A stretch of 64,000 nucleotides of DNA, taken from Bifidobacterium asteroides DSM 20089 (GTDB lineage: Bacteria > Actinomycetota > Actinomycetes > Actinomycetales > Bifidobacteriaceae). The position numbers and the translations under genes are program-made. The notes beneath the pieces are model-generated. The model saw only the letters and a list, made by a program, of their open reading frames with translations. It was not told the origin of the DNA and made no database searches. Below, piece after piece: positions 1 to 64,000 of this stretch. Position 1 is the first letter of the stretch; every line of letters starts with the position of its first letter. The stretch is from assembly GCF_002715865.1 (NCBI RefSeq), contig NZ_CP017696.1, forward strand, positions 1,798,001-1,862,000, given 5' to 3'.

Positions 1-725
1 TTGGAGTCGCTGGTCAACCCAGTCATGCCACTCTCCTGCTTATGCCACGGAGTAGTCAACGCTTCGAGGGCCTGTTGAAAGAAATCAGAGGCGGCCAAAC
101 CAAAACGCTGCGTGGATGTTTACCAAGTTGAACCAAGAATATACATAAATCAGGCTATGCTCGTCAAGTCCTTTGCTTCAGGGCGTATTCACCAAGTTCC
201 CCATGCTGATAAACATGAGTTTTCGGAGTGGATTGTCTTTCGCACTAACAAATAATTATTCTTTATCAAACAAGTATGATTCTTGACTAATAAGTACAGA
301 GAACCATCAGCGACTAGCTCGTCCAGCATCTTCAGATAGCCGAAGACGGCTGACCTAATATGCAATAGCATAAATCATCGCAGCCTCAGCAGGCAGGCTC
401 GGTCATCGTATAGAGTCATCGTCTGACCACCTGTTTTAAAGTGACGTAAAGGGGTCAAAGCAGACACTCTTCACACCAATATCTCTATTCTATAATCGCA
501 ATTCTTGGCTACGTTCCGCCAGGTGCCCAGTTTGCCACGAAACTGGAAAACTACGCAACTAACGTATTCTGCTGAAACGTTACTGTATAGGCTTAGAATT
601 TCAGGGAGTAGTTTTTTAGTTCGTTAGGTGAGTACTCGAATAGTATGGGGGCGCTATGATATTGGCTTTAGGCGTTGCTTGTATCCTATTTGACATCGCT
701 CACCCAAAGGTATAGGTGAGGCATA
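1..725. other. AT-rich region without a convincing gene
   Basis: This stretch is clearly more AT-rich than the rest of the window. The only open frame of note is a 60-codon one on the minus strand (189-371). It has no good ribosome-binding site and matches no family I recognise. It presumably carries the promoter of the membrane protein that starts at 726, but no clear -35/-10 pair stands out. It may be decayed accessory DNA. Confidence 0.5.
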
Positions 726-1754
726 ATGTACCCAGACTGGTTATGGCCCACCTTTTGGGCTGTTATTATTGGAGCTTCTATAGAAGTTTTCTTTCAACTC
801 GTGAAATATCGTGATGCCCTAAATAAAAGCGAGCCTCTTTCATCTGATGTAACTGGTTATCAGAGCGTTTCAGAGCATTTAAGCAACGGTAATCGTAGAT
901 GGGGCCGATACTTCTTATTCCGCTTCACCCCTCCGACTTTAATGTTCCTCTTATTAGGGGCTGTCTTGCAACGTTACTTCGGTGGACACTATTTATTCCA
1001 AGCCATGCTAATTGCCGCTACAGTTTCACTTGTACCCAGAAATGTGATCAGTCTGTTTAAAACAAAGCTAATCAAAGAGCGGCTTTTACATATTTTTATT
1101 TGCGTTTGTATTCTCCTGTTAGCAGTTATTGTATCCGTCATCTGCGAATCATATGACATTTCCTTTATAGCCCCGGACATCGAAGGACTTTTCGATAATC
1201 TTTGGTCATCATTTATAGTCGCTGGCCTAGTGCTCATATATTTCCAAATGACTAACATGTCTGGAAGCCATGACAACCGCCCAGCTGAAGAAAACGTAAT
1301 CAATAATTATGTGGTTCAGTCATATTCAATGATGAAGAGTTACAAAGAAGTTATCGAGAATTCGTGTTGTCGCTATAACTGCTCAATACCTATAATTTAT
1401 TCAATTATTATTTTTGAGAACATTAATAGGCCAAAACTTGTACGTGTTTTCGAAAATCTGCTTATTAGGCTATTCCAAGTTCAACTTACTGTCGGAATAG
1501 CTCAAGTTCAATCTAACAAGCCTTTAACAGACGAGGAAAGCATAATAAAGGCCTGCTGCTTATTACGAAATAGCAATGATATTCCTATATGCCTCAGCAA
1601 TCCCCATTTTAAAAATGAATTGAATATATCAATATATGATTGTTTGCACAAATATAATCCAAGCGATACATATGTCGACGAAGTATTCAAAATTATCAAG
1701 ATCCTACACAACTTTGAACTTCCTCTGTTCGTCGGATCTAGAGTTTATTGCTAA
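726..1754 (+). CDS. Membrane protein with C-terminal lysozyme-like (lytic transglycosylase-like) domain
   Basis: A 342-residue protein with about five membrane segments (roughly residues 7-26, 63-82, 88-105, 121-141 and 158-176), then a soluble domain from about 190. That domain shows three landmarks in the order found in lysozyme-fold transglycosylases: a helix ending in Glu231 (IIFENINRP), a GIAQV motif (Gly257 to Val261), and YNPSDTY (310-316), which recalls the YN-G/S-Y motif. The family call is my inference from these motifs. Positive charges lie in the 27-62 and 106-120 loops, so the positive-inside rule predicts that the soluble domain is cytoplasmic, which is odd for a muralytic enzyme. 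The gene stands alone and is low in GC, which suggests transfer. An effector role in defence is possible but unproven. Confidence 0.6.
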   Translation: MYPDWLWPTFWAVIIGASIEVFFQLVKYRDALNKSEPLSSDVTGYQSVSEHLSNGNRRWGRYFLFRFTPPTLMFLLLGAVLQRYFGGHYLFQAMLIAATVSLVPRNVISLFKTKLIKERLLHIFICVCILLLAVIVSVICESYDISFIAPDIEGLFDNLWSSFIVAGLVLIYFQMTNMSGSHDNRPAEENVINNYVVQSYSMMKSYKEVIENSCCRYNCSIPIIYSIIIFENINRPKLVRVFENLLIRLFQVQLTVGIAQVQSNKPLTDEESIIKACCLLRNSNDIPICLSNPHFKNELNISIYDCLHKYNPSDTYVDEVFKIIKILHNFELPLFVGSRVYC

Positions 1755-2577
1755 ATTAAGCGCTTGCAATCAATCTTCCAGGTATTAGTATCGCTATTGA
1801 ATACCTCTTGGTCTACGCTTGAGTATTCAATATGAAGTCACCTTTGATAGCTACAACGATATCTATGTTGCAGCCGCTGTTTAAACCAGCTAATCAAATA
1901 AAAGTCACAACGCTTGCTAAGAAGCTTCTGGCGCTTTTGGTGAACTGCCTTGCATGTGTCTGTGGTTTTGCATAATGAGGTTAATAGAACTTTAATCTTC
2001 CACGGTAAAAAGAGGCGAAACACAATGATATACGAGTATACCAGCAAGATTTCGGCAAATATGCTAAACGAGGGCCCATTTGACAAACATTCTTATGCGG
2101 GGATGGCCCATCAAATATAAAAAGGGATACAGAGACAACTGGATCCATCAATATCGGCTATTTCCTGTAAGGCATGTAGACATTGCGCTGTTACTATCGC
2201 AACTGTCACACACAGCTCTTCGTTTTAACGGATTTCGAAGCCAAAGCGCTATTAACCTGTCAGTGTTATACCGTCGTCCTTGCAAAGCACAATTGCATCT
2301 ATCTAACTACTCGGCCAGTCTCGATAGGCAACGGTAAACTGCCCAGAGCATGGAGAGCCACAAGACCCGACGAACCTAGAATAGGCTAGGCGTAACGGCC
2401 GAATCGTGCGGAACCAACCAAGGCGCGCACTCACCGAACCAGCGCAAAACAGCTAGCGGCAAGCCTCAGCTGCTAATAGGCGGCTATAGGCCATCTGTTG
2501 CGAATCGACATCTCCAAGGTGTTACTTTGCCTAGGCCAAAAGCCCGAACGAGGAAAGATGAAACTTCATGACCTTTA
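1755..2577. other. Gene-poor region between the membrane protein and the kinase
   Basis: About 820 bases with only short, unrecognisable open frames on both strands, for example minus 1838-2086 and plus 2080-2337. Neither has a good ribosome-binding site or a family motif. Apart from the inverted repeat at 1795-1832, nothing structured was seen. The mixed base composition suggests decayed accessory DNA next to the conserved kinase gene. Confidence 0.5.
1795..1832 (+). terminator. Inverted repeat, possible terminator of the 726-1754 gene
   Basis: TATTGAATAC (1795-1804) and GTATTCAATA (1823-1832) form a perfect 10-bp stem with an 18-base loop, about 40 bases after the stop codon. There is no real U run, so termination is only likely, not certain. 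Confidence 0.35.
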
Positions 2578-4101
2578 TTAGCTATGTGAATCTCCTCGCA
2601 TTGGAAGAGCGACAGTGACTACTGCGCCATCGCCATCGGTTGCATTTCCGAGGGCCAGATGCCCCCCTGCACTTTCGACAGCAGACCGGGCCGCGGCCAG
2701 GCCTATGCCATGGTGACCGCTGGAGCCATGCCGACTGCTATCAGCCTGATAGAGCCACTCCGTGGCATGGGCCAGAGCCCGGCTGCTGAATCCTGGACCC
2801 TGGTCACGCACGGTCATCACCAAGGCACGGCCGCCCTCCCGGCCATCCTCCAGCCTCCAGGTCAGCGTCACCAGACCTTGGTCGGGCGAGTAGTCAGCCG
2901 CGTTGGCGACGATGTTCATGATCGCCCTGGCAAGGTCGGCAGCATTACCGGAAATCTGACCAGCATCGGAACCCAGGCGGTCATCCTTCTCAAACCGCAG
3001 ACCCCGGGCATTCAGGTAGCCTTGGGCCTGGTTGTCGACCATATCCCTCAAGGCAACCGCCGTGACCCGGGATTGCTCTGGAGCGGCGCCTACGGAACCC
3101 TGGCTGATGGCCTGGGCATAGTCGGCCATCTCGCGGATGGCGTCCTCGATGGAGTCCAGGTAGGACTGTTGCTCCTGGTTGAGTTCGGTCTCTTCCAAGA
3201 GGTCTGCATTGCCTCGCATGATGGTCAGCGGCGTCTTCAGGTCATGAGCCAGGGCCGCCACCTGCCGACGCTGGGACTCCTGGGCCGTCCAGGTCTTCTC
3301 CAGGGATTCCTTTAGCGTCACGCGCATCCTGTCGAAGGACCCCAGCACACGGTTGATTTCCAGGACATTGCTGCGAGGCAGTGAGGCGTCCAAATCCTGA
3401 TGCCCTATATCGTCAGCCACCTGGTTGAAGACCTTGAGCTTGGATGATATGACATGGGCCGCCCGCAACCCGACCAACAAGAGGGTGAACAACAAAGCAA
3501 TCCCGTAAGAGGCAAGCAGAAGGTTCTGGGGATTAGGATAGCGGTCCCGGGTCTGCCTCGATGCCCACTGCGGCTGAACCCGATAGGCCAGGACGCATGG
3601 CCGCCCATCGGCTGTGGCATAGACGACGTAGGTCGCATCCGGCTTTGCGCTTGTCGCGAGGGGTCGCCCTGACTTCTTTGTCCGCTCTTCCGATGGCTTA
3701 GATGCTCTGTGCTCACGATGGTCGGTAGCCAGCTGATCGGCCTCGCTGGCCATGCCGCCCTTCATATCTCCCCCCGTGGGACGCCCATGATGGTCATAGG
3801 TCCGATACCAGTAAGCGGCGGGAATCACGGATTCGTCAATAGCGGTCGAACGGCCGATGGATCGCCCCACCTCCTCCAGATGCTGCTCGCCATAGTTGGC
3901 CCAGAAGAAGTCACCCCTGGCCCCCAGGTTTATCCAGATCATATAAATGCCGGCGAATAGCACAGCCAGAATCAGCAGCACATAGAGAAAGTACCTGATA
4001 ATTAGCAGAACGATGGGTATTCCCCTGCGGCTTGGCCGGCCCTTGCCGTCGAGGCTCTGTTCCTTGGGGGACTCGGGCACGCCGGCGGTCAGGCCACCCA
4101 T
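2578..4101 (-). CDS. Sensor histidine kinase of a LanFEG-linked two-component system
   Basis: A 507-residue membrane sensor kinase. TM1 (about 29-56) and TM2 (about 195-213) enclose a roughly 140-residue extracytoplasmic domain. A linker follows, then the H-box AALAHDLKTPL with phospho-acceptor His286, and an ATPase domain with an N-box (NIVANAADYSPD) and a DQGPGF G-box. The start overlaps the end of the response regulator gene by 13 bases, so translation is probably coupled. It is the last gene of a minus-strand operon behind a lantibiotic-type ABC transporter, which suggests that it senses a lantibiotic or other cell-envelope peptide. The extracytoplasmic domain is larger than in small BceS-type intramembrane kinases, which argues for direct ligand sensing. 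The ligand is unknown. Confidence 0.88.
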   Translation of the reverse strand: MGGLTAGVPESPKEQSLDGKGRPSRRGIPIVLLIIRYFLYVLLILAVLFAGIYMIWINLGARGDFFWANYGEQHLEEVGRSIGRSTAIDESVIPAAYWYRTYDHHGRPTGGDMKGGMASEADQLATDHREHRASKPSEERTKKSGRPLATSAKPDATYVVYATADGRPCVLAYRVQPQWASRQTRDRYPNPQNLLLASYGIALLFTLLLVGLRAAHVISSKLKVFNQVADDIGHQDLDASLPRSNVLEINRVLGSFDRMRVTLKESLEKTWTAQESQRRQVAALAHDLKTPLTIMRGNADLLEETELNQEQQSYLDSIEDAIREMADYAQAISQGSVGAAPEQSRVTAVALRDMVDNQAQGYLNARGLRFEKDDRLGSDAGQISGNAADLARAIMNIVANAADYSPDQGLVTLTWRLEDGREGGRALVMTVRDQGPGFSSRALAHATEWLYQADSSRHGSSGHHGIGLAAARSAVESAGGHLALGNATDGDGAVVTVALPMRGDSHS

Positions 4102-4820
4102 TGGTAACCCACTGACCAGATGGTCCTGATGGGGTCCACCCCCAGAGCCTTGAGTTTGCGCCGGGCATTGCTCAGATGGACTCTGACCGCAGCCGTGGCA
4201 TCGCTGTCCGTATCATCGGCGGCCGGGTCATCCTCTGCGGCCAGGCAGGCCTCCCATATCTGCATGGGCGCGTAGGCCCGCCCCGGATGTTCTGCCAGCA
4301 GGGCGCATATGCGGTATTCCGTATCCGTCAGATTGGCGCTGTGCCCATCCACCCTGATCTGCCGCGCCTGAAGGTCCATGTCCAAGGGTCCGAAATGCAG
4401 GAGGGGACGCCCGCGCCGACTGCCCTGAGACAGCCGGGCCCTGACTTTAGCTCGAAGTTCAGCAATGCCGAAAGGCTTGCGTATGTAATCGTCGGCGCCC
4501 AGACCATAGGCCAGGACCGCGCTATCCTCATCGGTCTTGGCCGTCAGGAAGACGATCGGGCAGGACACCCGTTCCCTGATGGCAGCCAGGAGGGCGAAAC
4601 CGTCCATGTGGGGCATCATGACATCGCAGAGGATCAGGTCGACCGAGGACAGATCCATGCTTACGACCTTCCGCGACTCATTGACCACGGTCACGGCATA
4701 GCCGTCCTTGGACAGGGCGGCCATCAGCAGGGTGGTGATCCTTGGATCGTCGTCCACCACCAGGATGGAGGCCCGATGCCGATTGTCCCCACGGGAATCT
4801 TCGGCGTGCACGTCAGCCAC
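4089..4820 (-). CDS. OmpR/PhoB-type response regulator
   Basis: A receiver domain joined to a winged-helix DNA-binding domain, 243 residues from the start chosen here. The phospho-acceptor is the Asp of LILCDVMMPHMDG (about residue 66). The C-terminal half has the OmpR-type pattern, ending in IRTIWSVGYQWVA. The frame is open further upstream to an ATG at 4946, but the GTG at 4820 follows AAAAGGAG with a 6-base spacer and removes a 42-residue tail that is unlike the family, so I prefer GTG. It overlaps the kinase gene and lies downstream of the LanFEG genes, so it probably activates that transporter when the kinase is stimulated. Its target site is not identified. Confidence 0.88.
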   Translation of the reverse strand: MADVHAEDSRGDNRHRASILVVDDDPRITTLLMAALSKDGYAVTVVNESRKVVSMDLSSVDLILCDVMMPHMDGFALLAAIRERVSCPIVFLTAKTDEDSAVLAYGLGADDYIRKPFGIAELRAKVRARLSQGSRRGRPLLHFGPLDMDLQARQIRVDGHSANLTDTEYRICALLAEHPGRAYAPMQIWEACLAAEDDPAADDTDSDATAAVRVHLSNARRKLKALGVDPIRTIWSVGYQWVA

Positions 4821-4970
4821 GATTGGCTCCTTTTCTGCGCTTGCCGACTCGGCCCAGCCGCGTTTGAGAATGAACACCTTGTGGGCCAGGATTCTTGCAA
4901 GCTTGATTTCTTGCAGGACGATTTTCTTGTAGGACGGATTTCTCACGGACCGGATGCCCTGTGATCCAGT

Positions 4971-5795
4971 CTAATCGCTGACCTTGCGCCGATCCTCGAA
5001 CCTGCCGATCCAGAGTAGGAGGGCAAGGCCCAAGGTCAGTGTGAAGACCAGGCAGGGAACCAGATTATCCATAGCCGTCACGCCGATTGAAGCACGCAGA
5101 CCCTCTCCTCCCGGCATGGTCAAGGCCAGGGCCTGTTCGATTCCCAGGGAGCCGAACCTGGTAGGCCAGGTGAAGGGTATCCACCGGCTGATCCCAGGAG
5201 TGCTGGTAGCGCCGGATAAAGTACGGCCGTAAAGGCCATTAAAGAGGCCGCCGAGGGAACTGATGGATATTCCGGTGCCGAGGACCCCAATGGCGATGGT
5301 CGTGTTTCTGCCGAAGCGCAGGGCCAGAGCGATGAAGCAAAGGTAAAGGCAGAGGGAACCACCTGCCATGCCCAGGGTGGCGAGCGCGAAAGCCGAGATT
5401 GGCGCGCCCAGTCCGCCGACCAGAGCCATGGGCAGGCAGTATGCCAGAGCCGCCAGGTCAAGAGCCAGCAGACCCAGAAGCCAGAGCACCAGGACCTTGG
5501 CTGCCAGACCCAGACGGCGGCTGGGAATCCCCAGAAGGTTGGCCATGTCGCCGGCCTCACGCTCGGTTTCGATGTTTATGGCAACGACAATGGCAGCCAT
5601 CAGGGGCATGAAGGCGCCCAGGACCTGAAAGAAAGCATCGGTCTCCAGACCAGGTTCATAGGGAGCTGCAGCGAAGTAGGCGCCGCAGGCGAGTCCGGCC
5701 GCCAGTCCGCAGATGACATGGATGGCGATAAGCACAGATCCGTGCAATCGCACGATTTCCGAGGCCAAGACCCGGCCGACTGTCATCCCAGTCAT
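4971..5795 (-). CDS. Lantibiotic-protection ABC transporter permease (LanG/LanE type)
   Basis: A 274-residue protein with about six hydrophobic segments and no catalytic motif. It has the size and layout of MutG/EpiG-type ABC-2 permeases that expel lantibiotics from the membrane. It starts one base after the stop of the preceding permease, with AAAGGAG upstream, so the two are co-translated. The pairing of two dissimilar permeases of 274 and 285 residues with a single BcrA-like ATPase and a two-component system is the classic LanFEG arrangement. No lantibiotic precursor or modification enzyme is in the window. An alternative is a bacitracin-type export role. Confidence 0.75.
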   Translation of the reverse strand: MTGMTVGRVLASEIVRLHGSVLIAIHVICGLAAGLACGAYFAAAPYEPGLETDAFFQVLGAFMPLMAAIVVAINIETEREAGDMANLLGIPSRRLGLAAKVLVLWLLGLLALDLAALAYCLPMALVGGLGAPISAFALATLGMAGGSLCLYLCFIALALRFGRNTTIAIGVLGTGISISSLGGLFNGLYGRTLSGATSTPGISRWIPFTWPTRFGSLGIEQALALTMPGGEGLRASIGVTAMDNLVPCLVFTLTLGLALLLWIGRFEDRRKVSD

Positions 5796-5796
5796 G

Positions 5797-6654
5797 TCAG
5801 TTGGTCTCCTTTCGCGAGAACCAGATTCCCGTCAGGACGGACAGGAGCAGGAACCAGACCAGGCAGACCACCAAGGCCGTCAGACTCTGCCCGCCGAAGA
5901 CAGACAGTGCAGCCTTGATCGGACTGTTGTCTTCGGTCTCCAGCGGCACGCCATCAGGCATGACCTTCATGAAAGGCACCGGCAGGTTGATCATGGCAGC
6001 GGGCGGCAGGAAGGGCCAGAGCCGTTGGTTCCCCCAGAAGGTGATCGAGGCCAGCAGGTCCGCCATGTAAGGCAGGCCGAATCCGACCAGAACGCCGAAT
6101 CGGGCGGTCAGCGCCAGTCCGGTCGGTATCATCCAGGAGCATGCTAGGACCAGCATCAGGGCGCTGACTACGAAATCAACTATGGAGGGGCCCTGGACCC
6201 TGGAGACGGCGACCATGACTGCCGAAAGACCCAGAGCCAGCAAGGTAGCAAGGCCGACTAGAAGCAGACAGTAGACGATCTTGGCCCACCAGACCAGAAC
6301 GGGCGCTGCAGGCAGGGACAGGGTGGTCCTCCACCGCTGCTTTCCGTCGATGTTGGCCACGGCGACGCTTATCAGGGCGGTCATGGCCGGAAGGAGCAGG
6401 ACATACCAGTAGTTGACCCAGGAGGGCAACCAGGCGTGCAGTCCGAATGCGAAGCAAGCCACGATGACAATGAGCACCAGGGGGAAGGCCAAAGCCATCC
6501 GCCTAGGTGCAGCCGATCTGCCCTTCATGATCTCCGCTGCCAGGATCCTGCCGAAGGGGATGCCTCCTCCCCGTGTTCTAGCCTTTGTCACGGTTCGGGC
6601 GTCTGAAGTAGCCGTATCCTGCTGGATGAGTTCGTTGAGGTTCCTCTCGTTCAT
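5797..6654 (-). CDS. Lantibiotic-protection ABC transporter permease (LanE type)
   Basis: A 285-residue protein. A polar N-terminus of about 45 residues precedes six hydrophobic segments, beginning with MALAFPLVLIVIVACFAFGL. This layout fits EpiE/MutE-type immunity permeases. Its first codons overlap the end of the ATPase gene by four bases (ATGA), which points to coupled translation. Together with the ATPase and the second permease it should form a membrane complex that removes lantibiotic from the cytoplasmic membrane. The assignment rests on gene order and topology, because such permeases diverge fast. Confidence 0.75.
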   Translation of the reverse strand: MNERNLNELIQQDTATSDARTVTKARTRGGGIPFGRILAAEIMKGRSAAPRRMALAFPLVLIVIVACFAFGLHAWLPSWVNYWYVLLLPAMTALISVAVANIDGKQRWRTTLSLPAAPVLVWWAKIVYCLLLVGLATLLALGLSAVMVAVSRVQGPSIVDFVVSALMLVLACSWMIPTGLALTARFGVLVGFGLPYMADLLASITFWGNQRLWPFLPPAAMINLPVPFMKVMPDGVPLETEDNSPIKAALSVFGGQSLTALVVCLVWFLLLSVLTGIWFSRKETN

Positions 6655-7346
6655 CGCGACCTCCTGAGCACATCCATGAACAGCCCTTCCAGGTCCTCCC
6701 CGGCGTGCAGTTCATTCTCGTAGGCCAGGCGGCCGTCGGCAATGATGCCGATGTGATCCGCCAGGATCGACACCTCGGAGAGGATATGGCTGGAGACAAT
6801 TACGCTCATCCCCTGCTGCGGGAAACTGCGGATCATCCCCCTCAGCTCCTCGATACCCAGCGGATCCAGCCCGTTGGTAGGCTCGTCCAGAATTAGCAGA
6901 CGGGGTTTGGTCAGGATGGCGTTGGCTATTCCCAGGCGCTGCTTCATACCCAGGGAGAACTGTCCGGCCTTCTTGGAGCCTGTATCGGTAAGTCCGGCAA
7001 TGGAGAGCACCTGGTCGATCCGCTCATCTGGCAGGCCGAAGAGGGTTGTACGCACCTTGAGGTTCTGGCGGGCCGTCAGGTTGGGATAGACGGGCGGCTG
7101 CTCGATCAGGGCGCCAATGTCATAGAGGTCCCGGCGCGACCAAGGATGCCCGTCCAGGATCATGGATCCACCCGTGGGGTGCAGCATGCCTGTGACCATC
7201 TTCAGGGTGGTGGATTTGCCAGCCCCGTTTGGACCCAGGAGCCCGTAGACTCCGCCCTCGGGGACATGCAGGGACACCTGGTCCACGGCCCGCTGTCCGT
7301 GGCCGAAGACCTTGGTCAGCCCCTCGGTCCGCAATATGTAACGCAT
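6651..7346 (-). CDS. Lantibiotic-protection ABC transporter ATPase (LanF type)
   Basis: A 231-residue BcrA/LanF-type ATPase. Visible motifs are Walker A (GPNGAGKST), the Q-loop region (ALIEQPPVYPNLTARQNL), signature FSLGMKQRLGIA, Walker B with LLILDEPTNGLDP, and the switch His in IVSSHILSE. The sequence YGLLGPNGAGKSTTLKMVTG and the E-Q-P-P loop are typical of the NukF/MutF/EpiF group. It is the first gene of the five-gene minus-strand operon (ATPase, two permeases, response regulator, kinase). It is likely induced through the operon's own regulator. A role in self-protection would need a lantibiotic cluster, which is not seen here, so it more likely protects against competitors. Confidence 0.85.
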   Translation of the reverse strand: MRYILRTEGLTKVFGHGQRAVDQVSLHVPEGGVYGLLGPNGAGKSTTLKMVTGMLHPTGGSMILDGHPWSRRDLYDIGALIEQPPVYPNLTARQNLKVRTTLFGLPDERIDQVLSIAGLTDTGSKKAGQFSLGMKQRLGIANAILTKPRLLILDEPTNGLDPLGIEELRGMIRSFPQQGMSVIVSSHILSEVSILADHIGIIADGRLAYENELHAGEDLEGLFMDVLRRSR

Positions 7347-7764
7347 GGTCAGCTCCTATTCGTTTCCGTGTGGCAGGAGCCAGACTAAAGACCGAAAATA
7401 AAGAAAGATAAAGGAGCGCGCAGAGCCCTCCCGAAATCCAAGGAAGGCATCGTGAAGGGTGAACGTCTGAGAGGCCTGGAACAGTCACAATTCTGCGTCT
7501 GTCGAACCTTAATATCCGACAGGATCCGTGTAGCAAGCCGGCAGAGCAAGAGGCCAGCAGAACAAGGACTTCGCTTGATGGTTTCGCCGAAGGTCATGAG
7601 ATGTCGATCGGACCCAACCCTCGCTTTCTCCTCGTTTTTGCAGCGTGCCGTTTAACACATGCAACCAGGGAAATCAACTCTTTTCTTCCCGTCGCGCCGA
7701 TGCTACATCTGGTATCTGGCTCTGGTGCACCATGCCAACTCGACAGCACGATCAAAGGAACCAC
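7347..7764. other. Divergent intergenic region between immunity and iron operons
   Basis: About 420 bases that must hold the promoters of both divergent operons. I looked for a DtxR/IdeR-type site (TTAGGTTAGCCTAACCTAA-like) before the iron operon and did not find a convincing one. The frame of the lipoprotein gene stays open upstream to 7645, but that part lacks a signal peptide and is judged non-coding. Confidence 0.5.
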
Positions 7765-8835
7765 ATGCACATTCGACCACTCCCTTCCCTCACCCGATTC
7801 AAGCGCACCGTCGCGGTCATCCTGGTGCTGGCAAGCGCCCTGTTCTTCCTGGGCGCCTGCGGATCGGGCTCACAGGCGGGCCAGTCCGGCCAGCCAAAAG
7901 CCTCGGAAGAGCAAGGCTCCTTCCCCATCAAGATCGACCACGTCTACGGCACCACCGCCATACCCTCCAAGCCCAAACGCATCGCCACCGTCGGATGGGC
8001 CACCCCCGACAACCTCATTGCCTTGGGGGTCGTGCCGGTCAGCATCCAGAAGAATGCCTTCGGCAAGACCGTCGATGGAGGATACCTGACCTGGACCAAG
8101 GATGCCTTGGATGCCATACATGTGGACAAGGCGGATATGCCCAAGCTGCATGACGAATCCGACGGCATCGATGTCGAGGCCATCGCCGCATCCAAACCCG
8201 ATCTGATCATCGGCCTGCTCTCCGGCATGACCAAGAAGCAGTACGACACCTTGAGCAAGATCGCGCCCACCATCGCCTACCAGAAGGTGGCCTGGGGAGA
8301 CCCCTGGCGCAAGGTCATCACCGCTACGGCCCAGGCCATCGGAGAACCCGAAAAGGGCAAGAAGCTGATAACCGACCTGGAGGAGCGCATCGCGAAGGCC
8401 GCCGAAGCCCACCCGGCCATCAAGGGGAAGACCGGGGCGGTCATGTATTTCGATGCCTCCAAGCTCTCCAAGTTCAGCGTCTACACCACCTCCGACGCCC
8501 GGCCGCAATTCCTGAACGACCTGGGCCTGGAGACTCCCGAATCCATCAAGGAGGACTCCAAGAGCACCAAGGACTTCTACAAGGAGATCTCCTCCGAGCA
8601 TGCCGACAGGTACAAGGACGTCGACATCATCGTCACCTACGGCACCCCGGACCTGCTTGAAGCGATGCGTAAGGACCCCCTCCTCTCCAAGATTCCCGCA
8701 GTCGAGCGCGGATCCGTCGTGGTCATCGACAACGACAGCGAAATGGCCAACGCCCTTGACCCTTCAGCCCTGTCCATCCAGAAAACAACCGATACCTACG
8801 CCGGGCTCCTGGGCGAGGCTGCCGCCAAGGTCTGA
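7765..8835 (+). CDS. Siderophore/iron ABC transporter substrate-binding lipoprotein
   Basis: A 356-residue FecB/FepB-type binding protein. The ATG at 7765 follows AAAGGAA and gives a lipoprotein signal with lipobox FLGAC (Cys32). The longer frame from 7645 would bury the signal, so it is rejected. The mature part begins with the family pattern YGTTAIPSKPKRIATVGWAT and contains PDLIIGLLSGMTKKQYDTLSKIAPTIAY, as in Fe3+-siderophore binders of the class III fold. It is the first gene of an operon with two FecCD permeases, an ATPase and a siderophore-interacting protein. It should capture ferric siderophore outside the membrane. No siderophore synthesis genes are present, so the ligand is probably made by other organisms. 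Confidence 0.9.
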   Translation: MHIRPLPSLTRFKRTVAVILVLASALFFLGACGSGSQAGQSGQPKASEEQGSFPIKIDHVYGTTAIPSKPKRIATVGWATPDNLIALGVVPVSIQKNAFGKTVDGGYLTWTKDALDAIHVDKADMPKLHDESDGIDVEAIAASKPDLIIGLLSGMTKKQYDTLSKIAPTIAYQKVAWGDPWRKVITATAQAIGEPEKGKKLITDLEERIAKAAEAHPAIKGKTGAVMYFDASKLSKFSVYTTSDARPQFLNDLGLETPESIKEDSKSTKDFYKEISSEHADRYKDVDIIVTYGTPDLLEAMRKDPLLSKIPAVERGSVVVIDNDSEMANALDPSALSIQKTTDTYAGLLGEAAAKV

Positions 8836-8881
8836 TTCGGCCCCGCAGGGAAGGGATGGAAAAGGAAGAGGGAGCGCCGAT

Positions 8882-9931
8882 ATGCGGTCAGAAATGACAC
8901 CGCGCCCTGATACTCGACAGGCCGTCATGCATCGCAAGAGAACCGGACCCATGGTCCTGTCCGGGCTGATCCTGGCGGCTTGTCTGGTCGTGGTCTGCGG
9001 CCTGTCCCTGGTTTTCGGATCCCGTTCCGTCAGCCTTTCCGACATCCTCAATGCCCTGTCCGCCTCCTCGGATGACATCGCGGTCTCGGCCATCCGCCTG
9101 AGAATTCCCCGCACCGTCCTCGGTATCCTGGTCGGTGCCGGGCTCGGGGTGGCCGGGACCCTGATGCAGGGCATATCACGCAACCCACTGGCGGACCCGT
9201 CGATTCTGGGTTTCAATACGGGGGCGGCCCTGGCGATCGTCTGCTCCATGGCCTTCTTCTCCCTATCGACGCCAGCCCAGTATGTCTGGGTGGGATTGCT
9301 GGGCAGCGCGATGACCGCACTGGTCGTCTGGGCTATAGGATCCCTGGGTCCATCCGGCCCATCGCCCCTGCGGCTGACCCTGGCCGGTGTCGTGATCAGT
9401 TCTGTACTGGGGTCCCTTACCTCCGCCATCCTTCTGCCGCGCGTCAACGTCATCAGCTCATATCGCTTCTGGCAAGTGGGCGGAATCTCGGGCGCCCGGT
9501 TCGACCTCATGATGCCGGTCCTGCCTCTTCTTGCTCTTGGGCTGCTGCTCGCCTTCTGCCTGACGCCCGGAATCAACGCCTTGACCCTGGGGAACCAGAT
9601 GGCCGAGGGGCTGGGCATGCACGTCGGACGTGTCCGCAGCATGGCCTGGCTTGCGGCGATACTCCTCTGCGCCTCATGCACGGCACTAGCAGGTCCGATC
9701 GGCTTCGTCGGGCTGGTGGTTCCCCATGTGGCACGACTGCTCATAGGACCCGACTACAGGCGAATCATGGCCCTGAGCATCCTCATCGGCCCCCTTCTGG
9801 AGGTTGGTGCCGACGTGGTGGGCAGGATAATCACCCGTCCATCCGATGTGGAAGTCGGCATCGTCACAGCGCTGATCGGAGCTCCCGTATTCGTGATTCT
9901 GGCCGGACGCAGAAGAACCGCGGAGGTATAG
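8882..9931 (+). CDS. Iron-siderophore ABC transporter permease (FecD type)
   Basis: A 349-residue FecCD-family permease with many hydrophobic segments and the family hallmarks RLPR-like IRLRIPRTVLGILVGAGLGVAGTLMQGISRNPLADPSILG and GPIGFVGLVVPHVARLLIG. Start 8882 is chosen because GGAG precedes it; upstream codons overlap the lipoprotein gene in another frame. It pairs with the next permease to form the membrane channel for ferric siderophore. The next gene begins two bases after its stop, so the genes are co-translated. Confidence 0.9.
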   Translation: MRSEMTPRPDTRQAVMHRKRTGPMVLSGLILAACLVVVCGLSLVFGSRSVSLSDILNALSASSDDIAVSAIRLRIPRTVLGILVGAGLGVAGTLMQGISRNPLADPSILGFNTGAALAIVCSMAFFSLSTPAQYVWVGLLGSAMTALVVWAIGSLGPSGPSPLRLTLAGVVISSVLGSLTSAILLPRVNVISSYRFWQVGGISGARFDLMMPVLPLLALGLLLAFCLTPGINALTLGNQMAEGLGMHVGRVRSMAWLAAILLCASCTALAGPIGFVGLVVPHVARLLIGPDYRRIMALSILIGPLLEVGADVVGRIITRPSDVEVGIVTALIGAPVFVILAGRRRTAEV

Positions 9932-9933
9932 GC

Positions 9934-10992
9934 ATGGATGCTTGTCTCCTTTATGATTCGGCTAAATCCGACACGATGACCAAACTGCAGCGGATACGAC
10001 GGGCCCATGCCATTCGTTCGCTGACAGTTACCGTCCTACTTGTGATACTCCTGGTCGCTCTCGCACTGGCCGATCTGGCCCTAGGACATCGCGCCTACTC
10101 CATGAGCGACCTGCTTGGAGTGGTTTGGGGGCAGTCAGACGAAGGCACCAGGTTCGTGATTCTCCAACTGCGCATGCCCCGGACACTGATTGGTTGTGTC
10201 GCCGGCATCGCATTCGGCATGGCCGGAATTGGTTTCCAGCATCTCCTGCGCAACATGATGGCCAGCCCGGACATCATCGGCATTACTGCCGGAGCCAACA
10301 CTGCTGCCATCTTCGGCATTGTCGTATTGGGTCTGTCGGGCATGCCTCTGGCCTGCCTGGCGGTCATGGGTGGTCTCCTGACAGCCCTCCTGGTCATGGC
10401 CCTGGCCTGGCGCGGTTCGTTTGACCCGACCCGGCTGATACTGATCGGAATAGGAGTAGCCGCAGGGTTCAACGCACTGGGCTCCTGGCTGATGATTCGT
10501 AGCGACCAATGGAACATCCAGGCTGCGACCAGATGGCTGACGGGCAGCCTGGCCGATGCCCAGTGGACCGATCTGCCGATACTGGCAACAACAACACTGC
10601 TCGGCGCCACGCTCTTGTTGGCACTCGACAGGAATGTCAGCACCCTACAGCTGGGACCGGAGATGGCCGCAGGACTGGGCGTCAGGGTAAGCCGTGTTCA
10701 GTTTCAGGTGATTATCGTAGGCGTGCTGCTCCTGGCTGTCGCAACGGCGACCACCGGTCCCATCTCCTTCGTTTCGTTCCTCTCCGGCCCCATCGCCACG
10801 GTCCTGGTCGGCCAGGGGTCGTCGGCGCTTATCCAATCAGGTTTGGTGGGAGGTTGCCTGGTTCTGGGGTCCGACATCGTCGCCCAGCATCTGCCCTCGG
10901 CCCAGGTGCCGGTCGGCATCATCACCAGCATTGTGGGCGGACCCGTCCTCATCGCGATCATGGTCCTCATGACCCGCAGACAGGAGCTCTGA
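9934..10992 (+). CDS. Iron-siderophore ABC transporter permease (FecC/FepG type)
   Basis: A 352-residue FecCD-family permease, the partner of the preceding gene. It carries LRMPRTLIGCVAGIAFGMAG and NMMASPDIIGITAGAN, and near the end GPISFVSFLSGPIATVLVG, a slightly divergent form of the usual GPIGFVGL coupling helix. The ATG at 9934 has CGGAGG eight bases upstream; a second ATG at 9976 is possible. The two different permeases imply a heterodimeric channel, as in FepDG. Confidence 0.88.
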   Translation: MDACLLYDSAKSDTMTKLQRIRRAHAIRSLTVTVLLVILLVALALADLALGHRAYSMSDLLGVVWGQSDEGTRFVILQLRMPRTLIGCVAGIAFGMAGIGFQHLLRNMMASPDIIGITAGANTAAIFGIVVLGLSGMPLACLAVMGGLLTALLVMALAWRGSFDPTRLILIGIGVAAGFNALGSWLMIRSDQWNIQAATRWLTGSLADAQWTDLPILATTTLLGATLLLALDRNVSTLQLGPEMAAGLGVRVSRVQFQVIIVGVLLLAVATATTGPISFVSFLSGPIATVLVGQGSSALIQSGLVGGCLVLGSDIVAQHLPSAQVPVGIITSIVGGPVLIAIMVLMTRRQEL

Positions 10993-10997
10993 ATATC

Positions 10998-11897
10998 ATG
11001 ACGTCACCCCCGTCAGTCGACTCCTGGAGCAGCGCACACAGGCTGTCCGCCTCGCACCTGCGCCTCACCTATGGCGGGCATACGGTCATCGAGGATCTGA
11101 GTCTGGATATACCCCCACACACGATGGGGTCCATCATCGGACCCAACGGGTGCGGAAAATCAACCTTCCTCAAAGCCCTGGCCAGGATTTTGAAACCGGC
11201 CTCGGGGACCGTCATGCTGGACGGAGAACCCATCACCAGCATGCCCACCCGCAAGGTTGCGACGATTCTGGGGCTGCTGCCGCAGAACCCGTCAGCCCCC
11301 GCCGGCATCACCATCGCCGACCTGGTCGCTCGCGGCCGATACCCTCACCACCGCTTCGTCGAACGGTGGACCACCAAGGATGAAAAAGCGGTGGAGCGGG
11401 CTCTCTCCCTGACCGGACTGACCAACATTGCGGGGTGTCCAATCGACCGCCTGTCCGGAGGCCAGCGCCAGCGCGCCTGGATCGCCCTGACCCTGGCCCA
11501 GGAGACCGACATACTCCTGCTCGACGAGCCGACCACTTACCTGGACATCGCCTACCAACTGGAGGTCCTTGACCTGCTGGGCACCCTGAACAGGCAGGAG
11601 GGCGTGACGGTGGTCATGGTTCTCCACGACCTGAACATGGCCGCCAGATACTCGGATTGGATCCTGGCCATCAAGGATGGCCGGATGGCCGCCCTGGGCG
11701 CTCCCGACGAGGTCATGACCGAGAACCTGGTCAGAGAGGTATTCGACATCGCATCCACCGTGGCGAAGGACGAATCCACCGGCGCCCCGATGATGACCCC
11801 GGCGCCCCTCCATAGCCTTGAAGCCCACTCTGGCGGGGCTCGTAATGTACACGTACACTGGGATGACTCGGCAGGACGACACCAGACAATCCGATGA
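10998..11897 (+). CDS. Iron-siderophore ABC transporter ATPase (FepC/FhuC type)
   Basis: A 299-residue ATPase. Visible motifs are Walker A (GPNGCGKST), LSGGQRQRAWIALTLAQ, Walker B with ILLLDEPTTYLDI and the switch-His in VVMVLHDLNMAARYSD. The pair DEPTTYLDI and HDLN is diagnostic for the FepC/FhuC/BtuD group. The ATG at 10998 lies five bases after the permease stop; the long open frame upstream is an overlap artefact. It energises import by the two permeases. The roughly 35-residue C-terminal tail is rich in His and charged residues and has no assigned role. Confidence 0.9.
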   Translation: MTSPPSVDSWSSAHRLSASHLRLTYGGHTVIEDLSLDIPPHTMGSIIGPNGCGKSTFLKALARILKPASGTVMLDGEPITSMPTRKVATILGLLPQNPSAPAGITIADLVARGRYPHHRFVERWTTKDEKAVERALSLTGLTNIAGCPIDRLSGGQRQRAWIALTLAQETDILLLDEPTTYLDIAYQLEVLDLLGTLNRQEGVTVVMVLHDLNMAARYSDWILAIKDGRMAALGAPDEVMTENLVREVFDIASTVAKDESTGAPMMTPAPLHSLEAHSGGARNVHVHWDDSAGRHQTIR

Positions 11898-12049
11898 TGT
11901 AAAACCTCTCGTCCCGCCCTCCACATCACTTACCCCGACATCCCGAACCGCGAAGTCTCAAGCCACAAAGTCACAAACTGTCACAACCTGAACGACGACA
12001 ACCCGACACCAAAATCGACCTATAAACCTCAACCGAAAGAGAGCCAGCC

Positions 12050-13021
12050 GTGGAACGCCAAGCCAACAATCATCCTGTACCCTTGATCCCCTTCCGTGTC
12101 TCCGTAGCCAGAGCAGAAACGCTCTCGCCCCATTTCAAGCGAATCGTCTTCCAGGGACCGGATCTGAAAATTTTTGCAGACGCCGGGTACGATGAGCGAA
12201 TCAAAATCCTTTTACCTCTTCCCGACGGATCCGTGCCGCCCCCTTCCTTCTTTGAGGCGACCCCTGAGGATCCGCTCGCCTGGTACCAAAAGTGGAGGAC
12301 CCTGCCCGCAGAGAGTCGCAATCCCATGCGCACCTATACGGTTCGCAAGGTCAGGCCCGAGAGCGAGCAAATAGATGTGGACTTCGTCATCCACGATCAT
12401 GCCGGACCTGCTGGAGCCTTTGCAGAGGCTGCAAAACCTGGCGACCAAGCCATCATCATCGGCCCCAATGCACTGGCCGGAGGACCTGTCGCGGGGATGG
12501 ACTTTCACCCGGGCCAATCCAGACATCTTCTCCTGGTGGGCGATGAGACAGCGGTACCAGCCATCGCCGCCATAATGGACAGTCTGATCCGCGACCACTG
12601 GCAGGGCGACGGGGTGGCAGTAATCGAAGTCCCGACCGAAGAGGATCGTCTTCCACTGCCCGAACTCGAAGGAATCCGCATAATTTGGACGACCTGCGAC
12701 GAATCCGGTCATGGACATGCCCTTATCGAAGCCATGCGCAACCTCTTGGAGGACCTGCCGATCCATTCGCCTACGGCCGTAGCCGATGAATCCTCCAAGG
12801 AATTCACAGAGGTCGATATCGACAAAGAGCTGCTCTGGGAGACTGCCAATGCCACCCAAGCAGATGCTTCCATTCATGCCGACGAGCTGTACGCCTGGAT
12901 CGCCGGAGAGGCGGCCACTGTCCGCGAGCTGAGGCGCATGTTGGTCAGAGACCGAGGGATGGACCGGAGCAACGTCTCTTTCATGGGATATTGGCGCCAG
13001 GGCCGCAGTGAGATGTCCTGA
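12050..13021 (+). CDS. Siderophore-interacting protein (NAD(P)H-dependent ferric-siderophore reductase)
   Basis: A 323-residue SIP/ViuB-family flavoreductase. It should reduce Fe3+ in an imported siderophore so that iron is released in the cytoplasm. The FAD-binding motif is RTYTVRKV, followed by GPAGAFAEAAKPGD and a NAD(P)-binding region (HLLLVGDETAVPAIAAIM), then YAWIAGEAATVRELRRMLV near the end, as in the family. The start is GTG at 12050, preceded by AAAGAGAG. It lies 150 bases after the ATPase, in the same direction, and is probably part of or coordinated with the uptake operon. The intervening region contains the short direct repeat GTCACAA (twice), of unknown meaning. Confidence 0.9.
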   Translation: MERQANNHPVPLIPFRVSVARAETLSPHFKRIVFQGPDLKIFADAGYDERIKILLPLPDGSVPPPSFFEATPEDPLAWYQKWRTLPAESRNPMRTYTVRKVRPESEQIDVDFVIHDHAGPAGAFAEAAKPGDQAIIIGPNALAGGPVAGMDFHPGQSRHLLLVGDETAVPAIAAIMDSLIRDHWQGDGVAVIEVPTEEDRLPLPELEGIRIIWTTCDESGHGHALIEAMRNLLEDLPIHSPTAVADESSKEFTEVDIDKELLWETANATQADASIHADELYAWIAGEAATVRELRRMLVRDRGMDRSNVSFMGYWRQGRSEMS

Positions 13022-13254
13022 CCCTCCGACCGAGTGAGCGGGCGACCTGCCATGTGCGGACAACCCACTCCAGTCTTTCTTGACCTACGAATCAGAGAGT
13101 GATCACACGAACCCTTCTGACTATGTGAATATCAGACCATGGGTTGCCGAGTTGAACCTCGCCACAGCATCTTGCAGGACAGATGAAGAGAAACCACAGT
13201 CCTGCTTGCTACACGGCAGATTATACGGAAAGGAACCCGGCCCGGCCTGATGAG

Positions 13255-13845
13255 TCAGTCCCCGTCTGATGAACCGCAGTACTCCCGGAAGAAATTGGCG
13301 ATCACCTGGTGACCATACTGGCTGCCAATGCTCTCGGGGTGGAACTGGACGCCCTCCATGAGCAACCGGTCACGCCTCAGACCCATAACATAGCCATCCA
13401 AAAGCGAGCGCGCGCTGATCTCCAGGTCGGCGACCTGACTGACCGAGGTCTCATCGACAACCAGAGAATGGTATCTGGTCACGTCGAAAGTATCAGGCAG
13501 GCCCTTGAAGCAGCCCTTCCCGTCGTTCCTTATCCCGCTCACCTTGCCGTGCTGACGACTGGAGGCCCTGACCACCCGGGCTCCGGCATGTACCGCGATG
13601 GCCTGCATGCCCAGGCAGATGCCGAAGACCGGCTTCCACCCTGCCACCTGGTCCAAGAGCCCCAGGTAGCCGCATTCCTCCGGGCGCCCCGGCCCAGGGC
13701 CCAGAATGACCGCGTCGAAGACCAGCGGGTCCACCTGCGTAAGGCGGTTCACCCGGACAATGGTCGTGTCGACGCCCAGCAGGTCCACGTAGTTCTTGAC
13801 CACATAGACGAAACTGTCAAAAGCATCAACCAGCAAGACTTTCAT
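13255..13845 (-). CDS. trpG: Anthranilate synthase glutaminase subunit (TrpG/PabA)
   Basis: A 196-residue class I glutamine amidotransferase. The catalytic Cys is in GICLGMQAIAVHAGA and the His-Glu pair in GVQFHPESI, both intact. It supplies ammonia from glutamine to the partner synthase subunit. Its start overlaps the trpE end by 20 bases, so the subunits are co-translated in stoichiometric amounts. TrpG and PabA cannot be separated by sequence alone; the TrpE partner argues for anthranilate synthase, though the subunit could serve both pathways. Confidence 0.88.
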   Translation of the reverse strand: MKVLLVDAFDSFVYVVKNYVDLLGVDTTIVRVNRLTQVDPLVFDAVILGPGPGRPEECGYLGLLDQVAGWKPVFGICLGMQAIAVHAGARVVRASSRQHGKVSGIRNDGKGCFKGLPDTFDVTRYHSLVVDETSVSQVADLEISARSLLDGYVMGLRRDRLLMEGVQFHPESIGSQYGHQVIANFFREYCGSSDGD

Positions 13846-15463
13846 GGGCCAGCTCCTTTCCGGTGATGGCCAGGTAGGCCGAACTCATCTTCTTCATGGT
13901 CTCCTGCCACTCGCTCTCAGGCTGGGAGTCCTCGACGATCCCGGCCGAGGCACGCAGGTGATAGCTGCCGGAATGGTAGGAGGCCGTCCGTATGCACAGT
14001 GCGTTCAGAACCAGACCGTCGAATCCGAGGAAGCCCACCGCTCCGGCATACACCCCGCGCGAACTGACCTCGGTCTCCTCAATGATTTCCACGGCACGCA
14101 CCTTGGGGGTTCCTGTCATGGTACCGGCGGGGAAGGCGGCCGAGAAGACGTCGTACTTGTCCAGACCAGGCCGGATCCGGCCGATCACATCCGAGACCAT
14201 GTGAATGACGTGGGAATAGACCTCGGTAGTCATCAGCCGGTCCACCTCCAAGGATTCGGGTGTGCAGCACCTGGCTACATCGTTGCGACCCAAATCCACC
14301 AGCATCAGGTGCTCGGCCCGCTCCTTGGGGTCGCCGGTCAGCTGCCTGATGGCCGACTGGCGGGCCTCCTCATCTCCGGGATTGCCGACCGTCCCGGCGA
14401 TGGGCCGCAGGGTTATGTCACCACCCGGGGTCAGCCCAATAAAGAGCTCAGGGCTGGCTCCGATGACATGCACCCCTTGGGGGGTCACGAAATAGTACAT
14501 GTAGGGGGACGGATCCTGCAGACGCAGTCGCTGATAGACCTGGAAGGGCGGAATGCGGGAATCCACCTCGATCTCATGCCCGAGCTGGAGCTGATAGACA
14601 TCACCCTGGGCTATGTGCTCCTTGCCCTTGGCAAACCACTGATAGAAACGATCCCGATCGATTGTGTCATGGGCCACGTATGGATAGTCCGGCCCAATGC
14701 CACCCTGAATGCCGGTACGGATAGCATCCGACTCAGAAGTTTGCCCCGGCGTTGCGTCAGATTGGAGCAGCTCCAGCAAATCTCCTAACAGCGCAGATCC
14801 ATGCCTGGTCTCCCCGCTTTCGGTTGCCATATTCTGGATCTGCGGACCAGGCTGTGCAGAAGATCCGCACTCTCGCAAATTTTCCCCGCCCCCTGGAATG
14901 CCACACTCAGCAGTGTCCTCTTCGACATGAATTAAAGTAGCGCAGTGGCCGCCGGCCTTCAGATCCAAGGTGATGATTCCCCGATAAAGCGTCAACGAGA
15001 TGACCGGCAAAGCCGCGTCCCTTGGTATATGCTCCTCCAGATCCTCAATCATGAAGATGGTGTCATACCCGAAGTAGCCGAACCAGCCCATCCCGAAAGG
15101 GCCTTCGTGGTCACCGCTGATGGCGAAGGAGGATTCCAGCCGCCTCAGCACTGCAAAGACCTCCTTGATGTCGGGGACCGGATGGTCTACCATCCCCTGT
15201 TCAATCCGGCCAAATGTCTCCAGGATTCCTGTCAGTTGAGCATTGCCCAAAGGATCGATGGTCATGACATGGTCCGTCACACTCAGAGTCAGCATCGGCT
15301 CGAACCCAATTGCCGAACGATTCCGGTCTTTATCTGGGCCACTTAGAGACTCCAGGAGGAAAAGCTGATCCTCCCGATACCTGGTGCACAGCCGTCTGTA
15401 GATGGCCAGAGCATCGAGGTCACTGGAGAATCGGCGGGATTCCATGGTTACGTTGATAGTCAT
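13826..15463 (-). CDS. trpE: Anthranilate synthase component I
   Basis: A 545-residue chorismate-utilising enzyme that makes anthranilate for tryptophan synthesis. The C-terminal half contains RPIAGTVGNPGDEEARQ, LMLVDLGRNDVARCC, FPAGTMTGTPKVRAVEII, RGVYAGAVGFLG and ASAGIVEDSQPESEWQE, the full set for the family. The alanine in PIAGT fits TrpE; PabB enzymes usually have PIKGT with the catalytic lysine. An insert of about 60 residues near the middle, rich in Gly, Ser and Asp, is longer than usual. The gene precedes trpG with overlap. A possible attenuator lies upstream (15575-15720). The remaining trp genes are not in the window. Confidence 0.9.
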   Translation of the reverse strand: MTINVTMESRRFSSDLDALAIYRRLCTRYREDQLFLLESLSGPDKDRNRSAIGFEPMLTLSVTDHVMTIDPLGNAQLTGILETFGRIEQGMVDHPVPDIKEVFAVLRRLESSFAISGDHEGPFGMGWFGYFGYDTIFMIEDLEEHIPRDAALPVISLTLYRGIITLDLKAGGHCATLIHVEEDTAECGIPGGGENLRECGSSAQPGPQIQNMATESGETRHGSALLGDLLELLQSDATPGQTSESDAIRTGIQGGIGPDYPYVAHDTIDRDRFYQWFAKGKEHIAQGDVYQLQLGHEIEVDSRIPPFQVYQRLRLQDPSPYMYYFVTPQGVHVIGASPELFIGLTPGGDITLRPIAGTVGNPGDEEARQSAIRQLTGDPKERAEHLMLVDLGRNDVARCCTPESLEVDRLMTTEVYSHVIHMVSDVIGRIRPGLDKYDVFSAAFPAGTMTGTPKVRAVEIIEETEVSSRGVYAGAVGFLGFDGLVLNALCIRTASYHSGSYHLRASAGIVEDSQPESEWQETMKKMSSAYLAITGKELAHESLAG

Positions 15464-15574
15464 TAGGGCACTTCCTAGGTCAGGTACTGCGGTTTGGAGC
15501 GGCAGCGATACCTCACCTGATGCCGTTTCAGCGCGCCATGGATATGGATTTCCTGTGGCAGCATGTCCGCAGAT

Positions 15575-15720
15575 AATAAAAGAGCAACCTCAAACATCGA
15601 GGTAAAGAGGTAAATACAGGAATTAGAAGAAGAACCGGCTAAAAATCAACGCCATCGGGCATCGACATAGAAGAAGACACCCTTGGGCAGCCAGGGCTGC
15701 AGTGATGTCGTTTTCTCCAT
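15575..15720 (-). promoter_or_regulatory. Candidate trp leader peptide and attenuator
   Basis: Upstream of trpE, on its strand, a 24-codon frame runs from ATG at 15720 to TGA at 15646. It contains two Trp codons and ends in FFYVDARWR. About 43 bases later a small hairpin (ACCTC 15587-15591 with GAGGT 15599-15603) is followed by TGCTCTTTTATT. This is the layout of a ribosome-mediated trp attenuator. Weak points are the poor ribosome-binding site, only two Trp codons and a 5-bp stem. The call is inference. Confidence 0.35.
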
Positions 15721-15864
15721 GGCCACGATGCTAGAGCAGCAGGTTGCAAACGCCCAACCGGCATCCATAATCCGGACATTTTTAGACTGAAGACTGTTCA
15801 TCCTCCAACCGCGTTACGGAAGACACGCCCATCATGCCCGGCAGAATTCTGTCCACACCCTTAA

Positions 15865-15916
15865 AGAGAAGAACCGGGCCCAGGAGCAAATCCCAGACCC
15901 GGTTCTCTCAATTAGC
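15865..15916 (-). terminator. Terminator after the MFS transporter gene
   Basis: On the minus strand, AGAACCGGG pairs with CCCGGTTCT (9 bp, with further GAG/CTC pairing around a one-base bulge) and is followed by TCTCTTT. It lies just past the stop of the transporter gene. Confidence 0.6.
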
Positions 15917-15927
15917 AGTTCGGAAAA

Positions 15928-17376
15928 TCAGTCCTCGTCCTCAGCCACGCGGGAATGGCTGTAGATCATCTTCATGGAGCAGATGAAGAGCACCAAGCCC
16001 AGCAGGATGATCACGCCGCCGATCATGAAGACATTTGCGTAGGTCGAAGCCAGGCCCTGCGCAGTGCCGGCCAGGCTGCCCGAACCCATGGATCCGTTGG
16101 CCATGAGCTGGCCGAAGAGGGCGACGCCGACAGAGCCGGTGATGGCCTGCAGGAGGTCGTTGAAACCGAGCACACGGCCGGACTCCTCAGGAGCCACGGT
16201 CAGGGTCGCCGTGTCAACGATGGGCTGGTAGAAGAAGGAGGTGCCGAAGTAGTAGATGCAGGGCGCTACAGCCAGGGCCCAGATCTTGCCGGCGGGAATC
16301 AGGAAAGCAATGGCGATCAGGCCGCCGCCCATGCAGGCCAGAGCCAGGATGACCGAAGCCTTGCGCCCGATCTTCTGGATGATAGGCCCGGCAGCGAATC
16401 CCATGATGCCAGCCAGGATGATGGACCAGACCAGCAGGTTGGAGACCTTGGAGGAGTCGATGCCGTACACGTTCAGACCAATGGCGTTGACGCCCGCGTT
16501 CAGGGTGTAGCTGAAGAAGTAGCCGACGAAGATGACGGTCATGGTCATGGCAAATGCCGGGTTGGTCAGCATCTTCGGAGTGATGAAGGGGTTGCTGGCC
16601 TTGTTGACGTAGACCAGGAAGGCCACCAGGGTCACGATGCAGGCGATGCCCCAGCCCCAGTTGATGTCGGTGAAGAACATGGTCACCGAAGCGGCGAACA
16701 GCCCGATCAGCGTGAAGCCGATTCCGTCGATCTTGACGCCAGCGGCATGCTGGTCGGGCAGGTTCTTGGCCAGAACAGGAATGAAGAAGACGGCCAGGAT
16801 GCCCACGCCGAAGAGCCAGCGCCAGTCAAGCAGGGTCATGTAGCCGGCCAGGAAGACTCCCAGGGCGGCGGCGAAGCGGAAGACCGCGACGAAGACGCCA
16901 TACCAGAGCACGCGCTTCTTTTTCTCCACATACTTGGAGACCAGAACCAGGAAGATGGAGCCGGAAACCTGCCAACCGGCAGACTGCACCACACGGGCGG
17001 CGATGACGATCCAGATGCTGAAGGTGCCGAAGCATCCCAGAATCGACCCCAGCACGAAGACGATCGTGCCCAGGATCATCATCTTCTTCAGGGAGACGAA
17101 ATCGCCCAGGGAGCCGTAGATAACGCAGACGATTCCCAGGATGATGCCGGGCAGTGAGGTGATCAGCGGCGCCAGGTTGGCCTGGTTGAGCTGCTTGCCG
17201 ATGTTCACGTAGATCATGCCGAAGGCCTGCTGCTGGAGCACACCCAGGGTGAAGATGATCAGGACCACCGGGATGGCCACGCGGGCCATCTTGTTCATTT
17301 TCGCGAACTCGGGAGTCCCCTCCTCGGGAACGGGTATGCCGTTCTTCTGCTCCTCGGAGACAGTTGACTCACTCAT
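15928..17376 (-). CDS. MFS transporter, probably for nucleosides
   Basis: A 482-residue major facilitator protein with about 12-14 hydrophobic segments. The ATG at 17376 follows AAGGAAACTAAGGAAAA; upstream codons in the same frame overlap the nucleoside hydrolase gene and are rejected. It lies 40 bases after the nucleoside hydrolase stop in the same direction, so it is very likely co-transcribed, which is the only basis for a nucleoside or base substrate. It could be an exporter of the released base, because import is already covered by the ECF transporter upstream. A terminator follows. Confidence 0.7.
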   Translation of the reverse strand: MSESTVSEEQKNGIPVPEEGTPEFAKMNKMARVAIPVVLIIFTLGVLQQQAFGMIYVNIGKQLNQANLAPLITSLPGIILGIVCVIYGSLGDFVSLKKMMILGTIVFVLGSILGCFGTFSIWIVIAARVVQSAGWQVSGSIFLVLVSKYVEKKKRVLWYGVFVAVFRFAAALGVFLAGYMTLLDWRWLFGVGILAVFFIPVLAKNLPDQHAAGVKIDGIGFTLIGLFAASVTMFFTDINWGWGIACIVTLVAFLVYVNKASNPFITPKMLTNPAFAMTMTVIFVGYFFSYTLNAGVNAIGLNVYGIDSSKVSNLLVWSIILAGIMGFAAGPIIQKIGRKASVILALACMGGGLIAIAFLIPAGKIWALAVAPCIYYFGTSFFYQPIVDTATLTVAPEESGRVLGFNDLLQAITGSVGVALFGQLMANGSMGSGSLAGTAQGLASTYANVFMIGGVIILLGLVLFICSMKMIYSHSRVAEDED

Positions 17377-17416
17377 TTTTTCCTTAGTTTCCTTTCGGTT
17401 CTTCTCAATGCGGAAG

Positions 17417-18340
17417 CTACTGGCGACGGACCCGGCCGACCCTGTCGACAAAGGCGGAGCGGAACCCGTCCACATCCACGTCCACGCAGACGCTGGCGTT
17501 GGCCTTGCCACCCAGGATGCCGTCGTAATCGACCACCGTGGCACCCAGAGTGAGCGGACTGGAGATCTCGACATCCACAAAGGACTGACGCATGGTGAAC
17601 AGGTCAGGCTGGAGCAGGACCATGGCGGCCGAAGGGTCATACATCTTGATCCCCTCTTCGATGTGTCCGCCGTCATAGGACCGGAAGAGGGAGGCGACCA
17701 TGCCGCCCACTTCGCCGGCTGCTTCCAGATCGTCCAGGTCGCCGGCGATCAGATGGGCCTTACGACCGATGTCCAGTCCGACCATGGTTACAGGCAGCCC
17801 GCTGCGGAAGACCATCTTGGCAGCCTCAGGATCGACGGAGATGTTGAACTCGCCGTAGACCCCGATGTTGCCTCGTCCGGTGGAGCCTCCCATCATGACG
17901 ATCCGGTCAATGTGGTCCTTGACCTCCGGGAAGGTGGCCAGCAGCAGGGCAATGTTGGTCAGAGGGCCCAGGGTCAGGATGGTGACTGGCTCATCGCTCT
18001 CCAGCAGCACCCGCCGCTCCTCCAGGACCGCATTGTTCTCGGTCAGCAGGCTGGTGTCCGGCTCAGGGAAGACGAATGACCCCATCCCTGACTTGCCGTG
18101 GGCTTCGGTGGCGAACCTGTTGTCACGCATGAGCGGAGCCGCAGCGCCACGGGCAACGGGGATGCGCCTGCCCAGGAAGGTCAGCAGCTTCAGGGCATTG
18201 TTGGTGGTGTGGCCGATGCCCACATTGCCGGACACCGAGGCTATCAGCCTGATGTCGAAGCTGGGCTCGTCGACCAGCATCGTAATGGCCGCAGCATCAT
18301 CGATGCCAGGATCCGTGTCGATGATCAGTGGTCTGGTCAT
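17417..18340 (-). CDS. Inosine-uridine preferring nucleoside hydrolase
   Basis: A 307-residue nucleoside hydrolase that cleaves the N-glycosidic bond of ribonucleosides into ribose and free base. The Ca2+-binding motif DTDPGIDDAAAI (residues 8-19) is intact, as are PVTILTLGPLTNIALLL, RIVMMGG and EFNISVDPEAAKMVF. Start 18340 is supported by AAAAGGAG seven bases upstream. It lies between the ECF transporter genes and an MFS gene on the same strand, and a fused LacI-ribokinase is divergent to the cluster, so the pathway nucleoside to ribose 5-phosphate is complete. Base preference cannot be read from sequence. Confidence 0.9.
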   Translation of the reverse strand: MTRPLIIDTDPGIDDAAAITMLVDEPSFDIRLIASVSGNVGIGHTTNNALKLLTFLGRRIPVARGAAAPLMRDNRFATEAHGKSGMGSFVFPEPDTSLLTENNAVLEERRVLLESDEPVTILTLGPLTNIALLLATFPEVKDHIDRIVMMGGSTGRGNIGVYGEFNISVDPEAAKMVFRSGLPVTMVGLDIGRKAHLIAGDLDDLEAAGEVGGMVASLFRSYDGGHIEEGIKMYDPSAAMVLLQPDLFTMRQSFVDVEISSPLTLGATVVDYDGILGGKANASVCVDVDVDGFRSAFVDRVGRVRRQ

Positions 18341-18374
18341 TGCTTCACTCCTTTTGCTCTTGTCGTGTCCAAAC

Positions 18375-19193
18375 TCAAATTCCCGCCCCCGCTTTGGCCC
18401 GCCGGGCTGCATCGACAAAGCCGGAAACGGTGAAGACCGGGCCCTCCAATCCGACCTGCCGGGCCACCCGGGTGATGGGCGGAGGCGTCACATAGGCCTG
18501 CTTGAGCACATCATCCCGGGAAAAGACCTCCTCGCGGCTGCCATCCAGCAGGACCCGGCCATGCTGCATGAGCACGACCCTGGGGAAGTTGCGGGTGACG
18601 AACTTCATGTCGTGGGAAATCGTGATGCAGAGCTTGCCTTGGTCCCGCAGACGGGCAATGATGGCAGCCAGTCGATCATTGCCGGCCTTGTCCTGGCCGC
18701 ATGTGGGCTCGTCGAAGACCACGGCACCCGTATCCATCATGAGAACGGATCCGATGGCGCAGAACTTCTTCTCGGTGGGGCTCAGATCGAAAGGATGATC
18801 GTCCAGCCGGTCCGCCAGGCCCACCAACCCAGCCACCTGCTCCATACGTCGCCCTATCAGATCCTGATCGAACCCAAGATGCCGGGGACCGAACTCGAAT
18901 TCCTTGCGCACGCTGTCCAGAAAGAGCTGATCGTCGGGATTCTGAAAGACGTATCCCACTTTCCGGGCCCACTGGGCCGTGTCCGCCGTAGCCAGATCGA
19001 CGCCGTCAATCAAGATCCGACCACTGGTCGGTCTAAGGATGCCGTTCAGATGCTTGGCCAAGGTGGTTTTGCCAGCGCCGTTCTGACCGATCAGCGCCAC
19101 GGGCCGATCACCTTCGAGGGTCAAATCCACTCCATCCAAAGCACGATGGCCATGCGGGTAGATGTGCTCCAGATGCTCCAGGTCGATCTTCAT
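18375..19193 (-). CDS. ECF transporter ATPase with atypical signature motif
   Basis: A 272-residue ABC ATPase of the energy-coupling factor type. Walker A is GQNGAGKTT (about 36-44), the Q-loop VGYVFQNPDDQLF, Walker B GAVVFDEPTCGQD, and the switch His TISHDMKFV. VFQNPDDQLF is typical of EcfA. The usual LSGGQ/E signature is replaced by LSPTEKKFCAIGS, so one of the two composite ATP sites may be weak. It forms a heterodimer with the next ATPase, which has a normal LSGGQ. The start overlaps that gene by four bases. Confidence 0.85.
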   Translation of the reverse strand: MKIDLEHLEHIYPHGHRALDGVDLTLEGDRPVALIGQNGAGKTTLAKHLNGILRPTSGRILIDGVDLATADTAQWARKVGYVFQNPDDQLFLDSVRKEFEFGPRHLGFDQDLIGRRMEQVAGLVGLADRLDDHPFDLSPTEKKFCAIGSVLMMDTGAVVFDEPTCGQDKAGNDRLAAIIARLRDQGKLCITISHDMKFVTRNFPRVVLMQHGRVLLDGSREEVFSRDDVLKQAYVTPPPITRVARQVGLEGPVFTVSGFVDAARRAKAGAGI

Positions 19194-20038
19194 CGAAGCG
19201 CCTCCCGAATCATGCGTACCGCCTGGTCCTCGCGTACTGGCAAATCCGACAGTTCGAATCCTGCGTCCTGCAAACCTCTACAGAGCTTGACGTAATCCGG
19301 TATGTCAATCCCCCACTTCACGGTCTCGGTGTCGGCGAAAACCTTCTCAGGGGTGCCCAGGGCACGAACCCGACCAGCGCCCAGGACCATGACCTGGTCA
19401 GCGCATCGGGCGACCCGCTCCATATCGTGATCGACCATGACTACGGTGATCCCCTCATGGTTGAGCCGCTTGACAATGTCGAAGATTTCCTCGCTGCCAA
19501 GCGGGTCCAGCTGGGCTGTGCATTCATCCAGAACCAGGATGTCCGGTTCCATGATCAAGGTCGAGCCAAGGGCCACCCGCTGCACCTGTCCGCCGGAAAG
19601 CTCCAAGGGGTTCTTGTCGAGCAGATCCTCGATATGCATAAGGGCGGCCACCCGGGCCACCTTGGTATGCATGGTTTCACGTGGAACCCCATGGTTGCCC
19701 AGTCCGAAGGCCAGTTCCTCGGCCACGGTCCCTGCCGTATAGGAAAGCTGATTGAAGGGGTTCTGAAAGACCAGACCTATATGTCTGGACAGATCGGCAA
19801 TGGTCGAAGTGGCTACGTCCCTGTCCTTGATCCGGACACTCCCCTTGGATTTGCCTACGAAATAGTGCGGAATCAGACCGACCAAGGCGTTGCACAGGGT
19901 CGATTTGCCCGCCCCGTTGGATCCGACGATGCAGAAGAAGCTGCCCTGTTCGACGCTGAAGCTCACCCGCTTCAAGGTGGTCCGATCGGCATCACGGTAT
20001 CTGAAGGAGAAGTCCTCCACTCGTATGACCTCGGTCAT
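19190..20038 (-). CDS. ECF transporter ATPase
   Basis: A 282-residue ABC ATPase, partner of the preceding entry. It has Walker A GSNGAGKST, Q-loop IGLVFQNPFNQLSY, signature LSGGQVQRVALGS, Walker B ILVLDECTAQLDP and switch His VVMVDHDMERVARCAD. Start 20038 overlaps the EcfT stop by ATGA, so the set is co-translated. A longer frame upstream lies inside the permease gene. With EcfT and the S component it drives substrate import, probably of nucleosides given the neighbours. Confidence 0.88.
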   Translation of the reverse strand: MTEVIRVEDFSFRYRDADRTTLKRVSFSVEQGSFFCIVGSNGAGKSTLCNALVGLIPHYFVGKSKGSVRIKDRDVATSTIADLSRHIGLVFQNPFNQLSYTAGTVAEELAFGLGNHGVPRETMHTKVARVAALMHIEDLLDKNPLELSGGQVQRVALGSTLIMEPDILVLDECTAQLDPLGSEEIFDIVKRLNHEGITVVMVDHDMERVARCADQVMVLGAGRVRALGTPEKVFADTETVKWGIDIPDYVKLCRGLQDAGFELSDLPVREDQAVRMIREALR

Positions 20039-20853
20039 GCCCGACCTCCCCACTGGATTGCGAAAGTGATCAGACCTGCACGAGAGAGGCAACCGAGCAC
20101 CAGGGTGAGCACCAGGAAAACGGTGAACAGGATGGTCATCACGGTGTCACTGTGCCGCCAGACCACCTCAAGGTAGCTGGTCTGCCGCACCCCTCGGATG
20201 CCGAATCCACGGGTCTCCAGGGTCATCCCGCGCTCCTGCGAATCCGTCAGAGAGGAAAGAACAACCGGCCCGAGCAGGGGCAGGAAGGCCCGCGCCCGGG
20301 AAATCAAGCCGCCACCGGTCTCCAGACCACGTGCATGCTGAGACTGCTCGATAATCGCAATCCTGCGCTGCATCTGCGGAACCACATTCAAACTGGCCAG
20401 GATCAGGTAGCCAATCTTCGATGGAACACCGATCTGCGTCAGAGCAGCAACCAGACGACCCGTGTAGGTAGTTTTATTGGTCAGGTAGAAGGACCCCAGG
20501 AAAACCAAAAGAGTTACTACGATTTTGGCCGCATAGAGGCTGCCTTCGAGACCCAGTCGGGCGAATCCCAGGTCAAGAATGACCTTGGAATTCCTTGGGC
20601 TGTAGCACCCCTGAATGAACAGCAGCATGAGCGTAACGGGAATGCCGAACCCCAGCATCACGCCAGAGAAGGGCCTGAGCACCCGAGCCATAGCAGCTGC
20701 GATAAAGAGCATGACGATAATCCCCAGGCCAAGAGTGAAGTCCGGCCAGACCAAGGTCGCCAGGCCCAAGGAGCACACGCCAGCGATCTTGGCCATGGGA
20801 TGCATGCGGGACAGTGGAGAATCAGGAATCCCGTTCGTTGCAGGACCAGGCAT
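20035..20853 (-). CDS. ecfT: ECF transporter transmembrane subunit EcfT
   Basis: A 272-residue membrane protein with four to six hydrophobic segments. The two conserved coupling motifs are visible: QSQHARGLE and TDSQERGMTLETRGFG, matching the ARG-containing coupling helices of EcfT that contact the two ATPases. It overlaps the S-component gene by one base and the ATPase gene by four, so the order S-T-A-A' forms one translational unit. It is dedicated to one S component here, a group I ECF arrangement. Confidence 0.88.
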   Translation of the reverse strand: MPGPATNGIPDSPLSRMHPMAKIAGVCSLGLATLVWPDFTLGLGIIVMLFIAAAMARVLRPFSGVMLGFGIPVTLMLLFIQGCYSPRNSKVILDLGFARLGLEGSLYAAKIVVTLLVFLGSFYLTNKTTYTGRLVAALTQIGVPSKIGYLILASLNVVPQMQRRIAIIEQSQHARGLETGGGLISRARAFLPLLGPVVLSSLTDSQERGMTLETRGFGIRGVRQTSYLEVVWRHSDTVMTILFTVFLVLTLVLGCLSRAGLITFAIQWGGRA

Positions 20854-21650
20854 CAGCGTTCAGACCTTTGGGTAGGTTCACAGTCCAAGTCAGCCGGGTC
20901 GCCTGTCGATGTGCCACCATCAGCTTCTGCTGCGCCGTCGATCCTCCCCGGCCGTGCTGAACTCTCCAGACTGGACGCTCCAGTCGCTTCGCGTTCATCT
21001 TCGCCTTCATCCTCATCCAGGTCATCCAAATCGTCCAGATCGGCCTGGTCCTCGCTGCCGTCCAGAGCATACTGGCTCAGGAAACGCTTGGGGATTCGAC
21101 GCACAATCACATAAGCAATCAGGACGGTAATGCCCTTGTCGATCAGATTCTCCAGCATGGAGGAGGAGAGCACCGAGATAACGATGTTCTTCACAGCCAC
21201 CACCAGTGCAGCTGTGAGGACCGAGGTGCCGTTGACTCCGGTGGCACCCCCGTAGACGAGCACGGTGATCAGAGATGCTGTGACCGTGTTGACCAGGGCG
21301 CAGGCCAGCCAGACCAGGACGACTCCCCATATCCGTTTGAAGAGCCCGGCCTTGACCATGTATCCGATCACCAGGCCGCACAGAACGCTGGAGAGCGCAT
21401 AGGGCAGATAGACCGGATTGGCCACCAAGGCGAGGAAGACGTTGGTCAGCAGTCCGCACAGGGCAGCCACCCAGGGGCCGGACAGGCAGGCGATTACCGT
21501 GGTGCCGATCATATCCAGGAAAAGCGGCAGTTTGAGGGTGGAGCTCAGGGTACCGCCGATGAGGTTGATGCCCACCGCGATGGGTATCAGCACCAAGGAT
21601 TTTGTCGAGAACTGCGCAGTGATCCCTCTCCACACCGGTCGCGCGCTCAT
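20853..21650 (-). CDS. ECF transporter S component with acidic tail
   Basis: A 265-residue protein with about six hydrophobic segments in residues 15-185, including GINLIGGTLSSTLKLPLFLDMIGT and GLLTNVFLALVANPVYLPYALSSVLCGLVIGY, typical of an S component that binds the substrate. It is the first gene of the ECF operon. Downstream of the membrane part is a hydrophilic tail of about 70 residues with a strongly acidic stretch (ADLDDLDDLDEDEGEDERE), unusual for S components, which are normally close to 180-200 residues. A nucleoside ligand is inferred from the hydrolase and ribokinase neighbours. Confidence 0.78.
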   Translation of the reverse strand: MSARPVWRGITAQFSTKSLVLIPIAVGINLIGGTLSSTLKLPLFLDMIGTTVIACLSGPWVAALCGLLTNVFLALVANPVYLPYALSSVLCGLVIGYMVKAGLFKRIWGVVLVWLACALVNTVTASLITVLVYGGATGVNGTSVLTAALVVAVKNIVISVLSSSMLENLIDKGITVLIAYVIVRRIPKRFLSQYALDGSEDQADLDDLDDLDEDEGEDEREATGASSLESSARPGRIDGAAEADGGTSTGDPADLDCEPTQRSER

Positions 21651-21901
21651 AATCCGTACCGCCTTTGGTCCTTGAATGTCGATTTCTGCAGATGGCCGTC
21701 GCTCACAGCCAGATCCGCATCACCGCTTTGAGAAACCACTTTAGTAAACAACTTTCATTGACAGAGACTATCAACAGCCGGATGGGGTGTCAAATGCGAA
21801 ACCTCCGACGACGATCTCTCAGGTAAGCTTGATTCGCCAGATCCAACAGGTCGACAGAGCCGTTCGCCGGAGCGTCAGAGATGAGGAGCACAGGAAACCA
21901 C

Positions 21902-23773
21902 ATGAACATCAAGGACATTGCTCAGCTTGCCGGCGTATCCACATCGACGGTCTCCAAGATTGTGAATCACAAGGACGCGAGCATCACAGCCGCCACGCGC
22001 GACAGGGTCCTTGAACTGGTCAGGAAGTACCACTACACGCCCTACGGATCCTCCAAGCCCAACACCACCACCTGGAGAATCGGAGTCCTGCTCAGCTCAT
22101 CCATCTCCATGGACTCCACCTTGGATGGGATCATCCAGCAGGCACAAAAGTCGGGGTACGGCACTCTGGTTTTCAACAGCTACGGCAATCACGACCAGGA
22201 GGAACGCAACATCCTGGCAGCTCTGGAACATCGAGTGGATGGTATGGTCTGGGAGCCGATCGACCGCACAAGCCTGGCCTTGAAAGGCAAGATCGAAGCA
22301 CAAGGGATTCCCGAATTGACCATTGGACCCCTGGGAGACGACCGGACCGCGCTCATGCCCTATGAGGAGGCTGCATACAGTCTTACTGAAGAGCTGATCA
22401 AGCGCCACCACACCAGCATCGCCTGTCTGCTCTCGCCAGGCAGGCGGACCCAGAGCTTCCTGCACGGTTATCGTCGCTGCCTGTTCGACCACAACATCCA
22501 ATACCACACCGACATGGTCCTGGAAACCATCGGCGAGGACCTGACCCAGGTGCTGGAGAACCGGCAGGTCACCGGAATCGTGGCATCCCACTATCACCAT
22601 GCCCTGGAATTCCTCCAGTTCGCCGAATCCATGCATTACCGTCTGCCCCAGGACCTCTCCCTGGTCTCCCTGATGAACGACACCAACGTGCACCTACGCT
22701 ACCCTGGCAGCCCGGAGATATCGTCCTACGTCATGCGCAACGCCGACTTCGGCGCCTACCTGTGCAGACGAATCATCCACGCCATCGAGCATGAGTCTGA
22801 TCGAAGCGAGACCTTTGAGCACGTCTTCACCCTGGACGGCGAGAAGACCGTCGGCCCGCCCCCGGACCAGCAATGCAAGAAGATCGTGGTGGTCGGCAGC
22901 ATCAACGTGGACACCTATCTGACCGCCCCCAGCCTGCCCAAGGCGGGTATGACCACCACGACCAGGAACTTCGCCTCCACACCGGGGGGCAAGGCCACCA
23001 ACCAGGCGGTGGGCGTGGCCAGGCTGGAGCATCAGGTTTCCCTGATCGGCAATGTCGGCAGCGATCCGGCCGCAGACTACATCTACAAAACCATGAGGCA
23101 GGCCCATGTGGATGCCACCGGTGTGCGCAGAGTCACCGGAGCGGACACGGGCAAAGCCTACATCTTCGTCGACGGCAAGGGTGAGTCGATGATCTCCCTG
23201 GTGGCGGGCGCCAACGAATCCCTGACCCCGGACGACATCACCGAGCGCGACCAGATCTTCCGGAACACCGGCTACTGCCTAATCCAGACAGAGATCCCCA
23301 TGGACACTGTCGCCGAGGCCTGCAGAACAGCCAAGCGCCACCAGGCCGCCACCATCGTCAAACCGTCATCCTGCGACCACCTGCCTGAAGACCTGCTGGC
23401 TTCGATCGACATCCTGATCCCGAATCTGAACGAGTTGAACACCCTGATACCCGGAGCAGGATCCGTGGTGGACAAGGCGAAACGGTTCATAGACGGCGGG
23501 GTGGGCAGGGTCATCATCACCCAGGGCGAGCGCGGCTGCACCCTGGTCACTTCCAGCGATCACAAGGACTTCCCAGCCCACGAGACCCGAGCAATCGACG
23601 ACACCGGCGCCAGCGATGCCTTCATCAGCGCCCTGGCCTCCTATCTGTGCAGCGGATGCACCCTGGACAAAGCCGCTCACATTGCTAATCTGGCCGCCGG
23701 CTTCAGCATCGCCCACGAAGGCGTCATCCCCTCCCTGATCAACCGCCGCCAGCTGGAGGGCCTGATCGACTGA
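21902..23773 (+). CDS. LacI-family regulator fused to ribokinase
   Basis: A 623-residue fusion. Residues 1-55 are a LacI helix-turn-helix (MNIKDIAQLAGVSTSTVSKIV), residues about 60-315 a periplasmic-binding-protein-like sensor domain, and from about 320 a full PfkB-family kinase beginning KKIVVVGSINVDTYL with GGKATNQAVGVARLE. The kinase end has DDTGASDAFISALASYL, where the usual GAGD is GASD but the catalytic Asp is kept. Start 21902 is preferred (MNIKDIA); an ATG 21 bases earlier is possible. It is divergent to the nucleoside ECF-hydrolase operon, which it probably represses. The kinase would phosphorylate the ribose released by the hydrolase. No stop or frameshift interrupts the junction. 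Confidence 0.9.
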   Translation: MNIKDIAQLAGVSTSTVSKIVNHKDASITAATRDRVLELVRKYHYTPYGSSKPNTTTWRIGVLLSSSISMDSTLDGIIQQAQKSGYGTLVFNSYGNHDQEERNILAALEHRVDGMVWEPIDRTSLALKGKIEAQGIPELTIGPLGDDRTALMPYEEAAYSLTEELIKRHHTSIACLLSPGRRTQSFLHGYRRCLFDHNIQYHTDMVLETIGEDLTQVLENRQVTGIVASHYHHALEFLQFAESMHYRLPQDLSLVSLMNDTNVHLRYPGSPEISSYVMRNADFGAYLCRRIIHAIEHESDRSETFEHVFTLDGEKTVGPPPDQQCKKIVVVGSINVDTYLTAPSLPKAGMTTTTRNFASTPGGKATNQAVGVARLEHQVSLIGNVGSDPAADYIYKTMRQAHVDATGVRRVTGADTGKAYIFVDGKGESMISLVAGANESLTPDDITERDQIFRNTGYCLIQTEIPMDTVAEACRTAKRHQAATIVKPSSCDHLPEDLLASIDILIPNLNELNTLIPGAGSVVDKAKRFIDGGVGRVIITQGERGCTLVTSSDHKDFPAHETRAIDDTGASDAFISALASYLCSGCTLDKAAHIANLAAGFSIAHEGVIPSLINRRQLEGLID

Positions 23774-24118
23774 GCGGTCCAGGCGCAAGTACGGTCGGAA
23801 GGCTGTTACCGTCCATGGCCATGCTCTGACTCAAGCTGAACGTCCCCAGGTTCTCCGGCTGCAGTACCTAACATCAAGGTCTGCCGTCTTGGCCCCATCT
23901 CAGCCTTTTGGAGCGCGTCCCTCACAATGGGCCTTTATAATTTCATATGGCACAGAATCCGGAATGGAGACCATTGATGGCTGCAGCTGTTCTGGCTTCG
24001 GCGCCAACCGTATTACTGCTGATGGTCGCACGGGAATATGTCATTGCGGGAGTTGCAGCAGGTGCGATAAAGGACTGATCTCAAAGGTGAATCAACCAGT
24101 TGGAAGGGTACCGAATCA
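23774..24118. other. Intergenic region before the GH31 gene
   Basis: About 345 bases without a supported gene. It probably holds the promoter of the GH31 gene. I saw no clear terminator after the fusion gene and no confident operator palindrome. Confidence 0.4.
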
Positions 24119-26188
24119 ATGCAACATTCAACATTTACCACCGACGGCCAAACCCTGAAGTGGACAGGCAACGGTGAATACCTTCGCATCGAGCCCTGGG
24201 GATCAGATTCGATACGTGTCCGATCCTCGCAGATGCACGCACCCGAAGACCCGGACTGGGCGCTTTTACGAGACCACCACGAGCCTGCCGATGCGGTGCA
24301 CATAAGCATCGATGACCAGCGGGGACAAGCCACCATAATCAACGGATCTCTCATGGTCAAGGCGCAGGCTTCGGGCGGCATTGACACAGGCAACGGTTAT
24401 ACCGACAAGTGCCTGCTCAGCTTTTGGCGCACCGACGGCAAGCTGCTCTTCAGCGAGATGAGCGATGGCGGCTCCCTGAATTTAAGAGCGCGTTCTTTCA
24501 CTCCCATCGTGGGAGGCGACCACCAGGTCAAGGTGACATTCGTGCCTCCGGAAAACGAACGTCTCTACGGCATGGGTGAATATCAACAGAACATCATGGA
24601 TCTGAAAGGCTGCACGCTCGAACTGGCCCATAGGAACTCGCAAATCTCCATACCCTTCGTCGTCTCCAGCTGTGGATACGGATTCCTCTGGAACAATCCA
24701 GCCGTCGGTTCCGTCAGTTTTGGGAAAAACAAGACTCAATGGTCGGCGGACAGCACTCGACAGATTGATTACTGGGTTACAGCCGGTGCCGATTATCGCT
24801 CAATTATGGCCCATTACGCAAACGCTACCGGCCATGCTCCTCAGATGCCTGAATGGGGTCTTGGATTTTGGCAGAGCAAGCTTCGCTATTGGAACCAGGA
24901 TCAATTGCTGGAAGTTGCCAGAGAGTTCAAAAAACGCAACATTCCTCTGGATCTCATTGTCATCGATTTCTTCCATTGGCCCCACATGGGTGATTTCAGA
25001 TTCGAAGACGAATTCTGGCCGGATCCCGTCAGCATGAGCAACGAATTGCACAAGATGGGGATCCGACTCATGGTGTCAGTCTGGCCGCAGATAGCACTGA
25101 CTTCTGAAAACTATCCAGAGATGAAAGCCAAGAATCTGCTGGTACGGGCAGACCATGGCGAAGACCTCGGCATGATGTTCGAGGGACCCAGCCAGTTCTA
25201 CGACGCCACCAACCCTAGAGCCCGCCAATATGTATGGGAGAAATGCCGTGAGCACTACGCCGATGTCGGCGTCGACGCATTCTGGCTGGATGAGGCCGAA
25301 CCGGAGTATGGCACTTACGATTTCAGCAATTACCGCTACTGGGCTGGACCTGCTCAGCAGACAGCCAATCTGTATCCACGGGAATACAACAAGGGGTTCT
25401 ACGAGGGGCAGCTGGCCTACGGACGCCAGGGGCAGATCGTTAACCTCACCAGATGCGCATGGGCCGGCTCCCAGCAATATGGGGCTCTTGTATGGTCGGG
25501 CGATGTAGCATCCACCTTCGAGGCGTTCAGAGCACAAATCACCTGCGCTATCCATATGGGCATGGCCGGCATTCCTTGGTTCACCACCGACCTGGGTGGC
25601 TTCCACGATGGTGATATCGACGATCCCACATTCCGCGAACTGCTGTTGCGCTGGGCGCAATTCTCCTGCTTCTCGCCCGTCATGCGCAATCACGGTGACC
25701 GTAGCCAGCACCACCCTGACGGGACCACCAAGACCGCCATCACTACGGCGCAAGGCGAACGACGATTACCGTCCGGAGCGAGCAACGAACCATGGAGCTA
25801 TGGAAAGTCCGTCGAAGACATCTATGTCAAGTTCATCAAGATCCGAGAGCATCTTCGCCCTTATCTGCGTGAGCTGTTTGCCCAGGCACATGAGGACGGG
25901 CAGCCGCTCATCAGAGGACTGTTCTACGAATTCCCCAATGACGACGCTGTCTCCGATATCGCCGACGAGTATATGCTCGGACCTGATCTGCTGGTAGCCC
26001 CCGTAGTAGAGGAAGGAGCCAGATCCCGACAGGTCTACCTGCCTGGGGACGCGACTACGCAGTGGCAGGATCTTCACGACGGAGCGATGTACAACGGGGG
26101 TCGGACGATCACTGCAGAAGCCCCGCTGGATACTCTGCCGGTATTCGCAAGGGACAGCAGAAACCACGAGCTGCTGGGCATACTCTGA
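24119..26188 (+). CDS. GH31 glycoside hydrolase, alpha-xylosidase-like
   Basis: A 689-residue GH31 enzyme without a signal peptide, hence intracellular. The catalytic nucleophile is Asp391 in DAFWLDEAEPEYG, and the acid/base is probably Asp527 in MRNHGDRSQ. Other family blocks are GLGFWQSKLRYWNQDQLLEVA, FDATNP-like FYDATNPRARQYVW and GMAGIPWFTTDLGGF. KWxD is modified to WLDE, and the cysteine-free compact length fits alpha-xylosidases (YicI-like) or alpha-glucosidases; I lean to the former. The start follows GGAAGGG. It stands alone and ends in a strong terminator. No dedicated sugar transporter is adjacent. Confidence 0.82.
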   Translation: MQHSTFTTDGQTLKWTGNGEYLRIEPWGSDSIRVRSSQMHAPEDPDWALLRDHHEPADAVHISIDDQRGQATIINGSLMVKAQASGGIDTGNGYTDKCLLSFWRTDGKLLFSEMSDGGSLNLRARSFTPIVGGDHQVKVTFVPPENERLYGMGEYQQNIMDLKGCTLELAHRNSQISIPFVVSSCGYGFLWNNPAVGSVSFGKNKTQWSADSTRQIDYWVTAGADYRSIMAHYANATGHAPQMPEWGLGFWQSKLRYWNQDQLLEVAREFKKRNIPLDLIVIDFFHWPHMGDFRFEDEFWPDPVSMSNELHKMGIRLMVSVWPQIALTSENYPEMKAKNLLVRADHGEDLGMMFEGPSQFYDATNPRARQYVWEKCREHYADVGVDAFWLDEAEPEYGTYDFSNYRYWAGPAQQTANLYPREYNKGFYEGQLAYGRQGQIVNLTRCAWAGSQQYGALVWSGDVASTFEAFRAQITCAIHMGMAGIPWFTTDLGGFHDGDIDDPTFRELLLRWAQFSCFSPVMRNHGDRSQHHPDGTTKTAITTAQGERRLPSGASNEPWSYGKSVEDIYVKFIKIREHLRPYLRELFAQAHEDGQPLIRGLFYEFPNDDAVSDIADEYMLGPDLLVAPVVEEGARSRQVYLPGDATTQWQDLHDGAMYNGGRTITAEAPLDTLPVFARDSRNHELLGIL

Positions 26189-26230
26189 TCTATCCGTCAC
26201 AAGGTCACGAATGCTCATCGTCATTCGCAT

Positions 26231-26264
26231 CGGGTCAGGACCGCTCGTCCTGACCCGACTTCTT
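26231..26264 (+). terminator. Terminator after the GH31 gene
   Basis: CGGGTCAGGAC (26231-26241) and GTCCTGACCCG (26247-26257) form a perfect 11-bp stem with a 5-base loop, followed by ACTTCTT. Confidence 0.8.
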
Positions 26265-26691
26265 AGTTAATCAAGACATGATTCATCCCGCTCCCAGTTC
26301 CGTTGAACTTTCATGCTCATATTCCACCCTGTGCAACGTTCACTCAGGGAGTTCGCCAAGTTATCGACTAGGTGAAGAGGATTGGGCAGCGAATCACCGG
26401 GTTACGATCCGTAAGAAGTTAATATTTCAGAAAGCGATTTTAACGTAATTGATGGAATTAGATAAATGAAGAAACAGGCCAATAAGTGGATGCCGATGAC
26501 CACGATTTCTACCAGCATCAATTCCAACCGCCTGGTCAGCAACTCGCACCAGAGCCCCTGATAGGCTTGCTCACAACCCTCAAAGAGCGAATAATGATGA
26601 CCAAAGTGCTTTGCGAAAATGACTAGTGAACACTAGCACGCAATAGCCGTACCTATGACCAGATAGGATTCGAGATATAGAAAGGGGAACG
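26265..26691. other. AT-rich upstream region of the XRE-ImmA gene
   Basis: About 430 bases of lower GC than the flanks with no supported gene. It contains the palindrome listed at 26623-26636 and presumably the promoter of the toxin-antitoxin-like pair. Confidence 0.4.
26623..26636. promoter_or_regulatory. Palindrome, possible operator of the XRE-ImmA protein
   Basis: CTAGTG-AA-CACTAG is a 6+2+6 inverted repeat, 56 bases before the start codon of a gene whose product has an N-terminal HTH. It is a plausible autoregulatory site; this is inference from position and symmetry. Confidence 0.45.
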
Positions 26692-27861
26692 ATGGCTCAA
26701 ACAGTACGCGTCAATGTTCCCCGTACCATTCTCGATTGGGTCATATCCATAGGCGCCGAAGACCATCTAAGTGAGAATCAGCGTCATGATATTGACGCGT
26801 GGAAACAGGGCGCCAAACGGCCTACCGTCTCACAGCTGCACACCATCAGTAACCGGTTGCACGTGCCATTTGGCTACTTCTTCATGGATGAGCCCATTGA
26901 TGATACGCCGCCCATCTATGCCAAACGCACTGTCGGCAGTCAGCAGCCACAAGGACGTCCTTCCCGAGATCTTGTGGACACCATTGACCAGATGACTGCC
27001 ATCCAGGACTGGGCGAGGCAAGACCGCATCGATAATGAAGGCACCCGACTGGAACAGGTGGGTTCTCGGACCATCAATGACGACAGCAACCTTATCGCCA
27101 AGGATATTCGTCGAGCTCTGAAGATTGATGAGCATTGGTACCGCGAATCCGACCTGCATGAACCGGCTAAGGCTTTCAAGCTGCTGCGCGAGCGCGCTGA
27201 AGGTACCGGGATTCTCATCATGCAGAACGGAGTGGTCGGCAACAACACCCATAGACCACTCGACCCCAAAGAATTTCGGGCTTTTGCACTCATCGATCCA
27301 TACGCCCCATTGATATTTATCAACAGGACTGACGAGCCCGAAACCGCTCGCCTCTTCTCCCTGGTGCATGAGCTGGCACATGTTTGGCTGGGAACTGATG
27401 AATTATACAATGACACCGCCCTACCCACTGGAGTCACCAGGCTTGAGCAGGTCTGCAATGAAGTAGCAGCGGCCATGTTGTTGCCAGACGGAGACTTCCT
27501 GAAAGCATGGCAGAGCTTTCCGGATGACACCACATTGGACAAACGGATGAAAGAGCTAAAGGCATGCTTTCCTGTCTCCCCCACCGCTTTGGCCCTTCAC
27601 GCCCTGAAGCATAAGCTGATCAGCCAGGAAACTTTCCAGAAATGCAACCAGGCCGCCCAAATCTGGTCAGAAGAAACAGACAATCAGGAACATTCCGGTG
27701 GAAACTATTACAGCACCAAACTGAGCAGATTCGATTCTCGCTTCCTGGAAAGGATGGCGAGCAGCGTAGCTGAAGGCAGAACCACGTATCTGGATGCCTA
27801 TCGTCTCACTGGCACCAATGGTGATACTTTCACCAAACTCATGAAGAGAGCCCTCTCATGA
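26692..27861 (+). CDS. XRE-family HTH and ImmA/IrrE metallopeptidase fusion
   Basis: A 389-residue protein. An XRE-like helix-turn-helix sits in residues 1-70 (IDAWKQGAKRPTVSQLHTISNRLHVPFGYFF). A COG2856 zinc peptidase domain follows, with HELAH (His226, Glu227, His230) and a third ligand Glu257 in CNEVAAAMLLP. RBS AAAGGGG precedes the start. Its stop overlaps the DUF4411 gene by four bases (ATGA). This pair is widespread in bacterial mobile regions and behaves like a type II toxin-antitoxin module in predictions, with this protein as the regulator or antitoxin. ImmA-type proteases cleave repressors, so conditional derepression is possible. Low GC of the flank suggests transfer. Confidence 0.88.
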   Translation: MAQTVRVNVPRTILDWVISIGAEDHLSENQRHDIDAWKQGAKRPTVSQLHTISNRLHVPFGYFFMDEPIDDTPPIYAKRTVGSQQPQGRPSRDLVDTIDQMTAIQDWARQDRIDNEGTRLEQVGSRTINDDSNLIAKDIRRALKIDEHWYRESDLHEPAKAFKLLRERAEGTGILIMQNGVVGNNTHRPLDPKEFRAFALIDPYAPLIFINRTDEPETARLFSLVHELAHVWLGTDELYNDTALPTGVTRLEQVCNEVAAAMLLPDGDFLKAWQSFPDDTTLDKRMKELKACFPVSPTALALHALKHKLISQETFQKCNQAAQIWSEETDNQEHSGGNYYSTKLSRFDSRFLERMASSVAEGRTTYLDAYRLTGTNGDTFTKLMKRALS

Positions 27862-28391
27862 CACAGCTACCGCTCATAAATCCAACCTTTCTTATCGACG
27901 CAAACTGCCTGATTGAGCCCTATAACCGGTACTACAGTCCTCAGCTTGCTTTGTCGACACCGTTCTGGAGACATCTACATGATCTGGTCAACACGGGCCA
28001 AGTGGCAATCATCGACAAAGTTCGCGACGAGGTATATGGCCATAACTGCCCTGAAGTCGATACCTGGCTGGACGCTGTAAACAGCATTCTGGTCGTCTGC
28101 GAGGAAGAAGACGGGATTATACAAGCATATAGGACAGTGCTCAACCAGGTCGCCAATCCTGAAAACGGCTACCAACCCACAGCGGTACGTGAATGGGGTG
28201 ATAGATCTATCGCCGACCCCTGGTTGATTGCTACGGCCAAGTTTTACGGCGCCAATATCGTCACTTTCGAGCAATCCCAGGCTGAATTGGATCGCCCATG
28301 GAAGCATCCCAAGATTCCGACCGTCGCCTCCCAGCTCGAGATCAGCACCGAAAGCCTATTCACTTTCATGCAGGACGATGGAGGCTTCTGA
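27858..28391 (+). CDS. DUF4411 PIN-like protein, putative toxin
   Basis: A 177-residue protein of the DUF4411 family, a branch of the PIN-like fold. Acidic residues in PIN order are Asp14 (FLIDANCLI), Glu58 (DKVRDEVYG) and Asp120 (SIADPWLIATA), followed by VTFEQ, a normal metal site for RNA cleavage. Its start overlaps the preceding XRE-ImmA gene, so the two are made together. By family context it is the likely toxin or ribonuclease, held in check by its partner. Its RNA target is unknown. Confidence 0.8.
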   Translation: MTQLPLINPTFLIDANCLIEPYNRYYSPQLALSTPFWRHLHDLVNTGQVAIIDKVRDEVYGHNCPEVDTWLDAVNSILVVCEEEDGIIQAYRTVLNQVANPENGYQPTAVREWGDRSIADPWLIATAKFYGANIVTFEQSQAELDRPWKHPKIPTVASQLEISTESLFTFMQDDGGF

Positions 28392-28508
28392 AAATTCAAA
28401 CTACGAAGTTGGTTGCTCTTTTTATCTCACTCCATCTTCAGGTGCACCACAGCCTAGAGTAGATGTAAGGAAGCATCGCAACATAAGGGCACCAAAGGAG
28501 CGGCCATC

Positions 28509-28904
28509 ATGAGACCAATGTCGGACTATGCCAAGGACCTGCAGCACTCGGGCATGGTCGCCCGTGATCTGGACGAGACCATCGACTTCTACACCGACAA
28601 ACTCGGGTTCGAGTTGGTCGGCATCTACCCCAACGAAGAGAATCGATGCGCCTTTCTGCGCCTGGGACATTTGACCATCGAGACCTGGGAGGGCGAGCCT
28701 GCGCCCATGCGCACCGGGGCCATCAACCACTGGGCACTGGATACGCCAGACATCGATGCTGCTTACGAGCATGCCCTGGAGATGGGGTTGACCATCAGAG
28801 AGAAGGCCATCCAGTCCATTCCCACTTTCTGGCAGCAGGGAATCCGCTACTTCAACGTTATCGGCCCCAACCAGGAGACCATCGAGTTCTGCCAGATTCT
28901 CTGA
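28509..28904 (+). CDS. VOC-family (glyoxalase/bleomycin resistance) protein
   Basis: A 131-residue single-domain VOC protein of two beta-alpha-beta-beta-beta modules. The start has AAAGGAG upstream. Metal-ligand positions fit: His in LQHSGMVARD, Glu near LTIETWEGE, His in GAINHWALDTPDI and Glu in ETIEFCQIL. The sequence from DLDETIDFYTDKLGFELV to the end is typical of lactoylglutathione-lyase-like enzymes of unknown substrate. It is a single gene, unrelated in function to the toxin-like pair upstream. Confidence 0.85.
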   Translation: MRPMSDYAKDLQHSGMVARDLDETIDFYTDKLGFELVGIYPNEENRCAFLRLGHLTIETWEGEPAPMRTGAINHWALDTPDIDAAYEHALEMGLTIREKAIQSIPTFWQQGIRYFNVIGPNQETIEFCQIL

Positions 28905-29205
28905 CTGTCCTCCTAAGGCCGGCGACTCTTCCCTCTCGTATATAGCAAGGAATGCAGATGGCCGATCGGGTTATATGGCAGCTCTCAACCCCACCCCAAC
29001 GACGACTGCCACAGAACACTCATGTGAGCAAAGCGACAAAATTCTCATTGTTTCACACGCTTGCTTGAACGGCCGAAAAGACCGTGATTTATCCCCTTAT
29101 TCCAGCCTTTCAGGAACATAGGGACACCCAGAATAATCCCAGGTACTGCAAGTAGTATGGAATAAGTATCCAAGGACGGATGCATTGCTATGGAAAGAGG
29201 TTTCT
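28905..29205. other. Intergenic region before the dehydrogenase gene
   Basis: About 300 bases without a gene. It carries the promoter region of the dehydrogenase. No strong terminator was found after the VOC gene. Confidence 0.4.
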
Positions 29206-30099
29206 ATGACGAACATTCATAATGTCACGGTTGCCGGCGGTGGGGTGCTTGGCAGCCAAATCGCCTATCAATCAGCCTTCAAGGGTAAGAAGGTAACGAT
29301 CTACGACATCAATGACCAGGCTGTGGCGGCCGCCGAGGAGCGTGTCAAGAATCTGCGCGATTCCTACAAGCACGACATCAATGCCACCGATGAACAATTC
29401 GACGCCGGGCTGAACAATATGTCCTTTACAGCCGACATGGCCGAGGCCGTCAAGGACGCTGACCTGGTCATTGAAGCAGTCCCGGAAAAGCCCTCAATCA
29501 AGCATGACCTTTACCAGAACCTGGCCAAGCTGGCCCCCAAGGATGCCATCTTCACCAGCAACTCCTCCACCTACGTGCCCAGCACTTTCGCAGCTGACAC
29601 GGGCAGGCCGGACAAGTTCCTGAACATGCACTTTGCCAACCAGGTTTGGCTGTACAACACGGCTGAGATCATGGGCACCGATCAGACCGACCCCAAGGTC
29701 TTCAATGAAATCGTGGACTATGCCAAGGAGATCGGCATGGTTCCCATCGTCCTGAAGAAGGAACAGCCCGGATACGTCCTGAACACCCTCCTCATCCCCC
29801 TGCTCGAAGCCGCCTCCTACCTTTGGGGTCAGGGCATCGCGGATCCGGAGACCGTGGACAAGACCTGGATGATTGCAACAGGTGCACCCATGGGACCCTT
29901 TGCCATCTTTGACGTTGTGGGACTGCGGACCGCCTTCAATATCACCAAGGAACAGCGGGGAGACAACCCTGACTTCAAGCCCTTCCTGGAGAAGATCCAG
30001 AAGATGATGGACGAGGGGAAGACCGGCAAGGATTCGGGAGAAGGGTTCTACACCTATCCCAACCCCGCCTTTGCTGATCCTGACTTCCTGAAGGCCTGA
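29206..30099 (+). CDS. 3-hydroxyacyl-CoA dehydrogenase family protein
   Basis: A 297-residue NAD-dependent dehydrogenase. The Rossmann motif is VAGGGVLGSQIAYQSAFKG (usual GxGxxG is GGGVLG) and the Asp that selects NAD follows in VTIYDIND. Catalytic elements are the Ser in FTSNSSTYVPS, the His in NMHFANQVW and Gly/Asn residues in GYVLNTLLIPLLEAA. The ATG at 29206 follows AAAGAGG. No thiolase, acyl-CoA ligase or crotonase is nearby, so its substrate may be another 3-hydroxy acid. A second family member lies at 49244-50200. Confidence 0.82.
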   Translation: MTNIHNVTVAGGGVLGSQIAYQSAFKGKKVTIYDINDQAVAAAEERVKNLRDSYKHDINATDEQFDAGLNNMSFTADMAEAVKDADLVIEAVPEKPSIKHDLYQNLAKLAPKDAIFTSNSSTYVPSTFAADTGRPDKFLNMHFANQVWLYNTAEIMGTDQTDPKVFNEIVDYAKEIGMVPIVLKKEQPGYVLNTLLIPLLEAASYLWGQGIADPETVDKTWMIATGAPMGPFAIFDVVGLRTAFNITKEQRGDNPDFKPFLEKIQKMMDEGKTGKDSGEGFYTYPNPAFADPDFLKA

Positions 30100-30126
30100 C
30101 AGCAGCCAGGGTCTTTCCAAGGACAA

Positions 30127-30198
30127 AGGACCTGGCCGTCTTCGGGACCACGCCATAGTTGGCGGGCCTGCAGGACGGTCAGGTCCTCTTCGCTTTTT
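30127..30198 (+). terminator. Terminator after the dehydrogenase gene
   Basis: AGGACCTGGCCGTC (30127-30140) pairs with GACGGTCAGGTCCT (30174-30187), 14 bp with one G-U pair, and a CTTTTT run follows. Confidence 0.7.
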
Positions 30199-30373
30199 AA
30201 GCCACCACAGTGATTTCCGTTATGTACAATGCACAATTCGGAATCTCGATTCAGCCAGCAGACCGTATCCGTCGACCTACTATGCGGTTCCACAACTAAA
30301 ATGTGAGATCCTGTCAAAATGCATCCCGGGGCCTCTTAAAATTTCGTGAAACACTTCGTGAGCTTCCGGTCAA

Positions 30374-31084
30374 TCAGCGCACTCTGTTGAGTGTGTCCCG
30401 AATATGTTGAAGAGTGGGCAGATCTACATGACCCTTGGCTGTAGCTTCTTGAATTTCATTAATGGCCCGGGAATAGAAGAGGCCGGTCGCAGCATCCGGC
30501 ACCAGCGGCAGGGATTCGACCTTACGCTGGATCTGACCACTGATATCGCTCGCCTCCTTGTCATTCGGATCCAAACATGAATCGAGGAAGAGCACCTGGG
30601 ATTTCAGCTGTGCCCGATTGGCGACCTTCTCTTCTCTGACGGCCTGCTGGCGAACCGTATGCACGTTGGCTGTAATGTTGCCGACCCACAGGGAGATGAC
30701 CACTATGGTGAGCAAAACCTCGACCAGGAGGGGGATGAAAAATCCATTGGGCAATATGTGCCGTAAGGTAAGATTCCCAGACCACCAGGGGGCGTTCCAG
30801 GCTGAGAAGTAGAAAATCGCGATGATGCCTTGAATCAGATAACCGACAGCGGGAAACACCACATTCTCAGCTATCAGTCGGTAATAAAGGCTCTCGCTCC
30901 TCGTCGCAGCATCGTCATCGCTACGTGACTGAGCCACCCAGCATAGGATGGTGAACAACGCCAAGAAGAACATCACAATCCACTGAGCGGGAGGCGCGAA
31001 GCCATAGGTGCCAATTTCGGCCATGAAAGCCGCGCAACCTATGAGTGTCAGGACCGTTGCAAAAATCGAAACCAGATACTTCAT
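30374..31084 (-). CDS. Hypothetical four-helix membrane protein of the SPFH cluster
   Basis: A 236-residue protein, not recognised. Four hydrophobic segments lie in residues 4-25, 35-55, 72-95 and 108-135. A charged cytoplasmic-type tail from about 140 is rich in Gln, Lys and Glu, with a possible coiled coil (VRQQAVREEKVANRAQLKSQV). It is the last gene of a five-gene minus-strand cluster and starts nine bases after the SPFH gene stop. Context suggests a membrane partner of the SPFH scaffold. Lower GC than the chromosomal average of the window. Confidence 0.7.
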   Translation of the reverse strand: MKYLVSIFATVLTLIGCAAFMAEIGTYGFAPPAQWIVMFFLALFTILCWVAQSRSDDDAATRSESLYYRLIAENVVFPAVGYLIQGIIAIFYFSAWNAPWWSGNLTLRHILPNGFFIPLLVEVLLTIVVISLWVGNITANVHTVRQQAVREEKVANRAQLKSQVLFLDSCLDPNDKEASDISGQIQRKVESLPLVPDAATGLFYSRAINEIQEATAKGHVDLPTLQHIRDTLNRVR

Positions 31085-31093
31085 TCAAGTCAC

Positions 31094-32239
31094 CTACATT
31101 TCCTTGAGTATGTCGGCTTTTTTAGCCTCATACTCCTCTTGGGAAATAAGCTCTTTCGACAGCATTTCCTTCAGCCTGCTCAACCGCTCTACGGGGTCGG
31201 CGGCAGCCGGTTCAGGAGCTGCCTGCGCCTGTCCCATCGTCTGATTGACCATGTTGGGAATGACCTGGCCCATGCCGGCACCCATGGTCAATCCCATGCC
31301 CGCCCCTAGCAGAGCCCCACCCTCAGAGCCGGGATTGGACGCGGCACCATTCATGGCATTCAAAACTTGAGCCTGCTGATAATTGGTGCCATAAGTCTCA
31401 TAAGCAGACTGCTGGCCCTGCGCATATGCTGCTTCGCCTTGTCCCTGGGCCATACGCCCATAGAACTGCTCACGGTTCTTGGATACCAGCTCCTGGGCTT
31501 CCTGCCTGGCTTCATTGTCGACGATGTCAATTGCGGAAATGCTGAAGTTCAGCACTTTCATGCCGTATTCAGCAGCAATGGGCGCGATTTCATTCTCGAT
31601 GGTCTTGGCATAGGTTACAGCATTGGCAGGCACCGAGATAAGAGGCCCCTCCCACTTGGTCAGCTCAGTGGTCAGGATGGAAATGATATGGCCAAGGAAC
31701 TGATTGCGGAAGTAGTCGGTAATCGACTCCTGATTGGTCAGATCATAGTTATTGCCGATCAATTGAGTGAGGAAGATGCCGCAATCGTCCACTTTGATAC
31801 GATATGCGCCTCTTGCCCTCACCTCGGTTTCGACGCCGATCCCTTGGAATTGGTCAGCGAGCGCCTTGTCGTAGACCTTGATTGGCGTCTGTGTACCCCA
31901 TTTGATTTCCCTGCTGGTCGCTGTACGTACGAAATAGACCAGCGAATGGAACGAAGAGACTCCACCGGACAGGCTGTTCCGCAGGCGGGATATAAAGGGA
32001 TAATTGGCACTGGTCAGGGTATAGCTACCTGGATCGAAAATCTGCTCGATTGTACCCTGATAGACAAAGATGGCTTTTTCTCCGGGACCTACCACCAAGG
32101 TGGTTCCGTTGTTGAAGTCTTCCTCGGGGTTTTTGAATATGAGCGTGTCGTTATCTGAACGGTTCTTGATGATGTCGACAAAGTGCTTCTCACCATCTGC
32201 AAAAGCGGCTTCATTGGAGTTGTGCTTGAATACAGCCAT
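31094..32239 (-). CDS. SPFH/Band 7 domain protein with SHOCT tail (YdjI-like)
   Basis: A 381-residue protein of the SPFH-type 'virion core protein'/YdjI group. The SPFH domain covers about 45-260 (VGPGEKAIFVYQGTIEQIFDPGSYTLT to SISAIDIVDNEARQEA). A Gly/Ala/Gln-rich linker follows, then a SHOCT motif at the end (RLSRLKEMLSKELISQEEYEAKK). Such proteins form membrane-associated scaffolds; in Bacillus, YdjI works with a phage-shock-type PspA response. Neighbours are zinc-ribbon/TPR and membrane proteins. There is no N-terminal membrane segment, so it probably associates with the membrane through partners. Confidence 0.85.
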   Translation of the reverse strand: MAVFKHNSNEAAFADGEKHFVDIIKNRSDNDTLIFKNPEEDFNNGTTLVVGPGEKAIFVYQGTIEQIFDPGSYTLTSANYPFISRLRNSLSGGVSSFHSLVYFVRTATSREIKWGTQTPIKVYDKALADQFQGIGVETEVRARGAYRIKVDDCGIFLTQLIGNNYDLTNQESITDYFRNQFLGHIISILTTELTKWEGPLISVPANAVTYAKTIENEIAPIAAEYGMKVLNFSISAIDIVDNEARQEAQELVSKNREQFYGRMAQGQGEAAYAQGQQSAYETYGTNYQQAQVLNAMNGAASNPGSEGGALLGAGMGLTMGAGMGQVIPNMVNQTMGQAQAAPEPAAADPVERLSRLKEMLSKELISQEEYEAKKADILKEM

Positions 32240-32300
32240 CTGTACACCCCTTTTTCTTATGCACTGTTCAATCCGTATCCATTACCTGGTCAAGCGGCAA

Positions 32301-32714
32301 TCAGTCGTCATATTCGTCCCACAGACTCACAAGCCCATGGGCGGAATTCAGGAAGGACTCTGAGCCTTCATAAGTGTTGGACTTCAGTTCCAGCTTTTTC
32401 CCTGTCCTCATGCTGATGACGCAACCAAAGTCATCCACTCGAATATCGACTATGTTCTTGAACCGATACACGTCAAAGAAGGTGCGACCTGGAGGTGTTG
32501 CGTCCCCAGCCCTGTCGGGCTGAAGTTCGAACATGGCGGAGTATATTTTTTTATTCCCGAACATCCAGATGGTGATCATCATATGACCGTTCATTTGCTG
32601 GATGTAGGAAACCGGTTCCACCCTGCCCACTTCATCCTCGTCGAAAATGCCGCAGATCTCCATAGCCGTGGCCTTACGCCTCTCTATGGCAACGCTGTAA
32701 TCTTCGAAACTCAC
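32301..32714 (-). CDS. Hypothetical protein of the SPFH cluster
   Basis: A 137-residue soluble protein, not recognised. It has alternating strands (IRVDDFGCVISMRTGKKLELKSN) ended by a helix, which could be a PH-like fold; this is a weak impression. The start is GTG at 32714 with AAAGG about 10 bases upstream. It lies between the SPFH gene and the zinc-ribbon/TPR gene on the same strand, so it is probably part of that operon. Confidence 0.65.
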   Translation of the reverse strand: MSFEDYSVAIERRKATAMEICGIFDEDEVGRVEPVSYIQQMNGHMMITIWMFGNKKIYSAMFELQPDRAGDATPPGRTFFDVYRFKNIVDIRVDDFGCVISMRTGKKLELKSNTYEGSESFLNSAHGLVSLWDEYDD

Positions 32715-32758
32715 TCCTATTCACACCTTTCCCGAATCACAAACTTCGGCATCGATCT

Positions 32759-33340
32759 TCACTTCATCAACAATTCGTTCATCTCTTGGCTGTCGGAATC
32801 GGTCAGTCCCCCTTGCTTGGCCGCTTCCATCACCTCCTTGGATGATTGCGAATACCTGATGTAGCGCTGCTCAAAAAGTCGTTTGATCAATAATGATTTC
32901 GCACACAGATACTGGGGATGTGGATTCATCTCAATCGCGGAATCCAGAGTCGCCATTATCGACTCCGCCTCTTTGAGCTTTATCTTGAACGGTTTTTGAG
33001 ACTTGAACCTGCTTAATGCGATATGGAAAAGAACGTCGGAATCGTTGGAACCATTTTCCACAGCCTTTTCCAAGTTCTCAGCGGCTTCTTGGTATTGGCC
33101 CCTGTCAAAAAGGACATACCCCAATGAAGCCAGCACTTTCGGATCATTGGGCGAATCCTTCAGCACCTCCTGGTACTTATCGAGGAATCGTGCCGAGTCC
33201 TTATAAGTGGCTCGACGAACCTGTTTAAAGTTCAACGAAGTTACAACAACAGGTCTTCCACAATAAGGACATTGCTTGCTCGAAGCCGAAAGCGGTGCCC
33301 CGCAGCCGGGGCACACGATATCCGAATCAACCGACGGCAT
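32759..33340 (-). CDS. Zinc-ribbon and TPR protein of the SPFH cluster
   Basis: A 193-residue protein. Two CxxC pairs (CPGCG and CPYCG, residues about 10-27) form a zinc ribbon, followed by TPR-like helices (DPKVLASLGYVLFDRGQYQEAAENLEKAVENG). There is no membrane segment. Its ATG comes seven bases after the stop of the preceding gene and has no good ribosome-binding site, so it relies on coupled translation. Zinc-ribbon/TPR proteins are often found with YdjI-type SPFH proteins. It may be an adaptor between membrane scaffold and clients. Confidence 0.78.
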   Translation of the reverse strand: MPSVDSDIVCPGCGAPLSASSKQCPYCGRPVVVTSLNFKQVRRATYKDSARFLDKYQEVLKDSPNDPKVLASLGYVLFDRGQYQEAAENLEKAVENGSNDSDVLFHIALSRFKSQKPFKIKLKEAESIMATLDSAIEMNPHPQYLCAKSLLIKRLFEQRYIRYSQSSKEVMEAAKQGGLTDSDSQEMNELLMK

Positions 33341-33346
33341 GATGCA

Positions 33347-34027
33347 TCAACGGCGCCGCATCGATCTGCTCATGTCGGCCATGCCCTTCTGAATAGCCTG
33401 CGTCTGCTCGGCCTGTGCGGCCAAAGCTCGGCGGGACTGTTCAGCCTGAGCCTCCATGTTCTTCTGCATCTGTCGCTGCTGCTGCTCAAAGCCACGTGCA
33501 TTGTCATCAAGGCTCTTTAGGAACAGATCATCAATCTTCTTGAAAAGACCGGTAGCAGGCGAGTGCAGTGTCTCGGCGTGTCCAATGGAGTCGACGAAGC
33601 CATCGAAGAATCCATTCCATTCATCAAGCAGATCGGCAGATTTGTTCACATCAATTTTCTTGAAAACGAAGTGGCAAATTATGCCGGCGATGACCATTAT
33701 GAATCCGAGAACACGAAGTTTCTCATTAGCAACGCACAGGAGCCCTAGTATAATCAAGGCAATTTTGACAAGCAGGAAGATAATATGTTGAGTTTTCAGT
33801 TTCTTCTCTTCTGCCTCAATTGCAGAACGCTTATCGGGAAGTTGCTGGTTGAAAGAGGTATTCAGATTAGTCAGTTGCTGCGAGAAATCATCAGGTAAAA
33901 TCCTGTCCGGCCCTTCCAAATTAGCCGTACGGATCATGCTCAACTGATTTTTGGCATTGCCATAAGCAACATTGACATCGTCGCTGTGATCAAAACCAAG
34001 TGCAGCAATATTTTCTTTGTAACCCAT
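33347..34027 (-). CDS. Membrane protein with C-terminal coiled coil, first gene of the SPFH cluster
   Basis: A 226-residue protein, not recognised. Residues 1-80 are soluble. Two adjacent hydrophobic segments lie at about 82-101 and 105-123, a hairpin, and residues 175-226 form a Gln/Met-rich coiled coil ending in SRSMRRR. AAGGAG sits eight bases before the ATG. Upstream is the small ORF that contains the 19-base G run, so its expression may vary between cells. Its coiled coil could contact the SPFH protein. Confidence 0.75.
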   Translation of the reverse strand: MGYKENIAALGFDHSDDVNVAYGNAKNQLSMIRTANLEGPDRILPDDFSQQLTNLNTSFNQQLPDKRSAIEAEEKKLKTQHIIFLLVKIALIILGLLCVANEKLRVLGFIMVIAGIICHFVFKKIDVNKSADLLDEWNGFFDGFVDSIGHAETLHSPATGLFKKIDDLFLKSLDDNARGFEQQQRQMQKNMEAQAEQSRRALAAQAEQTQAIQKGMADMSRSMRRR

Positions 34028-34088
34028 TCTTCAGTCTCCTTGATTTGGGTAAACATCAGGGAGGAGAATGCATGAATTATGGATTAGC

Positions 34089-34166
34089 TTATGGCCTACC
34101 CCCCCCCCCCCCCCCCCGGAATACGGGCAGGGCATTAAACAAACCTTTAGCGAAAGCAGACATCAT
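34089..34166 (-). CDS. Small leader ORF containing a poly-G tract
   Basis: A 25-codon frame upstream of the SPFH cluster, on its strand: ATGATG after AAAGGGG, then SAFAKGLFNALPVFR, then glycines encoded by the G run, then RP and stop. With 18 G (or any multiple of three) the frame would run past and stop at TGA, three bases before the downstream ATG and across its ribosome-binding site. With 20 G it stops directly after the run. Whether it is a translated peptide or a leader is not known, but the good ribosome-binding site makes a fortuitous frame less likely. Confidence 0.45.
   Translation of the reverse strand: MMSAFAKGLFNALPVFRGGGGGGRP
34099..34117. repeat. 19-base homopolymer (C on plus, G on minus)
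   Basis: Uninterrupted run of 19 C between 34099 and 34117, the only such tract noticed in the window. Runs of this length are unstable by slipped-strand mispairing and are the classic basis of phase variation. It lies 72-90 bases upstream of the first gene of the SPFH cluster and inside a small ORF on the same strand. Confidence 0.97.
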
Positions 34167-34485
34167 TACCCCTTTCGTTCCCCTGCGATGTTCTTAACAA
34201 GCTGAATATACCACTACCTATACGACAGCAGTCAAGAAGTCCTGAAATGCGACCTCTTAAAACAACCTATATAAACCTCTTCTTTATATCTGCCTTCCTT
34301 CAATTGATCGGCAATACAAAACCACTGGATTCAAGGGCGCAACTACATGTTTCCGCGCTGAAGAAAGCTGCGTGGTAAGCTGTGTATTTATGGCATTTTT
34401 GTGAAAACCGCTAGAGGAAGAGGCAGGCAGAGAACTCACAAAGGCGGAATAGACGAACAACGGCCTTGTGGCCGGAGAAGGAATA
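34167..34485. other. AT-rich intergenic region between the SPFH cluster and the MHS transporter
   Basis: About 320 bases. It must hold divergent promoters of the SPFH cluster and of the transporter at 34486. No gene, terminator or convincing operator was seen. Confidence 0.4.
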
Positions 34486-36144
34486 ATGGCAGAGGACGAT
34501 AAAATTTCGGCTGCTGACAGCGGCCATCACAATCAGGAACGGCGCGATAGGCAGACAGCCAAGCAACTGAAGAAGCAGCAGGCCGCGGAAAAGCGCAGGG
34601 CCCGCAAACAGAATCCCAAACCGCACCGGGGCTGGAGCGAGCGCCTGCATCTGACCGACATCAACGTGGTGGACAGGTCCACCCTCAAGCGGGCCATCGC
34701 CGGCACCGTGGTCGGCAACTTCATGGAATGGTATGACGTAGGGGTCTACGGCTACCTGGCGGTGACCATCGGCCGCGTCTTCCTGTCCGACGCATCCGAT
34801 GCCGTGCAGCGGCTCTTCTCTTTGGGTGTTTTCGCTGTCACCTTCGTCGCACGGCCTCTGGGCGGCGTGGTCCTGGGCCAGCTGGGCGACAAGATCGGCC
34901 GTCAGCGCATTTTGGCCTTCACCCTGCTGAGCATGTCCGCAGCCACCCTGCTGATCGGCCTTCTACCCAGCTATGCGGCCGTCGGTCCGCTGGCACCTAT
35001 TCTGCTTATCCTGCTCAAGCTGATCCAAGGCTTCTCCACAGGCGGCGAGTATGCGGGCGCCTCGACCATGGTCACCGAATACTCACCGGATCGGCATCGC
35101 GGCTTCTTCGCCTCCTTGCTGGATGTGGGATCCTACCTGGGCTACGCCTTCGGAGCAGCCTTGGTCTCCTTGTTGGAGTTCTCCATCTCCCCGCAGGCCA
35201 TGCTGGCCTGGGGCTGGCGAATCCCCTTCATCATCGCCCTGCCGCTGGCCGCCATCGCGGTCTACTTCCGGGCCAAGGTCCAGGACACCCCTGCTTTCCG
35301 TCAAGCCCAGGATGCCAGCGACGAGAAGACCAAGAGCCAGCACAAGAGCCTGCTGGACCTGATCCGGGGCTATTGGCGGGAACTGCTCATGGCCTTCATC
35401 CTGGTGGCCGCGGCCAACACCCTGAGCTACACGCTGACCGCCTACATGCCCACCTACTTGTCGGGCACCCTGCACTACAACACAGCCCAGGCCAACCTGC
35501 TCTCCCTGCCGGTCCTGCTCATGGTGGCCTGCTGCATCCCCATCACCGGAGCCCTTTCCGACCGCTTTGGCCGCAAGAAGGTGCTGTTTATGGGAGCATT
35601 CACTGGACTCTGCCTGTCCCTGCCCGCTTTCCGACTGTTGGAGCACGAAACCACGGGCGCCGTTTTCGGCGGATTGGTTCTGCTGGCCATCCCGGTCATC
35701 TTCTTCGTGGCCAACCTGGCCTCCACCTTGCCGGCCCTCTTCCCCACTGCCTCCCGTTACGGCGGCATGGGGCTGTCATACAACCTGGCTGTAGCCGTCT
35801 TCGGCGGAACCGCGCCTGTCATCATGGAAGGGCTGGTGACCGCGACCGGCAAGTCCCTGGCACCTGCCTACTGGATCATGTTCACCTCGACCTGCGGTCT
35901 TGTTACCGTGCTCTTCCTGGCTGAGACCGCCCGGCGCCCCATGCCCGGCACCTTGCCCACTGTGCTCAACCGACAGGAGGCACGCGACCTGGTGGCCACC
36001 CAGGACCGCAATCCCGACCTGGATGTGAAGACCATCATCAAGGATGCCGAAGAGAGCGGAGTGCGCAAGACACCGAAAAAGCTGGCAGCAGAGGCACGCA
36101 AACTTCTGGGCATTCCCCGCTCCGGAGCCAAGAACAAAAAGTAG
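34486..36144 (+). CDS. MHS-family (metabolite:H+ symporter) MFS transporter
   Basis: A 552-residue MFS protein of the ProP/ShiA/KgtP group with 12 membrane segments. Signature elements are AGTVVGNFMEWYDVGVYGYL (TM1), ARPLGGVVLGQLGDKIGRQRIL, GFSTGGEYAGASTMVTEYSPDRHRG, and a long C-terminal tail. The start at 34486 follows GAAGGA; an in-frame ATG 18 bases earlier is less well placed. An N-terminal arm of about 45 charged residues is longer than usual. Substrate is not predictable: proline/betaine or a dicarboxylate are typical. It converges with the DUF4186 gene. Confidence 0.85.
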   Translation: MAEDDKISAADSGHHNQERRDRQTAKQLKKQQAAEKRRARKQNPKPHRGWSERLHLTDINVVDRSTLKRAIAGTVVGNFMEWYDVGVYGYLAVTIGRVFLSDASDAVQRLFSLGVFAVTFVARPLGGVVLGQLGDKIGRQRILAFTLLSMSAATLLIGLLPSYAAVGPLAPILLILLKLIQGFSTGGEYAGASTMVTEYSPDRHRGFFASLLDVGSYLGYAFGAALVSLLEFSISPQAMLAWGWRIPFIIALPLAAIAVYFRAKVQDTPAFRQAQDASDEKTKSQHKSLLDLIRGYWRELLMAFILVAAANTLSYTLTAYMPTYLSGTLHYNTAQANLLSLPVLLMVACCIPITGALSDRFGRKKVLFMGAFTGLCLSLPAFRLLEHETTGAVFGGLVLLAIPVIFFVANLASTLPALFPTASRYGGMGLSYNLAVAVFGGTAPVIMEGLVTATGKSLAPAYWIMFTSTCGLVTVLFLAETARRPMPGTLPTVLNRQEARDLVATQDRNPDLDVKTIIKDAEESGVRKTPKKLAAEARKLLGIPRSGAKNKK

Positions 36145-36153
36145 CGACTTCCG

Positions 36154-36564
36154 TCAGGCCGAGCGAACCGGATGATTGACCAAATCGCGCTCGATCCAGG
36201 CCATGACCAGCCTGGCCAGGGCATCCACCTCTGCATCGGTCAGAGCCCTGCCACGCGGGATGTGGTGCCAGCGCTCGATGCACCCCCGGCAGCAGGTGGC
36301 CGTTGCATGCTGGGCCGTGAAAACCGGATGCCCGCGGTAGGGGGTCTGTTTGCCGTCCTTCAGCGGATGGGCCGGCCCCACACGCTTGGCCAGCATCTCA
36401 TGGGCGTGGCGATCGATGGTATCCTTGCCCTTGGCGCGGGCGTAGGCGCGGTCCTTGGCTGACAGGGAGAAACCGGCCCGGAAGCGCGAATGCCCCAATC
36501 TGGCAAGAGTGCCCTTAATCCAGGCCTCATCTGCCCCAACCGACGCTGATCCGCTGCTGGCCAT
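36154..36564 (-). CDS. DUF4186 family protein
   Basis: A 136-residue protein with the DUF4186 pattern: RLGHSRFRAGFSLSAKDRAYARAKGKDTIDRHAHEMLAKRV, then CCRGCIERWHHIPRGRALTD. The Cys-Cys-x-x-Cys and two His suggest metal binding. Function is unknown in all members. The start at 36564 (MASSGS) is preceded by GGAGG and AGGA; the longer frame lacks a signal. It overlaps in no way with its neighbours; it is convergent with the MHS transporter and divergent from the cyclopropane synthase gene. Confidence 0.75.
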   Translation of the reverse strand: MASSGSASVGADEAWIKGTLARLGHSRFRAGFSLSAKDRAYARAKGKDTIDRHAHEMLAKRVGPAHPLKDGKQTPYRGHPVFTAQHATATCCRGCIERWHHIPRGRALTDAEVDALARLVMAWIERDLVNHPVRSA

Positions 36565-36752
36565 TTCCTGCTCGCCTCCATGCTCAGCCTTACCAAAGAG
36601 TCTGTACCCAGGCAAGGTTTCCCATGCGGAATAATTCCCCGAACATAGGACCAACAGGGACCAGTGTCAGGGGTAGGGTGAAGACAGTACTTGTATCCAC
36701 TAACTACCAGACCCGCCATGTTCGGTCATGTCGGGTCACACAAGGGGGCTTT

Positions 36753-38042
36753 ATGGCCAAAAGCAAGATGACTGTAGCCGAGATGATCGGGCTCTTCCTC
36801 ACCCCTGACGCGCCTGTGCAGGTGACCGCCTTCGATGGGTCGGTCTTCGGGCAGGACCAAGCGCCACTGCATCTGGAAGTCAAGAATTCCCGTGCCATGT
36901 ACTACATCACGGAAAATCCCAACGACCTGGGTCTGGCCCGCGCCTACCTGCAGGGCGATCTGGACTCTCCCGAGCTGCTGCCAGGCAACCCATACCAGGT
37001 TCTCAAGGAACTGATGGGTCTCAAGCACTTCGTCAAGCATCCCAGCAAGATGGAGCTGGCCCGGGCCGCAGGAGCTGTCTTCTCTCACGGAGTGCGCGTG
37101 CCCGAGCCACCGGCCATCGAAGGGCCCTCGCTGGCCAAGCGACTATCTGAGGGCATCCGTCCCCACACCCGCCGGGGCGACGCAGCCACTGTCAGTTACC
37201 ACTACGACCAGTCCAACGACTTCTATCGGCTCTTCCTGGGCTCCTCCATGACCTACACCTGTGCCGTCTTTGAGAAGGCGGACGGCAGCCTGGAGGACGC
37301 TCAGTGGCACAAGCTCAACATGGTCCTGGACAAGATGCACCTGAATAAGGGCGACCGTCTGCTGGACGTGGGCTGCGGCTGGGGCTCCATGGCAATAGCG
37401 GCCGCCCGCCGTGGCATTCACGTCATCGGCGTGACTCTGGCTGAGGAGCAGGTGGAGTGGGCCCAGAACTGGATTCGCCAGGAGGGTCTGCAGGATCTGG
37501 CCGAGGTCCGGCTGATGGATTATCGCGACGTGCCCGAGTCCGGCTTCGATGGAATCTGCTCCATCGGCATGATGGAGCATGTGGGCTACAAGCAGTACCC
37601 CTCCTACTTCAAGGAGATGATGGACAAGCTGCGTCCGGGCGGCATCCTGCTCAACCACCAGATCACCCGCACCAACTCCCACGACCACAAGCGGGCAGGC
37701 GGATTCATCGACCGCTACATCTTCCCCGACGGTGAGCTGGCCAGCCCGGCCGAGATCGAACTGGCCATCCAGGACACCGGCTTCGAGGTCATTACCCAGG
37801 AGAACCTGCGCCAGCACTATGCGCTGACCCTCAAGCACTGGACCGAGAACCTCCAGGAGCATTGGGGCCAGGCCAAGCCCATGGTGGGCGAGCCCAAGGC
37901 GCGTCTCTGGGGTCTGTACATGGCCGGCGCGCGGCTCAACTTCGAGCTCGACAACATTCAGATACACCAGTTCCAGTGCATCAAGCCCGATCCCGAGACC
38001 GGCACGGACACCTACCCGCTGCGGCCCTGGTGGGACCGATAG
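36753..38042 (+). CDS. cfa: Cyclopropane-fatty-acyl-phospholipid synthase
   Basis: A 429-residue enzyme that transfers a methylene group from S-adenosylmethionine to unsaturated membrane lipid chains, strengthening the membrane against acid and stress. SAM-binding motif LLDVGCGWGSMAIAAARRG is intact, as are YHYDQSNDFYRLFLGSSMTYTCAVF and SIGMMEHVG. The C-terminal block LRQHYALTLKHWTENL is typical. Start 36753 follows AAGGGGG. The N-terminal lipid-binding domain (1-120) is present. A bidirectional terminator follows. Confidence 0.92.
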   Translation: MAKSKMTVAEMIGLFLTPDAPVQVTAFDGSVFGQDQAPLHLEVKNSRAMYYITENPNDLGLARAYLQGDLDSPELLPGNPYQVLKELMGLKHFVKHPSKMELARAAGAVFSHGVRVPEPPAIEGPSLAKRLSEGIRPHTRRGDAATVSYHYDQSNDFYRLFLGSSMTYTCAVFEKADGSLEDAQWHKLNMVLDKMHLNKGDRLLDVGCGWGSMAIAAARRGIHVIGVTLAEEQVEWAQNWIRQEGLQDLAEVRLMDYRDVPESGFDGICSIGMMEHVGYKQYPSYFKEMMDKLRPGGILLNHQITRTNSHDHKRAGGFIDRYIFPDGELASPAEIELAIQDTGFEVITQENLRQHYALTLKHWTENLQEHWGQAKPMVGEPKARLWGLYMAGARLNFELDNIQIHQFQCIKPDPETGTDTYPLRPWWDR

Positions 38043-38093
38043 TTGGTCTGAGGCGACCGATATAACTACACGACCTATAATATAGAAGGCTTG

Positions 38094-38128
38094 AAAAGGG
38101 GCGAGGAATCAAATCCTCGCCCCTTTTT
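38094..38128. terminator. Bidirectional terminator between cfa and the iron operon
   Basis: AAAAGGGGCGAGGA (38094-38107), a 6-base loop, and TCCTCGCCCCTTTTT (38114-38128) form a perfect 14-bp stem with A and T tracts on both sides. It can serve both convergent operons. Confidence 0.92.
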
Positions 38129-38154
38129 GTTTCTGCCACCCGTACGGCCCGGTC

Positions 38155-38700
38155 TCAGGAAGACCTGTCCGCCGAAGCTTCCAGCCGAGCCAGATCCAAG
38201 GCCTTGTTGAAGGCATCCGAGGTCCAGCTGGCCCCAGCCACCTTGTCCACCTTGAGGTCCTTGAGTGGGCGCCCCTGGACTACTCCAGGCACAGCCCGGG
38301 CGAAGCGTTCCATGTGGCCGCGCGAGATGGGCGAATCCGAATGCCCCTGGACTTGGACCCGGGTCACCTGGCCTCCCGACAGGTCCAGATCCACATCAAT
38401 GCTGTCAGCCCCGTCATGGCCGTACCTGCCCGTCAGGGCGTAGGTGCCATCGTGATAGTTGCCCGTGTCAGCCGGGGCGGTCGGCAGTCCATCACGGGAG
38501 ACGGCGGTGGGATTACCTTCGCCCGCAGAGCCGGCTCCTGACTCTGGCGCAGAGCTGGACTCGGCGCCAGATCCGACGAACTCGTCGTCCATGGGCTTGG
38601 CCTGCTGGCTTCCGCAACCGCCCAGGAGTGAGCCGACCGCCACCAGAGTCGCCAGGGTTGCCGAGGCCGTGGCCAGTCCCCGAGACTTGCTTTTAGCCAT
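38155..38700 (-). CDS. FMN-binding lipoprotein of the iron operon
   Basis: A 181-residue lipoprotein with lipobox LLGGC (Cys29). Residues about 80-175 are an FMN_bind domain (YHDGTYALTGRYGHDGADSIDVDLDLS, then VDKVAGASWTSDAFNKALDLA). AGASWTS aligns with the flavinylation motif (S/T)GA(T/S), with Ala in the first position and Ser where FMN would be attached by ApbE. AAGGAGG supports the start at 38700. It is the last gene of the seven-gene iron operon. It could pass electrons to imported iron outside the membrane. The single-gene flavin carrier is close to a known class of FTR1-linked flavoproteins. Confidence 0.8.
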   Translation of the reverse strand: MAKSKSRGLATASATLATLVAVGSLLGGCGSQQAKPMDDEFVGSGAESSSAPESGAGSAGEGNPTAVSRDGLPTAPADTGNYHDGTYALTGRYGHDGADSIDVDLDLSGGQVTRVQVQGHSDSPISRGHMERFARAVPGVVQGRPLKDLKVDKVAGASWTSDAFNKALDLARLEASADRSS

Positions 38701-38701
38701 T

Positions 38702-39577
38702 TCAACGCCCTCCTTCTGCATCAGCATTCGATCCCGGCAGGGAGCCGCCGGTCTTGGCCGTCTTGGTGGGGTCATGGAAACCCACTGGAATATCCTGGTC
38801 CCCTGAATCGACAGGAGCCCCGCTGAAGGCCGGACGGCCTCCGGCTGCCAGGTAGGCCCGCTTGGCCTCCTCATCATTCCACTGCTCGCCGGCCAGCACA
38901 CCGTGGTTGAGCATGATCTCCCGCTGGGCGCAGGAGGCCACCAGGGCATCATGCGTGACCACAATCAGGGAGGTTCCCTGGTCATGCAATTGCCGGAAGA
39001 GATCCAGCACGATCCGCTCGTTGGCCTCGTCCAGGTTGCCAGTGGGCTCGTCAGCCAGAATCAGTTTGGGCTCGTTGATCAGCGCCCGGGCCACACAGAC
39101 CCGCTGCTGCTCGCCGCCCGAAAGCTGGCTGGGCAGGTGGCGGGCCCGATCCGCCAGCCCCACCCGGTCCAGGGCCTTCATGGCCTGGTCCTCATCCACC
39201 ACCGAGTGGTAGTACTGGGCCACCATGACGTTCTCCAGGGCGGTCAGGTGCGGGACCAGGTAGAACTTCTGGAAGACCAGGCCAATCACATTCTTGCGCA
39301 CATCGGCCAGCTGGGACTGGCTCAGATCCTCCAGCGGCCGCCCCTGCAGACGGACCGACCCCCGGCTGGGGGTGTCCATGCAGCCCAGAATGTTCATCAG
39401 CGTGGTCTTGCCCGAGCCGGAGGACCCCACCACGGCCAGCCACTGGCCCTGCGGGACGCTCAGGTTCAGATCGTCCAGGGCGTGCAGATCGCCGTAGATC
39501 TTGGATACATGGTCCAGATCCAGCAGCATGCCGCCGCCCGACTGGAATTCGCTCGCCTTTGCCTGCGTCATTGTCAT
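38702..39577 (-). CDS. ABC transporter ATPase of the FtsX-type iron operon
   Basis: A 291-residue MacB/LolD-type ATPase. Visible motifs are Walker A GSSGSGKTT, Q-loop LVFQKFYLVPHLTALENVM, signature LSGGEQQRVCVARAL, Walker B ILADEPTGNLDE and switch His VVTHDALVAS. The stop of the upstream permease overlaps its ATG (ATGA). An ATG six bases later (39571) also fits the ribosome-binding site. The C-terminal tail of about 50 residues beyond the domain is not conserved in type. It drives the two FtsX-like permeases, forming a mechanotransmission rather than a classical import complex. Confidence 0.88.
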   Translation of the reverse strand: MTMTQAKASEFQSGGGMLLDLDHVSKIYGDLHALDDLNLSVPQGQWLAVVGSSGSGKTTLMNILGCMDTPSRGSVRLQGRPLEDLSQSQLADVRKNVIGLVFQKFYLVPHLTALENVMVAQYYHSVVDEDQAMKALDRVGLADRARHLPSQLSGGEQQRVCVARALINEPKLILADEPTGNLDEANERIVLDLFRQLHDQGTSLIVVTHDALVASCAQREIMLNHGVLAGEQWNDEEAKRAYLAAGGRPAFSGAPVDSGDQDIPVGFHDPTKTAKTGGSLPGSNADAEGGR

Positions 39578-40767
39578 TCCTCCCTCAAAACCAGGGCCGG
39601 GTCGATACGCGAAGCCCGGAGGACCGGCCGGATGGATGCGATCATGGATATGGCCACGCTCAGCAGGACCGTGCCCAGGGCCAGCCACCAGTTGAAGCCC
39701 AGCGACCGTTGGAAGACGGACAGGCAGAGCAGCCGGGCGAAGCCATAGCCCAGGGCCGTGCCGATCAGGCCTCCTGCCAATCCGTAGCAAGCCGATTCCG
39801 CCAGAAACTCCATGGCTATCCCCCGCGAGGAAGCGCCCAGGGCCTTGCGCAGGCCAATCTCGCTGCGCCGCTGGGAGACGATGGAGGCCATGGTGGTCCC
39901 CACGCCCACAAAGGTCAGGACCAGCACCACCACCGAAACCAGCCAGAAGAGCGACTGGAGCATGGCGATGGTATGGCTGTCGCCCGCTGTGATCCTGGTG
40001 ACCGGCCGGGCCTTGACCCCCATGGAGGTCATGTCGTTGATGCCTGCGGCAATGGTCTTCAGCCCCGAGGCCATGGTGTTGACCGAGTATTCGATGACAT
40101 CGGTGCCCCGCTTGGCCCCGGTCAGGAGCTCCAGATCAGACAGGTCGGCGTAGATGATCCGATCCTCGGGACCACCGGTATCAACAATGCCGCCCACTCG
40201 AAAATCACGGCCCTGGCCTCCGGCCTTGCCCGTGTCGGTGACCTGTCCGGCCGGATAGCCGATGGTCATCTGCTTGCCGGTGGTCAGTCCCAGTGAATCA
40301 GCCAGGTCCCGCCCCACCATGACCGAACCAGGCCGGGGCCAGGAACCCTCCACGCTCCAGTGGCGGTTGAGCTGACGCACCTGGTCAGGGTGGATGCCGG
40401 CCATCTCTCGGGCCCCGGCATTGACCTGCACCGTCTCATATCGATAGGTGGCGTACCTTGCCGGAGCCTTGACGGTCACCATATGGGTGGTGTGGTCCAC
40501 CATGCCCTGTTCAATGCCGGATCCGGACCGATTGCCCCCCTGAATGGGCGAGACGACCAGGTTGGCCCCGTAGGAACGCATCTCCTGGTTGATCTGCCTA
40601 GGGGCCTCAATGCAGACCGCCGCCAGGCAGAAGAGGGTGGCGGCACCCACCAGGGAGGCCACCACGGCCATCAGGGCCCGGCCACGACGGCGGAAAACGG
40701 CCCCGAAGAGCATGGTCAGGAACATGCGGGTGTTGGTCATATGGCTCTTATGGCGATCAGCGGCCAT
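39574..40767 (-). CDS. FtsX-like ABC permease of the iron operon
   Basis: A 397-residue FtsX/MacB-type permease: one N-terminal membrane segment (RRGRALMAVVASLVGAATLFCLAAV), a large extracytoplasmic domain of about 215 residues, then three membrane segments (SLFWLVSVVVLVLTFVGVGTTMASIV onward). QRRSEIGLRKALGASSRGI is the family's coupling motif. GGAGG lies seven bases before the ATG; the start overlaps the previous gene by 11 bases. In E. coli, the FetM/FetP iron system also carries two such permeases. Confidence 0.85.
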   Translation of the reverse strand: MAADRHKSHMTNTRMFLTMLFGAVFRRRGRALMAVVASLVGAATLFCLAAVCIEAPRQINQEMRSYGANLVVSPIQGGNRSGSGIEQGMVDHTTHMVTVKAPARYATYRYETVQVNAGAREMAGIHPDQVRQLNRHWSVEGSWPRPGSVMVGRDLADSLGLTTGKQMTIGYPAGQVTDTGKAGGQGRDFRVGGIVDTGGPEDRIIYADLSDLELLTGAKRGTDVIEYSVNTMASGLKTIAAGINDMTSMGVKARPVTRITAGDSHTIAMLQSLFWLVSVVVLVLTFVGVGTTMASIVSQRRSEIGLRKALGASSRGIAMEFLAESACYGLAGGLIGTALGYGFARLLCLSVFQRSLGFNWWLALGTVLLSVAISMIASIRPVLRASRIDPALVLREE

Positions 40768-42067
40768 GAAGCACCTCCGCCGGCCGAAGCCGCAGAATCG
40801 ATCTGATGGACGAGATGGACGCCAGCAGCACTGTAATGGCCAACAGCACGAAGACCAGCACGAAGACCATGGGCCTCATGGTAATGCCCGAGCCGAAGAC
40901 CACCCTGCCCACGATCTGAGCCACTCCGGAGCCCAGCAGAGCACCGACCAGAGCCCCGGCCAGGGCAATCAGGGCCGTCTCGGCCAGCACCAGTCGGGAC
41001 ACGGCCCCGTCGGTGGCGCCCAGAGCCTTGAGCAGGGCAAACTCCGAGGACCGCTCGGATATGGAGGACGCCATCAGGTTGGCTACGGCGATGGCCGCCG
41101 CCAGCAGGCTGAGTACGGTCATCAGAATCATGACCGCCTGGGTTTTCTGCAGAACATCGCCCTGCAGGGCAGCCACCTGTCTGACCTGCTTGGCCATGGA
41201 CCCGGGGATGGCCTCCTCGATCTGGTAGGCGATGGATGAGGGATAGGCCGTGCAGTACCAGGTCTCCCACTCGTCCTGGGAGAGGGCAGCAGGGTTTCGT
41301 GCGGCCTTGCGGGCCAGGTCGTTCTCGGGAGTGGTCAGAGCCTTGACCTCCACCTGGTCGATCTGATCGGTCAGGCCGGACATCTCCTGCAAGGGTCTGG
41401 TGGGCAGGTAGAGGGAGGAGGCATCAGAATCACCGGAGTCGAAGATGCCCACGATGGTGACAGTCTGCTGTTTACCATCCAGACCCACCTTGACCTGGTC
41501 GCCAACCTGACGGCCGCCCAGTCGTGCAGCCAGCTCTTTGCCCATCATGGCCTCGGTCCTGCCGCCGGACCCAGCCTCGTCCTTGGGCCAGCGTCCTTGA
41601 ACCTTCCACCAGGGTCGAAGACCTTTCAGACCCGCAGTGCTGCTTTCACCGCTGTCGACCTTGACGGTCCGGCCGAACCAGGTGCCCACCAGGGGGGCGG
41701 CGGCCTGGTCCACAGTGCCGCGAAGGTCCAGGCGGGGGGCAAAGTCGGTGATGTTGTAGGCCCAGAAGATGGTCTTGATCTTGGGCACCTGGGACTCCTT
41801 GAGGAAGGCGGTCGGCGTTGACTCGTCACCTGAGGGGCCGCCCTCCTGGTCGCCGTAGAGGTCGGAGACCACGGCATCCGCCTTGGCCTGGACCGTGATA
41901 TTGGATCCATAAGTAGACAGTTCCGCGTTGAGCTTGTCGCCCACATCGAAGACCACCCCCAGCATGGCAGTAGCTACGCAGGCCGACAGGCAAACCGTGA
42001 CGGCGATGAGCATTCTTCGCCCAAACTGGCGGCTGAATGACCGCAGCATCATGCGCATGAAGAACAT
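40757..42067 (-). CDS. FtsX-like ABC permease of the iron operon
   Basis: A 436-residue FtsX-type permease with the same layout as its partner: one N-terminal segment (RRMLIAVTVCLSACVATAMLGVVF), a large extracytoplasmic domain, and three C-terminal segments. The coupling motif is ERSSEFALLKALGATDGAVS. Start 42067 has AAGGAG nine bases upstream; codons before it lie in the neighbouring gene. Together with the second permease it forms a heterodimer. The extracytoplasmic part could contact the P19 and FMN lipoproteins. Confidence 0.85.
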   Translation of the reverse strand: MFFMRMMLRSFSRQFGRRMLIAVTVCLSACVATAMLGVVFDVGDKLNAELSTYGSNITVQAKADAVVSDLYGDQEGGPSGDESTPTAFLKESQVPKIKTIFWAYNITDFAPRLDLRGTVDQAAAPLVGTWFGRTVKVDSGESSTAGLKGLRPWWKVQGRWPKDEAGSGGRTEAMMGKELAARLGGRQVGDQVKVGLDGKQQTVTIVGIFDSGDSDASSLYLPTRPLQEMSGLTDQIDQVEVKALTTPENDLARKAARNPAALSQDEWETWYCTAYPSSIAYQIEEAIPGSMAKQVRQVAALQGDVLQKTQAVMILMTVLSLLAAAIAVANLMASSISERSSEFALLKALGATDGAVSRLVLAETALIALAGALVGALLGSGVAQIVGRVVFGSGITMRPMVFVLVFVLLAITVLLASISSIRSILRLRPAEVLHGR

Positions 42068-42089
42068 ACCAACCGCTCCTTCCCTTTTT

Positions 42090-43364
42090 TCAGCTCTTGA
42101 AGTGCGATGACAGGGCATCCAGGTCGGCGGTGCTGATCAGTATGGCCCCTCGGCCTGTCTTGTAAGGCAAGGGAACGGGATTACAGCCGCCCTTGAACCC
42201 GATGGTGGCCAGGTTGATGGCTACGTCGCACTTCTTGCAGATGATCTTGCCGTCTTTTTCGTAGTAGCCCGCATCCCCGCAATTATCGCAGGCGTCCAGC
42301 CCGACCCCATAGGCTGCGCCATTCTTGCGGATGATGATGAAGCGCATCTCGGTGCCGTCCTTGGCCCGGTAGCTGAATCGATGCAGGTGGCCATCCTCCA
42401 CCTGGGAGAAACGGATGGTAGCCGTATGGGCAGTCAAGGAATACTGCTCTGGAGGCGAAAGCACGGGCACTTGGTGGGCCTTGGCCGTTCCCACGGTCAG
42501 GGCCAGGGTGACGCCGATCATGGCCACCAGGCTCCAGACCGCTGATGCCAGGGCCCTCCGGCGGAAGGCTCGGTGGCTGCGGTCGTCGGCCGTGGAGGCT
42601 CCGGTCACCGGCATGCGCCAGCCTGCGACCAGGCAGGCCAGGACCGGAATGATGAAGACCAGAACCTGGGCAAGCACCAGGATGAGGTCGGCGTTGTAAC
42701 CCAGGGCCATGACCCGGAAGGCCCAGCCGTGCAGAAGAACCAGGCCGGTGGTCTGCATCAGGGCCACCAGGGCTACGCCGTGCCGGATCAGCAGCAGGAC
42801 CACCATGAGCAGGGCGGCCAGACGAAAGGCCATCCGAGGGCAGGATGTATGCATGGTCCTCAGAATGGCAGCCACCGTCACAGCGGCAGCCAGGCCGAGC
42901 AGGAAACCCAGGGCCCGCAGGAGCATGGCCGAGGTCAGCACCGGCTCCCCCGGCTCCACAAAGGCCGTAAGCTGCAGGATGACATCAGGCAGGGCACGGA
43001 AGGCGGTCAGGGCTATGGCCAGGGCTGCCAGAGCGTTGGCCAGATCCATGGCCCAGGGGCGGCGATGCCAGTCTGAAACCAGCCGGTCGGCGGCCAGCAC
43101 CACCGCGATGGCCGCAAGATCGGTCAGAACGCAGGCTACCAGGGTCGGGTAGTTGACCATGGTCCGGCGGTTGATGATCACGGTGGCGCGCAAGAGGGCA
43201 AAGACCAACGCCCCCAGCACGCCGACCCCCAGGCCGATCAGTCGCCAGGAGGAGGAACGGGGCCGATCGCGGCCCTCGCCCACCTCCAGCAGCACGCTGA
43301 AAACCATGACCAGGAGGGCCGGGGCCAGCGTCCCCGGCAAGACCGTGACAAATTGTTCAAGCAT
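42090..43364 (-). CDS. DUF2318 Fe-S-containing membrane protein
   Basis: A 424-residue membrane protein of the DUF2318 family. Eight or so hydrophobic segments fill residues 1-300. The C-terminal domain carries the cysteine motif DACDNCGDAGYYEKDGKIIC followed by KKCDVAI and KGGCNPVPL, which is the DUF2318 signature (CxxC...CxxC...C). It belongs to the FTR1/P19 iron operons, e.g. FetA of pathogenic E. coli. A redox step on the outer side is likely but unproven. It lies between the P19 and FtsX genes, with short gaps. Confidence 0.88.
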   Translation of the reverse strand: MLEQFVTVLPGTLAPALLVMVFSVLLEVGEGRDRPRSSSWRLIGLGVGVLGALVFALLRATVIINRRTMVNYPTLVACVLTDLAAIAVVLAADRLVSDWHRRPWAMDLANALAALAIALTAFRALPDVILQLTAFVEPGEPVLTSAMLLRALGFLLGLAAAVTVAAILRTMHTSCPRMAFRLAALLMVVLLLIRHGVALVALMQTTGLVLLHGWAFRVMALGYNADLILVLAQVLVFIIPVLACLVAGWRMPVTGASTADDRSHRAFRRRALASAVWSLVAMIGVTLALTVGTAKAHQVPVLSPPEQYSLTAHTATIRFSQVEDGHLHRFSYRAKDGTEMRFIIIRKNGAAYGVGLDACDNCGDAGYYEKDGKIICKKCDVAINLATIGFKGGCNPVPLPYKTGRGAILISTADLDALSSHFKS

Positions 43365-43377
43365 GGTGCATGGCAGC

Positions 43378-44001
43378 TTACCACTGGTGGGGCGTGTAGT
43401 CCCAGTCCCAGCTGACCACGATGGGCTCGGTCCAGAAGTGTCCCTTCACGCCGGTCTCCGGGTCGACGTGCAGCATCCAGCCCTTCTTCTCAGGAGAGTC
43501 GATGGAATAGGTCAGCTTGTAGGATCCGGCCTTCTCCATCTTGATGTTGGCCCCGTAATGTGGGCCATCCGAGGCGTTCATCTGCATGAAGGTGCCGGAC
43601 TGCTTGTCGTTGGGATCATCCTTGTTCTGGATGGTGTAGTTGACGGTCAGATCCGGAACGAACTCGCCCTTGGCATAGCCCAGGTCGTTGTTGGGCAGGG
43701 CGTGGATATCGGCCTCCAGGTGCAGGCTGGCATCGGCCGCCTTCAGACCCATGGAGGCGGGCTCCATGTCGATGGGCTGGAAGAAGACCGTGCCGATGTT
43801 CAGGGGACCCTTCTGCTGATCGTCGGGCGGAATGGGGATCTCCTCGAACCCGGCCCCCTTGCCCGCCGAGGACTGGGAGGCGCCGGAGGCCTCAGGCGCT
43901 TGGGCCTCACGGGTGCCTGACCCGCTGGAGCCGCACCCCGCCAGGGCCAGGGTGCCTGAGAGCACCAGCGCGACCAAGGCGGTCAATTGTCTCTTCTTCA
44001 T
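43378..44001 (-). CDS. P19-type periplasmic iron-binding lipoprotein
   Basis: A 207-residue lipoprotein (lipobox LALAGC, Cys23) of the P19/Tp34 family, which binds Fe or Cu outside the membrane. Family marks are PIDMEPASMGLKAADASLHLEADIHALPNNDLGYAKGEFVPDL, then MNASDGPHYGANIKMEKAGSY and the closing WDWDYTPHQW. The His and Met residues expected for the metal site (Met of PIDMEP, His of LEADIHA, His of GPHYG) are present. Its start overlaps the FTR1 stop by four bases. It probably captures iron for the FTR1 permease. Confidence 0.9.
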   Translation of the reverse strand: MKKRQLTALVALVLSGTLALAGCGSSGSGTREAQAPEASGASQSSAGKGAGFEEIPIPPDDQQKGPLNIGTVFFQPIDMEPASMGLKAADASLHLEADIHALPNNDLGYAKGEFVPDLTVNYTIQNKDDPNDKQSGTFMQMNASDGPHYGANIKMEKAGSYKLTYSIDSPEKKGWMLHVDPETGVKGHFWTEPIVVSWDWDYTPHQW

Positions 44002-45812
44002 GATTGTCCTTCGCTCTTCGGTGTTTGCATGGATGCCGTGACCTCAAAGGGCACAGCCCCTTCGGCGGCCTGCTCGGTTTCCGTCCGATGGACGGGTGCC
44101 GACGGCGACCCGCCGGAGTCCTGATTCGACCGCGACCGCTCCTGCTTGTGCAGGCGGTGGGTCGACACAATTGCCAGCACGACCACGACCAGGGCCGCCA
44201 GAATCTGGGCGCCGATGGTCTGCGTGTAGGGATACAGCCCGATCCAGTCGCTGGTGGGCACACCGGGCAGGTAGGTGGCCGGCACCAGGTCGCCCTCGAT
44301 CAGGGCATGAACCCCGCCCCCGGCGAAGATGACCACCATGACCGCCATGAGCAGGCTGGTGATGATGAAGAAGGGCCGGATGGGGATCTTGACCGAGGTG
44401 AAGCGAATGAGCACGAAGACGATGACCAGGACCACGGCGGCAGCTGCAAAACCGGTCCAAATCTCCCGTCTGCCACCGGGAGCCATGGCGAAGATGGCCT
44501 GGTAGAACATGACCGTCTCCGCCCCCTCCCTGAAGACCGCCAGGAAGGAGAGCAGGGCCAGGGAGATCACGCTGCCCTTCGAGATGGCCGCCACCGTCCG
44601 GCTCCGGATGTAGTGGTTCCAGGATTCCACAGAGGACTTGGACAGCATCCAGTTACTGGTGTAGAGCAGCATGAGCATGGCTACCAGGGCCACCACGCCC
44701 TCCAGGATCTCCTGCTGGGGACCGTTCCCGTTGAAGAGCAGGGTGAAGAGCAGGGCCACCAGCCCGCTGGCCACCAGACCTGCCGCAATGCCCCAGTAGA
44801 TGTGCCGAATCTTGTCTTTATGGCCGGCCTTGACCAGGTAGGCGATGATGGCCGCTACCACCAGGATGGCCTCCAGACCCTCCCTCAGCAGAACCACGAA
44901 AGCCTGGCCGAAGGCGGAAGTCAGGAAGGACGTCCACCCATTGACCTGGTCTGCGGCGCCCCCGTCCAGAGTGGCTGCGTCCTCGACCAGCATGCTCTTC
45001 AGGTCGTTCACCAGGGTCTTGGCCGGTTTGCCGGCCACCATGGCCATCCGGGTCTCCTTGAACTGGTATTCCACCTGAGAGACCCTGTTGCCACTGATGG
45101 CATTCATGACGTTCTTTTCGAAGCCCAGCTTCTCGTAATACTGGTAATAGGCCTTGTTGACCAGGTCGGATCCCGCCTGGCCCTGTCCCTTGGACGCTTG
45201 GGCGAGCGCCTGATCGAGAATCGGCGTCATCTCATGGGCCACCTGGGTCCAGGTCCGGTCGCCCTTGCCGGTGTTCCGATGCTTCTTGGCTGCATCCAAC
45301 CGTCGACGATCCGCCTTGATCTGCTCCTGCTGGGCCTTGGCATAGGCACGGGGATTGGCCAGCCCTTGTGTGGCATCCAGCTGGGTGGCCGCAGCAACCA
45401 GGTCGGCCTTGAGCTTTTCACTGCCCTGGGTCAGGGCCTGCGCGGCATCCGGGGCGTAGGCCTGGCCCTGCAGAGCCTGGAACTGCCCATCCAGAGCGTT
45501 GCGCCTGTCCTGCCCCAGGGTCGACTCGACCACCGAGACGAATCCGGATCCCACATAGCTTACGTTGTAGGCCCCCATGAATTGCGAGGCCGCCCCGGCA
45601 CGATCCCCCCGGGCATAGTCCTCGCACCCTCTATCCAACTGATGGGATACTGAGCCAGCCACCTGGGCCCAGCTGTCATAATCCGTGGCTCCGCTCGCCG
45701 CCATGGCCGACTGCGGGGTCTGCAGGACCAGGAACATCAGGGCCAGCAACAGGCATGAGAGCAGGGAGCCAGCGGTCCTGGCCACTCGTGTCCTGCCGAC
45801 CTGTGCAACCAT
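43998..45812 (-). CDS. FTR1-family iron permease with long extracytoplasmic N-terminus
   Basis: A 604-residue protein and first gene of the iron operon. A signal peptide (about 1-38, ending SAMA) is followed by a roughly 260-residue helical extracytoplasmic domain, then seven membrane segments. The two iron-binding REGLE-type motifs are REGLE at 310-314 and REGAE at 428-432, both intact. Family length is commonly 280 for EfeU, so the large N-terminal domain groups it with bacterial FtrC/FetM-type proteins. AAGGAG lies about ten bases before ATG. No clear DtxR-type iron box was found upstream. Confidence 0.92.
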   Translation of the reverse strand: MVAQVGRTRVARTAGSLLSCLLLALMFLVLQTPQSAMAASGATDYDSWAQVAGSVSHQLDRGCEDYARGDRAGAASQFMGAYNVSYVGSGFVSVVESTLGQDRRNALDGQFQALQGQAYAPDAAQALTQGSEKLKADLVAAATQLDATQGLANPRAYAKAQQEQIKADRRRLDAAKKHRNTGKGDRTWTQVAHEMTPILDQALAQASKGQGQAGSDLVNKAYYQYYEKLGFEKNVMNAISGNRVSQVEYQFKETRMAMVAGKPAKTLVNDLKSMLVEDAATLDGGAADQVNGWTSFLTSAFGQAFVVLLREGLEAILVVAAIIAYLVKAGHKDKIRHIYWGIAAGLVASGLVALLFTLLFNGNGPQQEILEGVVALVAMLMLLYTSNWMLSKSSVESWNHYIRSRTVAAISKGSVISLALLSFLAVFREGAETVMFYQAIFAMAPGGRREIWTGFAAAAVVLVIVFVLIRFTSVKIPIRPFFIITSLLMAVMVVIFAGGGVHALIEGDLVPATYLPGVPTSDWIGLYPYTQTIGAQILAALVVVVLAIVSTHRLHKQERSRSNQDSGGSPSAPVHRTETEQAAEGAVPFEVTASMQTPKSEGQS

Positions 45813-45971
45813 GGGCGATGATCTCCTTCGTCAGTCCCTCGTAATCGAACCTGCGAGAAACGAAGGCCGATTTGACAACTACCGAAAATCAATCTAGCCC
45901 AAGCGCAAGCGGAAAAACAGACTTGTTTCTAGCGTTTTAAGGCCATATAATGCGCCCACGCTCGCAGACGG

Positions 45972-47462
45972 TCAGTCGACCGACAACGGCTCACCCTTAT
46001 GCTTCCACAGGCAGATGCCGCCGAATACCAGCAGCCAGACCAATCCCAGTATGGCTGGATAGCGGGTGTCGGGAGCCAGGAAGAGCGAGAGATAGATCAG
46101 GACGAAGAAGGCGATGGCAAGAGCTCCGGTCACCCGGTAGGCCGGCATGATGAACCCATCGGGCATGAAGTCCGGGCTGGTCCGGTAGCGACGGTGAGCA
46201 AGCAGGGTCAGAATGTAGATGAAGATGATGACCGCGCTGGAGCAGGAGGTGAACAGGACAAAGGTGTTCTCGAAGCCGGGCAGCATATGCAACACCGGGG
46301 ATAAGAGGATCAACACCCCGGACAGAACGATGGCTCGGGCGGGCACCTTGCCGCGGCGCGAAATCGTATGGAGGCTGCGCATCACAGGAGAGCGGCCGGC
46401 CGCAGCCAGCTGGAAGAGGTTGCGGCCGGCGGAGTAGAGCAGGGAGTTCAGCGAGGAGCTGGCTGCTGTGATGACCACGAAGAAGACCAATGCGGCCGCC
46501 CAGTCCACCCCGGCGTAGCGGAAGACCATGACGAAGGGCGAGGTGAAGCTGCCGTCGGCGTTGGGGCGGAAGGATCGCCAGGGCACGATCAGCATGATGG
46601 CGACCAGGGCACCCACGTAGAAAATCAGTACGCGCAGGATGATCTGATTGATGGCCTTAGGCAGGACCTTGCGGGGATTCTGGGTCTCGGAGACGGTCAC
46701 GCCCACGAATTCGATCATCTCGTAAGCGAAGAAGACCATCTGGAAGCTCATGAAGAAGGCCATCCACCCGTTGGGCGCCAGACTCAGACCGGTGGTGATG
46801 TTGTCAAAGCCGGCATGTCCGGCCGGGCTGATCCAATCCTGTCCCGGCATGTGAACCGCCGGATAGTGGAAGCCTGTGATGACCATGACCACAGCCGTGA
46901 CGATCATGGCCAGAATCAGGGTGATTTTGATCATGGAGAACCAGAACTCGGTCTCCCCGAAAACCCTTACGGCAATCAGGTTGATGCACACCATGGCCGT
47001 CAGGAAGCACAGCTCGATCAGACCCCGCCAGGCGCTCAGATCAATGCCGAAGGTGCCGAAGAAAGTGACGAAGTAGGTGCCCACGGCGGTCAGCTCGGAC
47101 ATGCCGATCAGGATGAGCACGATCCAGTAGGACCAGCCGGCGAAGGACCCCCACCCCTGGCCTAGGTAGCGGCTGATGAAGGCGATGAAGGTGTGCTGGA
47201 CGGGGCTGCGATACATGAGCTCGCCAATGGCCCGCATGAGCAGGTACATGATCACACCGACGCCGATGTATACCAGGATGATGGAGGGCCCGGTCAGGGC
47301 TATGGACTTGCCCGACCCCAGGAAGAGCCCGGTGCCGATGGTGCCGCCGATGGCGATGAACTGCACATGACGGTTGCTCAGACCGCGTTCCATACCGTCG
47401 CCTGCCGAGGCACTGTCACCCTGATTCTGTTGCGCCAAAGGGCCATTGCCCGTACGGTTCAT
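45972..47462 (-). CDS. Amino acid permease (APC superfamily, AroP/CycA-like)
   Basis: A 496-residue permease with 12 membrane segments. The TM1 unwinding motif is IAIGGTIGTGLFLGSGKSIALTGPS, and the family pattern RAIGELMYRSPVQHTFIAFISRYLGQGWGSFAGWSYW follows. Substrate-related TM6 has VFFAYEMIEFVGVTVSETQNPRKVLPKAIN. Start 47462 has AAGGAGG nine bases upstream. It resembles D-serine/alanine/glycine or aromatic amino acid carriers, but the substrate is not certain. It is divergent from another APC permease, with about 300 bases between. Confidence 0.82.
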   Translation of the reverse strand: MNRTGNGPLAQQNQGDSASAGDGMERGLSNRHVQFIAIGGTIGTGLFLGSGKSIALTGPSIILVYIGVGVIMYLLMRAIGELMYRSPVQHTFIAFISRYLGQGWGSFAGWSYWIVLILIGMSELTAVGTYFVTFFGTFGIDLSAWRGLIELCFLTAMVCINLIAVRVFGETEFWFSMIKITLILAMIVTAVVMVITGFHYPAVHMPGQDWISPAGHAGFDNITTGLSLAPNGWMAFFMSFQMVFFAYEMIEFVGVTVSETQNPRKVLPKAINQIILRVLIFYVGALVAIMLIVPWRSFRPNADGSFTSPFVMVFRYAGVDWAAALVFFVVITAASSSLNSLLYSAGRNLFQLAAAGRSPVMRSLHTISRRGKVPARAIVLSGVLILLSPVLHMLPGFENTFVLFTSCSSAVIIFIYILTLLAHRRYRTSPDFMPDGFIMPAYRVTGALAIAFFVLIYLSLFLAPDTRYPAILGLVWLLVFGGICLWKHKGEPLSVD

Positions 47463-47688
47463 GCGACTGCACCTCCTTGTCTTCACAACCCATTAATCAT
47501 CGCCGTCCAGGAAGGGACGTCCCGTCGAGGCCGGTAGGTCAGCAATACCACAGAGGTGTCGATAACCGGGAGCAGACGGCAGGCACCGACGCCCATGGTA
47601 GGACCCGGCGGTCACGATTCGGCGAATTGAACGTCTCATATGGCGGACGCCTCTATTCCACAATGCAAAGGCATGCTCATTCCGCTCG

Positions 47689-47737
47689 GACCGGCTCCTA
47701 TAGGGTTGGCCCTGTCAGCCGGTCACATTCAGCTGAC
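47689..47737 (+). promoter_or_regulatory. Mutually exclusive hairpins upstream of an amino acid permease
   Basis: GACCGGCT (47689-47696) pairs with AGCCGGTC (47717-47724), with an inner AGGG/CCCT stem. GTCAGC (47714-47719) could instead pair with GCTGAC (47732-47737). The two stems share the AGC of 47717-47719, so only one can form. They lie 28-76 bases before the ATG at 47765. Riboregulation is inference; no known riboswitch class was recognised. Confidence 0.35.
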
Positions 47738-47764
47738 AACTACCAACTAAGGAACGACATCCCC

Positions 47765-49228
47765 ATGGATCAACCCAAGGAGCCGCAGGGCAAGAACCTG
47801 CGCAAAACCCTGAAGAACAGGCACATCCAGCTCATTTCGCTGGGCGGCGCCATCGGGACGGGACTCTTCTACGGGTCCGGGGAATCCATCTCATTGGCAG
47901 GGCCGGCCATCATCATCGCCTATCTGATAGGCGGTTTGGCCATCTTCATGATCGTCAGGGCCATGAGCGAAATGAGCGTGGAAGACCCCAAGTCCGGCGC
48001 TTTCAGCTACTACGCCACCCGCTACTGGTCCAAGCGGGCAGGGTTCGTTTCTGGGTGGAACTACTGGATGAACTACGTGCTGGTATCCATGGTCGAACTT
48101 TCCGTAGTGGGCACCTTCGTCAACTTCTGGTTCCCGGCAATACCCGCCTGGGTCTCTGCGGCCTTCTTCCTGGTGGTCATCACGGCAGCCAATCTGATGG
48201 GGGTCAGCAAGTTCGGCGAGTTCGAGTTCTGGTTCGCCATCATCAAGATCGCAGCCATCGTCGCCATGATCATCGGCGGCCTGGCCGTCGTGGTCATGGC
48301 CCTGCCCACGGCCAACGGTCTGCGGGCCTCCTTCGCCAACTGGTTCACAGTAGGCGGCGGGTTCCTGCCCAACGGACTCATGAGGCACGGGGCCAACGGC
48401 CAGTGGACCGGCCTGCTCATGTCGCTGGCGGTGGTCATGTTCAGCTTCGGCGGCACCGAGCTGATCGGCATCACCGCCGGGGAGGCCTCCGATCCGCGCC
48501 GGACCATCCCCAAGGCCACCAACGCCATCATCTGGAGGATTCTGGTCTTCTACATCCTGACGCTTGGGGTGATCATGGCCGTTGTCCCCTGGAATGCCAT
48601 CGGCAAGCCCAATGCGCAGGGCATGGTCGTCAGCCCCTTCGTCCAGATCTTCGACTCGGTTGGAGTCCATGCAGCCGCAGGCATCCTCAACTTCGTCTGT
48701 CTGACAGCGGTCATGAGCGTTTACAACTCGGCCCTCTACTCCAACTCCCGCATGCTGTTCTCCCTGGCCCGGCAGGGCAATGCCCCCAAGTATCTGGGAC
48801 GGCTGTCCAAGGGAGGCGTGCCCTACACAGGAGTGCTGACCTCGGCCTGCATCATCGCCCTGGCCGTGGTCGTGGTCTTCCTCTGGCCGCAGTTCGCCTT
48901 CAACTACCTCATGAGCATCGCCACGATCTCGGCCATCATCAACTGGTCCATGATCATGGTGACCGAGATGCTCTTCCGGCGTGCTGTTGCCCGCGGCGAG
49001 GGCCCCGGCGACCTGGCAGGCAGGACCGGCGAAAGCGCTCTGAACGCCCTGCACTTCAAGCTGCCCTTTGCCCGGGTGACCCCCTGGGCGGTCCTGGCCT
49101 TCCTGGCCATGATCGTGGTGCTCATGTGCTTCTCGCCCAGCTACCGGGTGGCCGTCATCGCCGGGCCCATCTGGCTGATTGTCCTGCTGGTGGCCTATCA
49201 GCTGACCCAGGGGCGAGCGCGGCAGTGA
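47765..49228 (+). CDS. Amino acid permease (APC superfamily)
   Basis: A 487-residue permease with 12 membrane segments. TM1 is ISLGGAIGTGLFYGSGESISLAGPA, TM3 region SGWNYWMNYVLVSMVELSVVG, and TM6 FSFGGTELIGITAGEASDPRRTIPKATNAI. Start 47765 follows AAGGA 12 bases upstream; the frame continues upstream to 47477, but that part has no membrane or family match. It belongs to the ProY/AroP-type branch. Substrate is not predictable from sequence. Paired hairpins precede it. Confidence 0.82.
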   Translation: MDQPKEPQGKNLRKTLKNRHIQLISLGGAIGTGLFYGSGESISLAGPAIIIAYLIGGLAIFMIVRAMSEMSVEDPKSGAFSYYATRYWSKRAGFVSGWNYWMNYVLVSMVELSVVGTFVNFWFPAIPAWVSAAFFLVVITAANLMGVSKFGEFEFWFAIIKIAAIVAMIIGGLAVVVMALPTANGLRASFANWFTVGGGFLPNGLMRHGANGQWTGLLMSLAVVMFSFGGTELIGITAGEASDPRRTIPKATNAIIWRILVFYILTLGVIMAVVPWNAIGKPNAQGMVVSPFVQIFDSVGVHAAAGILNFVCLTAVMSVYNSALYSNSRMLFSLARQGNAPKYLGRLSKGGVPYTGVLTSACIIALAVVVVFLWPQFAFNYLMSIATISAIINWSMIMVTEMLFRRAVARGEGPGDLAGRTGESALNALHFKLPFARVTPWAVLAFLAMIVVLMCFSPSYRVAVIAGPIWLIVLLVAYQLTQGRARQ

Positions 49229-49243
49229 TATAAGCAGGAGAAC

Positions 49244-50200
49244 TCAGCGGTCTTTCTCCTTTTTGCGGTCCGCGACCAGCGCCTCCAGCAGCCGCTGGTC
49301 GCGGTCGGCGATCATGGCTTGGCTCTCGGCCCCCTGCCAGGAATAGAACCCCTGACCGCTCTTGGCGCCTAGCTGCCCTGCTTGAACCTTGGTCTTCAAG
49401 ATCGGGTCCTCGCCAGGACGGTTGTCCAAATCGTCGTAGAGGTACTTGGAGATATTGTCGAAGACATCCAATCCTCCCAAATCAGCGCTGGCGATGGGTC
49501 CAAGGATGCTCCACCGTCGACCCAGGCTGTAGGTGACGATCTCATCGACGGCCTGCGGTGTGGCGATTCCCCGTTTCACGATATTCAGGCACTCCCGAAT
49601 AACCGCCGCCTGGATGCGGTTGCCCACGAATCCGAGTGATTCTGTAGATAGCGCCACGGCATGCTTGCCGATGCGGTTCATGAGTTCAACCGTGGTATCC
49701 ACCACGCCCTGGTCGGTGTCCGCAGCAGGCACCACCTCGACCAGGGGCATGAGCTGGGCGGGATTCCAGAAGTGGGCCACCAGGAACCGCTGAGGATGCT
49801 GCAGCACCGAGGCGATCTCAGTGGGCCCCAGTCCCGAGGTGTTAGTGGCCAGAATGGTCTGCTCTCCAACTATGGTCTCCACCTGTTGCCAAACCTGGTG
49901 CTTGACATTCATGTCTTCCAAGACGGATTCGATGACAAAGTCGGCATCAGCCAGAATGCCGTAATCAGTGTCCTCCTGAATCCGATCCAGCACGCTCTCC
50001 CTCTGATCCTGGGAAATCAACCCAGCACCGATGAAGGTATCCAGATCATGCTCGATCAATCCCCTCCCCCGGTCCAGTGCCTGGTGGCTGGAGTCCACCA
50101 GCCGGACCGGATACCCCTGCATGGCGAACTGGAGCGCCGTGGCATGCCCCATGGTCCCCGCTCCGATATTGCCGATTACCTTGATGTCGTCGACCTTCAT
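49244..50200 (-). CDS. 3-hydroxyacyl-CoA dehydrogenase family protein (second copy)
   Basis: A 318-residue NAD-dependent dehydrogenase. The Rossmann motif is IGNIGAGTMGHATALQFAMQG with Asp in VRLVDSS for NAD preference. Catalytic features are the Ser/Asn block LATNTSGLGPTEIAS, His in VAHFWNPAQLMPLVEVV and Asn in GFVGNRIQAAVIRE. PAQLMPLVEVV resembles the L-carnitine or gulonate dehydrogenase branch as well as 3-hydroxybutyryl-CoA dehydrogenase. It is not closely similar to the 29206-30099 protein. GAAGG precedes the ATG. It is a lone minus-strand gene among plus-strand permeases. Confidence 0.82.
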   Translation of the reverse strand: MKVDDIKVIGNIGAGTMGHATALQFAMQGYPVRLVDSSHQALDRGRGLIEHDLDTFIGAGLISQDQRESVLDRIQEDTDYGILADADFVIESVLEDMNVKHQVWQQVETIVGEQTILATNTSGLGPTEIASVLQHPQRFLVAHFWNPAQLMPLVEVVPAADTDQGVVDTTVELMNRIGKHAVALSTESLGFVGNRIQAAVIRECLNIVKRGIATPQAVDEIVTYSLGRRWSILGPIASADLGGLDVFDNISKYLYDDLDNRPGEDPILKTKVQAGQLGAKSGQGFYSWQGAESQAMIADRDQRLLEALVADRKKEKDR

Positions 50201-50371
50201 CAGTCGCTGCCTTCTTTCCTAACGAATTCATACTTATCCTAAGACAGTCGACCGGCATGACCAGGACCGCTCAGCATGGCCAGGGACATTGCAGATCTGC
50301 CTATCGATCATCGAAGACAAGGGATCCGTTTGGGCCTTGTCTGAGAATCCCTCTATGCTGACCGGTAATTG

Positions 50372-50530
50372 CAAATCACTGAAGAGGTCGCCGAACCTAT
50401 CAGTAACCGGGATCAGACAGTACGGTGTCGCGTATTCCCGGCGAAAGGAAGTTCGGCCGAAACGGCACGGATCCGCCCATCCGTCCCGTTGGGCCCGGGT
50501 CGAACAGGTCCGGGACTGTCGCAACCCCAT
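50372..50530 (+). promoter_or_regulatory. Lysine riboswitch (L-box)
   Basis: Conserved elements appear in the right order: AGAGGTCGC, AGTA, GGCGAAAGGAAG, CGGCCGAAACGG, CGTTGGGCC and GGACTGTC. Internal complementarity supports the fold: GCCGAAC with GTTCGGC (P2), CCGGGA with TCCCGG (the P2 extension), CGGAT with ATCCG inside ACGG/CCGT (P4), and CCCGG with CCGGG (P5). It ends about 120 bases before the permease ATG. A 9-bp hairpin (GAACCGACC 50591-50599 with GGTCGGTTC 50624-50632) abuts the ribosome-binding site GAGGA and may be the expression platform. Confidence 0.85.
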
Positions 50531-50648
50531 GTTGCGGAGCGCTATGTGCAGTGTCACGGACAGGCAATGCGTCTGGATTCCGCCTGAGCGGAACCGACCG
50601 GAACCGTCGCCATAGGGCTCTCAGGTCGGTTCGAGGAAAAGAGCAGTC

Positions 50649-52124
50649 ATGGCGACCAGGCAGGGCGGAAAGGCCAGTCCCTCCGCATCCGACGACCGGG
50701 TCCAACGCAACCTCAAGACCCGACACGTCACCATGATTGCCCTGGGTGGCTGCATCGGCACCGGCCTGTTCATGACCTCCGGCTCCACCATCTCCAAGGC
50801 CGGGCCAGGAGGCGCGTTGGTGGCCTATGCGGCCATGGGCCTCATGGTCTACTTCCTGATGACCAGCCTGGGCGAGCTGGCCACCCACCTGCCCACTTCC
50901 GGTTCCTTCGCCGCCTACAATGCCCGCTATGTGGATCCGGCCCTGGGCTTCGCCATGGGCTGGAACTACTGGCTGAACTGGGCCATCACCGTGGCTGTGG
51001 ACATCTCCACCGCCGCCCTGCTGATCCAGTACTGGCTGCCCCACACCCCAGGATGGATATGGAGCCTGCTGGTCCTGGTGGTCATTTTCCTGATCAACGC
51101 CCTGACCGTGTCCACCTTTGGCGAGACCGAGTTCTGGCTCTCCCTGATCAAGGTAGTGACAGTGATCGTCTTCCTGGTCATCGGTCTGGCCATGATCTGC
51201 GGCATCATGTTCCAGCCGGCCGTGGGCCTGGGCAACTTCACCTACAAGGATGCGCCTTTCGTGGGCGGATTCCCCGCCATTCTCAACGTCTTTTTGATTG
51301 CCGGCTTCTCCTTCCAGGGCACCGAGCTGATCGGCGTCACAGCCGGCGAGTCCGAAAACCCCGGCAAGGCGGTACCCAAGGCCATCAATGATGTCTTCTG
51401 GAGGATCCTGCTCTTCTATATCCTGTCCATCTTCGTCATCGCCGCGCTGATCCCCTACACCAGCCCTAATCTGCTGAGCTCCGCCGAGGGGGACATCGCC
51501 ATGTCGCCCTTCACCCTGGTCTTCCAGCGGGCCGGCCTGGCCTCGGCGGCCAGCGTCATGAACGCCATCATCCTGACCTCGGTCCTCTCGTCCGCCAACT
51601 CGGGTGTCTATGCCTCCACCCGAATGCTCTACGCCCTTGCCAAGGACCATTACGCCCCGGCCTTCTTCGGCCACACTACCCGTCACGGCATCCCCATGGC
51701 CTCGCTGGTCGCCACTCTCGTGGTCTCCCTGGCCACCTTCGCCGCCAGCATCTTCGGCCAGCGTATCTACATGTGGCTGGTGGCCGCCTCGGGGCTGACA
51801 GGATTCATCGTCTGGATCGGCATCGCCCTGAGCCACTACCGCTTCCGCCGCGCCTGGGTGGTCCAGGGCCACCGGGTTGATGAACTGCGCTACCATGCCA
51901 AACTCTTCCCCCTGGGGCCCATCCTGGCCCTTGTCCTATGTGTCATCGTCATCGGCGGGCAGAACTTCGAGGCCTTCGTCAACTGGAACTGGCAGGAGAT
52001 CGGCGTCACCTACATCAGCGTGCCTCTGGTACTCGCGCTCTACCTGGGCTACAAGGTCCGGAACCATACCCGGATTGTGCCTCTGGAGACGATGGATTTG
52101 AGCGGAGATCCGGAATCGCTATGA
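50649..52124 (+). CDS. lysP: Lysine permease (APC superfamily), riboswitch controlled
   Basis: A 491-residue 12-segment permease of the LysP/basic amino acid branch. TM1 is IALGGCIGTGLFMTSGSTISKAGPG; further marks are LGELATHLPTSGSFAAYNARYVDPALGFAMGWNYWLNW and SFQGTELIGVTAGESENPGKAVPKAIN. Lysine as substrate is supported by the L-box riboswitch upstream, not by the sequence alone. ATG follows GAGGAAAAGAGC. A close paralogue lies directly downstream. When lysine is abundant the riboswitch should reduce its expression. Confidence 0.88.
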   Translation: MATRQGGKASPSASDDRVQRNLKTRHVTMIALGGCIGTGLFMTSGSTISKAGPGGALVAYAAMGLMVYFLMTSLGELATHLPTSGSFAAYNARYVDPALGFAMGWNYWLNWAITVAVDISTAALLIQYWLPHTPGWIWSLLVLVVIFLINALTVSTFGETEFWLSLIKVVTVIVFLVIGLAMICGIMFQPAVGLGNFTYKDAPFVGGFPAILNVFLIAGFSFQGTELIGVTAGESENPGKAVPKAINDVFWRILLFYILSIFVIAALIPYTSPNLLSSAEGDIAMSPFTLVFQRAGLASAASVMNAIILTSVLSSANSGVYASTRMLYALAKDHYAPAFFGHTTRHGIPMASLVATLVVSLATFAASIFGQRIYMWLVAASGLTGFIVWIGIALSHYRFRRAWVVQGHRVDELRYHAKLFPLGPILALVLCVIVIGGQNFEAFVNWNWQEIGVTYISVPLVLALYLGYKVRNHTRIVPLETMDLSGDPESL

Positions 52125-52158
52125 CAGGTTTGCCAATTACCATGACACATTGTGACCA

Positions 52159-52196
52159 AGGGAGTCGAAAGGCCATACCAATGGCATAGACTCCCT
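52159..52196 (+). terminator. Hairpin between the two lysine-type permease genes
   Basis: AGGGAGTC (52159-52166) pairs with GACTCCCT (52189-52196), with a second GCCAT/ATGGC stem inside. No U run follows, so it may act as a terminator, a processing site or a stabiliser rather than a strong stop. Confidence 0.45.
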
Positions 52197-52328
52197 AAGC
52201 GTTCGAGGACCGGCTCAAGGACCCGGCCATATGAACCTATTCCGGCATCCGGCCGGTGTATCAGGAATCGCAATTTCAGTACGACCCCGGACTCCCCGGT
52301 GCGTCGCCCAGCCAAAAGGAGGAGGATC

Positions 52329-53834
52329 ATGACGCAGAACACCAGCAATGCAGCGTCGAACACCAATCAATCCGACCGGGCCGGGCAAGAGCACCATGGC
52401 TACGGCAGCGTCAAGCGCAACCTCAAGACCCGCCACATCTCCATGATCGCCCTGGGCGGCTGCATCGGCACCGGCCTGTTCATGACCTCCGGCTCCACCA
52501 TCTCCACAGCCGGCCCCGGCGGAGGACTTCTGGCCTACATCGCCATGGGCGTCATGGTCTACTTCCTGATGACCAGTCTGGGCGAGCTGGCCACCCACCT
52601 TCCGGTGTCGGGATCCTTCGCCGCCTACAGTGCCCGCTACGTGGATCCGGCCCTGGGCTTTGCCATGGGCTGGGACTACTGGTTGAACTGGACCATCTCG
52701 GGTGCCGTGGACATCTCCACCGCCGCCCTGCTGATCCAGTACTGGTTGCCCCACACCCCAGGATGGATCTGGAGCCTGCTGGTCCTGGTCATCGTCTTCC
52801 TGATCAATGCCCTGACGGTCTCCGCATTCGGCGAGACCGAGTTCTGGCTCTCCCTGATCAAGGTGGCCACCATCATCGTCTTTCTGGTCATCGGCATGGC
52901 CATGATCTGCGGAATCATGTTCCAACCTGCAGTCGGCCTGAAGAACTTCACCTACAAGGATGCCCCCTTCGTGGGAGGATTCCCGGCCATCATGAGCGTC
53001 TTCCTGATTGCCGGCTACTCCTTCCAGGGCACCGAGGTGGTGGGTGTGACCGCTGGTGAATCCGAAAACCCCGGCAAGGCCGTTCCCAAGGCCATCAACG
53101 ATGTCTTCTGGCGAATCCTGCTCTTCTATGTGCTGTCCATCTTCGTCATCGCCGCCCTGATCCCCTACACCAGCCCCAACCTCCTGGGAGCCTCTGACGG
53201 GAACATCGCCATGTCGCCCTTCACCCTGGTCTTCCAGCGGGCCGGCCTGGCCTCGGCGGCCAGCGTCATGAACGCGGTGGTGCTGACATCCATCCTCTCG
53301 GCCGTCAACACCGGGGCCTATGCATCCAGCCGCATGCTCTACGGACTGGCCAAGGACCATTATGCCCCGGCCATCTTCGCCAAGACCACAAAGAGGGGCA
53401 TCCCCCTGGCGGCCCTGGTAGCCACGGTCTGCATGTCCCTGGCCACCTTTGCCTCCAGCATCTTCGGCCAGTCCTTCTATATGTGGCTGGTGACCGCCAC
53501 TGGGTTGACCGGGTTCATCGCCTGGATCGGCATCGCGCTGAGCCACTTCCGCTTCCGGAGGGCCTTCAAGCTCCAGGGACACGACCTGAGTGAACTCAAG
53601 TATCACTCCAAGCTCTATCCGTTCGGCCCGATCCTGGCCATGGTGCTCTGCGTCATCGTCATCGCCGGACAGGATATCCCCTCCCTGCTCAGCCTGAACT
53701 GGTCGCACATGGCCATGACCTACTTCAGCGTGGTGCTGGTCCTGGTCCTCTACCTGGGCTTCAAGTTCGTCAACCACACCAAGATCGTGCGCCTCAAGGA
53801 CATGGACGTGTCCGGCGCCGAATCCGCCCGCTGA
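52329..53834 (+). CDS. Paralogous lysine-type amino acid permease
   Basis: A 501-residue permease. It is very similar to the preceding protein throughout (shared blocks ALGGCIGTGLFMTSGSTIS, LGELATHLP, GFAMGW, ESENPGKAVPKAINDVFWRILLFY, IPYTSPNLL), so it is a tandem duplicate. Start 52329 follows AAAAGGAGGAGG; a longer upstream frame is rejected. The N-terminal 35 residues differ (Asn/Gln/Ser-rich). Its own upstream region lacks the L-box, so its control differs. Substrate may be lysine or another basic amino acid. Confidence 0.88.
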   Translation: MTQNTSNAASNTNQSDRAGQEHHGYGSVKRNLKTRHISMIALGGCIGTGLFMTSGSTISTAGPGGGLLAYIAMGVMVYFLMTSLGELATHLPVSGSFAAYSARYVDPALGFAMGWDYWLNWTISGAVDISTAALLIQYWLPHTPGWIWSLLVLVIVFLINALTVSAFGETEFWLSLIKVATIIVFLVIGMAMICGIMFQPAVGLKNFTYKDAPFVGGFPAIMSVFLIAGYSFQGTEVVGVTAGESENPGKAVPKAINDVFWRILLFYVLSIFVIAALIPYTSPNLLGASDGNIAMSPFTLVFQRAGLASAASVMNAVVLTSILSAVNTGAYASSRMLYGLAKDHYAPAIFAKTTKRGIPLAALVATVCMSLATFASSIFGQSFYMWLVTATGLTGFIAWIGIALSHFRFRRAFKLQGHDLSELKYHSKLYPFGPILAMVLCVIVIAGQDIPSLLSLNWSHMAMTYFSVVLVLVLYLGFKFVNHTKIVRLKDMDVSGAESAR

Positions 53835-53896
53835 AGCAGAAGGACACAGCAGGCACGGAGGACACCTTGTAAAAAACCGCGTCCTCTATAACCAAT

Positions 53897-53937
53897 GGTG
53901 CCCCACCCAGATGAATTGACCATATGGGTGGGGCACC
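53897..53937. terminator. Long hairpin after the permease pair
   Basis: GGTGCCCCACCCA (53897-53909) and TGGGTGGGGCACC (53925-53937) form a perfect 13-bp stem, 63 bases after the stop. There is no U run, so it is less certain as an intrinsic terminator. Confidence 0.6.
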
Positions 53938-54043
53938 GCCGTACATCCTCTGGCATTGCATATTGCACATATCCACATGACCGATCCGGTCAGTGAAACA
54001 ATCCGACCACACGATTGAAACGTAAGCGTCGGGTCATGATAAC

Positions 54044-54096
54044 AAAATGGCCGTTCCTTCATCGGCATTACATCCGGATGAGGGAACGGCCATTTG
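54044..54096 (-). terminator. Terminator after ilvC
   Basis: On the minus strand an AAATGGCCGTTCC-CTCATC arm pairs over about 19 bp, with one G-U, with GATGA-AGGAACGGCCATTT, followed by TTTTGTT. It lies about 50 bases past the ilvC stop. Confidence 0.88.
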
Positions 54097-54145
54097 CTGA
54101 ATGGTCAGTCGGACCAAACAGGGTCCTCCCAACAGAACCTAGAGG

Positions 54146-55195
<1,050 letters not shown>

Positions 55196-55972
55196 TATCT
55201 ACACTCCTTTATGTGCGGTCCGCGCCCTTCCTGGGCGGCTACAACCGCTTCACGCATAATTGTTCTACGACTTGATTCCAGTCAGTGGATGCTACTCATC
55301 GATTCCAAGCGCAGGATTTTGTCCATCTGCCGAAATCGAACTACCTGATGCACCTTCTGTGCATTCAACCATACTCGTGGCATGGCCGGCATAAGTTCCA
55401 CGACTCATTGTTCGGACGAAAAGCGGCTACCAGCCGCTCCGATACGCGTCATCTCCTTTCCGGCAATCAATTGGTCAACACTCATCGACACGAACAGGTA
55501 TGGCCTCATCAGCTAACTTGAATCTCGCCATCGGCAGGATGTTGAATCTTATTGTCGGAAAATCACGATTACGGATCCTGCCTGCGCTGACAGGATCCGA
55601 GTCTGCGTCGAATCAGCTCATCAGCGAAGACAAGCTAATAATTCGCAGCAATACCAAGAAGCAATTGAACTGTGCAGTCATCGCTGAAAGCCTCCTCTCC
55701 ATTTGTTTCGCATCAATCAGCTCCCCGCAGGAGCCAAGTACTGGCACCATATCGCCATTACAGAGTGGAGCGCCGAACGGGTTCACAATATGGACTATTC
55801 ACTTTCGCTTACGAGCAATTCAACAAAAATGACGCACAATTTTCCGCCGCACTTTTACCCATCGAACAACTCCAGACCAACCGGGCATATGCCTACCTTG
55901 AAACCGCTCTGGCATAATGTAGCGAAAAATCAACTCCAGCCCCCTCCCCATGCCAGGAAAGGGCTGAAAGGA
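55196..55972. other. Gene-poor region between sucrose phosphorylase and ilvC
   Basis: About 780 bases of mixed and AT-richer sequence. Several short overlapping open frames occur (for example plus 55500-55832) but with no family match or good ribosome-binding site. It holds the ilvC promoter on the minus strand. I saw no T-box or known riboswitch in it. Confidence 0.45.
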
Positions 55973-57553
55973 TCACTCGCCCAGGTCTGTCAACAAATCA
56001 CGACATAGGTGCGAACCCTGAGCATCCGACCAGACCAACGTGGCGAGAGAGGGATCTTTGCCTGACGATTGCGGGCTGGCATTTCCGCCGTTTTCCCCTA
56101 TTGTCTCCGTTCGGTCACTCAGAGCCGGGAAGGTGCCGATAGCGGCGAATGGGCAGAAGATCAGCTCAGCCTTACTAGTCTTTCCCTGCCAGACAAGACG
56201 AAGCGCGCCACGTGTCGCATCGATTCGATAAGAGAATTTGCCATTGAAGGCATCCAGCTTATTGCGCAATCGACACAGAGCGTTCAAGGAGCGAACGACC
56301 GGTCTTGTCAGATTCCGCTCAATCTCCCCTTCGGTGTAGTAGTGCCTGTTGATATCTCGACCATTGCGGGTTCTCGCCAGCAGATCCATGTCATTGGCAC
56401 CGGCCAGTGCCCCGACATAATAGACCTGAGGCACCCCTGGAAGGAAGAACTGAACGGCTCTTGCAGCCAGGTAGGCCCTGTCATGGCAAGCCAATGCCGA
56501 GTAATAGGTCGTATTGATTTGATACAGGTCCAGATTGCTGGCAGCAGCTCCAGTGGCAGCTTCCGATTGGCCGTGAGTGTTGCAGTGAATTGTCCGGACC
56601 AGTTGGTCCACGGCCGCATCATCCACGAGCCCTTTCAGTGAACGGTTCATCTGGTCAGCGCCGATATCTATCACTCCGATCCCATCATGGGTATCCAGGA
56701 CAGTGACCGCATTGATCGGTCTGACCTCGATCCAATGGGCCAGTGCCGCGATATCTCCAGTGAAGATCGTATGCAGCAGCAGAGGCGGCAGGGCGAAATC
56801 GTAAACCCTGTCGACTTTGGAGGCTATATCAATCTGCTTGCGATAATTGGAGTGGACCTCAATCAAAGTCTCCAAACCCCGAGTGGCAGCTTCCTGTTTG
56901 ATACGAGTGATGAGGTCGAAAGTCTTGGGCGTCATAAAACAACTGGTGCCTGCCTGCTTGGCTCCATACCCGACGGCATCCAAACGGATGTAGCTGACAT
57001 TGCTGGCCGCCAAACGATCAAGTATAGACGTCAGATACGCCCATCCCTGGGACGAATCGGTGTCGATGTCAACTTGCTGTGGAGTAAAAGTAGTCCAGAC
57101 CAGCCGGGTTTCGCCTGCCCAGATATAGTGGGTGAAAGGCAGGCCCGGGCGCGGCCGATATATGCGCGCCAGATCTTCTTCATCAGCCCCATCAGGAAAG
57201 ACCGAAGACATGGTCAAGAACATCGAATAGTACGGGCTCGCCTTCCCCTTGACCCTGACCTCCCGGAACTGCTCGGACTCCGAGGACATGTGATTGACGA
57301 TAGCGTCAACCATGATTTTGTGCGATCGACTCAGCTCCGCGACGTCGTCCCAAGTGCCCAGCCTTGGATCCACCTGACGATGGTCAATGGGATCGAAGCC
57401 GGCATCAGCACCATCGTAGGGGGTGAAAAAAGGCAGAATGTGGACCCCCTGATACACGCCATCAAAATACGTACGCAACACTCTGGTCAAGGAGGCCAGG
57501 GTATCGCCTCCAAACCTGTTTGCATATGTAATGAGTTGAACCTTGTTGTCCAT
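55973..57553 (-). CDS. scrP: Sucrose phosphorylase (GH13_18)
   Basis: A 526-residue cytoplasmic enzyme that converts sucrose and phosphate to alpha-glucose 1-phosphate and fructose, saving ATP. The active-site residues fall at the same numbers as in the B. adolescentis enzyme: Asp192 (RLDAVGYGAKQAGTSCF), Glu232 (LIEVHSNY) and Asp290 (LDTHDGIGVIDIG). Start 57553 (MDNKVQLITYANRFGG) has AGGAGG upstream; codons before it are rejected. It is about 20 residues longer than that enzyme at the C-terminus. A LacI regulator is divergent. No sucrose transporter gene is adjacent. Confidence 0.93.
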   Translation of the reverse strand: MDNKVQLITYANRFGGDTLASLTRVLRTYFDGVYQGVHILPFFTPYDGADAGFDPIDHRQVDPRLGTWDDVAELSRSHKIMVDAIVNHMSSESEQFREVRVKGKASPYYSMFLTMSSVFPDGADEEDLARIYRPRPGLPFTHYIWAGETRLVWTTFTPQQVDIDTDSSQGWAYLTSILDRLAASNVSYIRLDAVGYGAKQAGTSCFMTPKTFDLITRIKQEAATRGLETLIEVHSNYRKQIDIASKVDRVYDFALPPLLLHTIFTGDIAALAHWIEVRPINAVTVLDTHDGIGVIDIGADQMNRSLKGLVDDAAVDQLVRTIHCNTHGQSEAATGAAASNLDLYQINTTYYSALACHDRAYLAARAVQFFLPGVPQVYYVGALAGANDMDLLARTRNGRDINRHYYTEGEIERNLTRPVVRSLNALCRLRNKLDAFNGKFSYRIDATRGALRLVWQGKTSKAELIFCPFAAIGTFPALSDRTETIGENGGNASPQSSGKDPSLATLVWSDAQGSHLCRDLLTDLGE

Positions 57554-57588
57554 CCGTCCTCCTGAGCGCGGCAACCAACAGTGTTACC

Positions 57589-57657
57589 TAATCGTTTAGA
57601 TAAGCCTAATATAGTAGCCAGTGAGTACTTTGCATCTCTGCTCCGAAAACGATCGTT
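57589..57657. promoter_or_regulatory. Two candidate LacI operators between scrP and its regulator
   Basis: AACGATCGTT (57648-57657) is a perfect 10-base palindrome with the central CG typical of LacI sites. TAATCGTTTAGA (57589-57600; TCTAAACGATTA on the other strand) shares the AACGAT half. They lie in the 166-base divergent region and could let one protein control both genes. Inference from position and symmetry. Confidence 0.55.
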
Positions 57658-57719
57658 GAATCTGGAACGAAGATGAAAATAATATGCTTGCCATTTTCGC
57701 TGGGACTACTGGAGGATTC

Positions 57720-58751
57720 ATGAGCAGACAAGCCACAATCAAGGATGTGGCTCGGGAAGCGGGCGTGTCGACCTTCACAGTATCCAAAGCCCTACGCGAT
57801 CAGCCTCATGTCGCCCCTGAGACTCGCAAAAGGGTGTTGAGGGCTGCGGCCAGGCTCAATTACTCAGCGTCAAAATCAGCTGCCGCACTGGTCAGCGGAA
57901 AGACCAAAAGAGTCGCCCTGCTGATAGGAGAACAGATAACCGGTTGGTTCAATGGGAACATTCAGGAAGGCGCCTATGATGTGCTGAGCGCCCATGGCTA
58001 CGATCTGCTCATCTACCGAGCCGGAACAAGCGAGGAGCGGGCCGCTTTCTTCAGGAATCTTCCCGCCAAGCGCAACGCCGATGCCATTATCGTGGTCTCT
58101 TTCACCCTGACGCAAAAGGAGACCAAGGCCCTTCAAGAATTGGATATGCCCATCGTCGCGATCCACTCAGGTGCCACATCGTTCAGTCAGGGATCCATCC
58201 GTATAGACGATTGCGAATCCGAAATTGAAGCAGTGCAGCACTTGGCATCGTTGGGCCATACAAGGTTCTGCTTTCTCGACAGATTCAACCCTTTGCCTGA
58301 GTACTCCTGGGGCGCCAACCAACGCATCATCGGTTACAAGAAGGCCATCGACCGCTACCACTTGGTAGACTGCGGAGTACTCACCATGGATCCAGACAGG
58401 GAGCATCCTGCCAGGACAGCAGCGGATCGGATCGCCTCCATGACACCAGCCCCCACAGCCATCTGCGCCTGGTCTGACGATTGCGCCTTGGCTCTTCTGT
58501 CTGAACTGCGCCAGGCTGAGATCAGGGTGCCCGACGTCGTCTCGATCATGGGATTCGACTCCTCGGATGTGGCCGCTCTGGCCGGCTTGTCTTCAGTAGC
58601 CCAGCCGGCCAGAGACATAGGAGCCGAGGCCGCCAGAAAGGCCCTGCAGCTCATCGACGGCTCACCCTTAACCGAACCGCACACACAGGTCAAGACTCAT
58701 ATCATCGACAGGGCCACCACCGGTTCGGCTCCTAAGGACGAGGGACGTTGA
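57720..58751 (+). CDS. LacI-family transcriptional regulator, probably of sucrose use
   Basis: A 343-residue regulator. The helix-turn-helix is ATIKDVAREAGVSTFTVSKALRDQ, followed by the hinge helix and a sugar-binding domain with RVALLIGEQITGWFNGNIQEG and STRFCFLDRF-type blocks. Start 57720 (MSRQATIKDVA) has GGAGG six bases upstream. It is divergent to sucrose phosphorylase, with operator-like palindromes between. Sucrose or fructose may be the inducer; this is not visible in the sequence. Its last 20 bases overlap the GH1 remnant on the other strand. Confidence 0.88.
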   Translation: MSRQATIKDVAREAGVSTFTVSKALRDQPHVAPETRKRVLRAAARLNYSASKSAAALVSGKTKRVALLIGEQITGWFNGNIQEGAYDVLSAHGYDLLIYRAGTSEERAAFFRNLPAKRNADAIIVVSFTLTQKETKALQELDMPIVAIHSGATSFSQGSIRIDDCESEIEAVQHLASLGHTRFCFLDRFNPLPEYSWGANQRIIGYKKAIDRYHLVDCGVLTMDPDREHPARTAADRIASMTPAPTAICAWSDDCALALLSELRQAEIRVPDVVSIMGFDSSDVAALAGLSSVAQPARDIGAEAARKALQLIDGSPLTEPHTQVKTHIIDRATTGSAPKDEGR

Positions 58752-59098
58752 GCGTACCTGTCCTGGCGACCTGACCCAGCCAAGTCAAAGAAGGCTTGGG
58801 AGTTCGCTTGAATGTCTTGCGGTCCACGCTGATAAGACCAAATGTTGGATCGTATGAACCCCACTCATAGTTGTCGAGCAATGACCAGTGAAGATAACCC
58901 AAAACATCAATCCCCAGGTCCATGGCTTTCTTGAGACCCACAAGGGCATCGTGAGTGTAGTCGATTCTGCGTGCGTCATTATCAGTGGCCAGACCATTCT
59001 CTGTCACGAAGACCGGAACGCCACCGGTCAGATTCGAGGCAGTCTGCACACCGACCCAATCATCTCCAGCTGCGTGCTCGAAGAAGAAAGTCTCGCGC
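58732..59098 (-). pseudogene. GH1 beta-glucosidase C-terminal remnant
   Basis: About 120 codons equal to the C-terminal quarter of a GH1 beta-glucosidase. It includes VFVTENGLAT with the nucleophile Glu, then DYTHDALVGLKKAMDLGIDVLGYLHWSLLDNYEW and GLISVDRKTFKRTPKPSLTWL. Reading upstream, ETFFFEHAAGDDWVGVQT is still in frame before a TAG stop near 59100. The remaining three quarters of the enzyme, with the acid/base motif, are missing. It is a broken gene left by a deletion; the next 180 bases are not recognisable. Confidence 0.85.
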
Positions 59099-59276
59099 TA
59101 ATAGGCGTAATCGCTAGTTTCCTGCTCACAGCCAAGCATGGCATGAAAAGCCTGAGCAGCAGTACCCGTTATTCCGTCCACCACCATCTTCGGACCGCGA
59201 TCTCATCCGAACCTCTTTGCCCAGGTAGCAAAACGCCCAGGCATTGTCATGTCAATCGACGCCGGGCTGGAGCACA

Positions 59277-59312
59277 AATAAGATGGCGGCCCATTATGGC
59301 CGCCATCTTATT
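59277..59312 (-). terminator. Terminator after the MHS transporter
   Basis: AATAAGATGGCGGCC (59277-59291) and GGCCGCCATCTTATT (59298-59312) form a perfect 15-bp stem with a 6-base loop. On the minus strand CTTATTTG follows. Confidence 0.9.
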
Positions 59313-59346
59313 GAGATTCCAATGGATCTCACGGAGAAGACGAAAA

Positions 59347-60705
59347 CTACTTGGTGAAGTCCACATCCTTGGTTTCGTGGCAGGTCAGCACTGCCACCAG
59401 GCAGCAGACCGCCATGACGGCCAGGTAGAGCCCGACCGAGCGCACTCCCCAGTGGGAGGAGAGCCAGGTGGCGATGGTAGGCACGAAGGCCGCGCCCACG
59501 ATGGCCGCCAAGTTGTAGCCGATGCCGGAACCCGAGTAGCGCACGTTGGCGTCAAAGAGCTCCGGCAGGAAGGCGCCGATGGGCCCGAAGGCGATGCCCA
59601 TCAGGGCGAACCCGACGCAGAGGAAGACCATGACCTGGAAGGTGTTGTGATGGGCCATGAGCAGGTAGGGGAAGACCAGGCTGAAGACCACCAGCATGAC
59701 GGAGCTGCCGATCAGCACCCGGCGACGTCCGATGCGGTCCGCATAGACGCAGGCCAGCACGATGAAGAGAGCGAAGACCAGGATGGAGACCATGAGCATG
59801 AGCAGATACTCCTGATTGGTGAAGCCCAGTCCGCCGCCGCCCTGGGACTTGGGCTTGGTGCCGTAGGCCAGGGACCAAGTAGCCAGGGTGTAGAAGAGGG
59901 TGTAGGTGACTGCGACCAGGAAGGTGGCCTGGAGCACCTGGCGCCAGCTCTTGCGGAAGACCTCCAACAGCGGGGTCTTGACGACCTTCTGCTGATCCAG
60001 AGCCATCTGGAAGATGGGGGTCTCCTGCATGGAGACGCGCACGGCCAGTCCTACGACCACCAGGATGGCGGAGAGCAGGAAGGGAACACGCCAGCCCCAG
60101 CTCAGCATCTGCTCGGGGGTGCAGAAAATCTCTAACAGGAAGTAGGTCCCGTTGGCCAGGAAGAAGCCGATGGGGGCGCCCAGCTCAGGGAAGGAGCCGT
60201 AGAGCGCCCTCTTGCCTTCCGGGGCGTTCTCGGTGGCCACCAGGGCCGCGCCAGACCACTCGCCGCCCAGGCCTATTCCTTGGACGAACCGGCAGAGGCA
60301 GAGGACCACCACAGCCCAGAGTCCCCATGTGGCATAGGTGGGCAGGACGCCGATCAGAACTGTGGAACAGCCCATGGTCAGCAGCGAGACCACGAGCGTG
60401 GTCTTGCGTCCCTGACGATCCCCAAAGTGTCCGAAGATCAAGGATCCCAGTGGCCGCGCGATGAAAGCGATGGCGAAGGTCAGCAGAGAGGCCAGGAGGG
60501 CCACAGTCGGATCGGTTTTGGGGAAGAAAAGCTTGGGGAAATAGTTGGCCGAAGCCGTCCCGTAAGCGTAGAAATCGTAGAACTCGATGGCCGTGCCGAC
60601 CATGGAGGCCCCGATGACTGTGCGGACCGAGCTACGAGAGACCGCTGGCCTACCCGCCGCGCTCGGACTTTCCACTTCGTTTGTATGTTTCTCCATCACC
60701 ATCAT
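59347..60705 (-). CDS. MHS-family MFS transporter
   Basis: A 452-residue MFS symporter of the ShiA/ProP type with 12 membrane segments: GASMVGTAIEFYDFYAYGTAS (TM1), RPLGSLIFGHFGDRQGRKTTL, RFVQGIGLGGEWSGAALVATENAPEGKRALYGS. Among MHS proteins GGEWSGAALVATENAP and the gap SFPELGAPIGFF are close to shikimate and dicarboxylate carriers. The start at 60705 follows GGAGAG. Its terminator is strong. Its neighbours give no clue to the substrate. It replaces what might once have been a GH1 region. Confidence 0.85.
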   Translation of the reverse strand: MMVMEKHTNEVESPSAAGRPAVSRSSVRTVIGASMVGTAIEFYDFYAYGTASANYFPKLFFPKTDPTVALLASLLTFAIAFIARPLGSLIFGHFGDRQGRKTTLVVSLLTMGCSTVLIGVLPTYATWGLWAVVVLCLCRFVQGIGLGGEWSGAALVATENAPEGKRALYGSFPELGAPIGFFLANGTYFLLEIFCTPEQMLSWGWRVPFLLSAILVVVGLAVRVSMQETPIFQMALDQQKVVKTPLLEVFRKSWRQVLQATFLVAVTYTLFYTLATWSLAYGTKPKSQGGGGLGFTNQEYLLMLMVSILVFALFIVLACVYADRIGRRRVLIGSSVMLVVFSLVFPYLLMAHHNTFQVMVFLCVGFALMGIAFGPIGAFLPELFDANVRYSGSGIGYNLAAIVGAAFVPTIATWLSSHWGVRSVGLYLAVMAVCCLVAVLTCHETKDVDFTK

Positions 60706-61044
60706 CTCTTTCTCTCCAGCCGATTTCTTTAACTGTCTAACCGGCATTTATGAAAAGATCCCGACATGAGCAGGATCCGATGAGATGAAGTTGATCTACT
60801 TAGCGGCCCTGCCTTCCGGCGGGGTCGCACAATCCGAAGATCGACGAATCAGTCCGCCTGCGAAGACGGGCTAATAATTCGAACTGACACGGCACTAACA
60901 CTTGCCATACCATACTTCCACGTCATCGAAACGAACCTCCTTCCATCGTCGTCCAGCGGATGAAACCACCACCCGCAATGCCTCTGACCATAAATCCGAC
61001 TATCTGAGTAGGTGCCTGATAGTCCAATATGCGAAACAGCAGAT
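60706..61044. other. Intergenic region between the MHS transporter and apbE
   Basis: About 340 bases, no supported gene. It contains the promoter of the MHS transporter gene. A minus-strand frame across 60849-61448 overlaps apbE in another frame and is not a gene. Confidence 0.4.
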
Positions 61045-62064
61045 TCATCGCAATGCAATAGGATGACTATCCAAGTTGGTGAACACCTCACCAGGAAATG
61101 CGGATGAGACGATGAACCGTCGATCCGAACGAAGCACGGCGCAGGAATAATCCACATGAAACGCCAGATCTGACGGATCCATAAGGAACAGGGCCGTCGC
61201 CAGGCCATCGGCAACTGCAGTAGGGAAAGAGCCAGAACCGACAAGCGCCCATGTAGCAAGAACCTGCCGCACGGGAGTACCGTCAATTGCATTGAGAATA
61301 TGGTGGAGACTGATAAGACCAGCTTCACCATCCCTTTCGTAACGAGAGGCCCAATGCCTGCGACTGGGAGCCGAAGCACACAAAGCACCCGATGACAGCG
61401 AGACGACACCCACCGCATTGGTTTGATCATCGGGATCCTCCATGGCAACAGTGATCGGCATTGACGTCTGCACCCCTATGTCGCCCCCCGCATCGATCAC
61501 ATACCCGCCGGCATCCGCCAAGAAGGCGCCCAACAGATCGACTAGAAACCCCTTGCCCATGGCCCCGAAGTCCAGATGGATCGGACCTGCCGTTATCAAG
61601 GTCGCTCCGTTCCGCCGAACATCATGAGCCCAGGTTGGACGACCATGTATGCGCCCCAATTTTCCTAAGGCGCCTGCCTGCATAACGAAACTCATATCCG
61701 GACCGTAACCAAGTGCCACCAGGTCAGCGCCCACGGCAGGGTCAAGCCGCCCCTCAGTCAGGGCATAAAAACGGTCATACATTTCAAAAAGAGGACAGCA
61801 GTACGAAGGAAAAACAAATTCTCCGCCATTGTCGGCCTTTGCCATGGCAGCGAGCAGTGAATCGGTACGAAATCGGGAAAGCGCCGACTCATAATCCTCT
61901 ATCAGATCCGCCATCCTCTTACGAACCTTGGCTGGCACCCGTTTTGCCGTATTGATGATGATTCCCGTACCCAGGGCCTGGGGAAAGGTCAGAACATATG
62001 GCAGAGATTCCAGCCCACCCAAGGAACCAGAATTGTGGTCAGCAGAAGACAAAACATGTGCCAT
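61045..62064 (-). CDS. apbE: FAD:protein FMN transferase (ApbE)
   Basis: A 339-residue ApbE family protein that attaches FMN covalently to Ser or Thr of exported proteins. Key blocks are LTEGRLDPAVGADLVALGYGP, LDFGAMGKGFLVDLLGAFLADAG with the GKG motif, DAGGDIGVQ, and FPTAVADGLATALFLM with the Mg2+-binding Asp. No signal peptide or lipobox is seen, unlike many ApbE proteins, so it may act from the cytoplasmic side or the N-terminus may be atypical. The GH172 gene lies just upstream on the same strand. A plausible client is the FMN-binding lipoprotein at 38155-38700. Confidence 0.88.
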   Translation of the reverse strand: MAHVLSSADHNSGSLGGLESLPYVLTFPQALGTGIIINTAKRVPAKVRKRMADLIEDYESALSRFRTDSLLAAMAKADNGGEFVFPSYCCPLFEMYDRFYALTEGRLDPAVGADLVALGYGPDMSFVMQAGALGKLGRIHGRPTWAHDVRRNGATLITAGPIHLDFGAMGKGFLVDLLGAFLADAGGYVIDAGGDIGVQTSMPITVAMEDPDDQTNAVGVVSLSSGALCASAPSRRHWASRYERDGEAGLISLHHILNAIDGTPVRQVLATWALVGSGSFPTAVADGLATALFLMDPSDLAFHVDYSCAVLRSDRRFIVSSAFPGEVFTNLDSHPIALR

Positions 62065-62099
62065 ACAGCGATTCTATTCTCCAGCGGTCTTCCTTCGCG

Positions 62100-63212
62100 T
62101 CAACGGGGCCATCGATCACGCGCCGAGGGAAGAGCAGGAAAATCGCCATGAGGTTCCAACTGGTACCAATAGGCGACTGTGGACACGTCATCGCTTCGTT
62201 CAAAAGCGCCTTGGAACCCGGACCCAATTTGTTGCCAAGTGACGCGTAGATCTTGTTCGAATCGGATCGGATCTGGTATATGCCACCGATACAACCCCCG
62301 CATTGGAGGGCAATCATCATTGTGATAGCGATTGCGAATCGAGTAATCATGGTTGCTATAGAAGGGATATCCACAGAAGGGCGCACAGTATGTCTGCTCA
62401 ATGGTCCCTTCAGCACTTGGAACGGCAAAACTCCAAGCTCCTCCAAAATAATCCTCGGTACCAGTGCTGCATATCGTTGGATACGCCTCGTCCCCATCGA
62501 TATAAAATTTGAATTCACCTTCTCCCCACCAGTAGCGCTCAAGCACACTCAAGGCCAGATATGTTCCAATATACTGGCCTCTGCCCCGGACCCCGTCCAA
62601 AACGACGTAGTCCTGCCCAGGAACAGTTGCCTTTTGCCTACGCCACTGGGCATGGAAATACCCCGTATCCGCTGGCAACGGATCGTCCTGCAACGAGTAA
62701 TCGATCTGATAGAACAGGGCCGGCACAACATTCACGTGCTGGTTTTCCAAAACAAGACGGGCGCGTCTGCCAAACGGCATGGGGAAATAGGCGTTCAGCC
62801 CTCCTGTCGGCGCCACTTGTATGGGTAGGGAGTTAACTCGACAGACCTGCCCAAAACCACAGCAGAAAAAATCACCCAGGGGGCACTCAACCGAGGGAGT
62901 CTGCTCATCATCCCAGTAAATCCTGAGCACAAGATCACGCAGAACATATCGATCCGCATCACTGGTTCTATCCGTCACCGTGAACCAAAGGTGATTAATG
63001 ACGCCAGTACCTTCGATATCAGCCAATACCACAGACGAACCCGGCTCCAGATTCCTGATGCAGGGGCTGCCCTTCCTGCCTGGTCCAAGCTCTCCTGCCG
63101 ATATGGCTCCCCGACCTTTCTCGCCGCGGGGATTCTCAGCATTGATCGACCTGCTTACGCTGGATTTGACGAGCGTCAGACCCAACGGATCTCCTGCCAG
63201 CTGCGAACGCAT
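62100..63212 (-). CDS. GH172 (DUF2961) family glycoside hydrolase
   Basis: About 370 residues of the DUF2961/GH172 family, which includes bifidobacterial alpha-D-fructofuranosidase (difructose dianhydride I-forming) and alpha-D-arabinofuranosidases. Visible blocks are RSINAENPRGEKG, GVINHLWFTV, YWDDEQTPSVECPLGDFF, and the catalytic region GEGEFKFYIDGD with STGTEDYFGGAW. Glu231 and Glu253 in these two motifs are in the spacing expected for the catalytic pair. Start 63212 (MRSQLAG) follows AAAGG; an ATG at 63332 is possible but lies inside the next gene. It is followed by apbE and preceded by a GH13 alpha-glucosidase. Confidence 0.82.
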   Translation of the reverse strand: MRSQLAGDPLGLTLVKSSVSRSINAENPRGEKGRGAISAGELGPGRKGSPCIRNLEPGSSVVLADIEGTGVINHLWFTVTDRTSDADRYVLRDLVLRIYWDDEQTPSVECPLGDFFCCGFGQVCRVNSLPIQVAPTGGLNAYFPMPFGRRARLVLENQHVNVVPALFYQIDYSLQDDPLPADTGYFHAQWRRQKATVPGQDYVVLDGVRGRGQYIGTYLALSVLERYWWGEGEFKFYIDGDEAYPTICSTGTEDYFGGAWSFAVPSAEGTIEQTYCAPFCGYPFYSNHDYSIRNRYHNDDCPPMRGLYRWHIPDPIRFEQDLRVTWQQIGSGFQGAFERSDDVSTVAYWYQLEPHGDFPALPSARDRWPR

Positions 63213-63252
63213 ACCCATCCTTTCTATGCCGACATCCGTCATTGCGTATCTG

Positions 63253-64000
63253 TCACTCACATATCTTTGTCGTATACCAGACCGTGGCATCAGGCGCGAG
63301 CCAAACCGCTCCATTTGCTGATTCAACGACATTGCTATTCAACAAGCACTTGGCCGAGACCGGCAACCTCACCGACGATCTACCAAAATTGGTCATGCTT
63401 CTCAAACCGGAAGCCAAGACTAGTTCTAAGGTGTGGGTCAGCCCATCATCGACAACGTTAACCTTCACATTCATATCATTTTCGACCCACTTGCTGCGCA
63501 AAGCCAGAGCCGTTTTCATCAGGGAACGAGCCGACTTGTCTGATCGCATTTCAGACTCTATGGAGTAGTGATCGAACCAGGCAGGCTGCGGCAGCCATGG
63601 AGTAGCGCCCTTATTGAAGCCGAAGGATTTGTCACGCTCGCTCGTCCATGGAATCGGCACACGACATCCATCCCTCCCTTTGACTCGGTGCCCGGATCGT
63701 TCCCACTGAGGATCGCGGATATCTGTCGACTTAAGTTCGGTGACTTCCGGCAGCCCCAACTCATCGCCTTGATAGATGTATGCGGTTCCCGGCAGAGCCA
63801 GCATGATCATAGCGGCAGACCGGGCTCTCCGTAACCCGGTCTGGCGATCAACGACGGGAACAGTTCCATCCGAAGCCACCCAGGCGAGTTCATCGACACC
63901 CTTGGGCAGAGCTAACCGCGAAGCCAGCCGCGGAACGTCATGATTGCCAAGGACCCAGCTGGGCGTAGCTCCGACTTTCTTGAAACCTCGGCATGTCCTG
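63253..64000 (-). CDS. GH13 alpha-glucosidase, C-terminal part (runs off the window)
   Basis: The 3' end of a GH13 subfamily 30/31-type alpha-glucosidase; the reading frame is open to the window edge, so the start is missing. Visible are GNHDVPRL, LPGTAYIYQGDELGLPEV, GRDGCRVPIPW with the usual pattern for actinobacterial AglA enzymes, and a C-terminal beta domain. HD of GNHD is the substrate-binding site conserved in GH13. The nucleophile Asp and acid/base Glu lie upstream, outside the window. It lies 40 bases before the GH172 gene on the same strand, so the two are likely co-transcribed, which suggests use of a glucose- and fructose-containing glycan. Confidence 0.88.
   Translation of the reverse strand, partial: RTCRGFKKVGATPSWVLGNHDVPRLASRLALPKGVDELAWVASDGTVPVVDRQTGLRRARSAAMIMLALPGTAYIYQGDELGLPEVTELKSTDIRDPQWERSGHRVKGRDGCRVPIPWTSERDKSFGFNKGATPWLPQPAWFDHYSIESEMRSDKSARSLMKTALALRSKWVENDMNVKVNVVDDGLTHTLELVLASGLRSMTNFGRSSVRLPVSAKCLLNSNVVESANGAVWLAPDATVWYTTKICE

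Follow-up and report, generated by a model that had tools for sequence, protein, structure and literature searches.

A run of 19 G residues stands shortly before a five-gene SPFH cluster in Bifidobacterium asteroides DSM 20089, inside a short open reading frame (ORF) that ends before the cluster begins. Does the length of this run decide whether the cluster is translated? A sequence-only reading had raised the possibility that expression of the cluster could switch in this way between cells. We followed it up in the window, the whole stretch of 64,000 nucleotides of DNA that was analysed, and in the genomes of related bacteria.

The G-tract and the reading phases of the leader

The homopolymer, and around it a 25-codon leader ORF with a good ribosome-binding site, were both found again as the earlier reading had described them (Table 1). 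The tract counts exactly 19 G as assembled, spans 72-90 nt upstream of gene 1, whose start is at 34027, and lies about 50 nt past the start of the leader. It is the sole G/C run of at least 7 within the 64 kb window, which holds no A/T run of at least 8. With 19 G, the leader product reads MMSAFAKGLFNALPVFRGGGGGGRP, followed by the stop. The site before the leader has a strong predicted duplex energy at both start codons (first ATG, -10.8 kcal/mol; second, -12.2), next to -8.6 for gene 1, all calculated with an assumed anti-SD tail that was not taken from this genome. A G-tract is not rare per se in the genome that carries the window (G000; 2.19 Mb, one contig), given its 36 G-runs of at least 9.

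Table 1 Features of the leader and of the SPFH operon, in window coordinates
Feature	Position	Strand	Basis or remark
G19 tract, proposed switch	34099..34117	-	19 C on the + strand, 19 G on the coding strand
Leader ORF in its present phase, 25 codons, starting ATGATG	34166-34089	-	
Ribosome-binding site of the leader ORF, AAAGGGG	34169..34175	-	Duplex energy with the anti-SD tail
Out-of-frame ATG within the leader, 18 nt ahead of the tract	34133-34135	-	Weak site, -3.8 kcal/mol
UCUCCU, 5' arm of the predicted hairpin, pairing with the gene 1 ribosome-binding site	34062..34067	-	Folding
AAGGAG, ribosome-binding site of gene 1, predicted paired	34036..34041	-	Folding
Late TGA, the leader stop at tract lengths divisible by three	34031..34033	-	In-silico variants
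Gene 1, 226 aa, long helices and hydrophobic stretches (by eye)	33347..34027	-	
Gene 2, 193 aa, zinc ribbon and TPR	32759..33340	-	Pfam families Zn_Ribbon_1 and TPR_11, both exceeding the cut-off
Gene 3, 137 aa, predicted helices around a beta sheet	32301..32714	-	Without Pfam family
Gene 4, 381 aa, SPFH (Band_7_1) with SHOCT tail	31094..32239	-	Pfam PF13421, PF09851
Gene 5, 236 aa, hydrophobic by eye	30374..31084	-	Without Pfam match; kept in the operon of six relatives

Gene order and spacing suggest that the five genes form one operon. Its SPFH (Band 7) domain lies in gene 4, which Pfam PF13421 matches with an E-value of 4.6e-34 and 118.3 bits (cut-off 24). Gene 1 has two weak Pfam matches, DUF4064 and DUF2207_C, both below cut-off; gene 3 gave no informative fold match, and no Pfam match to a sortase, a pilin or PspA occurs among the five proteins. 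That the operon serves membrane maintenance is a guess. In its make-up it resembles pspA-ydjGHI of Bacillus subtilis, an operon that also joins an SPFH protein with membrane partners and is linked there to envelope stress, as far as the excerpted text goes, which mentions no phase switch (PMC8581546); that operon has four genes and starts with pspA, whereas the present one has five and no PspA match.

We recomputed the reading phases on in-silico variants of tract length. With 18 or 21 G the leader frame extends to 44 or 45 codons, its TGA leaving 3 nt to the ATG of gene 1, while the stop lies 61 nt before this ATG with the present 19 G and 68 nt before it with 20 G. Only tract lengths divisible by three carry leader translation across the ribosome-binding site of gene 1. 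The phases given in the sequence-only reading, with a multiple of three crossing the downstream site and ending three bases before the ATG, and with early stops at 19 and 20 G, are therefore correct. The late TGA in addition shares the frame of gene 1 (TGA AGA ATG), a feature that the earlier reading did not contain. As it stands in frame two codons before the ATG, no phase fuses the leader with gene 1, unlike in the known pilus tracts. The out-of-frame ATG inside the leader ORF reaches the coupling stop at 10 or 19 G; weak as its predicted site is, it would give some coupling at these lengths and could make a three-level switch. No out-of-frame ATG of this type is visible in the leader sequence of G002, one of the relatives described below.

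The best explanation is, in our judgement, phase-variable translational coupling by the G-tract leader, and we consider it rather probable. Initiation would be efficient on the leader ORF, but a hairpin would enclose the ribosome-binding site of gene 1. Given a tract length divisible by three, a leader ribosome would traverse the hairpin and so open the gene 1 site; terminating 3 nt short of the gene 1 ATG, it could restart there (ON). At other lengths translation of the leader would stop no more than about 10 nt from the tract, leaving the hairpin closed and the operon poorly translated (OFF). Replication slippage in the tract would flip cells between the two states. The anatomy, the phases, the differing tract lengths and the recurring design come from sequence, the hairpin and the strengths of the sites are predicted, and expression, reinitiation and slippage within a population are what we infer.

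Leaders of the operon in related genomes

In a set of relatives with one genome per species, gene 1 is present in 7 of 189 Bifidobacteriaceae genomes, the window's own counted. Wider samples contained it in 1 of 396 genomes of the order, again the window's own, and in 2 of 396 genomes of the phylum, in one of them as a 48-residue stretch. Among the contigs of named genomes, the match is Bifidobacterium sp. B4142, of the same genus as the window, with a gene 1 that is 97% identical; its locus is that of G025 and was counted once. All six relatives keep the five operon genes in unchanged order. With 10.7-12 kb compared, the MFS and 3-hydroxyacyl-CoA dehydrogenase genes that flank the operon had counterparts in B4142 and G010 alone.

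Counting the tract in related genomes, as the earlier reading had proposed, gave lengths that differ between genomes as assembled: a G-tract occurs in five of the seven at the corresponding place of the leader, with 19 G in the window, 10 in B4142, 11 in G010, 11 in G002 and 10 in G107. Apart from the tract, which has 10 G in B4142 and 11 in G010, the surrounding 1,801 nt of these two loci show no indel and 4 substitutions. According to PMC9187656, annotated G-run lengths can be wrong, and assembly error in the lengths given here is possible. G121 and G133 have a leader ORF without tract. These two leader ORFs (L045 and L046) end 18 and 24 nt before gene 1, perhaps as a constitutive form of the leader.

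The tract-bearing leaders fall into three types: one common to the window, B4142 and G010, one proper to G002 and one proper to G107. Judged from alignments made without the tract, the three types do not align beyond chance and have short matches only. Shuffles scored as well in 185 of 300 cases for the window and G002, in 59 of 300 for the window and G107, and in 29 of 300 for G002 and G107, the similarity of this last pair being a shared GGAAGGAGG. Each type has one phase that ends beside the start codon, two that stop early and a predicted hidden ribosome-binding site. In G002, 12 G would end at a TAG directly before the ATG, and the present 11 G stops early. The present 10 G of G107 is the coupling phase: the frame, which starts at a TGATG after an ORF of 8 codons, ends at a TAA 5 nt before the ATG. 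Altogether, one of the five sequenced tracts is in the coupling phase, and none of the three loci with a window-type leader (19, 10 and 11 G).

Of the 136 nt of leader, binding site and spacer, 4 are substituted between the window and B4142, whereas 39 of the 384 nt immediately upstream are (Fisher p = 0.006). Gene 1 differs by 35 substitutions in 681 nt (p = 0.38 against the leader region).

Predicted folding over the ribosome-binding site of gene 1

Folding predicts that the ribosome-binding site of gene 1 is almost completely paired in the tract-bearing genomes. The probability that it is unpaired, P(unpaired), is 0.000 in the window, 0.002 in B4142, 0.002 in G010, 0.001 in G002 and 0.025 in G107. 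Among 40 control ORFs of the window with such sites, picked mechanically and perhaps not all genes, the median is 0.40 and the 5% quantile 0.013. When the full leader is folded, the gene 1 site is slightly less closed (0.04). In the tract-free G121 and G133 it is exposed, with P(unpaired) of 0.55 and 0.65, and the operon would be constitutive there. Hairpins that had been seen by eye in these two leaders (CTTCTT and CCTTCT against the binding site) were rejected on the same values. On the folding model, the contrast between tract-free and tract-bearing leaders supports a link of the tract with a hidden site, from two tract-free genomes only.

When the segment from tract to site was shuffled, the real hiding was matched in 4 of 600 shuffles for the window, 14 of 600 for G002 and 10 of 600 for G107. 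With the upstream side included, a P(unpaired) of at most 0.005 was reached in 19 of 400 shuffles for the window, 25 of 400 for B4142, 21 of 400 for G002 and 2 of 400 for G107, whose real value of 0.025 lies above this threshold. The z-scores of whole-segment folding are unremarkable (-1.24 to +0.11).

With a simulated ribosome placed at one or the other early stop, the site stays closed in the window and G002 (0.000-0.015) and is already half open in G107 (0.46-0.58). Once the 5' arm is covered by the simulated ribosome, the site is open in the window, G002 and G107 (0.34-0.82). From the side of loading, the leader site is predicted to be stronger than that of gene 1 in G002 (-12.5 versus -9.3) and, for the first leader ORF, in G107 (-15.8 versus -7.0); the tract-bearing leader frame of G107, which starts at the TGATG overlap, is itself served by next to no binding site (-1.1). 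Of the two leader ATGs of B4142, the second (-10.1) has a stronger site than gene 1 (-8.6) but the first (-8.1) does not. The earlier reading had held that a frame crossing the downstream site would either couple or block translation. Of these two outcomes, coupling is favored by the predicted hairpin over the ribosome-binding site, with a multiple of three as the ON state.

The tract could also work via its length or structure, as a G-quadruplex or as the target of a C-rich small RNA on the mRNA leader, and exert graded control. If quadruplexes are allowed in the folding, the 19-G leader of the window is predicted to form one (-97.9 versus -60.0 kcal/mol) and that of G002, with 11 G, a weaker one (-64.1 versus -57.5), but there is no energy gain in B4142 or G107, both with 10 G. 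Such graded control by a leader G-repeat is documented for tlpB and RepG of Helicobacter pylori, where, in the excerpts of PMC8295292, a phase-variable G-repeat lies in the mRNA leader upstream of an operon, as it does here. That repeat is described as part of the 5' untranslated region, where a small RNA recognizes it, whereas the present one sits in an ORF that is predicted to be translated and whose frame changes with it. In the window and G002, moreover, the ORF has a strong predicted binding site, the recurring frame logic and the hairpin are not needed by a length model, and a search of Rfam gave no family in the leader. We therefore regard control through length or structure as unlikely.

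Comparison with chance and with known switches

Shuffled leaders have at least one coupling phase in 0.37-0.74 of cases, which is hence common by chance. The full pattern, in which one phase couples and two stop early, arises in 0.14 of shuffles for the window, 0.15 for B4142, 0.20 for G002 and 0.06 for G107. Three leader types together make chance unlikely, though possible.

A scan for the leader-switch design passes at all five tract-bearing operon loci. Among other G-tracts it passes at none of 35 in G000, none of 79 in G002 and 2 of 12 in G107; the passing pair look weak, with leader starts TTG or GTG and stops at +331 and +14. The counts, which cover G000, G002 and all of G107 but a single tract on contig 20, are the same when downstream genes running off the fetched stretch are allowed; in G010 and G025 the scan covered the operon tract alone. 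A stricter first scan missed G002 and G107, and its criteria were then loosened (binding-site window, TGATG starts), so that the five positives are not independent of the criteria, while the negatives are. At the other tracts so scanned, no genome-wide class of leader switches was found.

The same data bear on a neutral reading, by which a genome rich in G-runs would have one in the leader by chance, its length varying without any switching. There are indeed 36 G-runs of at least 9 in G000 and 80 in G002, many of them at sites without obvious function. Against this stand the presence of the tract in the leader of five of the seven operon-bearing genomes and in three leader types that cannot be aligned, its occurrence in G107 with only 14 such runs in 2.8 Mb, and the better conservation of leader and spacer than of the region upstream between the window and B4142. 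Neutrality has, in our estimate, a low probability.

The 80 runs of G002 fall in 1.9 Mb, against 7-14 runs in three relatives of another genus, and many of them have C next. Outside the window, G000 holds eight G-tracts of 12-17 (L020, L022, L025, L028 and L029) after a signal-peptide-like hydrophobic N-terminus; they precede a repeated RQTPRVA-type (in one case RPTARVD) sequence of open frames, and three of the eight are in frame as assembled. The set resembles the phase-variable families of surface proteins that are known from Bifidobacterium. Also in frame as assembled are a G17 tract at G000:34200-34216 (L015, outside the window), near the N-terminus of an ORF that we take, from its sequence, to be a sugar ABC-transporter permease, and a G15 tract at G000:288094-288108 (L019), after a hydrophobic N-terminus in a long Ser/Thr/Pro-rich open frame.

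Known systems are compared here as described in excerpts of the cited papers. The nearest is the pil1 leader switch of Streptococcus gallolyticus, whose principle the present leader would share but which acts on a transcription terminator: in pil1 and pil3, a GCAGA repeat in a leader ORF controls a terminator hairpin (Danne et al. 2014, PMC3894217). In that system, too, the repeat lies within a short leader ORF having its own ribosome-binding site, and the number of its units sets the frame and with it the place of the leader stop with respect to the hairpin, the long leader being ON and the short one low. We find the repeat in a leader ORF with a ribosome-binding site in the window and in G002 (in G107 there is only the TGATG overlap start), and one phase ending in or beyond the hairpin, with the others ending before it, in the window, B4142, G002 and G107. 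The differences are that pil1 has a GCAGA repeat and a terminator with a T run, whereas here a G homopolymer is followed by a predicted hairpin that encloses the ribosome-binding site of gene 1, and a search of the coding strand of the window, G002 and G107 gave no intrinsic terminator there; that the ON stop lies here 0-5 nt before the start codon; and that the genes are an SPFH-type cluster instead of pili.

Transcriptional control, in which the tract would alter promoter spacing or the leader would act via a terminator or polarity, is the least probable alternative: leader-controlled termination is the published mechanism of pil1, the closest analogue (PMC3894217), and for the pili of Bifidobacterium breve polarity after an early stop is proposed and G-tracts in promoter spacers are mentioned (PMC9187656), but the coding strand between leader and gene 1 has no intrinsic-terminator-like site in the window, G002 or G107, the tract sits well inside an ORF, and the untranslated gap of the OFF phase in the window is merely 61-68 nt. 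The leader regions of the window, G002 and G107 have no consensus promoter on the coding strand; a sigma-70 scan of the window leader region gave no promoter on either strand. A TTGACT / TATATT pair spotted by eye is spaced by 19 nt, and we do not count it as a promoter.

The sortase-pilus switch of B. breve (Penno et al. 2022, PMC9187656) is akin to the proposed coupling switch in its genus, in frame-dependent control of an operon and in length variation, with tracts of 8-13 G in its table. The pilus tracts are intragenic and join the signal peptide to the pilin, while others lie in genes or promoter spacers; leader ORFs do not feature in the excerpts (PMC9187656). There the tract is within the first structural gene, whereas here it occupies a leader ORF apart from the genes, which terminates ahead of gene 1 whatever the phase. 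Nor does the operon encode a sortase-dependent pilin with its sortase; its Pfam families are SPFH, SHOCT, zinc ribbon and TPR. Among the titles and abstract openings listed from the open-licence PMC literature, we found no report of a homopolymer that switches translational coupling via a leader ORF.

It is about an even chance that Bifidobacteriaceae evolved, or kept through complete leader turnover, a homopolymer switch that decides whether a leader ribosome gains access to the concealed start of an SPFH operon of membrane-stress-like type. According to the excerpts of PMC8295292, repeats are usually said to cause phase variation through intragenic frameshifting or changed promoter spacing. 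The coupling switch, if true, would be another arrangement, in which the frame of a separate leader ORF opens a hidden ribosome-binding site or leaves it closed, and genome scans confined to gene interiors would miss it. It would also place phase variation, in a gut commensal genus, on a membrane-maintenance-like operon rather than on a surface antigen. Cultured isolates may then have the SPFH operon off, which would matter for studies of its function.
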